From Candidatus Methanoplasma glyptotermitis (GTDB lineage Archaea > Thermoplasmatota > Thermoplasmata > Methanomassiliicoccales > Methanomethylophilaceae): a DNA stretch of 44,312 nt. This document shows, piece by piece, positions 1-44,312 of this stretch (its first letter is position 1; each line of letters starts with the position of its first letter). A program made the translations under genes and the position numbers. The notes beneath the pieces are model-generated. The model saw only the letters and a program-made list of their open reading frames with translations, was not told the DNA's origin and ran no database searches. The stretch lies in the NCBI GenBank assembly GCA_031267895.1, contig JAIRYF010000068.1:1-44312 (forward strand). The letters run 5' to 3'.

Positions 1-169
1 TCTCCTCCTGTGCACACCAATCCCATCCTGGGCGGGCCATTCTTTCTAAGGGAGCAGCCGGCCGTGGGAGTGAAATGTACAGGAGAGATTAACATTTATC
101 TGAGGGTTTCACCAGAGCCGGGCAATTCACCAATCAACTGTTGCATAAAAACAGTAAGGAGGAATAGAA
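1..169. other. left-edge region with no assignable gene
   Basis: No recognisable gene. Plus-strand frame 1 stays open from base 1 to a stop at 178-180, but its 59 codons have no family resemblance and no start, and it overlaps the clear ribosome-binding site of the next gene. It could be the tail of a gene that starts outside the window. A strong Shine-Dalgarno AAGGAGG lies at 156-162. Confidence 0.3.
156..162 (+). promoter_or_regulatory. ribosome-binding site fixing a TTG start
   Basis: Perfect AAGGAGG, seven bases before the TTG at 170. It decides the start of the small bacteriocin-like gene, since the next in-frame ATG would lose the spacing. The rpl1 gene at 3820 uses the same arrangement of strong SD, 7-nt spacer and TTG. 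Confidence 0.7.
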
Positions 170-532
170 TTGTTTTCTAATGTAGACAACTATGAGATGA
201 AAATGCCGAAAAGGTATGTGGAACTGTCTGAGGAGGAAATGGAATACGGTGGTGGGTTCCTAAATTTTCTCGTCTCCGCGGTGGCAACAGTCGTATCTGT
301 TGCGGTGACCCAGTATGCCACGGCAACTAACAATAAAGCATTGTATGCCACAGGTGTTGCTATAGGTGTCGTTGGATCAATTGTTTCTTTTGGTTTGTCA
401 ACTGCAGCGTTGGCTGCAACAACAACAACGGCCGCACAGGCAGGAAAGTACGTAGCTACCACGCTTGTCTTAAATCCAACTGTAAGCTCCATACAGTTGG
501 CAAATGATATTAACACCTACAGGTCATTGTGA
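170..532 (+). CDS. bacteriocin-like small protein with double-glycine leader
   Basis: A 120-residue protein starting at TTG. Residues 1-28 look like a charged, hydrophilic leader: the stretch YVELSEEEMEYGGG (residues 16-29) has the acidic helix followed by Gly-Gly that is typical of leaders cleaved by C39-peptidase ABC exporters. The remaining ~92 residues are Ala/Val/Thr/Gly-rich, with two hydrophobic segments (about 32-46 and 60-83), as in pore-forming class II bacteriocins. It is followed after 64 bp by a multi-pass membrane protein that could be its immunity or export partner, and the whole pair is repeated downstream (1181-2228). What is seen is the leader and the duplication; bacteriocin function is inferred. 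No exporter or peptidase gene is in the window. An alternative is a small membrane-associated protein unrelated to killing. Confidence 0.55.
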   Translation: MFSNVDNYEMKMPKRYVELSEEEMEYGGGFLNFLVSAVATVVSVAVTQYATATNNKALYATGVAIGVVGSIVSFGLSTAALAATTTTAAQAGKYVATTLVLNPTVSSIQLANDINTYRSL

Positions 533-596
533 ATGTAGGCACTGAACCTTTCAAAGCCCTTATGAAACTTTCTCCAAACCACTTCTACAACAAGGC

Positions 597-1184
597 ATGG
601 TTTCACACATGAGCAACAATGCGAAGAAAATGTACATTATAGTCGGTACGATTTGGCTTTTGCTTTCTGCGTTTTTGATCATATCAGTTCCGCACGTGAG
701 GTTTGCCACTGTAGCGGCGGCTATAGCTGCTGCAGCAATGATTTTCGCAGGGCTGAGTCCAAAGACAGAGTATGAGCAGGAAGACGGTCACGATCGCGAC
801 GGCCTGATGGCAAAGAGTCTTTTGCCGGGGTACATACAGCTTGCGGTGTTTAGAGAAAGAGGGGGAATCGCACAGCTGGTCGTTTTTCTGATAGGACTGA
901 CGCTTGCGGCAATCGGTATGAACGGCCTGATATCCAACGATCCCGAACTCATACACGAGGCGTTCATGATGAGCCTCTATGGGATGACGGTAGTATTCTT
1001 TTCAATAACGTGGTCTGCGCTTGAGGTCAATGAGTATTGCAACAAGAGGAAAATGCCGTTCGACGGCGGGATATTTGAGATGAGATGGAACAACACAGAA
1101 CTCGGGTTGAAGATATTAGCGGGTACAGTGTTGATTGTGCTCATATCCCTGACGGCCGGGTTCTACTACGGCAATGTGATGTGA
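597..1184 (+). CDS. multi-pass membrane protein, possible immunity/accessory partner
   Basis: A 195-residue protein with about five hydrophobic segments (residues ~13-31, 35-51, 92-112, 120-140, 170-190) and no recognised domain. It is a paralogue of the protein at 1584-2228: both have a short Lys/Ser-rich stretch before a conserved L-P-G turn near residue 77, and a matching stretch, EVNEYCNKRKMPFDGG here against DTEIVCNRLGLPYTGY there. Its position directly after a double-glycine-leader protein, and the repeat of this arrangement, suggest a dedicated partner such as immunity. ATG 609 is an alternative start. The last bases overlap the GTG (1181) at which the second leader peptide originally began, so the genes were translationally coupled. 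Confidence 0.55.
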   Translation: MVSHMSNNAKKMYIIVGTIWLLLSAFLIISVPHVRFATVAAAIAAAAMIFAGLSPKTEYEQEDGHDRDGLMAKSLLPGYIQLAVFRERGGIAQLVVFLIGLTLAAIGMNGLISNDPELIHEAFMMSLYGMTVVFFSITWSALEVNEYCNKRKMPFDGGIFEMRWNNTELGLKILAGTVLIVLISLTAGFYYGNVM

Positions 1185-1231
1185 AGTTCGCACATCTAAA
1201 CAAATATGAGCTGAAGATGCCATAAAGGTGC

Positions 1232-1540
1232 GTGGAACTGTCTGACGAAGAGATGGAGTACAATGGAGGCTTCGCACGGATTCAGGCGCAGTTATATCGG
1301 CTGTATGCACTTACTGCATCTGTCACAGTTACAGTGGCAGGAAATACGGGATTGATGGACAAAGATGCGGCCGAAAAGATAAGCACCGCTGCCACTGCAG
1401 TTGGCGTTGTGACTGGGTATGCAAGCGGAATAGGGGCACTGCGGACATCAACCGCCACAGCAGCTGCAAGCACACTGGTCAGAGCAACATCAAGTGTTTC
1501 CTCGGAACCGGGGCTCAATATGGCAGCATCCCAGCTCTAA
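1232..1540 (+). CDS. second bacteriocin-like protein, leader interrupted by an ochre stop
   Basis: The open frame from GTG 1232 encodes 102 residues beginning MELSDEEMEYNGGF, clearly the same leader as the protein at 170. The homology extends upstream in the same frame to GTG 1181 (FAHLNKYELKMP against FSNVDNYEMKMP), but codon 1223-1225 is TAA where the paralogue has AAA (Lys). So either the leader is now shortened by starting at GTG 1232, which has no well-spaced SD, or the gene is newly inactivated. The body is Ala/Thr/Val/Ser-rich with Gly-Xaa-Gly hydrophobic stretches, and diverges strongly from the first copy, as expected for peptides with different targets. The paralogous membrane protein follows after 43 bp. 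Confidence 0.45.
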   Translation: MELSDEEMEYNGGFARIQAQLYRLYALTASVTVTVAGNTGLMDKDAAEKISTAATAVGVVTGYASGIGALRTSTATAAASTLVRATSSVSSEPGLNMAASQL

Positions 1541-1583
1541 AATCATACAAAGCATATCCGGATAACTCAGAGACAGATATTCT

Positions 1584-2228
1584 ATGAAGAGAAAGTACAG
1601 ATTCTGGGTCGTATTGGTCACACTGTATGCCTCTGCTCTGTTGCTGGCTATCTATATCGGCGAACATATGATCATTCTGGCCGCATCGGCATCATTTTTT
1701 GCATTGAGCGCAGGCCTGCTAACAAACGATCATCTTGATGATGATGAAAAAAACAGGCCGTCCGCGATGATTAGGTCGTTCGTTCCGGGGCTTGGCCATG
1801 TGTACCTCCGTGCGTACCGGCGTGCTATCTTATTTTCATTTGGTTATCTGGCCATAGTACTTATCGTCTCTGGAATGCTGGTTTTGGAATTGGAGGCGAT
1901 CCTGCTGTTGTTTTCGATGTTTGGAATCATTATCGGGATGATGTTTATCTCCCTTATTGACACAGAGATTGTCTGCAACAGACTCGGACTTCCGTACACT
2001 GGATATGCATACGAAGTGAGAATACATGACTATAATCTGGCATTCATTGCGTCACTGACGATAGCGTATGCAGTTGGAGTCATTCTCCCGGTGTATGGGA
2101 TGGTGACGGGAAACAGCGGGAATTTTGTCATGAATCTGACAGCGGCAGCAGCCTGGTCGTCTGTGTTGCTGATAGGATTCGTCCTTTTTGTAGTTATGAA
2201 AAGAATGCCTTGCAACCAAATGATCTAA
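1584..2228 (+). CDS. multi-pass membrane protein, paralogue of 597-1184
   Basis: A 214-residue integral membrane protein with roughly six hydrophobic segments. It shares with the upstream paralogue the central motif around SFVPGLGHVYLRAYRRA (residues ~67-83) and the cytoplasmic-type stretch DTEIVCNRLGLPYTGY. The P-G-L-G-x-x-Y pattern resembles small membrane proteins of the TM2 type, but no family could be assigned. It is the second member of the second leader-peptide/membrane-protein module. Immunity or a role in export is inference from context only. A T7 run about 90 bp downstream may end the transcript. Confidence 0.5.
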   Translation: MKRKYRFWVVLVTLYASALLLAIYIGEHMIILAASASFFALSAGLLTNDHLDDDEKNRPSAMIRSFVPGLGHVYLRAYRRAILFSFGYLAIVLIVSGMLVLELEAILLLFSMFGIIIGMMFISLIDTEIVCNRLGLPYTGYAYEVRIHDYNLAFIASLTIAYAVGVILPVYGMVTGNSGNFVMNLTAAAAWSSVLLIGFVLFVVMKRMPCNQMI

Positions 2229-2317
2229 ACCTGCGTGTCACTTTCTGTAACTGTGCGGCCCGCCGTACAAGGGTTTCCCTCGAGGCATGGTCCTCTGATG
2301 CATGGCGGACCTGCATA

Positions 2318-2324
2318 TTTTTTT
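2318..2324 (+). terminator. possible oligo-T terminator
   Basis: Seven consecutive T on the plus strand about 90 bp after the last membrane-protein gene. Archaeal RNA polymerase stops at oligo-T tracts, so this may end the 170-2228 transcript. No hairpin is needed or seen. Confidence 0.3.
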
Positions 2325-2374
2325 GGACAGACAGGAGTTGCCTGAGATTCTTGGAGATTTCTCCCGAATTGCCG

Positions 2375-2382
2375 ATCTGTCT
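2375..2382. repeat. target-site duplication, left copy
   Basis: ATCTGTCT, identical to 3726-3733 on the other side of the insertion sequence. Eight base pairs is the usual duplication length for ISL3-family elements. Confidence 0.9.
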
Positions 2383-3725
2383 GGTCCTATTCTGTTTTGT
2401 GTGGAAATGATTCCGGGCGCAGCCCGGAATGAAGACATCTTACACACTCCGTCCGTACATATCCGTCTTCTCCTTCGCGCTTACCAAATAGCACATGGAG
2501 ATCAGGCTTTCTGTCCTGCGGAATCCTCTTGCTCTTGACTTTATAACAGAGATCATGCTGTTAGTTCCTTCAAGAACAGCGTTGGTAAGCCGTGAGGAGA
2601 ACCGCTGAAGGATATGCGCGGCGTGCTTTTCAACCGTATCAGCAAGTTTCACAAAATGGTACATCTTCGCCATCCTTGCCCATTGTATCCATCCCTTCAG
2701 ATGCTGTTCCGCGGAATAGACATCGCCCATACTGTATAACGAACATAACGATTCCTTCAGTCTGTACGCTATGCCCAGAACCTCATTGTCCCGGCATATC
2801 CTGTCCCTCAGGACAAGGTCCCCGCAGGACAGGTTCTTCGGATTCCTCAGAAGAAGGTACATCGCCTTCATTCTGTTCACGGCAAGTTTCAGCTCACCGC
2901 ATTTGGTGTCATTCAGAGCCTCGTTTGCCATCTTTACCAGATGGAATCTGTCGGCGGTGATCTTGGAAAGAGGGAAGTGTTTCCTTATCCCGGAGATGTA
3001 CGCTCTGCCGAAGTCGCATGAGAAATCAGATATCTTCCGGGCCTTTCCGCCGTGTTCCGCCAGGAATCTTTTGAATCTTCCGACAGTTCCTGAATCCTTG
3101 CCTTCGGTAACGAATATTATTCTGTGTGTGTCCAGATCTGCGAACACCGTAAGAAAAGAATCCCTTCCCGAGAAACATTTCTCGTCCACACCTACTCTTC
3201 TTACTTTGGAGAGGTCCAGCCCTTCCGTTAACTTATCCGTGTATGCTCTCACCACTGTCCAGATCCGGTTCGGATATTCGTGAAGCATATCTCCGGCGGT
3301 CCTGACAGGCATCTGTCTTACCATGGATACAATCATGGACTCCATCAGCAGCGTGAATCCCGAGCCGGGTCTTGCCCACGGAACATCCGTCTGCTTCACA
3401 CCGTGTTCGGGACAGTCCGCTCTCGGAATGTCAGCACGGATGTATGTCTTCATGCCTCTCATGTCTACGTCCCTCCACGTTCTTTCTTTTATCCGATCGT
3501 GGACTTTGCACATACGTCCGCATTCCGGACATCTTACCTTCATTCCGAAAGGAACATCCAGCCTTATGTGCACCTCCTGTTCCCCGCCGGCATCCCTGTA
3601 GGATACGTCGGCGACTTTCCAGGGATCCTCCAGTTTCAGTCCCCACTCCCAGAATTCCTTCAGATCGTTCACGGACAGGTATCAGACTCAATCTACATGA
3701 AATCCACACAAAACAGAATAGGACC
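2383..3725 (-). mobile_element. complete ISL3-family insertion sequence
   Basis: A 1343-bp element bounded by perfect 23-bp terminal inverted repeats (2383-2405 and 3703-3725, starting GGTCCTATTCTGTTTTGTGT) and by perfect 8-bp direct repeats ATCTGTCT (2375-2382 and 3726-3733). It carries a single transposase gene on the minus strand. The perfect ends and intact reading frame indicate a recent insertion and a probably active element. It separates the small-peptide modules from the ribosomal operon; its right edge lies 14 bp before the TATA box of rpl1. Confidence 0.95.
2440..3672 (-). CDS. ISL3-family transposase
   Basis: A 410-residue DDE transposase that catalyses cut-and-paste movement of the surrounding element. 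The N-terminal part has a zinc-ribbon with CPECGRMC near residue 48 and a further C-x2-H near 88. A helix-turn-helix region (about 100-150) follows. The catalytic domain begins at RRVGVDEKCFSGRD (first Asp) with a second acidic site in the KITADRFHLVKMANEA region, and ends with EGTNSMISVIKSRARG, the typical ISL3 glutamate helix near residue 370. Length is normal for the family. The start is GTG, 31 bp inside the right terminal repeat. No frameshift is seen. Confidence 0.92.
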   Translation of the reverse strand: MNDLKEFWEWGLKLEDPWKVADVSYRDAGGEQEVHIRLDVPFGMKVRCPECGRMCKVHDRIKERTWRDVDMRGMKTYIRADIPRADCPEHGVKQTDVPWARPGSGFTLLMESMIVSMVRQMPVRTAGDMLHEYPNRIWTVVRAYTDKLTEGLDLSKVRRVGVDEKCFSGRDSFLTVFADLDTHRIIFVTEGKDSGTVGRFKRFLAEHGGKARKISDFSCDFGRAYISGIRKHFPLSKITADRFHLVKMANEALNDTKCGELKLAVNRMKAMYLLLRNPKNLSCGDLVLRDRICRDNEVLGIAYRLKESLCSLYSMGDVYSAEQHLKGWIQWARMAKMYHFVKLADTVEKHAAHILQRFSSRLTNAVLEGTNSMISVIKSRARGFRRTESLISMCYLVSAKEKTDMYGRSV

Positions 3726-3733
3726 ATCTGTCT
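3726..3733. repeat. target-site duplication, right copy
   Basis: ATCTGTCT, matching 2375-2382. It ends six bases before the rpl1 TATA box. Confidence 0.9.
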
Positions 3734-3739
3734 CTATCT

Positions 3740-3747
3740 TTTAAATA
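3740..3747 (+). promoter_or_regulatory. TATA box of the rpl1-rpl10-rpl12 operon
   Basis: TTTAAATA. A start of transcription about 26 nt downstream would fall near 3766-3772, immediately before the leader hairpin at 3771-3807. The core promoter survived the IS insertion, but everything upstream of the B-recognition element now comes from the IS. Confidence 0.65.
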
Positions 3748-3770
3748 TCAGGTTCCCATAAGGTGTATTG

Positions 3771-3807
3771 CTTGTAGGAGAGCCTCACGGCTCGCATGCA
3801 CTACAAG
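3771..3807 (+). promoter_or_regulatory. leader hairpin, candidate L1 autoregulatory site
   Basis: The outer stem pairs CTTGTAG (3771-3777) with CTACAAG (3801-3807). The inner stem pairs GAGCC (3780-3784) with GGCTC (3789-3793) around loop TCAC. Between them is an asymmetric internal loop, GA on the 5' side and seven bases on the 3' side. The 3' arm runs into the Shine-Dalgarno AAGGAGGG (3805-3812). Archaeal L1 is known to repress its own mRNA by binding a stem with an asymmetric loop that mimics its 23S rRNA site. That this is such a site is inference from shape and position. Confidence 0.5.
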
Positions 3808-3819
3808 GAGGGAATTGAA

Positions 3820-4458
3820 TTGGCAGAAAAACCAACCGTAGTGGCTGTGCAGAAAGCACTGGAGAGTGCAAAGAAGCGCAATTTTACTGAAACGGTTGAG
3901 TTGGCCATCAATCTCAAAGATGTTGATCTCTCGATACCGAAGAACCGTATTCAGGAGGATATCATCCTTCCAAACGGCCGCGGAAAGGCGATCAGAGTCT
4001 GTGTGATTGGTGGTGGCGAACTAGCCTTGAAAGCCAAGGACGTTGCCGATCTTGTGATCACTCCCGAGGAACTCGGAACGATCGCAGACGACAAAAAACA
4101 GGCGAAGAAGATCGCGAACAGCACCGATTATTTCGTTGCCGAGGCCCCTTTAATGGCGGTCGTCGGTAAGAGATTGGGTACAGTTCTCGGTCCGCGCGGA
4201 AAGATGCCCAAGCCCATACCTCCGGGAGCCGATCCCGCAGGGATGGTGGACAGCCTCCGCAAGTCTGTGACCGTCAGAACGAAAGACAGGAAAACTTTCC
4301 ATGTGCCCGTGGGAACAGTGGACATGCCCGCAGAGGAGATCGCTGACAACATCGATCTTGTCATAAAGCGTGTGTCGCTTAAGCTGGAGAAAGGCGCGGC
4401 GAATATATCGTCTGCCTATGTCAAGACATCCATGGGACCGTCGGAGAGGATATTGTAA
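3820..4458 (+). CDS. rpl1: 50S ribosomal protein L1 (uL1)
   Basis: Protein of the L1 stalk of the large subunit, near the E site. From TTG 3820, seven bases after AAGGAGGG, the product is 212 residues, the usual archaeal length; the upstream in-frame ATG 3796 lies inside the leader hairpin and is unlikely to be used. The L1 signature GKRLGTVLGPRGKMPKP is seen near residue 120, as is the domain II core ending in the SLKLEKGAANISSAYV region. It is first in an operon with rpl10 (11-bp gap) and rpl12. Regulation by L1 binding to its own leader is likely (see 3771-3807). L11, often upstream in other archaea, is absent here. Confidence 0.95.
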   Translation: MAEKPTVVAVQKALESAKKRNFTETVELAINLKDVDLSIPKNRIQEDIILPNGRGKAIRVCVIGGGELALKAKDVADLVITPEELGTIADDKKQAKKIANSTDYFVAEAPLMAVVGKRLGTVLGPRGKMPKPIPPGADPAGMVDSLRKSVTVRTKDRKTFHVPVGTVDMPAEEIADNIDLVIKRVSLKLEKGAANISSAYVKTSMGPSERIL

Positions 4459-4469
4459 GGAGGTCTAAG

Positions 4470-5471
4470 ATGGCACACGTCGCAACTTGGAAGAAGGACA
4501 TCCTGAATGAGATCGTCAAGGACATCCTGGATAACCCTGTGGTCGCAGTGGTCGACATGCACGGTATTCCGGGACGGCAGATCCAGTCCATGAGGGCCGG
4601 ACTCCGTGATCGTGCCATACTCAAAATGACCAAGAACAATCTGATTGTTTTGGCACTTGAGCAGGCCGCGAAGGAGAAACCGGGACTGGAAGGACTTAAG
4701 GAATCTGTGCACGGCCAGTGCGCCCTTGTCGCAACGGACATGGATCCGTTCAAGCTCTGCAAAGTGCTTGAGGCGACGATGACACCGGCCCCCGCAAAGC
4801 CGGGACAGCTGGCACCCAGGGACATAATTGTTCCGAAGGGGCCGACGCCGTTCGGTCCGGGTCCGATCATAGGTGAACTTCAGAAGATAGGCCTTTCAGC
4901 CGCAATCGAGGCTGGAAAGATAGTTATCAAAAAGGACGCGACACTGGTTAAGAGCGGGGAACCCGTTCCGGCCAATGTCGCCGCAATGCTACCCAAGCTG
5001 GAGATCCTGCCCATGATAGTGGGTATGGACCTCAGGGCTGTCTTCGAAGACGGCACTGTTTACGGAAGGGATGTGCTTGCGATACCTGATGGCTATTACT
5101 CTGCAATGTTCGCTACGGCCGCGTACAATGCCCGCGCATTGGCAATAGAGATCGCGTACACAACAAAGGACACGATCGCATCGCTCGTCGCAAAGGCATT
5201 CAGGGAGGCAATGAGCCTCTCGATATCGGCCGCGATACCAACCAAAGAGAACATCGAGATACTTTTTGCTAAGGCAGACAGACAAATGCTTGCCCTGGCT
5301 TCCGCATCGGGATACAGCAACGATGCCATCGCTTCGAGATTAAACTCGGCAGCGGCGGCAGCCGTCAGACCCATTGCGGAATCCGCGAAAGCGGAACAGG
5401 TGGTCGAAGAAGAGGAAGAACAGGTCAGCGAAGAGGACGCAGCAGCTGGCCTGAGCGCATTATTTGGCTGA
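4470..5471 (+). CDS. rpl10: 50S ribosomal protein L10/P0 (uL10)
   Basis: Base of the ribosomal stalk: binds 23S rRNA and carries L12 dimers that recruit translation GTPases. It has 333 residues, the archaeal P0 length. The N-terminal rRNA-binding domain is followed by the archaeal insertion domain, then long helices rich in Ala where L12 dimers bind, and the acidic tail [14 protein letters not shown], which is identical to that of the downstream L12. ATG 4470 follows an AAGGAGG. The stop overlaps the SD of rpl12, so the two are translated together. Confidence 0.96.
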
Positions 5472-5484
5472 GGAGTTGAAAAAA

Positions 5485-5796
5485 ATGGAGTATATCTACA
5501 GTGCAATGGTTCTTTACTCTGCTGGCAAGGACATAACCGGGGATGGCGTAACAGCAATCCTCAAAGCCGCAGGAGTGGAGGCAGACGCAGCTAAAGTCAA
5601 AGCACTGATCGCTTCGCTTGAGGGAGTTGACATAAAGGAGGCCATTGCATCGGCCGCCGTCGCAGCCGCACCCGCGGCAGCAGCCCCCGCAGCCGGAGGA
5701 GCCGTCGCAGCCGCACCCGCGGCAGCAGAGGAACCCGAGGAAGAGGCAGTCAGCGAAGAGGACGCAGCAGCAGGCCTGAGCGCTCTGTTCGGATGA
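5485..5796 (+). CDS. rpl12: 50S ribosomal protein L12/P1 (archaeal type)
   Basis: Stalk protein, 103 residues from ATG 5485 with GAGGAG about ten bases before it. The N-terminal dimerisation domain starts [20 protein letters not shown] flexible Ala/Pro/Gly hinge spans about residues 62-85, and the C-terminal acidic motif ends in SALFG, where elongation factors bind. A longer frame from 5464 exists, but it overlaps rpl10 and adds residues not found in the family. Last gene of the operon. Confidence 0.95.
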
Positions 5797-5836
5797 ACGG
5801 GAAGTTTATCTGACAAAGTCAAACCCTTTACACAAC

Positions 5837-5847
5837 ATATTTATTTA
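5837..5847 (+). promoter_or_regulatory. TATA box for the RHH-ftsZ-like operon
   Basis: ATATTTATTTA centred about 32 nt before the ATG at 5874. No Shine-Dalgarno lies between, so the gene is probably leaderless or has a leader of a few bases. Confidence 0.5.
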
Positions 5848-5873
5848 CGGTTCTTCTATTTTGTGACGTTTAT

Positions 5874-6173
5874 ATGGATCAGGCTGAAAAAATCGCTGTA
5901 AGACTTACTCCGGACGTAATGGTTGTTCTTCAGGCTCTCGTTGACAGGGGAGAATACAACAGTCTTTCCGAGACCATTTCGGATGCAATACAGAAGATGA
6001 TTGATTCAAAATTCACCCCGAAAGAGATATCCAAAATTCAGAATGAACATAAGAGAGAGAAACATTTTGACATAGAATCCCTGCTCACCGACGGGGATAC
6101 CGTCTCTACAGACGAGGCCGTGAGAAAGGCGGTCACAGAATATGTCAGATCAAGGATGGATCCTGATGAATGA
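5874..6173 (+). CDS. ribbon-helix-helix regulator, CdrS/CdrL-like
   Basis: A 99-residue protein. Residues 6-45 form a ribbon-helix-helix fold: the strand KIAVRLTPDVM, then two helices around VDRGEYNSLSETISDAIQKMI. The C-terminal half is charged and helical. RHH proteins bind DNA as dimers through the strand. In haloarchaea, short RHH proteins (CdrS/CdrL) are encoded in one operon with ftsZ2 and control cell-division genes. Here the gene overlaps the start of an FtsZ-like gene by eight bases. The family and coupling are seen; the cell-division role is inferred from the haloarchaeal parallel. Confidence 0.7.
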   Translation: MDQAEKIAVRLTPDVMVVLQALVDRGEYNSLSETISDAIQKMIDSKFTPKEISKIQNEHKREKHFDIESLLTDGDTVSTDEAVRKAVTEYVRSRMDPDE

Positions 6174-7014
6174 CTTTGCCGGAAGAACCGTAGTCATAGG
6201 CTCCGGGGGAGCCGGCTGCAATACAGTGTCAAGGATACCGAAGACGTCAGGAATTCCTGTGATAACAATAAACACGGGGAACCACGATTCTGTCATATCT
6301 ATGGCAGACAGCAATGTCGACGGATGCAGAGGAGATCACGATCTCGGCTGGGCACTGGCACTTGACTATAAGGATGAAATCGCGGAGGCTTTGGCAGGCT
6401 ATTCCAACATTATCGTGACGGCGGGGCTGGGCGGCGGGACAGGATCCGGAACCATTCCCGTAGTAGGGGAGTGCGCAAAGGAGTCCGGGGCCAGGATGAT
6501 ATCGGTCGTTAGTGTGCCTATGCCATTCGAGACTGTGCGCCGAGAAACGGCTATGAGACAGATGAGAAAAATAATTCAAATGTCTGACAGGACCGTACTG
6601 TTCGACATAGGCAAGATACCGTCCAGGGGCGGAGATGTACTCCGGATGAACGCGGCTGTATCATCGGCAGACGAACTGATGAAGGAAGCGATAATCCGGA
6701 TATACAGCATGTTGGAGGGTCCGTTTTTCAGTACATTAAGCGAGAAAGTATACACAATAGCATATCAGTCGTCCTACGACCCTGTCCGTGCGGCCGGCCG
6801 TGCGATGGATGAATACCTCTTTGATGCCGATCCGGGTTACGGCAAGATAGCAGTGACATCCGACTCAAAGATCAGCAGAACAGACTCGGAAGAGATATCT
6901 GGCAACATAAGCAACAGAACAGGGATAATGCCGGAGATTGCATACGGGGAACACGACGGGAATCACGGAATAATGCTGTTCATTCCCATTTCTTACCGTT
7001 CTTTATTATCTTAG
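6166..7014 (+). CDS. divergent FtsZ-like tubulin-family protein
   Basis: A 282-residue protein starting at ATG 6166, overlapping the stop of the RHH gene. The GTP-binding half is conserved: T1 loop GSGGAGCNTVSRI near residue 10, and the tubulin signature AGLGGGTGSGTIP near 85. After that the protein departs from FtsZ. The place where the T7 loop (Asn-x-Asp-Phe-x-Asp) should be reads PFFSTLSEKVYT, so the acidic residues needed to activate GTP hydrolysis are missing. It is also shorter than normal FtsZ (about 350-390). It may bind GTP but hydrolyse it poorly, acting as a regulator or a distinct filament. The stop is TAG, one of only two such stops recognised in the window. It overlaps the convergent trmJ-like gene by 35 bp. 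Confidence 0.75.
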   Translation: MNDFAGRTVVIGSGGAGCNTVSRIPKTSGIPVITINTGNHDSVISMADSNVDGCRGDHDLGWALALDYKDEIAEALAGYSNIIVTAGLGGGTGSGTIPVVGECAKESGARMISVVSVPMPFETVRRETAMRQMRKIIQMSDRTVLFDIGKIPSRGGDVLRMNAAVSSADELMKEAIIRIYSMLEGPFFSTLSEKVYTIAYQSSYDPVRAAGRAMDEYLFDADPGYGKIAVTSDSKISRTDSEEISGNISNRTGIMPEIAYGEHDGNHGIMLFIPISYRSLLS

Positions 7015-7693
7015 ACGCATCGCCGAATATTCCCATTATTGTGTTGTATTCGTATTTGGTCGGGATCGACCGTCCCATCATGCGCCTGAACATCACAGAG
7101 GTTTCCTCTCTCCTGTGTTTGGGATATCCTACAGCATCCGTCAGGTCATCGAAGAAACCGAACATGTAATCCTTTTCCTTCCTGTCAGCAGGCTCAGGCC
7201 TTCTCGTCACATTCTCCGTACAAAACAGTTCGTACATGACCAGCGTTGCCGCGTGCGAAAGATTGAGTACCGGATAATCGTCTCCGGTTGGAATATTGAT
7301 CAGAATATCGCACCGGTTCAGTTCTTCCTGGAATAGGCCCAGATCTTCTCTTCCGAATATTATCGCAATTTTTTCGCCGTATCCGGATACATTCTGAGCG
7401 AACTCCCGGACAGGAACAGGCATCCTGGTATAGTTTCGGTCCCCCTTTGTTGTTATCCCGCTTGTACCGGCGATAAGGAAGCAATCGCGCGTCGCCTCTT
7501 CTATCGAATCCGCTGTGACAGCTTTTTCCAGAATACAGGCACCGTGTTTAGCACGGCGGTATGCATCATCGCCGATCATGCACGGCTCCACGAGGTACAA
7601 TTCGCTTAGATTAAAATTTGCCATCGACCTGGCAACGGCACCCACATTACCTTCGAACTTGGAACCCACAAGTACAATTCTGATATCAGGCAT
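6980..7693 (-). CDS. trmJ: TrmJ-like SPOUT RNA 2'-O-methyltransferase
   Basis: A 237-residue member of the SpoU/TrmH-TrmJ group, which methylates the 2'-OH of tRNA (position 32 for TrmJ) with S-adenosylmethionine. The N-terminal motif VGSKFEGNVGAVARSMANF, the middle motif FGREDLGLFQEELNRC and the knotted C-terminal motif PVLNLSHAATLVMYE are all present. The C-terminal extension (about residues 165-237) is as in TrmJ. ATG 7693 begins at MPDIRIVLVG, where the family starts; the longer frame upstream would add unrelated residues. A divergent promoter region of 52 bp is shared with the pantothenate gene. Confidence 0.87.
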   Translation of the reverse strand: MPDIRIVLVGSKFEGNVGAVARSMANFNLSELYLVEPCMIGDDAYRRAKHGACILEKAVTADSIEEATRDCFLIAGTSGITTKGDRNYTRMPVPVREFAQNVSGYGEKIAIIFGREDLGLFQEELNRCDILINIPTGDDYPVLNLSHAATLVMYELFCTENVTRRPEPADRKEKDYMFGFFDDLTDAVGYPKHRREETSVMFRRMMGRSIPTKYEYNTIMGIFGDASKIIKNGKKWE

Positions 7694-7745
7694 GCGGCCG
7701 TTGCTAGAACATAAATCTATATCAACTGTGTGCTTACGTGAAAAT

Positions 7746-8504
7746 GTGAGCATACCTACGGACCATCCCCGTTACAGATCCCTTATGGCCCGGGAAAGGC
7801 TGGCCGAAATGGCCGACAGGGGCCTGGTAACCCGGACGGGACTTATATCCCACGGCAGAGGAGAAGCTTTCGATTATATGATGGGAGAGAGAAGTCTTGC
7901 GCAGTCCGTTAAGGCGGAGAGAGCAGCCGCAGCCTTCCTTCTTAAGGCAAAGAACCCGGTAATATGTGTGAACGGCAACGCCGCAGCCCTGGACCCCCGC
8001 AATCTGATAATCCTGGCGCAGGAGGTCCCCGCAAAGATAGAGATCAATATCTTCCACAGAACAGAAGAAAGAATGAAACTTCTGATATCGCACATGGAGG
8101 AAAACGGTGCCGAGAATGTTCTGGGTGCAGATCCGGATGCGAGGATACCGGGGCTGAGTTCCGACCGCGCACTTTGCACCGAATCCGGAATATATGATTC
8201 CGACGTCATTCTCGTTCCGATAGAGGACGGAGACAGAGCGAAAGCCCTGGCAGATATGGGGAAGATTGTAATATCCATCGATCTGAACCCTCTTTCAAGG
8301 ACATCCCGGACAGCAGCCGTGTCGATATCGGACGAGATGACCAGAGCACTTGAGAATATGATCATTTTTGTGAGGGAGATGAAAGGAAGGGGTGAAACAA
8401 TAGACGAATTGATCAAAACATTCTCCAACGATGAGAACAGGAGAGAAACAATAAACGAGATATGTTCGTCACTCAGATCGGAGTCCGGAGGAGTGTTTAA
8501 GTGA
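7746..8504 (+). CDS. 4-phosphopantoate--beta-alanine ligase
   Basis: Archaeal enzyme (COG1701) that joins 4-phosphopantoate and beta-alanine using ATP to give 4-phosphopantothenate, the archaeal route to coenzyme A. It has 252 residues from GTG 7746, starting VSIPTDHPRYRSL, the normal family N-terminus. The diagnostic motifs HGRGEAFDYMMGE (about 40) and NPVICVNGNAAAL (about 72) are seen. An open frame continues upstream to 7515 but lies antisense to trmJ and is not used. The stop overlaps the GTG of the SAH hydrolase gene by four bases, so they are coupled. Confidence 0.92.
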   Translation: MSIPTDHPRYRSLMARERLAEMADRGLVTRTGLISHGRGEAFDYMMGERSLAQSVKAERAAAAFLLKAKNPVICVNGNAAALDPRNLIILAQEVPAKIEINIFHRTEERMKLLISHMEENGAENVLGADPDARIPGLSSDRALCTESGIYDSDVILVPIEDGDRAKALADMGKIVISIDLNPLSRTSRTAAVSISDEMTRALENMIIFVREMKGRGETIDELIKTFSNDENRRETINEICSSLRSESGGVFK

Positions 8505-9739
8505 ATGAACTTTTGGAAAAAGGCAGCCTGAGACTGAAATGGGCATATGAGCACATGCCCGTCATGAGAGAGATCGACAGAAGATTCCGCAGAGACAGGC
8601 CGTTCGAGGGCACGAAGATCGGAATGGCGCTTCACACGGAGGCCAAAACAGGTGTCCTTGCGATAACGCTGGCAAACGGCGGTGCCGATATAAAACTGGC
8701 CAGCTGCAATCCTCTTTCGACGGACGATTCCGTCTCCCTTGCTCTGAGAGAGGAATACGGTCTGGACGTTTATGCAAAAAAAGGAGAGACTCAGGAAGAA
8801 TATTATTCAAATCTCAATAAAATTCTGGATATGAGGCCGGATCTGATAATAGATGACGGTGCAGATCTGATTGCCATGGCACACACATCCAGAATAGATG
8901 CGGCAGGAGACATCAGAGGTGCCAACGAGGAGACGACCACGGGCGTTGTCAGGCTCAGGTCGATGGCATCCGAAGGGAAACTGAAATTCCCCGTGATATC
9001 GGTGAACGATGCCAAGATGAAGTTTCTCTTTGACAACAGATACGGGACAGGACAATCCGCATTCGACGGGTGGATGAATGCCACGAACCTGGTCGTTGCC
9101 GGAAAACATCTTGCTGTGGCAGGTTACGGATGGTGCGGAAAAGGAATAGCCATGCGGGCAAAAGGACTCGGCGCACTGGTAACGGTCTGTGAGGTCGATC
9201 CGATAAAGGCGATAGAGGCCAGGATGGATGGGTATGAGGTCATGAGAATGATCGATGCCGTGAAGACTGCAGACATAATAATGACTGTGACCGGGTGCAG
9301 GGATGTTCTCCGCGGGGAACACTTCCGAGTCATGAAAGACGGATGTGTTATGGGCAATGCGGGGCACTTCGATAATGAGATAAACAAGAGCGACCTGTGT
9401 AAAACGTCAGTATCTGTCAGCAAAGTCAGGGAGTTCATTGACGAGTACAGGACGGACGACGGAAGAAAACTGTACCTGATAGCGGACGGCAGACTGATGA
9501 ACCTGGCGGCGGGACAGGGACATCCGGCAGAGATAATGGACACAAGTTTCGCAGCCCAGGCCATGAGTATGGAATACCTGTTAGGAAACAGCCGGAATAT
9601 GGAAAACCGAGTGTACAATGTTCCGGACTCCATCGACATCAAAATAGCGGAGATCAAACTGCGTTCGATGGGTATAGAGATCGACTCTCTGACCGACGGC
9701 CAGAAGGGATATATGTCGGGATGGGAAGAAGGAACATGA
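8501..9739 (+). CDS. ahcY: adenosylhomocysteinase (SAH hydrolase family)
   Basis: NAD-dependent hydrolysis of S-adenosylhomocysteine (in some methanogens, S-inosylhomocysteine) to homocysteine, removing the inhibitory product of methyltransferases. It has 412 residues, normal for the archaeal form. HTEAKTGVLAITLANGGADI (about 46-65) is the substrate domain, EETTTGVVRL (about 148) is conserved, the NAD site is AVAGYGWCGKGIAMRAKGLG (about 205-224), and AAGQGHPAEIMDTSFA (about 340) is the C-terminal signature. The start is GTG 8501 behind GGAGGAG. It is coupled on both sides, to the pantothenate ligase (4-bp overlap) and to the GT4 gene (ATGA overlap). Confidence 0.95.
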   Translation: MNELLEKGSLRLKWAYEHMPVMREIDRRFRRDRPFEGTKIGMALHTEAKTGVLAITLANGGADIKLASCNPLSTDDSVSLALREEYGLDVYAKKGETQEEYYSNLNKILDMRPDLIIDDGADLIAMAHTSRIDAAGDIRGANEETTTGVVRLRSMASEGKLKFPVISVNDAKMKFLFDNRYGTGQSAFDGWMNATNLVVAGKHLAVAGYGWCGKGIAMRAKGLGALVTVCEVDPIKAIEARMDGYEVMRMIDAVKTADIIMTVTGCRDVLRGEHFRVMKDGCVMGNAGHFDNEINKSDLCKTSVSVSKVREFIDEYRTDDGRKLYLIADGRLMNLAAGQGHPAEIMDTSFAAQAMSMEYLLGNSRNMENRVYNVPDSIDIKIAEIKLRSMGIEIDSLTDGQKGYMSGWEEGT

Positions 9740-10875
9740 GAATAGCGATAATGACGGACAGCTATCTCCCGACCAGAGACGGCGTTGTCACGGCGGTAAT
9801 GACGCTCAGCAAGTCCCTGGAAGATCTGGGCCATACGGTATTTGTGATAGCTCCCGATCCCGGAGAGGATCAGAGGAAGCCCGGGATCAGCTATTTCCCG
9901 GCAATGAAATTCAGAAAATATCCGGATTATTTCCTTCCGCTGTTCCCATCGGGGAAGAGAGAACTCATCGAATCCCTGGATATCGACATCATCCACATAC
10001 ACGGCATAGCGTTCATGGCACTGAAAGGCCTCATCGTCTCCAGACAGACCGGTATCCCGGCAGTTGCGACATACTGCACGAATGTGGTCGATACAATGGA
10101 ATACTACTCTCCGCTGCCTGTGCCGATCGGCATGCAGACCCGGCTGGCATGGATTTACATAAGAAATCTGCTGAAGAGACCGAGCTGCGTGATCGCACTC
10201 ACCCCCGCAACGCTCACCGAGTTCGAGGAGAACGGAGTCATGACGAAGAGGACGGAGGTCATACCTGTCGGGATAGACGTGAACCGGTTCAGACAGGGGC
10301 TTGACGGCTCCGGGATAAGAAACAGACACGGACTTACGGCAGAAAAAGTAGTAATTCATGTGGGAAGGGTGTCTTACGAAAAGAACATAGACATACCGAT
10401 AAGGGCGATGAGGTACCTGCCGGATGATGTAAAACTTCTGATAGTCGGGAAGGGTCCGGCACTTCAGGACATGAAAGATCTCGCAAAAAAAGAAGGACTC
10501 GGAGACAGAACGATATTCGCCGGATTCGTGCCCGATGACGAGCTGGCACTCTACTATTCCGCATCGGATGCCGCGGTATCCGCATCAAGATTCGAGACAC
10601 AGGGACTCACCGTCGCGGAGGCTATGGCATGCGGTCTTCCGGCCGCATGTTCCGACGGGAGGGCATTTCTCGATGTTGTCGAGGAGGGCGTGAATGGGTT
10701 CTTCTTCAAGGATACTCCCGAACAGTGTGCGGAAGCTATAGCCAAATGTCTGGAATGCGGGGAAATGTTATCATCCAATGCCAGGAAGACCGCCGAATCG
10801 TATTCGATGGAGTCGGTCGGAAAAAGAATGGAATCTCTGTATGCGGATATCGTAAGCAAAAGAAAACAGCGGTAA
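9736..10875 (+). CDS. GT4-family glycosyltransferase
   Basis: A retaining GT-B glycosyltransferase of 379 residues. The N-terminal domain begins MRIAIMTDSYLPTRDGVVTA, typical of family 4 enzymes that glycosylate lipids. The C-terminal nucleotide-sugar domain has VIHVGRVSYEKNIDIPIRAM, LLIVGKGPALQDM and the E-x7-E motif in FETQGLTVAEAMACGLP. ATG 9736 shares ATGA with the ahcY stop; an AGAAGGA lies just before it. The nearby CDP-alcohol transferase gene makes a role in glycolipid synthesis plausible, but donor and acceptor are unknown. Confidence 0.88.
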   Translation: MRIAIMTDSYLPTRDGVVTAVMTLSKSLEDLGHTVFVIAPDPGEDQRKPGISYFPAMKFRKYPDYFLPLFPSGKRELIESLDIDIIHIHGIAFMALKGLIVSRQTGIPAVATYCTNVVDTMEYYSPLPVPIGMQTRLAWIYIRNLLKRPSCVIALTPATLTEFEENGVMTKRTEVIPVGIDVNRFRQGLDGSGIRNRHGLTAEKVVIHVGRVSYEKNIDIPIRAMRYLPDDVKLLIVGKGPALQDMKDLAKKEGLGDRTIFAGFVPDDELALYYSASDAAVSASRFETQGLTVAEAMACGLPAACSDGRAFLDVVEEGVNGFFFKDTPEQCAEAIAKCLECGEMLSSNARKTAESYSMESVGKRMESLYADIVSKRKQR

Positions 10876-10898
10876 AATCATTAATACCCGCGGGTGCT

Positions 10899-11825
10899 AT
10901 GACATCCATGGCCGGCGTAAAACCGTTCCTGTCAGTTTATGGTCATGTGACGATAGACCAGATAGTCTCGATTGCAAAATTTCCAGAAATAAACGAGTCT
11001 GTGGATATCATATCCAAGAACACGACTCTCGGAGGGACAGGAACGAACATAGCGACGGCTGCCGCGATGCTCGGTGTTCCGACGGCTATATGCGCATTCG
11101 TCGGTGACGATTTTCCTTCCAAGTATGAGGACAGTGTAAGAGCCTCCGGCCTCATAATGAACGAGATGATAAAAGTCAAAGGTTTTGAAACATCCCAGGC
11201 ACTGGTCGTCAATGACTCGGAGATGAGACAGAAAGTCATATTCTATCAGGGACCCCAGGGAAGTGCCAGCAAACTTAATATTTCGCTCACGGAAAATGCT
11301 TTGGTATCGAAATATGTGCATTTCTGTACGGGAGATCCGGAGTATTACATTTCTCTGATGGAGAAGATCAGCGGCTGCGGTGCGAGCATTTCCCTTGATC
11401 CGGCACAGGAAGTCTACAAGGGATGGAACGCCGAAAGCATGCATAGGGCCATGGTCTTCTCAGATTCCCTGTTCTGCAACAATTATGAGGCGAGGGCAAT
11501 CGAAAAATACCTCGGCACGGAGAATGTGCTGGACATCGAAAAGGATCTCGTCGTATGCACAGAAGGCGAAAGAGGGAGCACGGCCAAGATCAGAGGGGAA
11601 ACAGTATCGATACCGATGATAAAGGGCAGAACGTTCAGAGATGCCACCGGGGCCGGAGATGCGTACCGTGCAGGATTCTACTGCGGACAGTACAAAGGAT
11701 ACGGTGTCCTCGAGTCGCTCATACTGGCGTCGTCGGTGGCATCCTTCGTAGTCGAGGAAGTGGGAGCACTTACAAACATACCGACGTGGGACAGTGTCCT
11801 TCAGAGAGCCGACAGGTATCTGTGA
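10899..11825 (+). CDS. PfkB-family carbohydrate/nucleoside kinase
   Basis: A 308-residue ribokinase-type kinase that phosphorylates a sugar or nucleoside with ATP. Residues ~38-55 (LGGTGTNIATAAAMLGVP) form the substrate-binding Gly motif. DATGAGDAYRAGFYCGQ near residue 248 carries the catalytic Asp and the anion hole. An alternative start is ATG 10908. There is an AT-rich stretch before the start but no SD, so it may be leaderless. Followed after 4 bp by the Fap7-like kinase. The substrate cannot be told from sequence; the neighbouring phosphoinositol-type lipid synthase makes an inositol or sugar substrate possible. Confidence 0.85.
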   Translation: MTSMAGVKPFLSVYGHVTIDQIVSIAKFPEINESVDIISKNTTLGGTGTNIATAAAMLGVPTAICAFVGDDFPSKYEDSVRASGLIMNEMIKVKGFETSQALVVNDSEMRQKVIFYQGPQGSASKLNISLTENALVSKYVHFCTGDPEYYISLMEKISGCGASISLDPAQEVYKGWNAESMHRAMVFSDSLFCNNYEARAIEKYLGTENVLDIEKDLVVCTEGERGSTAKIRGETVSIPMIKGRTFRDATGAGDAYRAGFYCGQYKGYGVLESLILASSVASFVVEEVGALTNIPTWDSVLQRADRYL

Positions 11826-11829
11826 TAGT

Positions 11830-12357
11830 ATGATGATAGCTATAACCGGCACACCGGGAACAGGCAAGACGCGGCTGTCGGAAGAGCTGCGGTTAAGGGA
11901 ATACGAGGTGCTGGATCTTGACGAACACATACGAAAGAACGGGCTGCTCGGAAATAGGGACAATAAAAGGGATACTTATTGCGTCGACACGGATCGTTTG
12001 GATATCTCGCTTGAGGAGTACAGAACAAAAGAACTGATATTCATAGAGGGGCACATATCCCACTGCGTGAACTGCGACAGGATTATCGTCATGAGGTGCG
12101 CCCCGGACATGCTGGCAGAAAGACTCGGGAAAAGGGGTTATTCCGACGGAAAAGTGACCGAGAATGTTCAGGCGGAGATATTGGATGTCATACTCTGCGA
12201 AGCATCCGAATGCGGCGTACCGGTATTCGAACTGGATTCTTCGGAAGATTCCGTTGCGATAACGGCCGACAGGATCGATTGCATTGTTGCAGGGAATACC
12301 GATAAATACCTACCCGGCAATGTTAACTGGACAGGAGAATTGGAGAAATGGTTTTAG
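11830..12357 (+). CDS. adenylate kinase Fap7/AK6 type
   Basis: A 175-residue P-loop kinase with Walker A GTPGTGKT at residues 7-14. The LDEHI region and the short lid, AERLGKRGYSDGKVTENVQAE read as AERLGKRGYSDGK then VTENVQAE, match the archaeal AK6/Fap7 family, which couples ATP hydrolysis to late 18S/16S rRNA maturation with ribosomal protein S11. ATG 11830 is chosen because the P-loop then sits at the normal distance from the N-terminus. The stop is TAG and lies inside the next gene, which overlaps by ten bases. Confidence 0.87.
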   Translation: MMIAITGTPGTGKTRLSEELRLREYEVLDLDEHIRKNGLLGNRDNKRDTYCVDTDRLDISLEEYRTKELIFIEGHISHCVNCDRIIVMRCAPDMLAERLGKRGYSDGKVTENVQAEILDVILCEASECGVPVFELDSSEDSVAITADRIDCIVAGNTDKYLPGNVNWTGELEKWF

Positions 12358-12992
12358 ACGGGCAGAGGAAAAAAGCGGACTTCTTCCTGATCCCCGCAGC
12401 CGAGAGGATGATCCGCATCAATCCCAACATTATATCATGGATAGGTCTGATCCTGGCGTTCGTTTCGGGGTTGCTTCTCTATCTGAGCTTTGAATACCGT
12501 TATCTTCTGATAGCGGGTGCGGCCGCCGTGTTGCTGTCTGGCTATTTTGACGCGCTTGACGGAAAGGTCGCCAAACTTGCGGGAAAAGCATCCAGCAAGG
12601 GAGATTATATTGATCACGTATTCGACAGGTATGCGGACGTCTTCATGATAGGCGGGGTGGCGGTCAGTGCGTGGTGTAATCCGTACATCGGTCTGCTGGC
12701 ACTTGTGGGTGTACTTCTGACATCATATATGGGGACGCAGGCGCAGGCGATCGGTGCACCCCGCCTCTATGCGGGACTTCTGGGGAGAGCCGACAGAGTC
12801 GTTTTGAGCACGGTCTTTCCGATAGTGCAGTTCATAATGCTATCTTTCGGACATCCGTCACTGGACGTGGCCGGATATTCCGTATCCTGGCTTGAGATAA
12901 TGATGATATGGTTTGCCGCCGTCGGCAATATTACCGCCGTTCAAAGAGGAATCATTACATGGAAAAATCTTTCCGGGTCTTCGGATAAATAA
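12348..12992 (+). CDS. CDP-alcohol phosphatidyltransferase (archaetidylinositol-phosphate synthase type)
   Basis: A 214-residue membrane enzyme that transfers a polar head group onto a CDP-activated archaeal lipid. The catalytic motif D-x2-D-G-x2-A-x9-G-x3-D-x3-D is complete from residue 65 (DALDGKVAK) to residue 89 (HVFDRYAD), with Lys replacing the usual Arg after the Ala. About six membrane helices follow the usual pattern. In archaea this short class commonly uses L-myo-inositol 1-phosphate; that substrate is inferred. It overlaps the Fap7-like gene and closes the pfkB-fap7 cluster. Confidence 0.85.
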   Translation: MVLDGQRKKADFFLIPAAERMIRINPNIISWIGLILAFVSGLLLYLSFEYRYLLIAGAAAVLLSGYFDALDGKVAKLAGKASSKGDYIDHVFDRYADVFMIGGVAVSAWCNPYIGLLALVGVLLTSYMGTQAQAIGAPRLYAGLLGRADRVVLSTVFPIVQFIMLSFGHPSLDVAGYSVSWLEIMMIWFAAVGNITAVQRGIITWKNLSGSSDK

Positions 12993-13037
12993 CGATTGAT
13001 GCCGCATTATTCATACGTGCCGCAGTCAGACGGTATT

Positions 13038-14057
13038 TTACTGCCGCTCGGTGCGTCCGGATTTTATTCTGTAGTATGACAGTGGGTGATTGATCTTCCC
13101 GCACAAGCTGTCCGCGTCGAAACAGATGCCGTTGGTTTTCATAGTGGCGCATTCGGGGGGAGTGTAACCTTCGCCGCCTCTGTCTTCGCCGGTTATATGT
13201 TTTATCTGATAGCTTGATTTCGATTCGTCAAAATCAGGGGACTGTGCGAACAGCGCGATTATCTGTTCGTAGCTGAGGCCGAGTGCATTGAGATACGAGA
13301 CCAGCGCAAATCTTGCACTGTGGGGGAGGTTCACCCCGTTCTGCGCACTTGCGAGTATGGTCCTCATACACGGCGGAAGATAATCGTAGTTCATGCCTTC
13401 GCCGCCGGTCGGACTCAGTTTGTTCTTGGTCTCGGTCAGGATCACGCTGATGTGATCGATATCGTTTCTGATAGCCTTCCTGAAATCGTTGGGCACATTC
13501 AGCGGCAGTTCCGATTCTATCCGTTCCTGGAGTGCGTTCTGCAGGAGTCTGCCGAATTTATCAGAACTCAGACGGACGAATCCGCTCCTCAGGTCGGTGT
13601 TGATCAGTTTCCATTCCACGGCTTTCATTACATGGGAGAATCGGAGATAGTCGCAGAAATGCATGCTGACCATGCCGTCTGTGTCGGCTGTCGATCTGAC
13701 TTTGAGTTCTTCTGCAACCGCCATATCGGATGTGCGGTCGTTGGAAAGCAGATCATTCATTCTGGATGCTTCCGCGAGAGCGTATCTCTTTCTGAGAAAA
13801 CGGTCGTTGACGCATGACACGATCATTCTTGCGTAAGGATAAGAGAGAACCTCCATAAGGCGGTCATATTCCTGGAGGAGGGGAACATCGCTCACTTTAT
13901 ACTGAGATATTGCGCTCACAACGCGCTCCAAACCCCTTTTCCTGGCACTGGCATACGTATGGGATGTGATGAGAGATTCGATATCGGCGGAATTCTCTTC
14001 GGCGAAATGTGCAGCCTCTTTCAGAAACGGGTATCTTGCTGCCCGAAGGGAATCCAT
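13038..14057 (-). CDS. priL: DNA primase large subunit PriL
   Basis: Non-catalytic subunit of the archaeal/eukaryotic primase, needed with PriS for primer synthesis. It has 339 residues from ATG 14057 (MDSLRAARYPFLKEAAHF, the family N-terminus). The C-terminal domain supplies four cysteines for the 4Fe-4S cluster: LPPCMRTIL (~250), PPECATMKTNGIC (~305-317) and LCGKINHPLSYYR (~325). An in-frame extension to 14225 exists but is not family-like. Convergent with the lipid synthase, 45 bp apart. PriS is not in the window. Confidence 0.92.
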   Translation of the reverse strand: MDSLRAARYPFLKEAAHFAEENSADIESLITSHTYASARKRGLERVVSAISQYKVSDVPLLQEYDRLMEVLSYPYARMIVSCVNDRFLRKRYALAEASRMNDLLSNDRTSDMAVAEELKVRSTADTDGMVSMHFCDYLRFSHVMKAVEWKLINTDLRSGFVRLSSDKFGRLLQNALQERIESELPLNVPNDFRKAIRNDIDHISVILTETKNKLSPTGGEGMNYDYLPPCMRTILASAQNGVNLPHSARFALVSYLNALGLSYEQIIALFAQSPDFDESKSSYQIKHITGEDRGGEGYTPPECATMKTNGICFDADSLCGKINHPLSYYRIKSGRTERQ

Positions 14058-14366
14058 GGACCGTCTATGCGATAAACAGTAATTTAGGCTTTGCGTGTTT
14101 CTGACTGCATACATTATGGGGCACCGATGCAGGCAGCCGAACAATACACTCCCGGCGGTCTGCCCCAAGAGGGCGTTATGTGCGATGTATGCGGCCGACA
14201 CCGTTTCGATACATCCTGCATGCACACGCCGGCGGCGCTATAGCAAAAACAAGTCCTCCGAGGGGGTATTCGGAAACGGCCTCTTGGCTTATAAGCAGAG
14301 ATTTAATTTTTCTCTCGCATATGAACGGCATGAAAACAATTATAACGCAATTTGCGATGACACCGC
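14058..14366. other. divergent intergenic region, promoters only
   Basis: This 309-bp stretch separates priL (minus) from a membrane-protein gene (plus). AATTATAAC at 14337-14345, about 25 nt before ATG 14367, is a plausible TATA box. Short open frames on both strands have no SD and no family resemblance. No RNA gene was recognised. Confidence 0.4.
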
Positions 14367-14948
14367 ATGGGTCCGCGGAAACCGATCTATGTGAGCACAT
14401 TTCTTCTGTCTGTGCTTGCAGTCTGCGCGGGAATCAACGGCAGGCAGGCAGATCTTATGATGCCGGGCATACTGTCGGTCATTCTGTCTGTCGTCATCCT
14501 GTATAAATCGTTCAGAGGAAACAGCATAAAGCTGTGGATCCCTGTTACTCTGAATATATTCCTGATAATCGGAATTTGCGGTACCTCTTTCGCCGACTTC
14601 TCCGGATTCGCCGTCGCGACTCCGTTGTTCGTTGCTCTGGGCGCATGCATAGTTCTGTGCATGGTGGCCTATACCGAAATAAAATTGGACAGGGTGATGT
14701 TCTGCACCTACTTCCTGTTCATGACTCTTGCAGTATCCAATGTATTCTCTTACGGAGTCTATTACTTCTACCTTAAGTACGGTGTCGCGGACGAGGCACA
14801 GGCGAACTTCTGGCTCGACGACGAATTCGCTTTTGCCCTGACGTTCTGCGTTCTGGCAATAATCGCCGTTATGATGTATATGAAAAGGAAAGACATCAGA
14901 CTCATACAGTCGGACATCCTTTTGGAGGTGCGGCATGGCACGAAGTAA
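14367..14948 (+). CDS. unknown multi-pass membrane protein
   Basis: A 193-residue hydrophobic protein, about six predicted membrane segments (residues ~8-22, 30-46, 55-72, 80-101, 110-131, 155-173) and a charged C-terminus with KRKDIRLIQSD. No family is recognised. It overlaps the next membrane-protein gene by 14 bp, so the two are co-translated and probably act together. The TATA box close upstream suggests a leaderless message. Confidence 0.6.
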   Translation: MGPRKPIYVSTFLLSVLAVCAGINGRQADLMMPGILSVILSVVILYKSFRGNSIKLWIPVTLNIFLIIGICGTSFADFSGFAVATPLFVALGACIVLCMVAYTEIKLDRVMFCTYFLFMTLAVSNVFSYGVYYFYLKYGVADEAQANFWLDDEFAFALTFCVLAIIAVMMYMKRKDIRLIQSDILLEVRHGTK

Positions 14949-15645
14949 CAAAGAGAAGACGATCGATCGGGTATGCCTTGTTCTGCTCCCTCTGGGATTC
15001 TTAATATACGTTCTGCTGACTCTTGCAGGCATATACGGCAAAGACCACGAGATGATGTATGTTGTGGTCACAGAAGCTGTCCTGTTTATCATATCGATTG
15101 TGCTTCCGCTGCTCAGAGTGAGGGACAAGTTCATAACACCGTATTGGTTCATCGCCATAATCGAGGGCCTGCTTTATCTTCATGGCTCGGCACTCTACTT
15201 CGGAACATATATGTGGATACCTCACTGGGATGTGATAGCGCATATTTCTGCAGGTTTCGTTGTCACGCTGATTGCATTCATAGGTTTGCTTACAATACAG
15301 TCATACACGGCAAGGATAGATTTGGGGAAAGGGCCGTTCTTTTTCATGCTGTTCGTGATCGGGTTCGGGTTCGGCAATCTTTGGGAGCTGCTCGAGTGGT
15401 TTGTAGACTGCACGTTCAGTTATGCATATATGGCGTACTCCGTGCATGATACTCTGGGAGATGTCGTAATGGATCTGGTCGGTTCAGGTCTGATGACTTT
15501 ATTTGCTGCCGTTCTGCTCCGCAGAAGGACTCCGCAGGAAATAATCTCCAAATTCGGACTGCACGATTTCATGACGGATATGGGAAAAAGGTGGGATCGC
15601 AAGACATATCCCGGCGGACGGTCCCCCGGTAACGGGGGTAACTGA
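14935..15645 (+). CDS. DUF2238/YjdF-like membrane protein
   Basis: A 236-residue protein with about six membrane helices. Motifs HWDVIAHISAGFVV (~100), FGFGNLWELLEWFVD (~145) and HDTLGDVVMDLVGSGL (~170) place conserved His, Asp, Trp and Glu in membrane segments, the pattern of the YjdF/DUF2238 family, whose function is unknown. The tail is basic and Gly-rich. It overlaps the upstream membrane-protein gene and lies four bases before the DedA-like gene. Confidence 0.65.
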   Translation: MARSNKEKTIDRVCLVLLPLGFLIYVLLTLAGIYGKDHEMMYVVVTEAVLFIISIVLPLLRVRDKFITPYWFIAIIEGLLYLHGSALYFGTYMWIPHWDVIAHISAGFVVTLIAFIGLLTIQSYTARIDLGKGPFFFMLFVIGFGFGNLWELLEWFVDCTFSYAYMAYSVHDTLGDVVMDLVGSGLMTLFAAVLLRRRTPQEIISKFGLHDFMTDMGKRWDRKTYPGGRSPGNGGN

Positions 15646-15648
15646 GAA

Positions 15649-16236
15649 ATGTCTGGCATCGGAGATTGGATATTCAGTCTGTTTGGTTCGAACGGTGAGT
15701 GGGGACTGCTTCTTTGTATATTTATCATATTTCTTGTAGATGCATTGGTCTTCCCGACCCTTCCCGAACTGTTTTTTGTTCTGTCCTTCATGTACCGTCC
15801 GGAGATATCTTTTGGTCTTGAATTGCTTACCGTGGCTATCGCCGCGGAGATTCTGGGAGTTGCTGTGCTGTATTTCATCGCAGGACGCATAAAGATCCCG
15901 GCAAGGATAGAAAGAATGGTCGGCAAATACATTGGTTTTCTGGTTTTGGGCGACGAACGGCTCATTCTGCTCAACCGCATCGCACCGATGATCCCTTTCT
16001 GCGGTGCTTTTATAAAAATCGCGGGATGGGACCTAAAGAAGTCAATACTGTATATTGTGATCGGGTGTTTGGCAAAATACGGTGTGATCATGCTGATGAG
16101 CGATTTCTTCTTCGGTTATTTCGGCAGCGACGAGGCCCAGATGTTCACGGTAATTTTCATATTTGCCGTCATCGCGGCGAGTTTCATGATTTCGGTTGTC
16201 TATAAGAGGAGAACCGCGGCAAACCGAAAGATATAA
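15649..16236 (+). CDS. DedA/VTT-like membrane protein
   Basis: A 195-residue membrane protein. LLNRIAPMIPFCGAFIKIAG (about 103-122) followed by a helix and LAKYGVIML resembles the re-entrant loop region of DedA/VTT-domain proteins, which flip or transport polyprenyl phosphates or phospholipids. The N-terminal DALVFPTLPELFF segment also fits a re-entrant loop. It is last of a three-gene membrane cluster, beside a glycan locus, so a role in recycling lipid carriers is possible but inferred. Its 3' end overlaps the convergent GT-C gene by 53 bp. Confidence 0.65.
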   Translation: MSGIGDWIFSLFGSNGEWGLLLCIFIIFLVDALVFPTLPELFFVLSFMYRPEISFGLELLTVAIAAEILGVAVLYFIAGRIKIPARIERMVGKYIGFLVLGDERLILLNRIAPMIPFCGAFIKIAGWDLKKSILYIVIGCLAKYGVIMLMSDFFFGYFGSDEAQMFTVIFIFAVIAASFMISVVYKRRTAANRKI

Positions 16237-17584
16237 TCCGTGGTCCGCCGCGGCTGCCGGCATATCTTTCCTTCAGAAACAGAGCTATTATCGAAAGTAT
16301 GCCTGCATACTGTATCATTCCGGTTGCATTGTATAGAATATGCATAAGAGAGACTCCGGGCAGCACAGGCGTATGGAACCAGTTTATCATTGATATTATC
16401 AGATCCATTGACATCAGGTCTGTGAATGTGCCGATTGACAGGAACAGCATGAAATTGCCGCTGAGTATGAATGCTGTTCCGCCCAGAGATATCAGCAGCC
16501 AGCTCCATCTGAATTTCCAATCCTGCGTTAACATGTATATCACAAGAAACGGTATCAAAAGCATCAGATACTGAGGCGTGGGCGGATACACGAACACGAA
16601 CGCTACCATCAGCAGGGTGTATTTGAAGAAAGAATCATCAAGCTCATCTTTCTTTTTGCCTGCCAGCAGGAAAGCGAGGACTATTGCTAAGAATATTCCG
16701 ATCAGATATATGGCTATGGCACCTTTGGATACCAACTCCTCTATGAATGTTACGGCATCGGTGCCGCCGGCCCTCGATGTTATGAAAAGAAGACTTTCAG
16801 ACAGACTGCCTTCGGCTATGATCGGGGCCATTAACACCAGGAAAGCCAGCACCATTCCTGCGGAGGCCTTCAGTAAAGATACCGCCGCCTTTCCATCGCC
16901 GCGATGTCTCACGACAGCGTATGCCATAAGTATGAATATCAAATATGCAGGGAAGAATTTCGTAAGCACTGCGAATGACAAGAGCACTCCCGCCAGGAAC
17001 AGTTTGTCTTTCCTGACCATTACAACGCACAGCAGCGTGAACAGAACCGAGAATGTGTCGAACATCCCCGAGATGGATGTAACACAGATCACCAGAGGAC
17101 AGCAGAACCACAAAGCGAATCCGACGGTCGCTTTTTTCATGTCTCCGGTCTTGTCCTTGATGATCCGGTATACGATATAGCCTACGAGCAGATCGCTTAT
17201 CATGAACGGTATCTTTATCCAAAAGTTGAAAGCTACCGATGTCACCGTCGCAGAGAAGAACCAGTCTGTGTAGGATTCCACCGGGAATGCCTCGACTGCC
17301 CTCAATCCCATAACGTCTATATTGAGGAATAATTCCTGAATCACTGACATAAAAGACAGAATATAACCCCAAACGGGGGAATAATAGTATCCCTCGAGAC
17401 CGTACAGTCCCTCTCTGCTTTCCAGATTTCTGATAATAGTTGCCCAAAAATCCGAATCGTAACCGACTTCTGCGAATGGGGAGATGAGAAGCCTTGCCGC
17501 TATCCCGATCACGGCGATCAGGAATATCGGGTGTCTGAACAGCGAACCCGCAGAGTATATCGGAGAACCGGCTTCACTGAGCAC
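16184..17584 (-). CDS. GT-C polytopic glycosyltransferase (copy 1)
   Basis: A 466-residue integral membrane protein with roughly 10-12 helices and the GT-C hallmark: an acidic motif in the first outside loop, GYDSDFWATIIRNLESREGLYG (Asp at ~42 and 44), followed by YYYSPVWGYILSF. Such enzymes take sugars from polyprenyl-phosphate donors on the outer face. It is a clear paralogue of 32344-33717 (shared FALWFCCPLVI/FGLWFLCPLVI, SGMFDTFSVLF/ACMFDSLSAMF and VYPPTPQYLMLLIPFL/IWPPTPTYPVVMIPFL). It starts at GTG, overlapping by 11 bases the exported-protein gene upstream. Family is fairly secure; donor and acceptor are unknown. Confidence 0.75.
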   Translation of the reverse strand: MLSEAGSPIYSAGSLFRHPIFLIAVIGIAARLLISPFAEVGYDSDFWATIIRNLESREGLYGLEGYYYSPVWGYILSFMSVIQELFLNIDVMGLRAVEAFPVESYTDWFFSATVTSVAFNFWIKIPFMISDLLVGYIVYRIIKDKTGDMKKATVGFALWFCCPLVICVTSISGMFDTFSVLFTLLCVVMVRKDKLFLAGVLLSFAVLTKFFPAYLIFILMAYAVVRHRGDGKAAVSLLKASAGMVLAFLVLMAPIIAEGSLSESLLFITSRAGGTDAVTFIEELVSKGAIAIYLIGIFLAIVLAFLLAGKKKDELDDSFFKYTLLMVAFVFVYPPTPQYLMLLIPFLVIYMLTQDWKFRWSWLLISLGGTAFILSGNFMLFLSIGTFTDLMSMDLIISMINWFHTPVLPGVSLMHILYNATGMIQYAGILSIIALFLKERYAGSRGGPRIISFGLPRFSSYRQPKS

Positions 17585-18590
17585 GGAGAGACCTCCCGAA
17601 TACCGTGTAATACCCTCCTATCGACACATAAACGGATATATTGCCATCATCGGATGGTGTGTCGAACAGGATCTCGGCCGTACCTCTTGTAACAGTTCCG
17701 GTTCTCACCCCCAGGATTTTGGAATAACACGATATGCCTGAAGCTATGATCTGCGATACGTCGTCGCACTGATATCTGTCGTAGTGCCCGCCGATAACGC
17801 ATATCATACCGCTGCCGAAGGGTACCATCGACACGCTGGAATACCCGTTCATGGAGAACCCCATCGATACCTGACCCTCGATACACGACAGTTTCAGCCC
17901 GTAGAGGGTCCTGTTCCATTTCAGATACAGAGCGTCGGTCAGTCCGCCGCCGTCAATCACAGACAGTGCAGGGTCTGTGTCTTCCGCGTTGACGCACTCC
18001 GCCCCGAAGAAAAGTTCCTGAGCATTCTCTGCCTTCGACAGTCTGTCCCCGGTTCGATAGAACATACCTATGGGAGACGACATCCAATAAAGGCTGCCGC
18101 CGCTGCTGATCCATTTAAAGAGAATATCGCCGGGGGATCCTGAATAAATGCTTTCCGGCAAAGCGTAGGACATTACAAGAAGGCCCTCGGAAATGCCGCT
18201 GCCGCCCAGCATGGCGTAGAGTTCTGCGTCATTGCATATCGAGATATCGTTAAATCCTCTCGCTCTGAGCGACTTGTACACCTGATTTGCGGAATACTCC
18301 TGATTCGTACCGCGCAGTCCCGATGCCTCTCTGGCCTCTTCTAAAAACTCGTCGTACCTTTCATCAAGGTATATGTAAAGCTTGGTTACAGGTGCGTGTG
18401 TTCCGCTGTCCGTAAACACCGCGGAGTATGTGTCCGAACCGGACGAGGTCACCGAGAGGCTGATGCGGCCATCTCCGAACTCCGCGTCTGCGCTGTAGCT
18501 GTGGAAATCGGTGCCATATGCTGTCAGTTCACCGGCCAGTACGACTGCGCAAAGTGCGACTGAAAGCAGAACCATCGTATCTATCTTCAT
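17574..18590 (-). CDS. exported protein paired with GT-C (copy 1)
   Basis: A 338-residue protein from ATG 18590, with an N-terminal hydrophobic anchor (VLLSVALCAVVLAGELTAYG). The rest is extracellular, with features of a Rossmann/GATase1-like fold: LLVMSYALPESIYSG, KWISSGGSLYWMSSPIG and FGSGMICVIGGHYD. It is paralogous to 31332-32351; both share the terminal region GTVTRGTA/GTITMGTA and a closing beta-rich domain. In both places it is next to a GT-C gene, but here it is upstream of it, there downstream. It probably acts with the transferase outside the membrane; its chemistry is unknown. A longer frame to 18638 has an AAGGGAGG too far from ATG 18590, so the start is uncertain. Confidence 0.6.
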   Translation of the reverse strand: MKIDTMVLLSVALCAVVLAGELTAYGTDFHSYSADAEFGDGRISLSVTSSGSDTYSAVFTDSGTHAPVTKLYIYLDERYDEFLEEAREASGLRGTNQEYSANQVYKSLRARGFNDISICNDAELYAMLGGSGISEGLLVMSYALPESIYSGSPGDILFKWISSGGSLYWMSSPIGMFYRTGDRLSKAENAQELFFGAECVNAEDTDPALSVIDGGGLTDALYLKWNRTLYGLKLSCIEGQVSMGFSMNGYSSVSMVPFGSGMICVIGGHYDRYQCDDVSQIIASGISCYSKILGVRTGTVTRGTAEILFDTPSDDGNISVYVSIGGYYTVFGRSLRAQ

Positions 18591-18647
18591 ATGCTTTCGG
18601 CCGATAATTATGTCTGCCTCCCTTATTGCGCTAATCAACTGGAAACA

Positions 18648-19538
18648 TTATAGTTTCTTTGTGGTTTTGACCGGATCCCATACGCTTATGTCTCCTTTTC
18701 CGAATCTTACATGCAGATATGCCTTGGCCCTGGAGTATGTTTCGGCCGCTGCAGATATGATCAGCATCACGGGATGGGGACCAAGTTCTTTCATTGTATC
18801 GATGAATGCTGGATACAGCACCTTCATGTTTCTGGTAGGAATATCCAGACCGTGCTCCATTTTTATGCAGGATTCACCAATATTAACTCTGGTCCTCTGT
18901 TTTATGAAATCACTCAGAATTTCCGGACCTTTGTTGTATATTTTTGCATCCGGTGCATATATGCTCCTGTACCCCGCTTTCTCCAATTCCATTTTCAGGG
19001 CGTCTTCGTCGCCGGAATTTCTTGTTGAGAGCCTTATGCCTATATCCCTGAATGCGATAATCTCTCCGATCTTCGGCTGCACCATAGAAACGTAATGGTG
19101 CATCAGCCAGATCGTGTGCGACGCGAACCCGGCCGCGGTTTTTTTGTCATTGACGGGGATCGGATGTCCTCCGACTATACCGACATTCTCTTCCATAAAT
19201 GGCTCAAGCAATTTCTGGAGGCACTATCTGCCGCAGAATACCGTGTCTGCATTCATTATGGCGACGATCTCCGTGTCTTTGCTGTCAAGAAGACAATTGA
19301 TGGCCGAATTTTTTCCCTCCCTCTTTTCTTGGCGTATTAGTGTGAGAGAGCCGTGTTCGCCGGCGATTTTCTTAACAACATCATCGGTACCGTCGTCGCT
19401 GCCGCTGGATACTACGATGACCTTTACGAGTTCAAATCCGTCAAGAACCTGCTCGTAAACAGACCCTATCGCTTTCTCTATGTTAGCTGCCTCATTGTAA
19501 GCGCATATCCCCAGCGTAACCGGAATCTGTTCGTTCAT
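18648..19538 (-). pseudogene. GT2 glycosyltransferase interrupted by an in-frame amber codon
   Basis: One 296-codon frame encodes a family 2 glycosyltransferase. Residues 1-100 hold the GT-A nucleotide-binding fold (PVTLGICAYNEAANIEKAIG, VVSSGSDDGTDDVV, GKNSAINCLL, and the DxD-like IVAIMNADTVF). Then codon 19224-19226 reads TAG, and the same frame continues as CLQKLLEPFMEENVGIVGG, exactly where the family continues, to a TAA at 18648. No frameshift is involved. It is either a fresh nonsense mutation or a pyrrolysine/readthrough codon; TAG is otherwise almost unused here. C-terminal residues ~150-260 carry GDEDALKMELEKAGYRSIYAP as in polymer-forming GT2 enzymes. ATG 19538 is the likely start. 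Confidence 0.75.
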
Positions 19539-19677
19539 TCCATTCACTGCCCCTGATACACCGGGACGGCACCGTCCTCTGCATATACGGGTTTTGCTGA
19601 GTCCCTGTAACAGTCCGCAGAATATAACTGACATGGTTATTTACTTATCATGTTATTACACACACAGGCGGCCGGAA

Positions 19678-20787
19678 ATGAAAATTGTTGACGTTAATCC
19701 GTTCTTTTATCCGTTCACAGGCGGTATCGAACACAGGATGCATGACACGAGCAGGCTGCTCGCCGCCAAAGGCCATGAGGTCACCGTACTCACAGGCAGG
19801 CTGCCGGACACCCCGGAAGAGGAGATGACGGAATTCGGTTACAGGATAATCAGGCTCAGATCGAAGATGCTCAATATCTACAACCCGCCGTTCATTTCGT
19901 CCGAAAATATCCTGGAGACACTGAACGGAATCGACGCGGACGTAGCGAATTACAACTACAGATGGGCTCCGAGCTACAACAAAGACATGAAAAAATACGA
20001 CGGCAGGAAAGTCTTTACATACCACAACATGTGGGGCGAGGGCATTGGAATACAGGCGAGGTTCTCGGCCATGAATGACAGAAGGTTTTCGTCCTGTCTG
20101 GATACTTTCGATCATATAATCGCGGTCAGCGACCACGTCAGAAATGATCTCATCGGAAGAGGATATCCGCCGAAGTATGTAACATCCGTACCTACGGGGT
20201 TGTCAAGGTACCCGGAAATGGGGAAAGGAGACGGAGAATTCATACTGTCCCTCGGCAGACTGGTGAAGACGAAGGGACTCGGCTTTCTTGTCGAAGCGAT
20301 GCGGGATGTTGATTTTAAACTTATCATATGCGGCAGAGGCCCGGAACAGAAGCATCTTGAAAGGGCCGTGCGCAGACTTGGCCTGGAGGACAGGATAGAG
20401 ATGAGAGGGTGGGTGGAAGAAAGCGAAAAGGAAAGGCTCATGGGGTCATGCAGATTTTTCGTCATGCCGTCTCTGTTCGAATCGTTCGGTCTTGCCGCGA
20501 CGGAACTAATGGCGCACGGCAGGCCGATAGTGTACTCCGATGTCAACGGACTTCCCGGCACCGTAGGGGACGGAGGCATATCTGTTCCTCCGAAAGACTC
20601 GGCTGCCCTCTCGCAGGCTATCAATATGCTCATCAATGACCGCAGTTACACCGAAGAGCTGGGAAAGAATGCGGCCATACGGTCGCAGGCGTACAAGTGG
20701 GACGGGCTGATTCCAAAGATCGAATCCCTGTACAGAAAAGTGCTGTCAGGGGAATATTCGGCCGAAGACATCCGCCGTGCCTATTGA
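19678..20787 (+). CDS. GT4-family glycosyltransferase
   Basis: A 369-residue GT-B retaining glycosyltransferase. The N-terminus MKIVDVNPFFYPFTGGIEHR is the acceptor-side glycine loop, ILSLGRLVKTKGLGFLVEAM starts the nucleotide-sugar domain, and SLFESFGLAATELMAHGRPIV gives the E-x7-E motif. Codons before ATG 19678 belong to the 139-bp divergent promoter shared with the interrupted GT2 gene. The stop lies 46 bp before the GtrA-like gene, so the two probably form an operon serving surface glycan assembly. Confidence 0.88.
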   Translation: MKIVDVNPFFYPFTGGIEHRMHDTSRLLAAKGHEVTVLTGRLPDTPEEEMTEFGYRIIRLRSKMLNIYNPPFISSENILETLNGIDADVANYNYRWAPSYNKDMKKYDGRKVFTYHNMWGEGIGIQARFSAMNDRRFSSCLDTFDHIIAVSDHVRNDLIGRGYPPKYVTSVPTGLSRYPEMGKGDGEFILSLGRLVKTKGLGFLVEAMRDVDFKLIICGRGPEQKHLERAVRRLGLEDRIEMRGWVEESEKERLMGSCRFFVMPSLFESFGLAATELMAHGRPIVYSDVNGLPGTVGDGGISVPPKDSAALSQAINMLINDRSYTEELGKNAAIRSQAYKWDGLIPKIESLYRKVLSGEYSAEDIRRAY

Positions 20788-20833
20788 GGCACAAAAAATA
20801 TTATTGTACATCTGTATCAGGAAATCGGGGCAC

Positions 20834-21280
20834 ATGGACAGTTTTACGGATATTTTCAAAAAATATCGGGAAGGGATACTTTATCTCGTCTGCGGTGCGG
20901 GAACGATCATAGTAAGCTGGCTTACATATGCGCTGTTTGTCTGGATTGACATAGATGTCAGCGCAAGCAATATCCTGTCATGGGTCTGTGCTGTGTCGTT
21001 TGCATTTGTTGTGAACAAATGGATTGTGTTTCTGAGCCGTTCGCTGGAAAGGGATGTCCTTGTGAAAGAAATAGGCTCGTTCTTCTTCATGAGAATAATG
21101 ACGGGGCTGGTGGCAATCGCAGCATTCCCCGCATTGTATTACGGCCTCGGAATGAACATGCCTCTTTTCAGTATTGACGGACTGGCCGCAAAGATCACAG
21201 TCAGTGTGGTAGAAATAATACTCAATTATTTCGCAAGCAAATTTGTGGTCTTCAAAACAAAAAGTGAAGATTCTCTATGA
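20834..21280 (+). CDS. GtrA-like membrane protein
   Basis: A 148-residue protein with four membrane helices. The pattern YLVCGAGTIIVSWLTYALF, then a helix ending SFAFVVNKWIVF, and a last helix VEIILNYFASKFVVFK is the GtrA (PF04138) signature. GtrA proteins are thought to flip polyprenyl-phosphate sugars, supplying GT-C enzymes. ATG 20834 is preferred over the longer frame at 20777, which overlaps the GT4 stop. The context among glycosyltransferases supports the call. Confidence 0.85.
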   Translation: MDSFTDIFKKYREGILYLVCGAGTIIVSWLTYALFVWIDIDVSASNILSWVCAVSFAFVVNKWIVFLSRSLERDVLVKEIGSFFFMRIMTGLVAIAAFPALYYGLGMNMPLFSIDGLAAKITVSVVEIILNYFASKFVVFKTKSEDSL

Positions 21281-21369
21281 AGGAATAGTTTCGAAAGCAA
21301 CGCAACCGCACAGAATACAGAATAATTATACCATGTTTTTTGCTGTCCGGAATAGATTATAGTTAAAAC

Positions 21370-21450
21370 CTGACCTCGACAGTTGATTTCATTCTTGAGA
21401 AAATTTGACATTTACTTATTCTTAAGATAACAGACACTCGCTCCGTCGGA
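21370..21450 (+). repeat. deletion relic of the IS with CTGACCTCGACAGTTG ends
   Basis: Bases 21370-21413 match, at about 40 of 44 positions, the inverse of the end repeats at 38627-38670 and 40929-40972. They are followed directly by a plus-strand match to the C-terminal coding part of the 38-kb transposase relic (TTYS-stop-DNRHSLRRI here against TYVYDNRHSLRRI there). The left end of the element has thus been joined to its 3' part by an internal deletion. No right end is found, so the relic is incomplete. Confidence 0.65.
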
Positions 21451-21564
21451 TAAAATATCAATCTCAAACAATTTGCTTATTTTCACGATCATGATCTCTT
21501 CCCCGCAAGACGGACACACGCACGCAGCCGCGTGTCTGCCGGAATAGCGGCAGACCCCAAATAA

Positions 21565-21619
21565 ATTCAAATATTTTGAATCCGATTTAGAAGTCGAGTA
21601 TATTGAAGTTGAAATCGGA
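21565..21619 (+). promoter_or_regulatory. inverted repeats upstream of hipBA, candidate operators
   Basis: Two elements. ATTCAAATATTTTGAAT (21565-21581) is a palindrome. TCCGATTT (21581-21588) and AAATCGGA (21612-21619) are an inverted pair 23 bp apart, the second touching the Shine-Dalgarno GGAG of hipB (21617-21620). HipB-type antitoxins bind such paired palindromes to repress their own operon; binding here is inferred. Confidence 0.5.
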
Positions 21620-21625
21620 GTCAAA

Positions 21626-21877
21626 ATGATAGTTAAGAAGGAGATAGACAGCCCGTACATCCTCGGACAGATACTCCAGCAGGGAAGACTGCTCAATGAG
21701 ATGAGTCAGCGCGAGATGGCAAAACTACTCGGTACCGGGCAGAAATGGGTCTGGGAGATGGAACAGGGGAAGCCTGGTATTCTGATGGACCGCCTGTTCA
21801 TGATGCTGGACAAGACCGGTGTAAAGCTGTATGCAGAGATCGATATCCCGACCGAGGAAGACAATGACCGCATCTGA
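21626..21877 (+). CDS. hipB: HipB-like antitoxin, Xre-family DNA-binding protein
   Basis: An 83-residue helix-turn-helix protein. LGQILQQGRLLNEMSQREMAKLLGTGQKWVWEMEQGKPG (residues ~12-51; helices 2 and 3 around SQREMAKLLGT and QKWVWEMEQG) is the Xre/Cro fold. TGVKLYAEIDIP at the end is the HipB dimer strand. It neutralises HipA and represses the operon. ATG 21626 follows GGAG by five bases. The hipA start lies 14 bp inside this gene, the usual coupled arrangement. Confidence 0.87.
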   Translation: MIVKKEIDSPYILGQILQQGRLLNEMSQREMAKLLGTGQKWVWEMEQGKPGILMDRLFMMLDKTGVKLYAEIDIPTEEDNDRI

Positions 21878-23111
21878 ACTCGATGTGGAACTTTACGGGA
21901 CAAGAATCGGCAGCATACGCCGGGATGCGGGAGGGTTCGATTTTTCGGCAGATCCGAAAGCATTCCGGAGATACGGCATCCTTTCGACGGTTATGAGCCT
22001 AGCCGTCCCGCTGAGTCCGAGATACTCCGCCTCCGGAAAACCGCGCAGACAGAATTTCTTTGCCGAGATCCTTCCGGAAGGGCGTAATCTCACCTGGCTG
22101 GCACAGACCGCGCGTTTAGATGAAAGGGATGTTTTCGGATTGCTCAGACGTTTCGGACGCGATGTGGCCGGAGCACTCATTATCCGCGATGCCGACGAAA
22201 CAGACTGCGTGAGACCGTACGCGGAAAAGATATCCGGCGAGGAGGTCCGCACACTTTTTGAACGTGTGTCTGAGAATCCTCTCGGGAACGATCAGAGGTC
22301 CGGCAGGATATCTCTCGGAGGATTTCAAACGAAGATCGTGCTGGCGAGAGAGGGGGGACGCTGGAAAAAAGTTCACTGCGGGTATCCTTCCACTCATATA
22401 ATAAAACCGGTCGGAGAACATCCCACGATGATATACGACGAAGAATACGCAATGCGTCTGGCAAAGGCCATCGGTCTGACATCATACTCGGTTTGGATCG
22501 AGGAGTTCGGAGGAGCGGACGCTTTGGTCGCGGAACGTTATGACCGCAGTCCTGACATCCCCGGACACCGCATCCATCAAGAGGATTTCAATCAGGTCCT
22601 CGGAGCATCCGGAAACAAGAAATATCAGGAATTCGGGGGCAAAGTCTCATACGCCAAAATTGCAGCGGCCGTTGCCGGACATGCATCCTCCGAAGATGTG
22701 TGTGCACTTGCGTCTCAGATGATATTCGCAGCAGCTATAGGAAACTTGGACATGCACGCGAAAAACATAGGCGTTCTTCACGGACCGGATGGGAAAGTGA
22801 GACTTGCCCCGGCATACGACTGCGTGCCGCTGACCCATCATGATATCGGCGGCAGAATGGCATTGGCTGTCGGGAAAGAGTATCTGCACAGGAACATCTC
22901 ATCGGACAATATTGTAAGAGAGATAATGGAATGGGATGGGGTTGATTCATCGTATGCGGATGTGCAGACTCTTGTGAGAGAGCATCTGAATCTCATCTCG
23001 GAAGCGGCCGCCGGAGAGGAACCGCACCCTAAGGCATACCCCAAACTCAGAGAAGATATACTTAGATATGTATCGAACCTTGAGGGAGGGAAAAGAGCAG
23101 GAAGCACGTAA
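21864..23111 (+). CDS. hipA: HipA-like serine/threonine kinase toxin
   Basis: A 415-residue kinase that in bacteria phosphorylates glutamyl-tRNA synthetase or similar targets, causing growth arrest. Motifs seen: the N-subdomain with PRYSASGKPRRQNFFAEILP (~50-70), the Gly loop ISLGGFQTKIVLA (~150) where HipA has its autophosphorylated serine, the ATP lysine in HIIKPVGEH (~178), the catalytic loop GNLDMHAKNIGVL (~293-305) with Asp and Asn, and the metal-binding Asp in APAYDCVPL (~315). All key residues appear intact. Start ATG 21864, inside hipB. The pair is uncommon in archaea and sits next to an IS relic, suggesting transfer from bacteria. Confidence 0.9.
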   Translation: MTASELDVELYGTRIGSIRRDAGGFDFSADPKAFRRYGILSTVMSLAVPLSPRYSASGKPRRQNFFAEILPEGRNLTWLAQTARLDERDVFGLLRRFGRDVAGALIIRDADETDCVRPYAEKISGEEVRTLFERVSENPLGNDQRSGRISLGGFQTKIVLAREGGRWKKVHCGYPSTHIIKPVGEHPTMIYDEEYAMRLAKAIGLTSYSVWIEEFGGADALVAERYDRSPDIPGHRIHQEDFNQVLGASGNKKYQEFGGKVSYAKIAAAVAGHASSEDVCALASQMIFAAAIGNLDMHAKNIGVLHGPDGKVRLAPAYDCVPLTHHDIGGRMALAVGKEYLHRNISSDNIVREIMEWDGVDSSYADVQTLVREHLNLISEAAAGEEPHPKAYPKLREDILRYVSNLEGGKRAGST

Positions 23112-23180
23112 ATACCGTGCGACCGCGCCCGCTTTAACACTCCGACTCAGATTTTCATGCGGCTTCCCAAACCCAAAAAT

Positions 23181-24107
23181 TCAGTCAGCGTACTCTAGCC
23201 AGCCAATGTACTCTGGGTCCCTGCCGGCGGTGATTTCACGGAACCTGCCATGGATTTTATCTGTGATATCTCCGATCTTTCCGGTACCTATTGTCCTGCC
23301 GTCTACAGAAGTGACCGGCACGATCTCTGCTGCGGTTCCGGTCATCCAGACTTCGTCTGCCGAGACAAGCTGGGTCCTGGTTATTTGAGTTTCAGAGACC
23401 TCGTATCCCATGCTTCGGGCAATATCTATGACGGAGTTCCTGGTTATGCCTTCCAATATACACTCGGATGTATGGGGCGTGAATATCTTTCCCCCTCTGA
23501 CTATGAATATGTTCTCTCCGGTACACTCCGCGACATGTCCGACGGAGTTAAGCATAACAGCCTCGCTGGCACCCTGACGGACAGCCTCTCTTTTTGCAAG
23601 GCATGACGTGACATAAGCACCGTTGATTTTTGCGCCGGCCGGCCCGCACAGGTTGTCCGGTCTCTGCCAGGAAGATGTTATCAGTTTGGCACCCTCGGAG
23701 GATGCGTTTCCCAGGTATGCCCCCATATGTATGCACGTTATTGACAGCGATGCGGGAACGCCGACTGGGTTGAGGCCGACCTCCTCCCCGCTGAGGAACA
23801 CGCAGGGTTTTACATAATCGACTTTCCTGTTGGCTCTCACGGCGGTCTTGACCGCCTCGATTATGCTCTCGGCATTGTACATTCTGCCGCCGAATTCAGG
23901 TTCTATACCCATGACTCTGCATCCGTCGAGGAGTCTGGCTGTGTGCTCTCTGAGTCTGAAGATCGCCCGTCCTTTCGGTGTTTGGTATACTCTCATGCCT
24001 TCGAACACGCCCGTACCGTAGTTCAGAGCATGTGTCATGACGTGGACCTTTGCATCGTCCCAGTCTATCAGATTCCCGTCAATCCATACCTTGTCTGTTT
24101 TTTCCAT
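23181..24107 (-). CDS. ilvE: branched-chain amino-acid aminotransferase
   Basis: PLP enzyme (fold type IV) that makes Leu, Ile and Val from their 2-oxo acids with glutamate. It has 308 residues, the family length. MTHALNYGTGVFEGMRVY (~24-41) is the N-terminal signature, the PLP lysine is in GPAGAKINGAYVTSCLAK (~157), and EAVMLNSVGHVAECTGENIF (~180) and GITRNSVIDIARSMGYEV (~220) are the phosphate and carboxylate-binding parts. ATG 24107 follows AAGGGA. It lies 23 bp after ilvN, which it probably shares a transcript with. Confidence 0.94.
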   Translation of the reverse strand: MEKTDKVWIDGNLIDWDDAKVHVMTHALNYGTGVFEGMRVYQTPKGRAIFRLREHTARLLDGCRVMGIEPEFGGRMYNAESIIEAVKTAVRANRKVDYVKPCVFLSGEEVGLNPVGVPASLSITCIHMGAYLGNASSEGAKLITSSWQRPDNLCGPAGAKINGAYVTSCLAKREAVRQGASEAVMLNSVGHVAECTGENIFIVRGGKIFTPHTSECILEGITRNSVIDIARSMGYEVSETQITRTQLVSADEVWMTGTAAEIVPVTSVDGRTIGTGKIGDITDKIHGRFREITAGRDPEYIGWLEYAD

Positions 24108-24130
24108 GTCATTCCCTTCCCGGACAGAGA

Positions 24131-24493
24131 TCAGAGCGCGTTGAGTGCCATAACATATTTTTCGGATCGGCTTTGCTCTATTATCTCTTCAACCTGTGCC
24201 GCTCCGCCGACCAGACCCACATTTCCGTCGGATGTTGATATCAGGGCATAGGCAGACTGTCCTTCCGAAGGTATCAGTTCTGCGCCGTAAACATCCTGCA
24301 GTTTCCCGAGTCTTCCTATGGCTGTCTCCGCGGCCTCCCTGTCTGTGACCGAGAGTACCATCCTCGATCTTCTGGGGACCTCGCATTTCCCGACCACGAT
24401 AGTCTCTACGTTTATCTTGCTGCGGGTGAACTCGCCCATGACCCTCTGCATGACACCGAACTCATTTTTGACAATCAGAGATATAACATACAT
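24131..24493 (-). CDS. ilvN: acetolactate synthase small subunit-like ACT protein
   Basis: A 120-residue regulatory subunit. MYVISLIVKNEFGVMQRVMG with R-S-K-I-N-V-E-T-I-V near 30 is an ACT domain that binds valine for feedback inhibition of acetolactate synthase, and residues 75-120 hold a shortened second domain. It is shorter than bacterial IlvH (about 160), as in many archaea. GTG 24502 would be an upstream start; ATG 24493 fits the family. First gene of an ilvN-ilvE unit; the catalytic subunit is not in the window. Confidence 0.8.
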   Translation of the reverse strand: MYVISLIVKNEFGVMQRVMGEFTRSKINVETIVVGKCEVPRRSRMVLSVTDREAAETAIGRLGKLQDVYGAELIPSEGQSAYALISTSDGNVGLVGGAAQVEEIIEQSRSEKYVMALNAL

Positions 24494-24556
24494 GACTACC
24501 ACATCCGAACGCGGATTATTCTGCGCATATATGAAATAGTGGTTACCGTGTTACGA

Positions 24557-25300
24557 ATGCAGATGACAGACAGCGGGAGAACGTGTACCGTAATACTTCC
24601 GACATACAACGAAGAAAAAAACATAGCGGGGATGGTTACGCTTCTCCGCGAGATGTATCCGGATTTCCGTATACTGATAATGGATGACGGTTCCGCAGAC
24701 AGATCCAAAGAGCTCGTTGATGCTCTGGGTTATGACAATGTGGTATTCTTTGTCAGAGATCCGGACGACAGGGGCCTGACGGCAAGCGTCTGCCAAGGGA
24801 TAACCGAAACGAACACGGATTATTTCATCTGCATGGATTCCGATTTCCAGCACCCTCTTTCGTCTGTCGGACAGATATACGGCAGTCTTGAAGACGGGTA
24901 CGATCTCTGTATCGGAGTGAGAAGGTCCCGCAAAGTCCTAGGTCTCAAAAGAAGTCTTGGATCATGGATATTCCAGATCATGGCATCAGCCGTGCTGTTC
25001 TTCCGCGGCAAAAAGAGATCTGCGGACATAATGAGCGGATTTTTCGGCGGAAGGACGGAGGTGTTCTCCGAGGTTATAAGGGATCACGGCGGCCGATTTG
25101 AGATGCCCGGGTTTAAGGTTCTCTTTGATCTTATGAAATATTCGCCGGACGGCATAAACATCGGGGAAGTATCTTACGAATTCGGAGAAAGGCGGGAAGG
25201 AGAATCAAAGATCAATCCGAAAGTGGTGAAGTCCGCACTGAGACAGATGGGTGTGATCGGCCGTTTCCTTGCAAGGATCTACGGTGCAGTGAAGAAGTGA
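24557..25300 (+). CDS. GT2 glycosyltransferase, polyprenyl-phosphate mannosyl/glucosyl type
   Basis: A 247-residue GT-A inverting enzyme similar to dolichol-phosphate mannose synthase. It contains CTVILPTYNEEKNIAGMVTL, LIMDDGSADRSKELV, the DxD region YFICMDSDFQHPLSSV, and GESKINPKVV before a final helix; no C-terminal membrane domain is present, so it is the soluble DPM1-like form. It would make the polyprenyl-P-sugar used by the GT-C enzymes in this locus. ATG 24557 is chosen over GTG 24539; ATG 24563 is also possible. Its stop is convergent with the heptose gene cluster. Confidence 0.82.
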   Translation: MQMTDSGRTCTVILPTYNEEKNIAGMVTLLREMYPDFRILIMDDGSADRSKELVDALGYDNVVFFVRDPDDRGLTASVCQGITETNTDYFICMDSDFQHPLSSVGQIYGSLEDGYDLCIGVRRSRKVLGLKRSLGSWIFQIMASAVLFFRGKKRSADIMSGFFGGRTEVFSEVIRDHGGRFEMPGFKVLFDLMKYSPDGINIGEVSYEFGERREGESKINPKVVKSALRQMGVIGRFLARIYGAVKK

Positions 25301-25301
25301 A

Positions 25302-26333
25302 TCATCCGCCGAGTATCTCTTCCACGGTGTCGGCGAACGTCTTTTTCTCCGATACTCTATATGTTTTCATACCGAGTCTTTTTCCGAACTCGATATCTTT
25401 GTCGTTGTCGCCTATCATCACGGACACAGCAGGATTGATGTTATGTTTCAGTATAGCCGCTATGCCCATGCCGGTCTCCGGTTTCCTGCAGCCACAGCCG
25501 TCGTCCGGATGATGGGGGCAGAAAAATATATCGTCTATCCTGCCGCCTTCGGTCTCTATTTCGCTTATCAGTCTGCTGTGTATGGCATCCAGAATATCTT
25601 TGTCAAGTATTCCTCTCGCAATTCCCGACTGATTTGTAACCAATATGACAAGATATCCCGCATCCTTGAGTTTAGATATCGCTTTCGGAACTCCGGGCAG
25701 CAGTCTGATTTTTTCCGGATCGTTGCAGTACGGAACATCCTTCACTATTGTGTCGTCCCTGTCCACGAATATCGCTTTCTGTCCGAACATCTCTCTTTCG
25801 ACTATACCGCAGACAGCGTGGCACGCCGCCAGGTACCCCTCCTGTATTCTTGGGGTCTCCCTTGTGGGTATGATCACACCAAGATCTGCCATATCTTTAA
25901 GGACACCGCCGTCCCCGGTGAATGATATTGTAACTGCGCCCTTTCTTTTGGCGGCCTCGATTGCTAATATTACATTCCTGGAGTTCCCGGATGTGCTGAG
26001 TCCTACCGCGACATCCCCGCTGCGGCATATAGCCTCGATCTGTCTGTGGAATACCATATCGTAGGTGTAGTCGTTGCCTATTGCGGTAACCGGAGCTATG
26101 TTGGACAGGCAGACTCCGGCCATCGGAGGCCTGTGGAACGCATATTTGCCGGAGAATTCCGCAGCTATGTGCTGGGCATCGGCCGACGACCCTCCGTTAC
26201 CCATGAATATTATCTGCCCGCCGTTCCTGACAGACTTGAGAATCATATCCGCGGCGGCTCTTATATCCAATGGGTCAATGGCAGATATGACGGAGGAACT
26301 TCTCCTCAGTTCCGCGGCTATGAGATCATTCAT
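25302..26333 (-). CDS. GmhA-GmhB fusion: sedoheptulose-7-P isomerase and heptose bisphosphatase
   Basis: A 343-residue two-domain enzyme. Residues 1-185 are a SIS isomerase, GmhA type (FMGNGGSSADAQHIAAEFSG at ~44-63, GLSTSGNSRNVI at ~110), converting sedoheptulose 7-phosphate to D-glycero-D-manno-heptose 7-phosphate. Residues ~187-343 are an HAD phosphatase, GmhB type, with catalytic FVDRDDTIVKD, the LVTNQSGIARG loop and the zinc motif CPHHPDDGCGCRKPE, removing the 7-phosphate. The two steps flank the kinase step made by the adjacent hddA. The fusion is seen directly in one uninterrupted frame. It overlaps hddA by eight bases and is last of the three-gene heptose operon. Confidence 0.9.
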   Translation of the reverse strand: MNDLIAAELRRSSSVISAIDPLDIRAAADMILKSVRNGGQIIFMGNGGSSADAQHIAAEFSGKYAFHRPPMAGVCLSNIAPVTAIGNDYTYDMVFHRQIEAICRSGDVAVGLSTSGNSRNVILAIEAAKRKGAVTISFTGDGGVLKDMADLGVIIPTRETPRIQEGYLAACHAVCGIVEREMFGQKAIFVDRDDTIVKDVPYCNDPEKIRLLPGVPKAISKLKDAGYLVILVTNQSGIARGILDKDILDAIHSRLISEIETEGGRIDDIFFCPHHPDDGCGCRKPETGMGIAAILKHNINPAVSVMIGDNDKDIEFGKRLGMKTYRVSEKKTFADTVEEILGG

Positions 26334-27339
26334 AATTGATTCTCCAGGATGTAACTCCGTTTGGATCGAACATAAAGTCGGTTATCACAGCCCCTTGCTT
26401 CTGCAATTCCTGTGCCACCCGTGCTTTTGCATCATATCTGCAAATGAAATACATAAATCCTCCTCCGCCTGCCCCGGATACCTTGCCGCCTATGGCTCCG
26501 TTTGCCATCGCCGTTTCGTAAAGGCTGTTGATGTTATTGTTTGATATGTTATCGGAAAATTGTTTCTTGTACTGCCATGATTCGTCGAGGAGCAGACCTG
26601 CCGATTCTATGTCTCCCTTCCGAACGGCCTCGCAGATCTCCCTCGCCAATCTTTTCGATTCATCCAGTGCCTTTTCGTTTGAACCTCTTTTGAAGGCTTT
26701 GATCTGAGTATCTATTATCTCGGCAGATTCCCTGGAGATCCCTGTGTAACACAGCAGCGACCTGCACTGCAGTTCATTTGACACATCGCTGCGCACTTTT
26801 ACCGGATTGACTTTTACTCCATTCGAATCCATCTCCATAAGATTGAATCCGCCGAATGCGGCCGCATACTGATCCTGTTTTCCTCCTTTCAGACCTATAT
26901 CCACTCTCTCGAGATGATATGCCAGTCCTGCGATCTCGTCGGATGACATCTCTTCCCCCAGCCAGTTGGCCACGGCAGATATCAGTGCTACCATCATGGT
27001 CGATGACCCTCCGAGGCCGGACCCGGCGGGCGCATCGGACTGTATCATCATATCGAATCCGTCCGCGATTCCGAAGTGGTTGGCAACTGCCTTGATGAGG
27101 TCCAGATTCCCGTCCAGTTTCAGAGGACCCCCGTCAAGCGGTGCCTGATACCTTCCGTAGTACAACGAGTGCACGGACATGAGTTTGTCCTCCCGCGGAG
27201 TCAGTGTGCAGTATGCATATTTATTGATGGTCGTGTTGAACACGCATCCTCCCTTCTCTGATGCGTAAGGATCCACATCGGTGCCTCCTCCCGCAATGCC
27301 TATCCTCAGCGGTGCCCTCGATCTTATGTACCGAACCAT
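26326..27339 (-). CDS. hddA: D-glycero-D-manno-heptose 7-phosphate kinase
   Basis: A 337-residue GHMP kinase that phosphorylates heptose 7-phosphate at C1 to give the alpha-1,7-bisphosphate. SRAPLRIGIAGGGTDVDPYA (~6-25) is the sugar-binding N-terminus, PAGSGLGGSSTMMVALIS (~104) the ATP loop, and GGKVSGAGGGGFMYFIC (~285) the third GHMP motif. Length and the DVDPYA/GGKQDQYAAAFGG motifs match HddA. It lies one base after hddC and overlaps gmhAB. Confidence 0.9.
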   Translation of the reverse strand: MVRYIRSRAPLRIGIAGGGTDVDPYASEKGGCVFNTTINKYAYCTLTPREDKLMSVHSLYYGRYQAPLDGGPLKLDGNLDLIKAVANHFGIADGFDMMIQSDAPAGSGLGGSSTMMVALISAVANWLGEEMSSDEIAGLAYHLERVDIGLKGGKQDQYAAAFGGFNLMEMDSNGVKVNPVKVRSDVSNELQCRSLLCYTGISRESAEIIDTQIKAFKRGSNEKALDESKRLAREICEAVRKGDIESAGLLLDESWQYKKQFSDNISNNNINSLYETAMANGAIGGKVSGAGGGGFMYFICRYDAKARVAQELQKQGAVITDFMFDPNGVTSWRINYE

Positions 27340-27340
27340 A

Positions 27341-28378
27341 TCAGAACACCTTATTCTCCGCCATCTTACTGTCTGCTTTTATCACAGTCCCGTCTCCCAG
27401 CACGGAGTTTGTTATCTCGGCACCCGGATATATTCTGCAGCCTTCGCCGATGATGCTGTTCTCTACTCTTGCCGAATTTATGTCGCACCCCCTCATTATG
27501 AGAGAGTTGGTTATTCTGCTTTCCCTCACAGAACAGCCGTCCAGCACGACGGCCGCCGTTGCTTCAGATCCCGTGATGCTTGATCCTGTCCCCAAAAAGA
27601 ATGGTTTCTTTATCTCGGTTGACTCCGTCGATTTGCCGCCCCAGCTGAGATCGTCGTAAAGTTTCGTGGCCATCGCGAGGTTGACACCCAAAAGGTCCGA
27701 GGGACGGCCTACGTCTCTCCACAGGCCTTTCAGCATGAATCCCTGTATCCTGTCTCCGCGGTCCATGAGTTTCGGGATAAGATCTTTTGAGAGGTCATAG
27801 AACGTGTCAGGAGGTATGTCTGCTGCGACTGATCTGTTTACTACATAGACTCCTGCGTTGGCCAGGTCCGAAAATACTTCTTCTTGTTTCGGTTTCTCTT
27901 TGAATTCGAGGATCCTGCCGCTGTCATCCAGTCTCGCTATTCCGAACTCGCAGGGATTTCCGACGGATGTCAGAGACATTGTCACGCTTGCACCGGTCAG
28001 GCAATGCACATCCGTCTGGTCTTCTATCGATATGTCCGCGAATACATCCCCGTTGGCGGCGATGAAGACTTCGTCCAGCCGATTCTCTGCCTGTTTTATT
28101 GCACCGGCGGTGCCAAGCGGTTTGTCTTCGTATGAGTACTCTATGTTCAGATCCAGATCCGAACCATCGCCTATCACATCGGCGAGTATCGAGGACCTGT
28201 ACCCGCATGCCATGATGATATTTTCTATCCCTGCTTCTGCCAGAGATTCGATAAGGTACCTAAGACATGGTTTATCGAGAACCGGCAGGACCGGTTTTGG
28301 TTTGTATTTCGTCAGAGGCATAAGCCTTGTACCTTTGCCTCCGACCATTATGACGGCCTGTTTTACTTTGATTCCCAT
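27341..28378 (-). CDS. hddC: D-glycero-D-manno-heptose 1-phosphate guanylyltransferase
   Basis: A 345-residue nucleotidyltransferase predicted to join heptose 1-phosphate and GTP to GDP-heptose. Residues ~7-30 hold the GGKGTRLMPLTKYKPKPVLP signature. A metal-binding Asp lies in FIAANGDVFADI (~105). The C-terminal third is a left-handed hexapeptide-repeat domain (from about 250). ATG 28378 follows AGAAGG at seven bases and is preferred to 28396. By itself it could be a mannose- or glucose-1-phosphate nucleotidyltransferase; the adjacent hddA and gmhAB make the heptose role likely. Confidence 0.82.
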   Translation of the reverse strand: MGIKVKQAVIMVGGKGTRLMPLTKYKPKPVLPVLDKPCLRYLIESLAEAGIENIIMACGYRSSILADVIGDGSDLDLNIEYSYEDKPLGTAGAIKQAENRLDEVFIAANGDVFADISIEDQTDVHCLTGASVTMSLTSVGNPCEFGIARLDDSGRILEFKEKPKQEEVFSDLANAGVYVVNRSVAADIPPDTFYDLSKDLIPKLMDRGDRIQGFMLKGLWRDVGRPSDLLGVNLAMATKLYDDLSWGGKSTESTEIKKPFFLGTGSSITGSEATAAVVLDGCSVRESRITNSLIMRGCDINSARVENSIIGEGCRIYPGAEITNSVLGDGTVIKADSKMAENKVF

Positions 28379-28415
28379 CTGCCGACCTTCTGCCAAACTT
28401 TATCATGAGGTGGTA

Positions 28416-29291
28416 TTAAAACTCGCCGTCGACCTTCACGACATTCGATCCCAGCCTCACCCCGGCGGATCTTGCCACAGGATCGCACTTTGCCTTCATG
28501 AGATATGCCACGGGAACTCCTGTGTTGACATCGGAAAGCGATTCATAGTTGGCCATGCCTTTCGCGATTATCAGATCCGCCCTGCGGATTTCTTCTCTGA
28601 GGTCATCGCCTATAATATCCATGTCTATTCCTATTGCGAACCCGCCCGTCGTCAGCAGCCTGTTGACATCCTTGTCGATACCGATTCTCAGTGCGTCATC
28701 GACAGATACATCGTTCAGTATGGGTTCTCCCTTCACGACTCCGACAATCCTCTTCCCGAGATGTTTTATTTCCTTAATCAGAAGTCTGTCGAACTGTACC
28801 TCGCCGCAGTTATCGAAGATGTACACCACAGAGGAAGATTTCCGGACGAGATCCCGGAGTATGCAGGTGTCGTTGTGTTCGATGTCCTGATCCATAAGTT
28901 TCGGAAACATCTCCATGAACTCGTCAGGGTCGTCTATGGCTATTCCCGACCCGAAGTCCATTATATTCCCGATTATCGATATCTTTACTGCCGCCGCAAA
29001 GGGGTCCGGCGATTCGCTTATGATTTTTTCCAAATCTCCGATGTATCTGCCCGCGATGCCGTCAGCGCGTATTTTGAGTTCTGCGTATGGGTCTCTCACA
29101 CCCATCGCGCGGTACGCGCTCCTGTGGACAAGCGTGGCGATTTTTGCGGAGTTCTCTTCGAAAGAAATACTATCGGCATATGTTCTGAGCGCCGCCTGCG
29201 CAGCCTTCTTTTCGCTCCCGTTGTTTGCCAGTTTCGATTGGAAAAGTACCCTTTTCAGAAGGCACGGAACACAGTCTGGATGAACATTCAC
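28416..29291 (-). CDS. DUF89/ARMT1-like damage-control phosphatase
   Basis: A 291-residue member of the archaeal COG1578 group. The N-terminal CVPCLLKRVLF supplies a Cys pair. The metal site is formed by SSVVYIFDNCGEVQFDRLLI (~140-159) and the conserved VVKGEPILNDVSVDDA (~175), with IIAKGMANYE near 240. Relatives are metal-dependent phosphatases that remove damaged sugar or metabolite phosphates. The start is GTG 29291, with no strong SD. It lies upstream of the heptose operon on the same strand (37-bp gap), so it may be cotranscribed and remove misplaced sugar phosphates; this is inference. Confidence 0.82.
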   Translation of the reverse strand: MNVHPDCVPCLLKRVLFQSKLANNGSEKKAAQAALRTYADSISFEENSAKIATLVHRSAYRAMGVRDPYAELKIRADGIAGRYIGDLEKIISESPDPFAAAVKISIIGNIMDFGSGIAIDDPDEFMEMFPKLMDQDIEHNDTCILRDLVRKSSSVVYIFDNCGEVQFDRLLIKEIKHLGKRIVGVVKGEPILNDVSVDDALRIGIDKDVNRLLTTGGFAIGIDMDIIGDDLREEIRRADLIIAKGMANYESLSDVNTGVPVAYLMKAKCDPVARSAGVRLGSNVVKVDGEF

Positions 29292-29821
29292 ATCTCTGCC
29301 ATGCGTATCGTATGAGATAACCGTTTCGCCGAAGATCGAGAATTATGCCGATTCTTTTCGAGAAGAACACTGGGCCGGCAGTCTTCTCCATTATTCAGCA
29401 ATATTCTCCGACATAAGAAATTGTAACGTCCTTTCCTTGGAGGTTTAGGAGAATCAGCCAGATATGGCTTTGTGCCTATGTTGGTTAAATCTGCGCAGTC
29501 AGTACGCCGATCTCCCATACCACTGTTGTTTCCTGGGTTACTTATGATGCTTAATCCATCCTTCTTCGATAAACCCCAACAATATGTATACTCGGCCTTT
29601 ATTGACTTGTGTTTATTTTTTGGATATCCAGATATTTTGGGATTCTGCTCCCGTCATCGTTGCGGCGCACCAGTATGGCACAGTCGCTAGGATAGTCCTT
29701 CTTTGTGAATGGACCACAAACGATCGTTTTGCGCGGAGTGTGTGAAAAATAACTTGGCACACATACCGAATTCGATTGCCCGACCCTTCCGTTTATATAC
29801 AGGAAAAAGCATCGCCCGGCC
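29292..29821. other. 530-bp region without a clear gene
   Basis: No convincing gene. On the minus strand a 74-codon frame ending at 29599 includes DYPSDCAILVRRNDDGSRIP, which resembles a short piece of a UvrD-type helicase, but stops follow and no helicase motif is found nearby, so it could be a relic or chance. The right end carries the TATA box of the zinc-ribbon/aEF1-beta genes. No structured RNA was recognised by eye. Confidence 0.35.
29792..29799 (+). promoter_or_regulatory. TATA box of the zinc-ribbon/aEF1-beta operon
   Basis: TTTATATA, about 26-30 nt before ATG 29822, with no Shine-Dalgarno between. This spacing predicts a leaderless transcript. Confidence 0.65.
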
Positions 29822-29989
29822 ATGGCGAAGGATAAGATCTGCTCCTCGTGCGGGAAGAGACTGATCGGTCACGGCAACACAACGTTCAAGTGCCCTAAGT
29901 GCGGAGTGTCCGAGATAGGGAGATGCGACCAGTGCCGCGACCAGAGTGTCTCCTATGAATGCAAGAACTGCGGGTTCGTCGGGCCGTGA
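29822..29989 (+). CDS. double zinc-ribbon protein, translation-linked
   Basis: A 55-residue protein. Four C-x2-C pairs (CSSC at ~7, CPKC at ~24, CDQC at ~35, CKNC at ~47) make two zinc ribbons and almost no other fold. It matches the small archaeal zinc-ribbon RNA-binding proteins (COG2888), which are typically encoded beside aEF1-beta, as here (9-bp gap). The role in translation is from family knowledge; the RNA bound is unknown. Confidence 0.85.
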   Translation: MAKDKICSSCGKRLIGHGNTTFKCPKCGVSEIGRCDQCRDQSVSYECKNCGFVGP

Positions 29990-29998
29990 GGTGCTGAC

Positions 29999-30268
29999 AT
30001 GGGACAGATAGTTGCATCATACGACCTCATGCCCGAGAACACGGATGTTGACCTTGGTGGCGTTATTGAGGCCGTGCCGAGTGTCATTCCCAATGGCGTT
30101 AAAGTTCTTGAATCGAAGATTGAACCCGTGGCATTCGGCCTGAAGAAGGTTAATGTGGGGTTTATAATCGATGATGAAAGCGATAGTATCGGAGAAGACC
30201 TGGAGAAGGCACTCGCTTCCATACCTGGAATTGAGAATGTTGAATGCATATCCAGCACAGTTTACTGA
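29999..30268 (+). CDS. aef1b: archaeal elongation factor 1-beta
   Basis: An 89-residue nucleotide-exchange factor that reloads aEF1-alpha with GTP. It is a single ferredoxin-like domain: SYDLMPENTDVDLGGVIEAV near the start, EPVAFGLKKVNVGFIIDDE in the middle (the G-L-K binding loop) and EKALASIPGIENVECISSTV at the end. Length is standard for archaea. GAGGTG before ATG 29999 serves as SD and overlaps the stop of the zinc-ribbon gene. Confidence 0.94.
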   Translation: MGQIVASYDLMPENTDVDLGGVIEAVPSVIPNGVKVLESKIEPVAFGLKKVNVGFIIDDESDSIGEDLEKALASIPGIENVECISSTVY

Positions 30269-30283
30269 AAAATCGATCAATCT

Positions 30284-31330
30284 TTATCTACTGCTGTCTA
30301 AAAGAGAATTGTAGATGGCTAAGGTCTTCTCCCTGAAGTCGTTACCCAGAGTGTTGGTGAATTCCAACCCTTCGCCGATGAGTTCTTCCATGCGGGTTTG
30401 GTCTTTAAGGATTTTCTTTGCTTTTTCAGACATGTCTTCCTCGTTTATGCACGACACTGCTGCCACCATAACTTCTTTTGGAATATCTGCATCCTCAAAA
30501 TAAAGCACCGGCGTACCGCACATCTGAGCCTCCACCGTTGCAAGACCGAGTCCTTCGTGCGACGATGTGTTCAGGATCACTGAGCATTTATTGTAGAACA
30601 GGGCCATCTCGTCTTTTGTGATATCCTGAATGAAGGAGACCTTACCCTCTAACCCAGTGAATCTAATCTGTTCCAGCAGACTTTCTTTCATTGGACCCTT
30701 GCCGCATATGATCATTCTGTAGTCTCTGAGTTCACAATCAGTTGATACAGAGGCGAAGACTCTGATCGCAGCCGAGAAGTTCTTTCTCTTATTTATCGTG
30801 CCCATGCAACCTATTATGTGTTCTTTTTCAACACTATCAATCACCCGAAGGCCTTTTGGAACATGAATTACCACTTCCACCTTCTCTGGTGCTACGTTGT
30901 ATTTATGCAATATCTCTTCTTTCGTCTGCGGCGAAACCGCGACTATCTTGTCTGCAAAGACAATTGCTATCCATGCCGCGAGCCTCCATGTCAGGAACCA
31001 TTTCTTTGAGTTTTTTTCATCCTTTCCGACCACATGATGGAATGTCACTACTCTCTTGGCTCTGGTAAATGGAAAATATACTGAACAGTATTCAAACACT
31101 GCGTGCACTATATCAGCATCTTTCCTTCCCGCGAGGATTTTTCCCAGAGGATCAATCGCACCGGATCTCAGAGCATACCAAATTCCCTTTCTGATGGTTA
31201 TCTCGAAAGGTATGACATCTGTTTCGTTCCCTGTATCCGTGATAAGCTCCTCTATAAGATCGGCATATATGCCGACACCAGTTTTGGAACTGTCGTCCTC
31301 TGATTTGCTCCGTATAATCTGGATTTTCAT
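30284..31330 (-). CDS. GT4-family glycosyltransferase (copy B)
   Basis: A 348-residue GT-B enzyme. Motifs: ADIVHAVFEYCSVYFPF and RVVTFHHVVGKDEKN in the acceptor domain, HIIGCMGTINKRKNFSAAIR and MIICGKGPMKESLL in the donor domain, and SHEGLGLATVEAQMCGTPVL with E-x7-E. It is a close paralogue of 33758-34798. ATG 31330 lies one base after the stop of the exported-protein gene, so it is co-translated. It is the last gene of a four-gene glycan unit transcribed leftward from 34.8 kb. Confidence 0.87.
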   Translation of the reverse strand: MKIQIIRSKSEDDSSKTGVGIYADLIEELITDTGNETDVIPFEITIRKGIWYALRSGAIDPLGKILAGRKDADIVHAVFEYCSVYFPFTRAKRVVTFHHVVGKDEKNSKKWFLTWRLAAWIAIVFADKIVAVSPQTKEEILHKYNVAPEKVEVVIHVPKGLRVIDSVEKEHIIGCMGTINKRKNFSAAIRVFASVSTDCELRDYRMIICGKGPMKESLLEQIRFTGLEGKVSFIQDITKDEMALFYNKCSVILNTSSHEGLGLATVEAQMCGTPVLYFEDADIPKEVMVAAVSCINEEDMSEKAKKILKDQTRMEELIGEGLEFTNTLGNDFREKTLAIYNSLLDSSR

Positions 31331-31331
31331 A

Positions 31332-32351
31332 TCATGCCTTCCCGATGTTAAATGATCTGGCATACGTCACCAGAGGAGTTCCTATGCAGATGTAAATGCA
31401 AACGGTGCCACCCGTATCCTGTATCAGGCCACATGCCGTACCCATAGTGATGGTTCCTCTTTCTGTATGTATAAGTGAAGTTGAATAGTTTACCATCGAG
31501 CATACAGTCTGCGCCAGGGTTGGTGCGGCATCGGATGATGCATCGCCTCCGAATATGGCGATCATACCCTCGCCAGAGTGAAATTTTGTCAGAACCAGAG
31601 AGTCGTAACCATCCTTGGTATATCCAATCGAGATGTATTGTTCAAGGTAACGTGTGTTGATTCCGAAGGTGGTTATATTGTAGGAGATGCCAAGCGACGA
31701 TGCCACATCCGAATCCGGCGATGGGTCCGATGCATAGTTTATTTTTCCCGAGGCTATAACGCAGTCTGGCGACCCGAAGAATACTTCCCCATAGCCGTAC
31801 TGTTGGCTAAGGATACTCTCGCCCCTGCAGGCAACATAAGTCCCTATGATGTCGCCCAACCAATACAGTACACCGCCCCCTTTTAGCCAGTTTACGATGG
31901 GGCTGTCAGCCGTTCCGTTGTATATCGTATCTGGGAAAACGCCAGTCATCATAAGAAGTGCTGTGCGGTATGTTCCCGACTCGATTTCGTGAAGCAATGT
32001 CTCTTTTGTGTACTCTGCATTGACCACTGTGGTCTCCGGTGAATTTCTCAGTCTGAGTTCCGAGACCGTCAGCATTATCTTGTCTTCAAGATACTTATCC
32101 GAGTGATGTGCCGGATACTCTGGATCGTAATATATCAGCACCCTTTCAATGCTATATGTATCCACGCCGCCAAACAGTGAGGCCGTGTAAACGGATGATG
32201 CGTTCGTGTCCACCGAGTACCCTATGCTGCAGTCATCATTCCTCCAGGCATCCGCGCTGCTGTGGTACAGAGGAACATATGCCAGTATCTGTCCTGCAAG
32301 TATGACTGCAATGATAGTCGCAAATATGGTCGCAAATATCCTTTTATCCAC
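31332..32351 (-). CDS. exported protein paired with GT-C (copy 2)
   Basis: A 339-residue protein with N-terminal anchor/signal (FATIFATIIAVILAGQILAY) and an extracellular body. Conserved with copy 1 (17574-18590): LLMMTGVFPDTIYNG, NWLKGGGVLYWLGDIIGTY, GEGMIAIFGG and GTITMGTACG, suggesting a GATase1-like Rossmann domain of unknown chemistry plus a C-terminal beta domain. It overlaps the preceding GT-C gene by eight bases and is followed after one base by a GT4 gene. It probably works with these transferases at the outer membrane face. Low-identity pairing with copy 1 shows an old duplication. Confidence 0.6.
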   Translation of the reverse strand: MDKRIFATIFATIIAVILAGQILAYVPLYHSSADAWRNDDCSIGYSVDTNASSVYTASLFGGVDTYSIERVLIYYDPEYPAHHSDKYLEDKIMLTVSELRLRNSPETTVVNAEYTKETLLHEIESGTYRTALLMMTGVFPDTIYNGTADSPIVNWLKGGGVLYWLGDIIGTYVACRGESILSQQYGYGEVFFGSPDCVIASGKINYASDPSPDSDVASSLGISYNITTFGINTRYLEQYISIGYTKDGYDSLVLTKFHSGEGMIAIFGGDASSDAAPTLAQTVCSMVNYSTSLIHTERGTITMGTACGLIQDTGGTVCIYICIGTPLVTYARSFNIGKA

Positions 32352-33717
32352 TAGCAGATTCCTCCCGGATATGCATTTCTAGTATCCTCTTTCTTCTGCC
32401 ACTGCATAATATCAGTACCACAGATAATCCTGGAAGGAACTCAAGATATCTGAATATCGTTTCCAGCAGGGCGAATATTTCGCTGTTGTCCGATATCGAA
32501 GACAGAAGAGACCCCAGATCAAGAAAGTCTGTGTATGCTGCCACGGTATACAGAAGCTGAAGATGGAATATAGAGAAGGCTGCCAGCACCATTATTGCCG
32601 AGAAAAATATCCAGCTCCATACAAGGTCTCTCCTTTCGCAGATGGTTATGGCCAGTGCCAGGAATGGTATCATGACTACAGGGTATGTAGGGGTGGGCGG
32701 CCATATGAACATAATCGTGAACGACATGACCGTGGCCATTATCAGGTTTCTGTCTCTTTCATCCGAATTGGATTTATACATCCACAGACCGACCAGAATG
32801 AGAGAGATCATCAGAATAGGCGCGAACCGGATGATTTGGTTATACGAGATATCGGTAAGCATTGCTATCAGATCAAATGACGAACTGGATACCGATGCCG
32901 AACGCGAATAGAAAAATTCGAAGGACCTCGAGAGACTGCCCTTTAATATGACCGGCAGATAGATTGCAAATAGTATTGTGAGGCCCGAGGCTATGAACCG
33001 AACCACGCTCATGATCGCAGTTTGGATGTCATTCCTGTGTTTTGAGATTATGTATGCCAGTATTATGAGCGTCATGCAAAATGGAAATATCTTGGTCGAT
33101 ACTGCGAGTGCGAAGGCGGATCCAGAAAGGATATAGTTCCCCTTTATGAGGAATAGGAATGCAAACAGTGCAAACATCGCTGAAAGAGAGTCGAACATGC
33201 ATGCGACGGAAGACGACCATATGACAAGCGGACACAAGAACCAAAGGCCGAATGCAAGGGCAGCCTTCTTATCGTTGCCTGTCATATGTTTCACTATACC
33301 ATGCAATACCCAGGCAGTTATCAGATCTATGATCAGAAGGGGTGTTTTGTAAAGAATATTCGCTGCGATGGTCGTAATGGTGGTATTCATTATTGTCGCC
33401 GCTTCGGAGGATGAGACCAGTTCGCTGAACATTTCTCCGGGGATGCTCATGCCTAGAAGGTTACCGAACCCCGTAGTTATTGATATGATGTAACCCCATA
33501 TAGGGGTGTACCAATAGTAGGATGTTTCATAGATGTCCCTGCCTCCTTCAAGGCCCTGTCCCGTGGCAACCCAGAATGAGAGATCATAATCAAAACTGAA
33601 CAGAGGGATGACGATCACGCGCACCGCGAGTCCTGAGATGAGTATGATTGCCAGAGGTCTTGCCAGCATGCCCGCTACATGCTCGTAAACATACCGGCCG
33701 GCGAGAACCCCCACCAT
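32344..33717 (-). CDS. GT-C polytopic glycosyltransferase (copy 2)
   Basis: A 457-residue integral membrane protein, 10-12 helices. The acidic outside-loop motif FDYDLSFWVATGQGLEGGRD (~41-60; Asp-Tyr-Asp) and YYWYTPIWGYIISITTG match copy 1 at 16184-17584. The conserved FGLWFLCPLVIW and IWPPTPTYPVVMIPFL also match. It is likely to use a polyprenyl-phosphate sugar. ATG 33717 lies 26 nt after a TATA box at 33740-33747 with no good SD, so it may have its own leaderless start in addition to readthrough from the GT4 upstream. Confidence 0.75.
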   Translation of the reverse strand: MVGVLAGRYVYEHVAGMLARPLAIILISGLAVRVIVIPLFSFDYDLSFWVATGQGLEGGRDIYETSYYWYTPIWGYIISITTGFGNLLGMSIPGEMFSELVSSSEAATIMNTTITTIAANILYKTPLLIIDLITAWVLHGIVKHMTGNDKKAALAFGLWFLCPLVIWSSSVACMFDSLSAMFALFAFLFLIKGNYILSGSAFALAVSTKIFPFCMTLIILAYIISKHRNDIQTAIMSVVRFIASGLTILFAIYLPVILKGSLSRSFEFFYSRSASVSSSSFDLIAMLTDISYNQIIRFAPILMISLILVGLWMYKSNSDERDRNLIMATVMSFTIMFIWPPTPTYPVVMIPFLALAITICERRDLVWSWIFFSAIMVLAAFSIFHLQLLYTVAAYTDFLDLGSLLSSISDNSEIFALLETIFRYLEFLPGLSVVLILCSGRRKRILEMHIREESASG

Positions 33718-33739
33718 ACGGAATCTAAGGCCCTTATGG

Positions 33740-33747
33740 TTTAAAAA
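33740..33747 (-). promoter_or_regulatory. TATA box before GT-C copy 2
   Basis: Minus-strand TTTTTAAA, centred 26 nt upstream of the ATG at 33717. It lies in the 40-bp gap after the GT4 gene and suggests an internal promoter. Confidence 0.5.
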
Positions 33748-33757
33748 CCAGGCGGTG

Positions 33758-34798
33758 TCATTTCAGATCCATTATTAAATCTATGTAACGCTGGCAATAA
33801 TTTTTCCCGAAAGCGTCAGCATATTCTTTGGAGGCTCCCGCCAGTTCGGCGTATGCCTTGGGATCCGCCAGCAGCTCGTACGCTTTGCCAGCCATATCGG
33901 CTTCATCCGCACACGGGACAGAAAACCTGGTAATCTCTTCGGGTATCTTTGCCCTTGCGAGATGCAGCACAGGAGTACCGCACCTCTGAGCCTCCATTGT
34001 AACGAGCCCTATGCCCTCATGAAGAGAGGTGTTGAATATCAGTGCCGAGCGGTTGTAAAAACGAACGACATCGTCGTTGCTTAAGTCGGATACGAACCTG
34101 ACTCTGCTGTCTATTTCCAAATCGGCGGCCAGTTTGTGCAGCTTTTCCTTCTCCGGGCCTTTGCCGCATATCTCCAGGCAATAGTCCGACATGCCGTCGC
34201 GGTCGGACAGCAGTTTGAATGCGGCGATCGCGGAGGATGTATTCTTCCTGGGTATAAGCATACCCAGACATCCTATCATTTTTTCTTTTTTGGTGTTCTC
34301 CAAAATGCGGTATTCGTCGTCGATCGGATTCATCACGCATACCACTTTGCCGGGATCGACACCGAATTTTTCGATTATCTCTTTCTTGGTCGGCCCCGAT
34401 ATCGCTATCACTTTGTCTGAAGATTTTATGGCCATTGCTGTAATGATGTTCCACATCGCGTAGTACAATGCACCGCGGTATTCGCCTTTTTTAACTACAT
34501 GGTGGACGGTCAGTATCTTCCTGCCCCTTATGAGCGGAAAAAATACTCCGCACAGCTCGTCCGTGGCATGAAACGTCCTGTCTTTGGAATTGCTCCTGAG
34601 CACGGAAATCAGAGGTCTGATAAAACCGTCTGCGAAAAGATTAAACCATCCGCCGCTGAGACTTATGACAAAAGGTATCGAATTGAATTCTATACCTTCG
34701 TTCTCAAGGCATTTTCCGACACTGTCAGCATATTTCCCGAGACCGGTTTGATTCATGGAACCGGTCGACGGCCGCCTCAGTATCGTTAATTTTCCCAT
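33758..34798 (-). CDS. GT4-family glycosyltransferase (copy A)
   Basis: A 346-residue GT-B enzyme, paralogue of 30284-31330. Shared features: FHATDELCGVFFPLIRGRKI then LTVHHVVKKGEYR, MIGCLGMLIPRKNTSSAIAA, EICGKGPEKEKLHKL and the E-x7-E in HEGIGLVTMEAQRCGTPV. ATG 34798. First gene of the leftward unit GT4, GT-C, exported protein, GT4. It is preceded on the same strand by malic enzyme, from which a hairpin at 34816-34834 separates it. Confidence 0.87.
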   Translation of the reverse strand: MGKLTILRRPSTGSMNQTGLGKYADSVGKCLENEGIEFNSIPFVISLSGGWFNLFADGFIRPLISVLRSNSKDRTFHATDELCGVFFPLIRGRKILTVHHVVKKGEYRGALYYAMWNIITAMAIKSSDKVIAISGPTKKEIIEKFGVDPGKVVCVMNPIDDEYRILENTKKEKMIGCLGMLIPRKNTSSAIAAFKLLSDRDGMSDYCLEICGKGPEKEKLHKLAADLEIDSRVRFVSDLSNDDVVRFYNRSALIFNTSLHEGIGLVTMEAQRCGTPVLHLARAKIPEEITRFSVPCADEADMAGKAYELLADPKAYAELAGASKEYADAFGKNYCQRYIDLIMDLK

Positions 34799-34815
34799 TG
34801 CTCTCGAAATATAAT

Positions 34816-34834
34816 AAAGGGGTATCCCCCCTTT
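34816..34834 (-). terminator. hairpin after malic enzyme, possible terminator
   Basis: AAAGGGG (34816-34822) pairs with CCCCTTT (34828-34834) around a five-base loop; on the minus strand it is followed by an A/T-rich stretch. It lies five bases after the malic enzyme stop and 17 bp before the GT4 start, where it could stop transcription or act in a leader. Confidence 0.45.
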
Positions 34835-34839
34835 AAGTT

Positions 34840-36198
34840 TTACTGGAATGCGGCGGATGCATCTGCTATGAATCCGTCCTCCATCATCCTGCCGGTGAGG
34901 TCTCTTGATCTCTTTATCATGAAACTCGCTTTATCGAAAAGTTCCTGGCGGCTGAGCTTGAGACGCGCCACGCCCTGTTCCTGCGCTTTGAGGGCGACTG
35001 CCACTGCTTCTCTCGGAAACACGTCTATTTCGTTCATTGCCGGTATAATGTAGTCTTCGTGTATTCCCCTTTCCTCCGCGCACTTTGCCAGCTCCGTCGC
35101 GGCCGCTATGCACATTTCGTCGGTGATTGTCTTTGCCCTTACATCAAGAACGCCGCGGAATATTGCCGGGAATCCCATTGAGTTGTTGACCTGGTTCGGG
35201 AAGTCGGAACGCCCCGTGGCGAATATCCTGACCCCGTTTTCTTTGGCTTCCCAGGGCCACATCTCCGGAATCGGGTTCGCGGTTGCGAAAACGACCGGGT
35301 TGTCTGCCATGAGTCTGCAGTATTCTGCCGGGATCGTTCCGGGGCCGGGTTTGGATGCTGCAATCATTATGTCGGCACCTTTCATCGCCTCCTTGATCCC
35401 GCCGGTCTTCCCCGCACCGTTGGTTCTCTGGCATATTTCCCATTTTTGCCTGAAATCGTTCTTGATGTCATCTCTGCTGAGATTAAGTATGCCTTTGGAG
35501 TCGCACATGCATAGGTGCTTGGGGCTGAAACCCGTTGCAAGCAGGAGCCTGGCTATTGCAATGGATGCCGCTCCCGCTCCGACAATCGCTATGTTAGCAT
35601 CCTGGAGTTTCTTACCCACCAGTTTCATTGCGTTCATTGCTCCCGCAACCTCTACTGTAGCGGTCCCCTGCTGATCGTCATGCCAGACAGGTATTTTACA
35701 GTCTCTTCTCAGTTCGTCCAGAATGTCAAAGCATTTAGGATTTGATATATCCTCGAGATTTATCCCTCCGAAGGAAGGGGCTATCAGTCTTACAGTCTCT
35801 ATGATCTTTTCCGGGTCTTTGGTGTCAAGACATATCGGAACACTGTCTACGCCGCCGAGGTACTTGAAGAGCATTGATTTTCCCTCCATAACGGGCATAG
35901 CGGCCTCCGGTCCTATGTCTCCGAGACCCAACACACGGGTCCCGTCGGACACAACCGCCACAGTGTTCCATTTGCATGTATGTTCATACACCATGTCAGG
36001 ATTCTTTGCTATGTCTTTGCAAGGCTCGGCAACCCCAGGAGAATACCATATCGCAAAATCATCGAAAGATCTGACGCATGCTTTGGGTGTTATTTCGATC
36101 TTGCCTCCGTAGAACTTGTGCAGTACCATTGCGTCCTGTCCAGGCTTTTTTGCCTTTTCAAGACGCTCTTCAACCGTTATTTCCCTATCGTTTGCCAT
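34840..36198 (-). CDS. malic enzyme, NAD(P)-dependent
   Basis: Oxidative decarboxylation of malate to pyruvate and CO2, linking carbon flow and reducing power. It has 452 residues, the short bacterial/archaeal form without the phosphotransacetylase domain. Seen: AIWYSPGVAEPCKDIAKNPD (~48-67) with the catalytic Tyr, the PVWHDDQQGTATVEVAGAMN metal/substrate region (~168-187), the NAD(P) site ANIAIVGAGAASIAIARLLL (~206-225), and VVFATANPIPEMWP (~300). ATG 36198 follows AGGGG. Divergent from the radical-SAM gene. Confidence 0.95.
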   Translation of the reverse strand: MANDREITVEERLEKAKKPGQDAMVLHKFYGGKIEITPKACVRSFDDFAIWYSPGVAEPCKDIAKNPDMVYEHTCKWNTVAVVSDGTRVLGLGDIGPEAAMPVMEGKSMLFKYLGGVDSVPICLDTKDPEKIIETVRLIAPSFGGINLEDISNPKCFDILDELRRDCKIPVWHDDQQGTATVEVAGAMNAMKLVGKKLQDANIAIVGAGAASIAIARLLLATGFSPKHLCMCDSKGILNLSRDDIKNDFRQKWEICQRTNGAGKTGGIKEAMKGADIMIAASKPGPGTIPAEYCRLMADNPVVFATANPIPEMWPWEAKENGVRIFATGRSDFPNQVNNSMGFPAIFRGVLDVRAKTITDEMCIAAATELAKCAEERGIHEDYIIPAMNEIDVFPREAVAVALKAQEQGVARLKLSRQELFDKASFMIKRSRDLTGRMMEDGFIADASAAFQ

Positions 36199-36270
36199 TT
36201 ATTATTCCCCTCAATTTTACGAATATCGTAATTTATCTTCGAATTATAGACACCTTGATTACACTATTCA

Positions 36271-36278
36271 TATTTATA
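36271..36278 (+). promoter_or_regulatory. TATA box of the radical-SAM gene
   Basis: TATTTATA about 30 nt before ATG 36305, with no Shine-Dalgarno between; probable leaderless start. Confidence 0.55.
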
Positions 36279-36304
36279 CCTAATTTACACTCCCAAATTC
36301 TGAT

Positions 36305-37918
36305 ATGCCCAAAGACATCAAGGCCGTTCTTATAGACGGATACATCGACGACCCCGCCGCTTTAGGTGTGCCTCCTTACATATCGCCTATGATAAGGGCG
36401 ATGGCCGGTGCATGCATCGATGCAGGGGCTTCCGTCGAGTACATATCGGCCGATATGATAAGAAAAGGAAAAAAAATACCCGACGCCGACATCAGTGCAG
36501 TTCTTTCCGGAAACACCGTGCCGGGAAAATATCTAAGATCCATGCCTATGTCTCCCAGGGAACTCGACTCGCTGATTCCCAAACTCAAAGGATGGAAACT
36601 CATTGGAGGTTCTGCAGCATCTTCATCTGCCGCGGAGAAGTTTGATTTTGCCGTAAAGAACGATCTTGCCGCTTCGCTCTATGACGGTATGGTCGGGAAG
36701 GAAGTGAACGAACGCTACCGCACGCTTGACGAGTGGAACAGGTGGATGATGCTGGGAGCGGACGTAGTCGTTCAGCATCAGGATTTCCCCTACCCTCTGA
36801 CAGTTGAAATAGAAACATACAGAGGATGCCACAGATACGGCAGCGGCGGATGTTCGTACTGCGTAGAACCTCTGAAAGGAAAACCGCTTATGAGATCGCC
36901 AGAAGATATTCTGGCCGAGGCGGGCAGGCTCAGGTCTCTCGGCATAAGAAACCTCAGAGTCGGCGGGCAGACATGCATAATATCCTATGGATCGAAAGAC
37001 AGTTCGGCCGTGCCGAGACCCAATCCGGAAGCTCTGAGAGATCTTTTCACGGGTCTAAGGACAATCGGATTCGATGTCCTGCATGTAGACAATGCGAATC
37101 CGGCAGTCATATCCATCTATCCCTGCGAATCCGGAGATATAATAAAAACACTCACGGAATGCTGCACGTCGGGAAATGTTCTGGCACTCGGTCTGGAATC
37201 GGCCGATCCGGCCGTTTTTGAGGAAAATAATCTGAACAGCACGTCCGAACAGCTCATGTTTGCTGTTAGGATGATCAACAGTCTCGGCAGTCGCAGGGGG
37301 GATACCGGTCTTCCGGCCCTGCTTCCCGGAATAAACATAATATGCGGTCTTGACGGAGAGACAGAGAACACATACAGACTGAACGAAGAAATCCTGAGGA
37401 AGATACTGGATGAGGGGCTGATGATCAGGCGTATCAACATACGGCAGGTGATGCCCCTCAGAAAGGAATTCGAAACCAGGATAGACAGGCAGTTATTCAG
37501 AAAGTTCAAAGATTCGGTCCGCGAAAACATAGACCGGGAGATGCTCAAAAGAGTCATTCCTAGGGGGACTGTCCTGAAAGATGTATACACAGAGATAAAC
37601 GACGGCAACACGACGTTCGGACGGCAGATGGGCACGTACCCGATACTCGTCGGGATACCGTACAAACTGGAACTCGGGAAATCGTATGACATAGCCGTAA
37701 CGGACTGGGGCTACAGATCCGTAACTGGCATAAGCACGCCGTTCAGCATAAACAGGATGCCGATGTCGGCCATTGTGGGATTACCCGGAATAGGAAAGAA
37801 AAGAGCCGCGAAAATCGTAATGAACAGGCCGTTCGGCTCAATGGAGTCATTGAAAAAAATAATTGATGATGAGGCTGTTTTCGATGGCATCCGAAATATG
37901 ATCTCTCTGCAGGACTGA
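36305..37918 (+). CDS. radical-SAM protein with C-terminal helix-hairpin-helix (COG1031 type)
   Basis: A 537-residue Fe-S enzyme. The N-terminal Rossmann-like domain (1-150) is followed by the cluster motif CHRYGSGGCSYC at ~178-189, where Cys spacing is C-x7-C-x2-C rather than the common C-x3-C-x2-C, a hallmark of this archaeal group. GGQTCIISYG (~222) and LALGLESADPAVF (~298) belong to the radical-SAM barrel. A small beta domain (~430-480) precedes the helix-hairpin-helix AIVGLPGIGKKRAAKIV (~495), which suggests nucleic-acid binding. Substrate is unknown; RNA modification is an inference. Own promoter, single gene. Confidence 0.85.
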   Translation: MPKDIKAVLIDGYIDDPAALGVPPYISPMIRAMAGACIDAGASVEYISADMIRKGKKIPDADISAVLSGNTVPGKYLRSMPMSPRELDSLIPKLKGWKLIGGSAASSSAAEKFDFAVKNDLAASLYDGMVGKEVNERYRTLDEWNRWMMLGADVVVQHQDFPYPLTVEIETYRGCHRYGSGGCSYCVEPLKGKPLMRSPEDILAEAGRLRSLGIRNLRVGGQTCIISYGSKDSSAVPRPNPEALRDLFTGLRTIGFDVLHVDNANPAVISIYPCESGDIIKTLTECCTSGNVLALGLESADPAVFEENNLNSTSEQLMFAVRMINSLGSRRGDTGLPALLPGINIICGLDGETENTYRLNEEILRKILDEGLMIRRINIRQVMPLRKEFETRIDRQLFRKFKDSVRENIDREMLKRVIPRGTVLKDVYTEINDGNTTFGRQMGTYPILVGIPYKLELGKSYDIAVTDWGYRSVTGISTPFSINRMPMSAIVGLPGIGKKRAAKIVMNRPFGSMESLKKIIDDEAVFDGIRNMISLQD

Positions 37919-37963
37919 ATGCGGAAGGGGCGAGGCAGACTGTTGCCGTTTACCGGACAGACA

Positions 37964-37969
37964 TTTTTT
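37964..37969 (+). terminator. possible oligo-T terminator
   Basis: A T6 run 46 bp after the radical-SAM stop, followed by TTTGCCTC that can pair weakly with GAGGCA at 37932-37937. Plausible archaeal terminator only. Confidence 0.3.
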
Positions 37970-38156
37970 CTTTGCCTCATTACTGGTAATGTGTCATTAA
38001 TTAGTTGATGTTATTTCTATAAGAAAAAGTCATTAATTTGCGCACGTTCCAAATCTCATCCGTTATCCCCAACCCCGTACCAGGCGTCATATTCATTCCG
38101 AGACCTGAATGGGGAGAACAGAAGTCGTACAAAGCACGAAAAACATCAACCGATAA

Positions 38157-38648
38157 GTTCAGCATGCCGATGTCCTCGGAGAAGGTCTGACATCTTCCGA
38201 TGTTCTCCGCATCTGCCGTAAACGGGATACTGTTGAGAAGCTCATTGAATCATTAAAGAATCAGATCGATCTCAAACCTCTGAGAGTGTGGTCGGATAAT
38301 GCGGTTCATGGAACCCTCTTATTATGTTTCCTTGCTCAGATGACTGTATCCATGGCAAGATATGAGATTCCCGAGATCCGTTCCAAATCTGCAAAATTTA
38401 TTATCTCCTCGTTACAGAACTTGACAGTTACTTACGTTTACGATAACAGACACTCTCTCAGACGGATATATTCCAACTTCGAACCTCTTAACTCTCTTAT
38501 TCTGAAGGATACAGTGGTGTTGTTTCCGGTGTCTGTGGGGGCTGAAAGCCCCCTTCGGATGCAGAAAACATCGCCGAAAAGCGAGCCTGAAAGACTCTCC
38601 CTGCAACGTAAGCTCTCCCGAACATCAACTGTCAAATTTTCCCAATAA
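38157..38648 (+). pseudogene. truncated IS4/IS1634-type transposase (3' part)
   Basis: The frame from 38157 to the TAA at 38648 encodes only the C-terminal part of a DDE transposase. RKRDTVEKLIESLKN (codons from 38217) is the last catalytic helix, matching the IS4-family R-x3-E-x6-K pattern, with Cys in place of the usual Tyr. It continues KPLRVWSDNAVHGTLLLCFL and LTVTYVYDNRHSLRRIYSNF as in related archaeal transposases. The N-terminal two thirds are missing and a stop (38154-38156) ends the frame upstream. The right terminal repeat of the element, 38627-38670, is retained, so the left part was deleted. Confidence 0.75.
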
Positions 38649-38670
38649 CGAAATCAACTGTCGAGGTCAG
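38627..38670 (+). repeat. IS right-end repeat, copy 1
   Basis: 44 bp identical to 40929-40972 and an inverse of the repeat starting at 21370; it ends in CAACTGTCGAGGTCAG. It forms the end of the truncated transposase element. Confidence 0.85.
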
Positions 38671-38894
38671 GCTATAACGCGGAAAGACCGCACCAATCGC
38701 TGGACCATGACACTCCTCTGAATGTTTTTCTGCGAGACCTTAAGAATCAAGATGCCTTTTTAGACATGGCGTTCACGAGGTGAGTGTTTAGTACAGTAGG
38801 GATACCATAATATAGTCATCCAACGATACCAAGCTAAGAGGTGTATACCCGCAACCTTGTGCTGATGCGGAAGAAGTACGGGTCACTGCACCCA

Positions 38895-40499
38895 TCACTT
38901 TTCTCCGAGGTTCATTTCTTTGAATGCAAGGTATGTGACTGCGCGTTTGAACGCTGATCTGGCGTTCCCTTTGTGCATACCTTTCTCATGAATTTCTTTC
39001 AGCAAAGATCTGGCCTCGTTTACGCTTAACACTCCGACATAGCAGTAATAAAATACAATATCTGGACGATAGAATTTTCTTCCGCTTTCAAACAATAATT
39101 TTCTTACTTCGGACAGACCTCCTATGCACGACATCCTGATTGCTGGACTTTTCTCCAAACTCTTAACTGATTTTTCAAATTGACATCTTTTCATTATTAC
39201 AAAATCATTCATCCTTCTAGAGTATTTTTCTCTTGTCATGCCCGCACATTGAATGAAATAGAATATCGGGACATATTCAGTGGAAGCGATACGGGCAGTC
39301 CCCGTATCAATCCAATTCACGACACTTTCCACATTGAATCTCATGTTGCCAAACAGTGCATCCTCGATCATCTGATCCGTGGAGTATAGATTTACATCAT
39401 TTTTCATTCTTTGCAAAGTTCCTTTGTCGGCAAAGGCCACTGCGAATTTGTCTGCAGAAACATCATCTATTCTGTCGACACCGAGTAATGCAATATCATG
39501 TCCTTCTTTATCCGATAGTATGATATTTCTTAACATTCTGCGAGCTTTTCTCACGGCTAATGGGGACATCGACGGGGCTATCCTCGCCATCTCTTCGTAT
39601 AATCTGATGAAGTTACCCGTCTCGATTGTGGATATCCTCATATTTTTATCTTCATGTTTAAAGTCCGTATTCTTTCGAACAACTTCCTTCTTTCCAGGAA
39701 CCTGATCTACGTACACGATATTCTTTTCAATCTCTTGCAGCCTGTCGGGATCCAAAGAGGATATTAGATCATATATTACGGCTTTTATGTCCTCATCATT
39801 CATTGAATAACCGATTATCACCATGGGATAATCGCACAATGCCGATAGGATCTTTGCGGAAACGATCTTGGAATTCTTTCTGAACTCCTCATAATCTCTT
39901 TGGCCGAGAATCATTGTCCTTGGTTCGGATAAAGTTCCGTGAATCTTGTAGATCTCACCGATACCTTCTGAATCGGAGTAATAGTAGTCCGATACTCTAG
40001 AGTACACTCTGTAGTCCGTGAATACGTGTTTCTCAAGAAACATGTCGTAATTAGTGGTAATAACGCACGGTATGGTCTCGGCCAATTTTTTGAGAGCAAC
40101 CAATTCCTGCCGGAGTTCGGAGTTTTCTTTGAGTTTGATATCCTTGAAAAATGATGCTGCGAGTATCTTAACGGGATCCACCTGTTCGTTATATTGTCTC
40201 ATCTCATCTTCCGTTTCAAATAATACATCTGGATCTATGGTTCCACTCATGATGTTTTCAATTAATTTTTTATTCAATTCCGACGCAACGATTGCCATTG
40301 TCTGAGAGTCGTTGCCTTTGCCCCTCGCATCATGCAAATAAGCAGTAAACACTGATTCCTTGATCCCCATTCTATCCGCAACAGATTTCAGTAACTCAAT
40401 CCAGTCGGGGGAGTTTTCAATATATCTTTTCGAGATTCCCGAACCAATCAATAGTATCGGGGATCGGTTGAAGTCAAAAATCTTTTCATCATCCGTCAT
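38895..40499 (-). CDS. SIR2-domain protein, probable antiviral NADase
   Basis: A 534-residue protein. Residues ~10-260 form a SIR2-like domain: PILLIGSGISKRYIENSPDW (Rossmann Gly motif and loop), CVITTNYDMFLEK near 145, YKIHGTLSEPRTMILGQRDY with the catalytic His near 190, and MVIIGYSMNDEDIKAVIYDL. This SIR2_2-type pattern occurs in phage-defence effectors that destroy NAD+ (Thoeris ThsA, DSR and SIR2-only systems). The C-terminal half (~270-534) has no recognised domain and no SLOG motif, so it is not a ThsA. No partner gene adjoins it. It sits alone between two copies of an IS end, as expected for a mobile defence gene. ATG 40499 follows AAGGT by seven bases. Defence is inferred. Confidence 0.75.
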   Translation of the reverse strand: MTDDEKIFDFNRSPILLIGSGISKRYIENSPDWIELLKSVADRMGIKESVFTAYLHDARGKGNDSQTMAIVASELNKKLIENIMSGTIDPDVLFETEDEMRQYNEQVDPVKILAASFFKDIKLKENSELRQELVALKKLAETIPCVITTNYDMFLEKHVFTDYRVYSRVSDYYYSDSEGIGEIYKIHGTLSEPRTMILGQRDYEEFRKNSKIVSAKILSALCDYPMVIIGYSMNDEDIKAVIYDLISSLDPDRLQEIEKNIVYVDQVPGKKEVVRKNTDFKHEDKNMRISTIETGNFIRLYEEMARIAPSMSPLAVRKARRMLRNIILSDKEGHDIALLGVDRIDDVSADKFAVAFADKGTLQRMKNDVNLYSTDQMIEDALFGNMRFNVESVVNWIDTGTARIASTEYVPIFYFIQCAGMTREKYSRRMNDFVIMKRCQFEKSVKSLEKSPAIRMSCIGGLSEVRKLLFESGRKFYRPDIVFYYCYVGVLSVNEARSLLKEIHEKGMHKGNARSAFKRAVTYLAFKEMNLGEK

Positions 40500-40563
40500 A
40501 TGTTTACCTTGTGATTTGGATGGTTTTCTTGATAATAAAGTTGGTGCGAATAAGTGCTGAATC

Positions 40564-40972
40564 CTGACCTCGACAGTTGGAATTTTTCAACATTTATTGC
40601 GACGAAAATTTGACAGATGATTCGCAATGCTGACACGCCTTTCGGCAGTATCGGCCAACGGCCGATTTGTGCTTTATGATTTGTCCCTTTTGGAAAATAA
40701 TTCGTGTTTATTTCCGAAGAGAATTTGACAGTTGCATCTTTCCGTATAAGGACTATTAATGCTGCCGTGTCTGTTCTCAGTGTATCGGAATTCGTTGCAA
40801 AAAAACAAGAATTGCGCATAGATGCATGTTGAAGATCACCGCCCGGCGGGTGTTTCCCAGTCATGGGATAACTATTGGATTGCAAAGGACTCAACTGTCA
40901 AATAATCAGAAAGACGAAATTTCGAGATAACTGTCAAATTTTCCCAATAACGAAATCAACTGTCGAGGTCAG
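40564..40972. mobile_element. 409-bp non-autonomous element with IS ends
   Basis: It starts CTGACCTCGACAGTTG and ends with the inverse. The right 44 bp (40929-40972) are identical to the IS end at 38627-38670. TTTGACAG at 40609-40616 and TTTGACAGTTG near 40727 are repeated inside, and inverted at about 40889 and 40929, giving a MITE-like arrangement. It holds no intact gene. Near-matching flanks (GAATCC before, GATTCC after) may be a decayed target duplication. It probably was moved by the transposase whose relic lies at 38157. Confidence 0.7.
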
Positions 40973-41438
40973 ATTCCAAGTTAATGTATCGTTAGACTAT
41001 GTGGGGTCCGAATATGAACAAAGTACATTTCCGACGTCTTTACGGCCCCGGCAACACCCGTGCAGGCGGATGTTTCGGATGACGGTATACGCAAAGCATC
41101 ATGCTGCAGGGAACCCCCGCGCCGTCAAAACTTACTTCTCCGCGCGATCCAGCCTAAGAATGCGGCCGTTGAAGAATCGGAGCGGGAATATGTTTCAGAC
41201 AGACGCTTTTCGAAAACGATCTGCCGTGAGAAGATCACGGCTGACAGACTGACCGATCAACATATCGGCATAATGTAAAGGGAGAGAGGGTGCCGGGGAG
41301 GCCGTCAGCAGCGACCCCCTCTGTTTGTGACAGGAGAAAACAGAACATCAGACAGAATGGTAAACTGCACGGCATCATGTCTTCCCGTTCTCTTCTCCCT
41401 TTGTTCCTTTTACTCTTACTCTTGTTTCTCTTTCCCCC
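40973..41438. other. 466-bp region without a firm gene
   Basis: A plus-strand frame ending at the TAA at 41276-41278 is protein-like in its second half (NAAVEESEREYVSDRRFSKT, then ICREKITADRLTDQHIGIM) but has no start, SD or recognised family. It may be a relic of a gene cut by the nearby elements. The right side, pyrimidine-rich on the plus strand, is the 3' flank of the BspA-like gene. Nothing else seen. Confidence 0.3.
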
Positions 41439-43820
41439 TTATTTCTTACCGTGTCTGAAGAAGAACAGAGAACATACCGCAACGATGGCGAGCGCAGCTG
41501 CTGCTATCAGACCTGCCGCCCACAGCACCGAGGGTGAATCCGATTCACCGGATTCATTTTCCGGATCGTTTCCGTTTCCTTCCTGTACGTTTTCCTGCTG
41601 ATACGGAACCGCAAGAACAGATATGGTTACGTTGGAATTCAGATCGTATACTCTGTATTCATCATCTGTCGCTGTCGATAAAAGCGCTATTCCCATGACA
41701 GAGGGTGTTGCCCTGTACCCTTCCTTTGCAATTACTGTAAAGAATATTCCGTCACTTCCTGCATCTACCGGAGAAGATACCTGGGAACCGTTTACGTACA
41801 CTGTGTATCCCAGACCTGAACTGAATGTTATTTTGTAGTTATGCGACGGCAGAGGTGCTGTTGCAACAGTAATGGTAACGTCTGATGTCACATTCTCTGC
41901 AGTGTATGTCCACGACCTCACCCCGTAGTCTGTGTTGACCGGAGATCCGTTGATGTTCACAGGGGAATCGTTGACTGTGCAGGATACTATATAGTATCCT
42001 CCCGCTGCGGTGAATATCATTTCCTGCGAACTGTTTCCGTAATTTACCATCTGGGGGGAGTTGATTACAGATCCGCCGTTATCGATAGAGCCGGATACGG
42101 ACCGCTGTTGTAAGATCCACTCGTCGGAACCGTCACTTACATAGTACGCATCGCTGTACCTGAGCGTTCTTCCGGATGCTCCTGCTATCTTTTCCGGACC
42201 GTATTCCTGCGAGCTTATGTCCTTCAGAGTAAGGCTCTCTACTGTTGTACCGGTCTGTCCCGGAAGTTTCCATTCTGTTCCTGCCTTGAAACATGCGTCT
42301 ATGACTCCGCCCGTTGCGGGGTCTGTGCCGGTTAACCCTCCTGAGACAATCACGGCCGAGATATTTTCGCAGCCCCCGAACTGTCCGGTGCCTCCTGTTA
42401 TGGTACCATCTGGTATCACTATTGATTCCAGAGATGTGCAGTTTTCAAATGCCTGATCCCCGAGGGATTTTACACTGTCCGGTATCACTATGGATTCTAT
42501 CGCGCAGCCCCTGAATGCCCGTGCACCTATGGATTCTACACTGTTTGGTATCGTGACCGATTCCAGAGATGCACAGCCATTGAATGCGCTTACTCCAATA
42601 CTATCTACTCCACTGGGTATTTCAATGGATTTGAGATCCGCGCAGTTGTAGAACAAACCCTGGGCAATAGATGTCAATCCAGACGGGAGAGTGACATATT
42701 CGAGCGGGCACCCGTTAAATGCGTTGCTTCCGAGAGATGTTATTGATTCCGGCAGTTCTATCGACTCTATCGCACATCCGCCGAACGCATAGGCATCTAT
42801 AGATGTCAGGCTGCTCGGAAGAGCCACAGATGAAAGGTCTGTGCAACCATAAAACATGCTTCGTCCAAGGCCGGCTACGCCTTCCGATATGACTGCAGAC
42901 TCCAAAGCCGTGCAGCCACCGAATGCGCCCTCGCCTATCCGCTCCACACTGCCCGGAATCGTGACGGTCTCAAGGTTTGTGCAATCCTGGAATGCATTTA
43001 TGTCGATCGATTTCACTGTTTCAGGTATATCTATCTCTGTGAATTTGGCTGATACGAACGCCGCCTCCCCAATCTCTGTAAGCCCTTCCGGCAGGACCGC
43101 AGACCCGATAGGGCAGAAGGCAAAGGCAGAGTGTCCAATGGATGTCACACCGTCTGGTATGTCAATGGAGGTAAGGGCAGTCTGCTGAAAAGCCGCTTCC
43201 GGTATAGATTCAAGACTGCTTGAGAGGGTAACATCTGAGAGAACATCGCAGTAAGCGAATGCATATTCACCGATGGTTTCCACGCTGTTGGGTATTATGA
43301 CGGATTCAAGTTTATCACAATCATAGAATGCATGGTCTCCGATAGATATCACGCCGCTGGGTATTGTGACTGACGTTGCAATGTAGAGTTGGCCGAACGC
43401 ATAGGATCCAATGGATGTTACATTCTCTCCTATTTCCACCGATCTAATTGTTTTGTTGGGACTGCCGGCAACAAAGAAGGCTTTATCACCGACGGCCGTT
43501 ACGTTATATGTTGATCCATTTGCAACAGCCGCAGGTATTGAGACATCAGTTAATGTCCCCTTATATCCTACAACGGTCACGGTCGAATTGTCATCGTTGA
43601 TTGTATATCTCAGACTGTCTGATTCAAAATTATAGGTCTTTGAGCCTCCGTCCGCGTCGGATGCGTTGGACTCAGCACAAAGTGCAAAGAAGCCAGCGGT
43701 TATGAAAACCGCGGTTAGTAAAACTGTAAGGTTTCTGAGGGATGCTGTTCCCCCCCCCCCCTTCTGTCCGATTTGACGTTTTCGTTTCGGTTGATTGAAA
43801 TCACCCCTTTGGGAGAACAT
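41439..43820 (-). CDS. BspA-like leucine-rich-repeat surface protein
   Basis: A 793-residue surface protein from ATG 43820 (806 from 43859). It has a basic N-region, the signal segment VLLTAVFITAGFFALCAESN, then from about residue 90 to 480 some 16-18 copies of a 22-24-residue LRR_5 repeat (pattern S-I-G-x2-A-F-x2-C-x2-L-x-S-V-x-I-P). It then has a beta-rich region, a Glu/Asn/Ser linker and a C-terminal membrane anchor VLWAAGLIAAAALAIVAVCS with a basic tail. BspA-like proteins bind host or microbial surfaces; many are found in gut archaea. ATG 43820 fits the TATA box at about 43864-43872, because transcription would start after 43859. A run of 12 G (coding strand) lies 20 codons in (see 43750). 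Confidence 0.88.
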   Translation of the reverse strand: MFSQRGDFNQPKRKRQIGQKGGGGTASLRNLTVLLTAVFITAGFFALCAESNASDADGGSKTYNFESDSLRYTINDDNSTVTVVGYKGTLTDVSIPAAVANGSTYNVTAVGDKAFFVAGSPNKTIRSVEIGENVTSIGSYAFGQLYIATSVTIPSGVISIGDHAFYDCDKLESVIIPNSVETIGEYAFAYCDVLSDVTLSSSLESIPEAAFQQTALTSIDIPDGVTSIGHSAFAFCPIGSAVLPEGLTEIGEAAFVSAKFTEIDIPETVKSIDINAFQDCTNLETVTIPGSVERIGEGAFGGCTALESAVISEGVAGLGRSMFYGCTDLSSVALPSSLTSIDAYAFGGCAIESIELPESITSLGSNAFNGCPLEYVTLPSGLTSIAQGLFYNCADLKSIEIPSGVDSIGVSAFNGCASLESVTIPNSVESIGARAFRGCAIESIVIPDSVKSLGDQAFENCTSLESIVIPDGTITGGTGQFGGCENISAVIVSGGLTGTDPATGGVIDACFKAGTEWKLPGQTGTTVESLTLKDISSQEYGPEKIAGASGRTLRYSDAYYVSDGSDEWILQQRSVSGSIDNGGSVINSPQMVNYGNSSQEMIFTAAGGYYIVSCTVNDSPVNINGSPVNTDYGVRSWTYTAENVTSDVTITVATAPLPSHNYKITFSSGLGYTVYVNGSQVSSPVDAGSDGIFFTVIAKEGYRATPSVMGIALLSTATDDEYRVYDLNSNVTISVLAVPYQQENVQEGNGNDPENESGESDSPSVLWAAGLIAAAALAIVAVCSLFFFRHGKK
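43750..43761 (-). repeat. G12 homopolymer tract in the surface-protein gene
   Basis: Twelve consecutive C on the plus strand (G on the coding strand) spanning the codons Lys-Gly-Gly-Gly-Gly just before the signal segment. A change of one base would shift the frame. No ATG, GTG or TTG follows in frame before or within the signal segment, so an out-of-frame tract would switch the protein off. This is the form taken by contingency loci in surface genes. Confidence 0.85.
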
Positions 43821-43861
43821 TTCTTGTCTGCACTCCCCGTGGCGGTCGATGTCTTTCATAT

Positions 43862-43873
43862 TCTATATATGTA
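43862..43873 (-). promoter_or_regulatory. candidate TATA box of the surface-protein gene
   Basis: Minus-strand CATATATAG-type sequence. Transcription about 26 nt on would begin near 43842, giving a short leader with GGGGAG before ATG 43820. Confidence 0.45.
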
Positions 43874-43987
43874 TCGGCCTCCGACTTTGCGAAAACCGAT
43901 TCTCTCAAGAAAGAGTGAATTTCTAAAGGAATAATTTGAACAGACCGGAGATAATGTGTTTATGCGCACCAGCGAATGGATGTATAC

Positions 43988-44166
43988 ATGGCGGTTGATG
44001 AATCAGAGTTCAGGTTCTTCCCAGGACTCTCGATGGCTGGAACATAACCGATGTGAACAGCGACCATGAGAACAACAAGACCGTGGCCGAAGCGATCGGG
44101 ACACTGAACACACCGATGGCTGCAGGGAACACCGGCAATTGGGGGCTGACCGCGGTCAGCAACTGA
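43988..44166 (+). pseudogene. possible frameshifted small gene
   Basis: ATG 43988 opens MAVDESEFRFFPG, which stops at 44049. An adjoining frame, open from 44002, reads TLDGWNITDVNSDHENNKTV and ends in TAVSN with TGA at 44164-44166. Joined by one +1 shift near 44025 they would make a ~60-residue protein. No family is recognised, so this could be chance. Confidence 0.25.
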
Positions 44167-44188
44167 AATCTCGGATTAATCGTAGGTA

Positions 44189-44204
44189 GGCGTGCGGACA
44201 CGCC
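44189..44204. other. short perfect hairpin
   Basis: GGCGTG, loop CGGA, CACGCC. It lies between the possible small gene and the A/T-rich promoter region of the edge gene. It may be a terminator or an IS end; neither is shown. Confidence 0.3.
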
Positions 44205-44265
44205 CTCCGCTTAAATATCGCTTATATACGGTAAGTTATTTAACGCATACCTACAATACAGGTAT

Positions 44266-44312
44266 ATGCCGGAGATATTCTACGTACGCCGCGGAAATAA
44301 GAGATATGCGTA
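44266..44312 (+). CDS. partial gene running off the right edge
   Basis: ATG 44266 opens MPEIFYVRRGNKRYA and stays open to the end of the window (15 codons). It lies downstream of the A/T-rich stretches TTAAATA and TTATATAC (44211-44228) and TTATTTAA, which could be promoter elements. The basic short N-terminus resembles the start of some IS4/IS1634 transposases, but this is too short to call. Confidence 0.4.
   Translation, partial: MPEIFYVRRGNKRYA

Follow-up and report, generated by a model that had tools for sequence, protein, structure and literature searches.

A family of double-glycine leader peptides paired with membrane proteins in Methanomassiliicoccales archaea

Systems of the microcin V type comprise a precursor with a double-glycine leader and a long, hydrophobic core rich in glycine and alanine, a C39 ABC exporter, a membrane-fusion protein and an adjacent membrane protein. 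The canonical double-glycine leader has hydrophobic residues at positions -4, -7 and -12 before the cut, and immunity genes often occur as tandem arrays and as orphan copies. To our knowledge, few direct weapons are known from methanogens, and an arrangement of this kind, which is well known in bacteria, has hardly been described in archaea.

The archaeal family described here resembles class II microcins in its anatomy, namely in its double-glycine leader, in its C39 ABC exporter with an HlyD-like adaptor, in the character of its cores, and in the adjacent membrane protein. It differs in that its host has no outer membrane, TolC was not seen, the leader spacing is one residue shorter, and a single genome carries several paralogues with a near-identical 5'UTR and leader. 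Unmodified class II bacteriocins from Firmicutes, multi-gene loci with immunity arrays among them, have in common with it the leader, an exporter of the TIGR01193 family, a candidate immunity gene beside each peptide, and orphan partners. Those bacteriocins are small and cationic, however, whereas the archaeal cores are mostly 64–112 residues long, hydrophobic, near neutral and rich in alanine and glycine, with no match to a bacteriocin family in Pfam or NCBIfam (best TIGR03949, E = 0.19). The original prediction had likened the peptides to class II bacteriocins; the leaders and the linkage to C39 genes agree with this, but the length and charge of the cores place them nearer to class II microcins.

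Archaeal lanthipeptides (archalans, PMC10105419) are also ribosomal antagonistic peptides of archaea, but they are LanM-modified and haloarchaeal, and no modification enzyme was recognised beside the Methanomassiliicoccales loci. Makarova et al. (2019; PMC6393860, Fig. 2E) presented a single archaeal island in which a C39 peptidase is accompanied by proteins with double-glycine leaders and by gene duplications. The text of that article available to us interprets the island as a bacteriocin-like toxin or quorum sensing, and the pairing with membrane proteins, the cassette-like leaders and the co-variation of exporter and leader do not appear in it. The view that such peptides are rarely described in methanogens therefore needs qualification: full-text searches found no account from Methanomassiliicoccales, although overlap with the larger survey from the Makarova group (10.1128/mBio.00715-19) is possible, but the idea of archaeal C39 and double-glycine systems had been proposed once before (PMC6393860).

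Two modules at the start of the contig

The window is the whole stretch of 44,312 nucleotides that was analysed, and is contig C65 of a draft assembly of Candidatus Methanoplasma glyptotermitis (72 contigs, 1.72 Mb, completeness 97.9%). The host is thus archaeal, as had been proposed, and belongs to the genus Candidatus Methanoplasma. Close to the start of the window, four genes on the forward strand follow each other in the order peptide, membrane protein, peptide remnant, membrane protein.

The first precursor is an open reading frame at 170–532 with a TTG start, which is preceded at a distance of 7 nt by a Shine-Dalgarno-like AAGGAGG (156–162); a similar motif is found upstream of the copy on contig C61. 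Its leader, MFSNVDNYEMKMPKRYVELSEEEMEYGGG, occupies positions 170–256. The remainder of the frame (257–532, including the stop codon) encodes a hydrophobic core of 91 residues with two predicted TM-like stretches, which has an orthologue in a second species (G003:C82a; 44% over 87 residues). Membrane protein 1 (597–1184) is 195 residues long with about four TM helices and is the candidate immunity partner of core 1; it is 39% identical to the protein downstream of the orthologous core in G003.

The second precursor begins at about position 1181, where a GTG overlaps the stop codon of membrane protein 1. Its leader (1181–1270) is broken by an in-frame TAA at 1223–1225, and reads KFAHLNKYELKMP before this codon and RCVELSDEEMEYNGG after it. 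The frame of the 89-residue core is still open (1271–1540, including the stop codon). Because the leader contains this stop, and because the sole alternative start is an internal GTG at 1232 that would give a shortened leader, precursor 2 is probably silent, a pseudogene in the present assembly. The order of leader, membrane protein, leader and membrane protein noted in the original prediction is therefore real, but its second leader is not intact. Core 2 belongs to a type, which we call type 2, that is common to G003, G010, G016 and G044. Its candidate immunity partner, membrane protein 2 (1584–2228), has 214 residues, about six TM helices and a PGLGHVYL motif; it is a paralogue of membrane protein 1, as expected (23% over 133 residues, E = 9e-6).

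An ISL3-family insertion sequence lies next to the locus on the reverse strand (2383–3725; transposase 2440–3672), with inverted repeats and an 8-bp target duplication, ATCTGTCT. It leaves the peptide and membrane-protein genes uninterrupted. Beyond it is what we take, from a reading of the translations, to be the ribosomal protein L1 operon.

A constant leader joined to variable cores

The leader is present in six copies on five contigs of the host genome (C1, C28, C39, C61, and two on C65; E-values 5e-71 to 1e-11), each of them followed by a distinct core. Within the family it was found in 17 of 102 genomes and in 5 of 14 genera, including Candidatus Methanoplasma reticulitermitis, Ca. M. 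porotermitis, Ca. Methanoplasma sp. and a Methanomassiliicoccaceae archaeon. Among 400 genomes sampled across the class, only members of the host's Methanomassiliicoccales family were seen to carry it, and no relatives of it were found in viral contigs. Given the six copies in one genome and the recurrence across the family, we consider chance occurrence of the leader to be ruled out on sequence grounds.

The columns that are invariant among 13 relatives (P13, L19, E23, M24, Y26, G28 and G29) all lie within the leader, while the cores vary. This is what the original prediction described as nearly identical leaders with differing bodies, and it also establishes the conservation of the GG site. 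The family thus has a conserved N-terminal leader ending in GG, GA or GS, as expected of double-glycine peptides, although some copies end in DGS, DGL or ITGS instead of GG. Compared with the canonical positions, the tyrosine at -4 fits, and the methionine at -6 and the leucine at -11 are one residue short.

Two further members of the family are unusual. In G016 (L052 6750–7112), a Glu codon of the orthologous type-2 leader is replaced by TAG (YVELSED*MEYKGG, the asterisk marking the TAG), and a C39 fragment, truncated, is found at a distance of about 0.9 kb; the TAG could be decoded, the order being one that uses pyrrolysine, or the gene could be a pseudogene. In G010:C122 (L047 1300–1509), the same leader is followed by a short core rich in tyrosine and cysteine, CIRYYCYPVSVSKKYTYVAPSYKYSYYYYPYYYGGYWC, unlike the hydrophobic cores.

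Comparison of paralogues shows the 5'UTR and leader to be near-identical, with ungapped identity dropping to chance at the GG codons. The leader DNA is 91% identical between the first copy in the window (C65a) and C61, and 93% identical between C1 and C39, for which the upstream region matches at 39 of 39 positions; two neighbouring copies in G003 (G003:C25) match upstream at 45 of 45. No BLAST similarity was found between the protein cores of C65a and C61, nor between those of the two G003 neighbours. The cores of C1 and C39 are weakly similar, so that divergence with indels is a possible alternative to core exchange for this pair. Tandem copies in G011 were excluded from the argument, as their cores are 82% alike and merely indel-shifted. 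The pattern suggests that cores have been exchanged at the junction between leader and core. A more extensive proposal, which we make tentatively and hold to be somewhat less probable than not, is of a polymorphic-peptide system in archaea: a constant cassette of promoter, 5'UTR and leader would recombine at the GG codons with exchangeable units of core and cognate membrane protein, so that the set of secreted antagonistic peptides and immunities in each methanogen strain would keep changing, and the spacing of the leader would have been adjusted by one residue to fit a separate clade of exporters.

Partner genes and the C39 exporter

The linkage of peptide and membrane protein is repeated in other genomes, which had been set beforehand as a test of the prediction. 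The four-gene order recurs in G003, where the first core is again paired with its membrane protein, and pairs are found in several further relatives. The type-2 core and the type-2 membrane protein are together in five of five loci (G000, G003, G010, G016 and G044), covering two genera, and a third type of pair is common to contig C39 of the host genome (G000:C39) and to G037:C2, from a third genus (core 47%, E = 4e-23; membrane protein E = 3e-6). Over 21 loci the similarity of the cores tracks the similarity of their partners (Mantel r = 0.68, p = 5e-5), across genera too, and the same is found within one membrane-protein family (Mantel r = 0.72, 10 loci, p = 2e-4). The Mantel test replaced a pair-count permutation (p = 0.003), which was dropped because the membrane-protein superfamily is widely shared. 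In this comparison the partner was picked by script as the most TM-rich open reading frame within 300 bp downstream; the short partners at C61 and G003:C25b may be wrong, and some downstream genes at other loci are short or unrelated. A cognate partner gene is therefore co-inherited with the core, in line with the suggestion that the two are matched.

A profile of the membrane protein alone was sufficient to expose new leader peptides at G059:C8 and G037:C2. Orphan copies of the membrane protein are present at G002:C92, G004:C93 and G011:C2. At G011:C14 (L051 6444–10420), one leader peptide is followed by five tandem membrane-protein paralogues with no leaders in between, the last four of which alternate between two kinds.

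In G002, G010, G015, G042 and G044, a C39-peptidase ABC gene is divergent from the leader gene and within about 200 bp of it, and in G001, G007 and G010:C122 it is within a few kilobases. The exporter is thus genetically linked to the precursor in these relatives. Among the 102 family genomes, 14 contain both leader and C39, 3 the leader alone, 5 C39 alone and 80 neither (Fisher p = 1.1e-10, a value that overstates the evidence since the genomes are related). C39 was not detected in the leader-bearing G003, G011 and G037, the assemblies of which are 84–88% complete. The relatives' exporter scores 591 bits against TIGR01193 (cut-off 524), is composed of the Pfam domains C39, ABC_membrane and ABC_tran, and has an HlyD-like neighbour. 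Its best solved relative is bacterial PCAT1 (PDB 4ry2, 6v9z), to which it is homologous over its full length (551 bits to 4ry2) with the catalytic C, H and D retained. The archaeal operon differs in having an additional conserved soluble protein of about 156 residues between the exporter and the HlyD-like adaptor (L053 5433–5903, with equivalents in L044, L048, L049, L126 and L128), which matches no Pfam family above the cut-off (DUF5085, E = 0.034). Judged from this homology, cleavage and export of the cores by the C39 exporter are well-supported predictions.

In the exporter tree, clade A pairs with EMEYDGG leaders, whose spacing falls one residue short of the canonical one, and clade B with canonical EMEYITGG/S leaders (G007, G016); some clade-A nodes are weakly supported (0.31–0.70).

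Other loci with secretion genes were noted as well. A different type of locus in G053 and G064 (L122 5023–9328, L123 3732–7932) encodes a Nif11-like leader ending in TGG or NGG with a Cys-rich core, a protein of about 490 residues, and two ABC proteins, one of them with C39, which suggests a modified-peptide cluster in Methanomassiliicoccales. In G008:C131 (L129), genes for type I secretion next to a very large open reading frame are bacterial-looking, and possibly represent contamination of the draft genome.

The original prediction had proposed a search for C39 exporters in the same genomes. This was borne out for the relatives but not for the host, where a search with TIGR01193 found no intact copy. 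The clade-B exporter gene on contig C15 (L015 1299–5358) is split where it encodes the peptidase domain, an insertion sequence (1593–3351; inverted repeats of 27 bp, duplication CACACC) having entered there, and clade A is represented by fragments on C1 and C71 only. Given the loss of the second leader to a stop codon and the lack of an intact exporter, the system in this genome may be decaying, or the locus may be kept for immunity. We conclude that the system is real and family-wide, and that the copy in the window is partly decayed.

Possible functions of the cores and their partners

Searches of Pfam and NCBIfam placed the membrane proteins in no known immunity family above cut-off. DUF6677 (6 of 10 members), DUF1430 and TM2 were considered as families for them and rejected, all being below cut-off (best E = 0.0014). 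A fold search with the model of membrane protein 2 (pLDDT 78) gave nothing significant, with a best match at E = 1.3; the precursor model (pLDDT 50) was of low confidence and was left out of this search.

On balance we favour, with moderate confidence, a family of C39-exported peptides with membrane-active antimicrobial cores, from which the adjacent membrane protein gives protection. Each of the two modules would consist of a precursor and a multi-TM membrane protein; in the precursor, a constant leader of about 29 residues, with GG at its end, would precede a hydrophobic core that varies in sequence and is about 90 residues long. An exporter of the PCAT1 kind, with its HlyD-like adaptor and the small soluble protein, would recognise the leader, cut after GG and export the core. 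Going by the gene anatomy, the released core would most likely act on the membranes of close relatives, and the membrane protein would shield the producer.

Matched pairs of peptide and membrane protein, several to a genome, would also be expected if the core were a strain-specific pheromone and the membrane protein its receptor or a receptor-like sensor, and PMC6393860 left toxin versus quorum sensing open for its island. We regard such signalling as unlikely, because hydrophobic cores of about 90 residues bear little resemblance to the short peptides that usually serve as pheromones, neither a kinase nor a regulator nor a cytoplasmic output domain was seen next to the pairs, and the orphan tandem arrays of membrane proteins fit protection better. 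Slightly less probable again is that the cores are exported proteins with a structural or community role, the membrane protein aiding their export or anchoring: the hydrophobic, Ala/Gly-rich composition and the short Tyr-rich core in G010:C122 would suit this, and the small double-glycine proteins that Synechococcus elongatus requires to form biofilms offer a precedent (PMC4997328), but it has no need of type-specific pairing with diverse membrane proteins, of orphan arrays, or of cores that diversify strongly behind a constant leader.

It is a more serious, if still doubtful, proposition that the family was once functional and is now a relic in the host genome, pseudogenised and without a working exporter. 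The stop codons in leader 2 and in its G016 orthologue, the split exporter on C15 and the fragmentary state of the matching clade all point this way; on the other hand, the frames of precursor 1 and of both membrane proteins are open, intact exporters still stand next to intact leaders in relatives, and the assembly is a 72-contig draft. This explanation is compatible with an antimicrobial function in the relatives. That the genes are ordinary small membrane proteins with an accidental GG, as their TM-like cores might imply, we discount almost entirely in view of the leader E-values and the invariant columns, and it is refuted by the exporter linkage.

If the antimicrobial interpretation is true, gut Methanomassiliicoccales show bacteriocin-style competition among archaea, and the loci supply concrete pairs of peptide and partner, together with exporters, for testing. 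If the peptides are active against methanogens, they could help to explain strain turnover in the guts of termites and perhaps of other animals.
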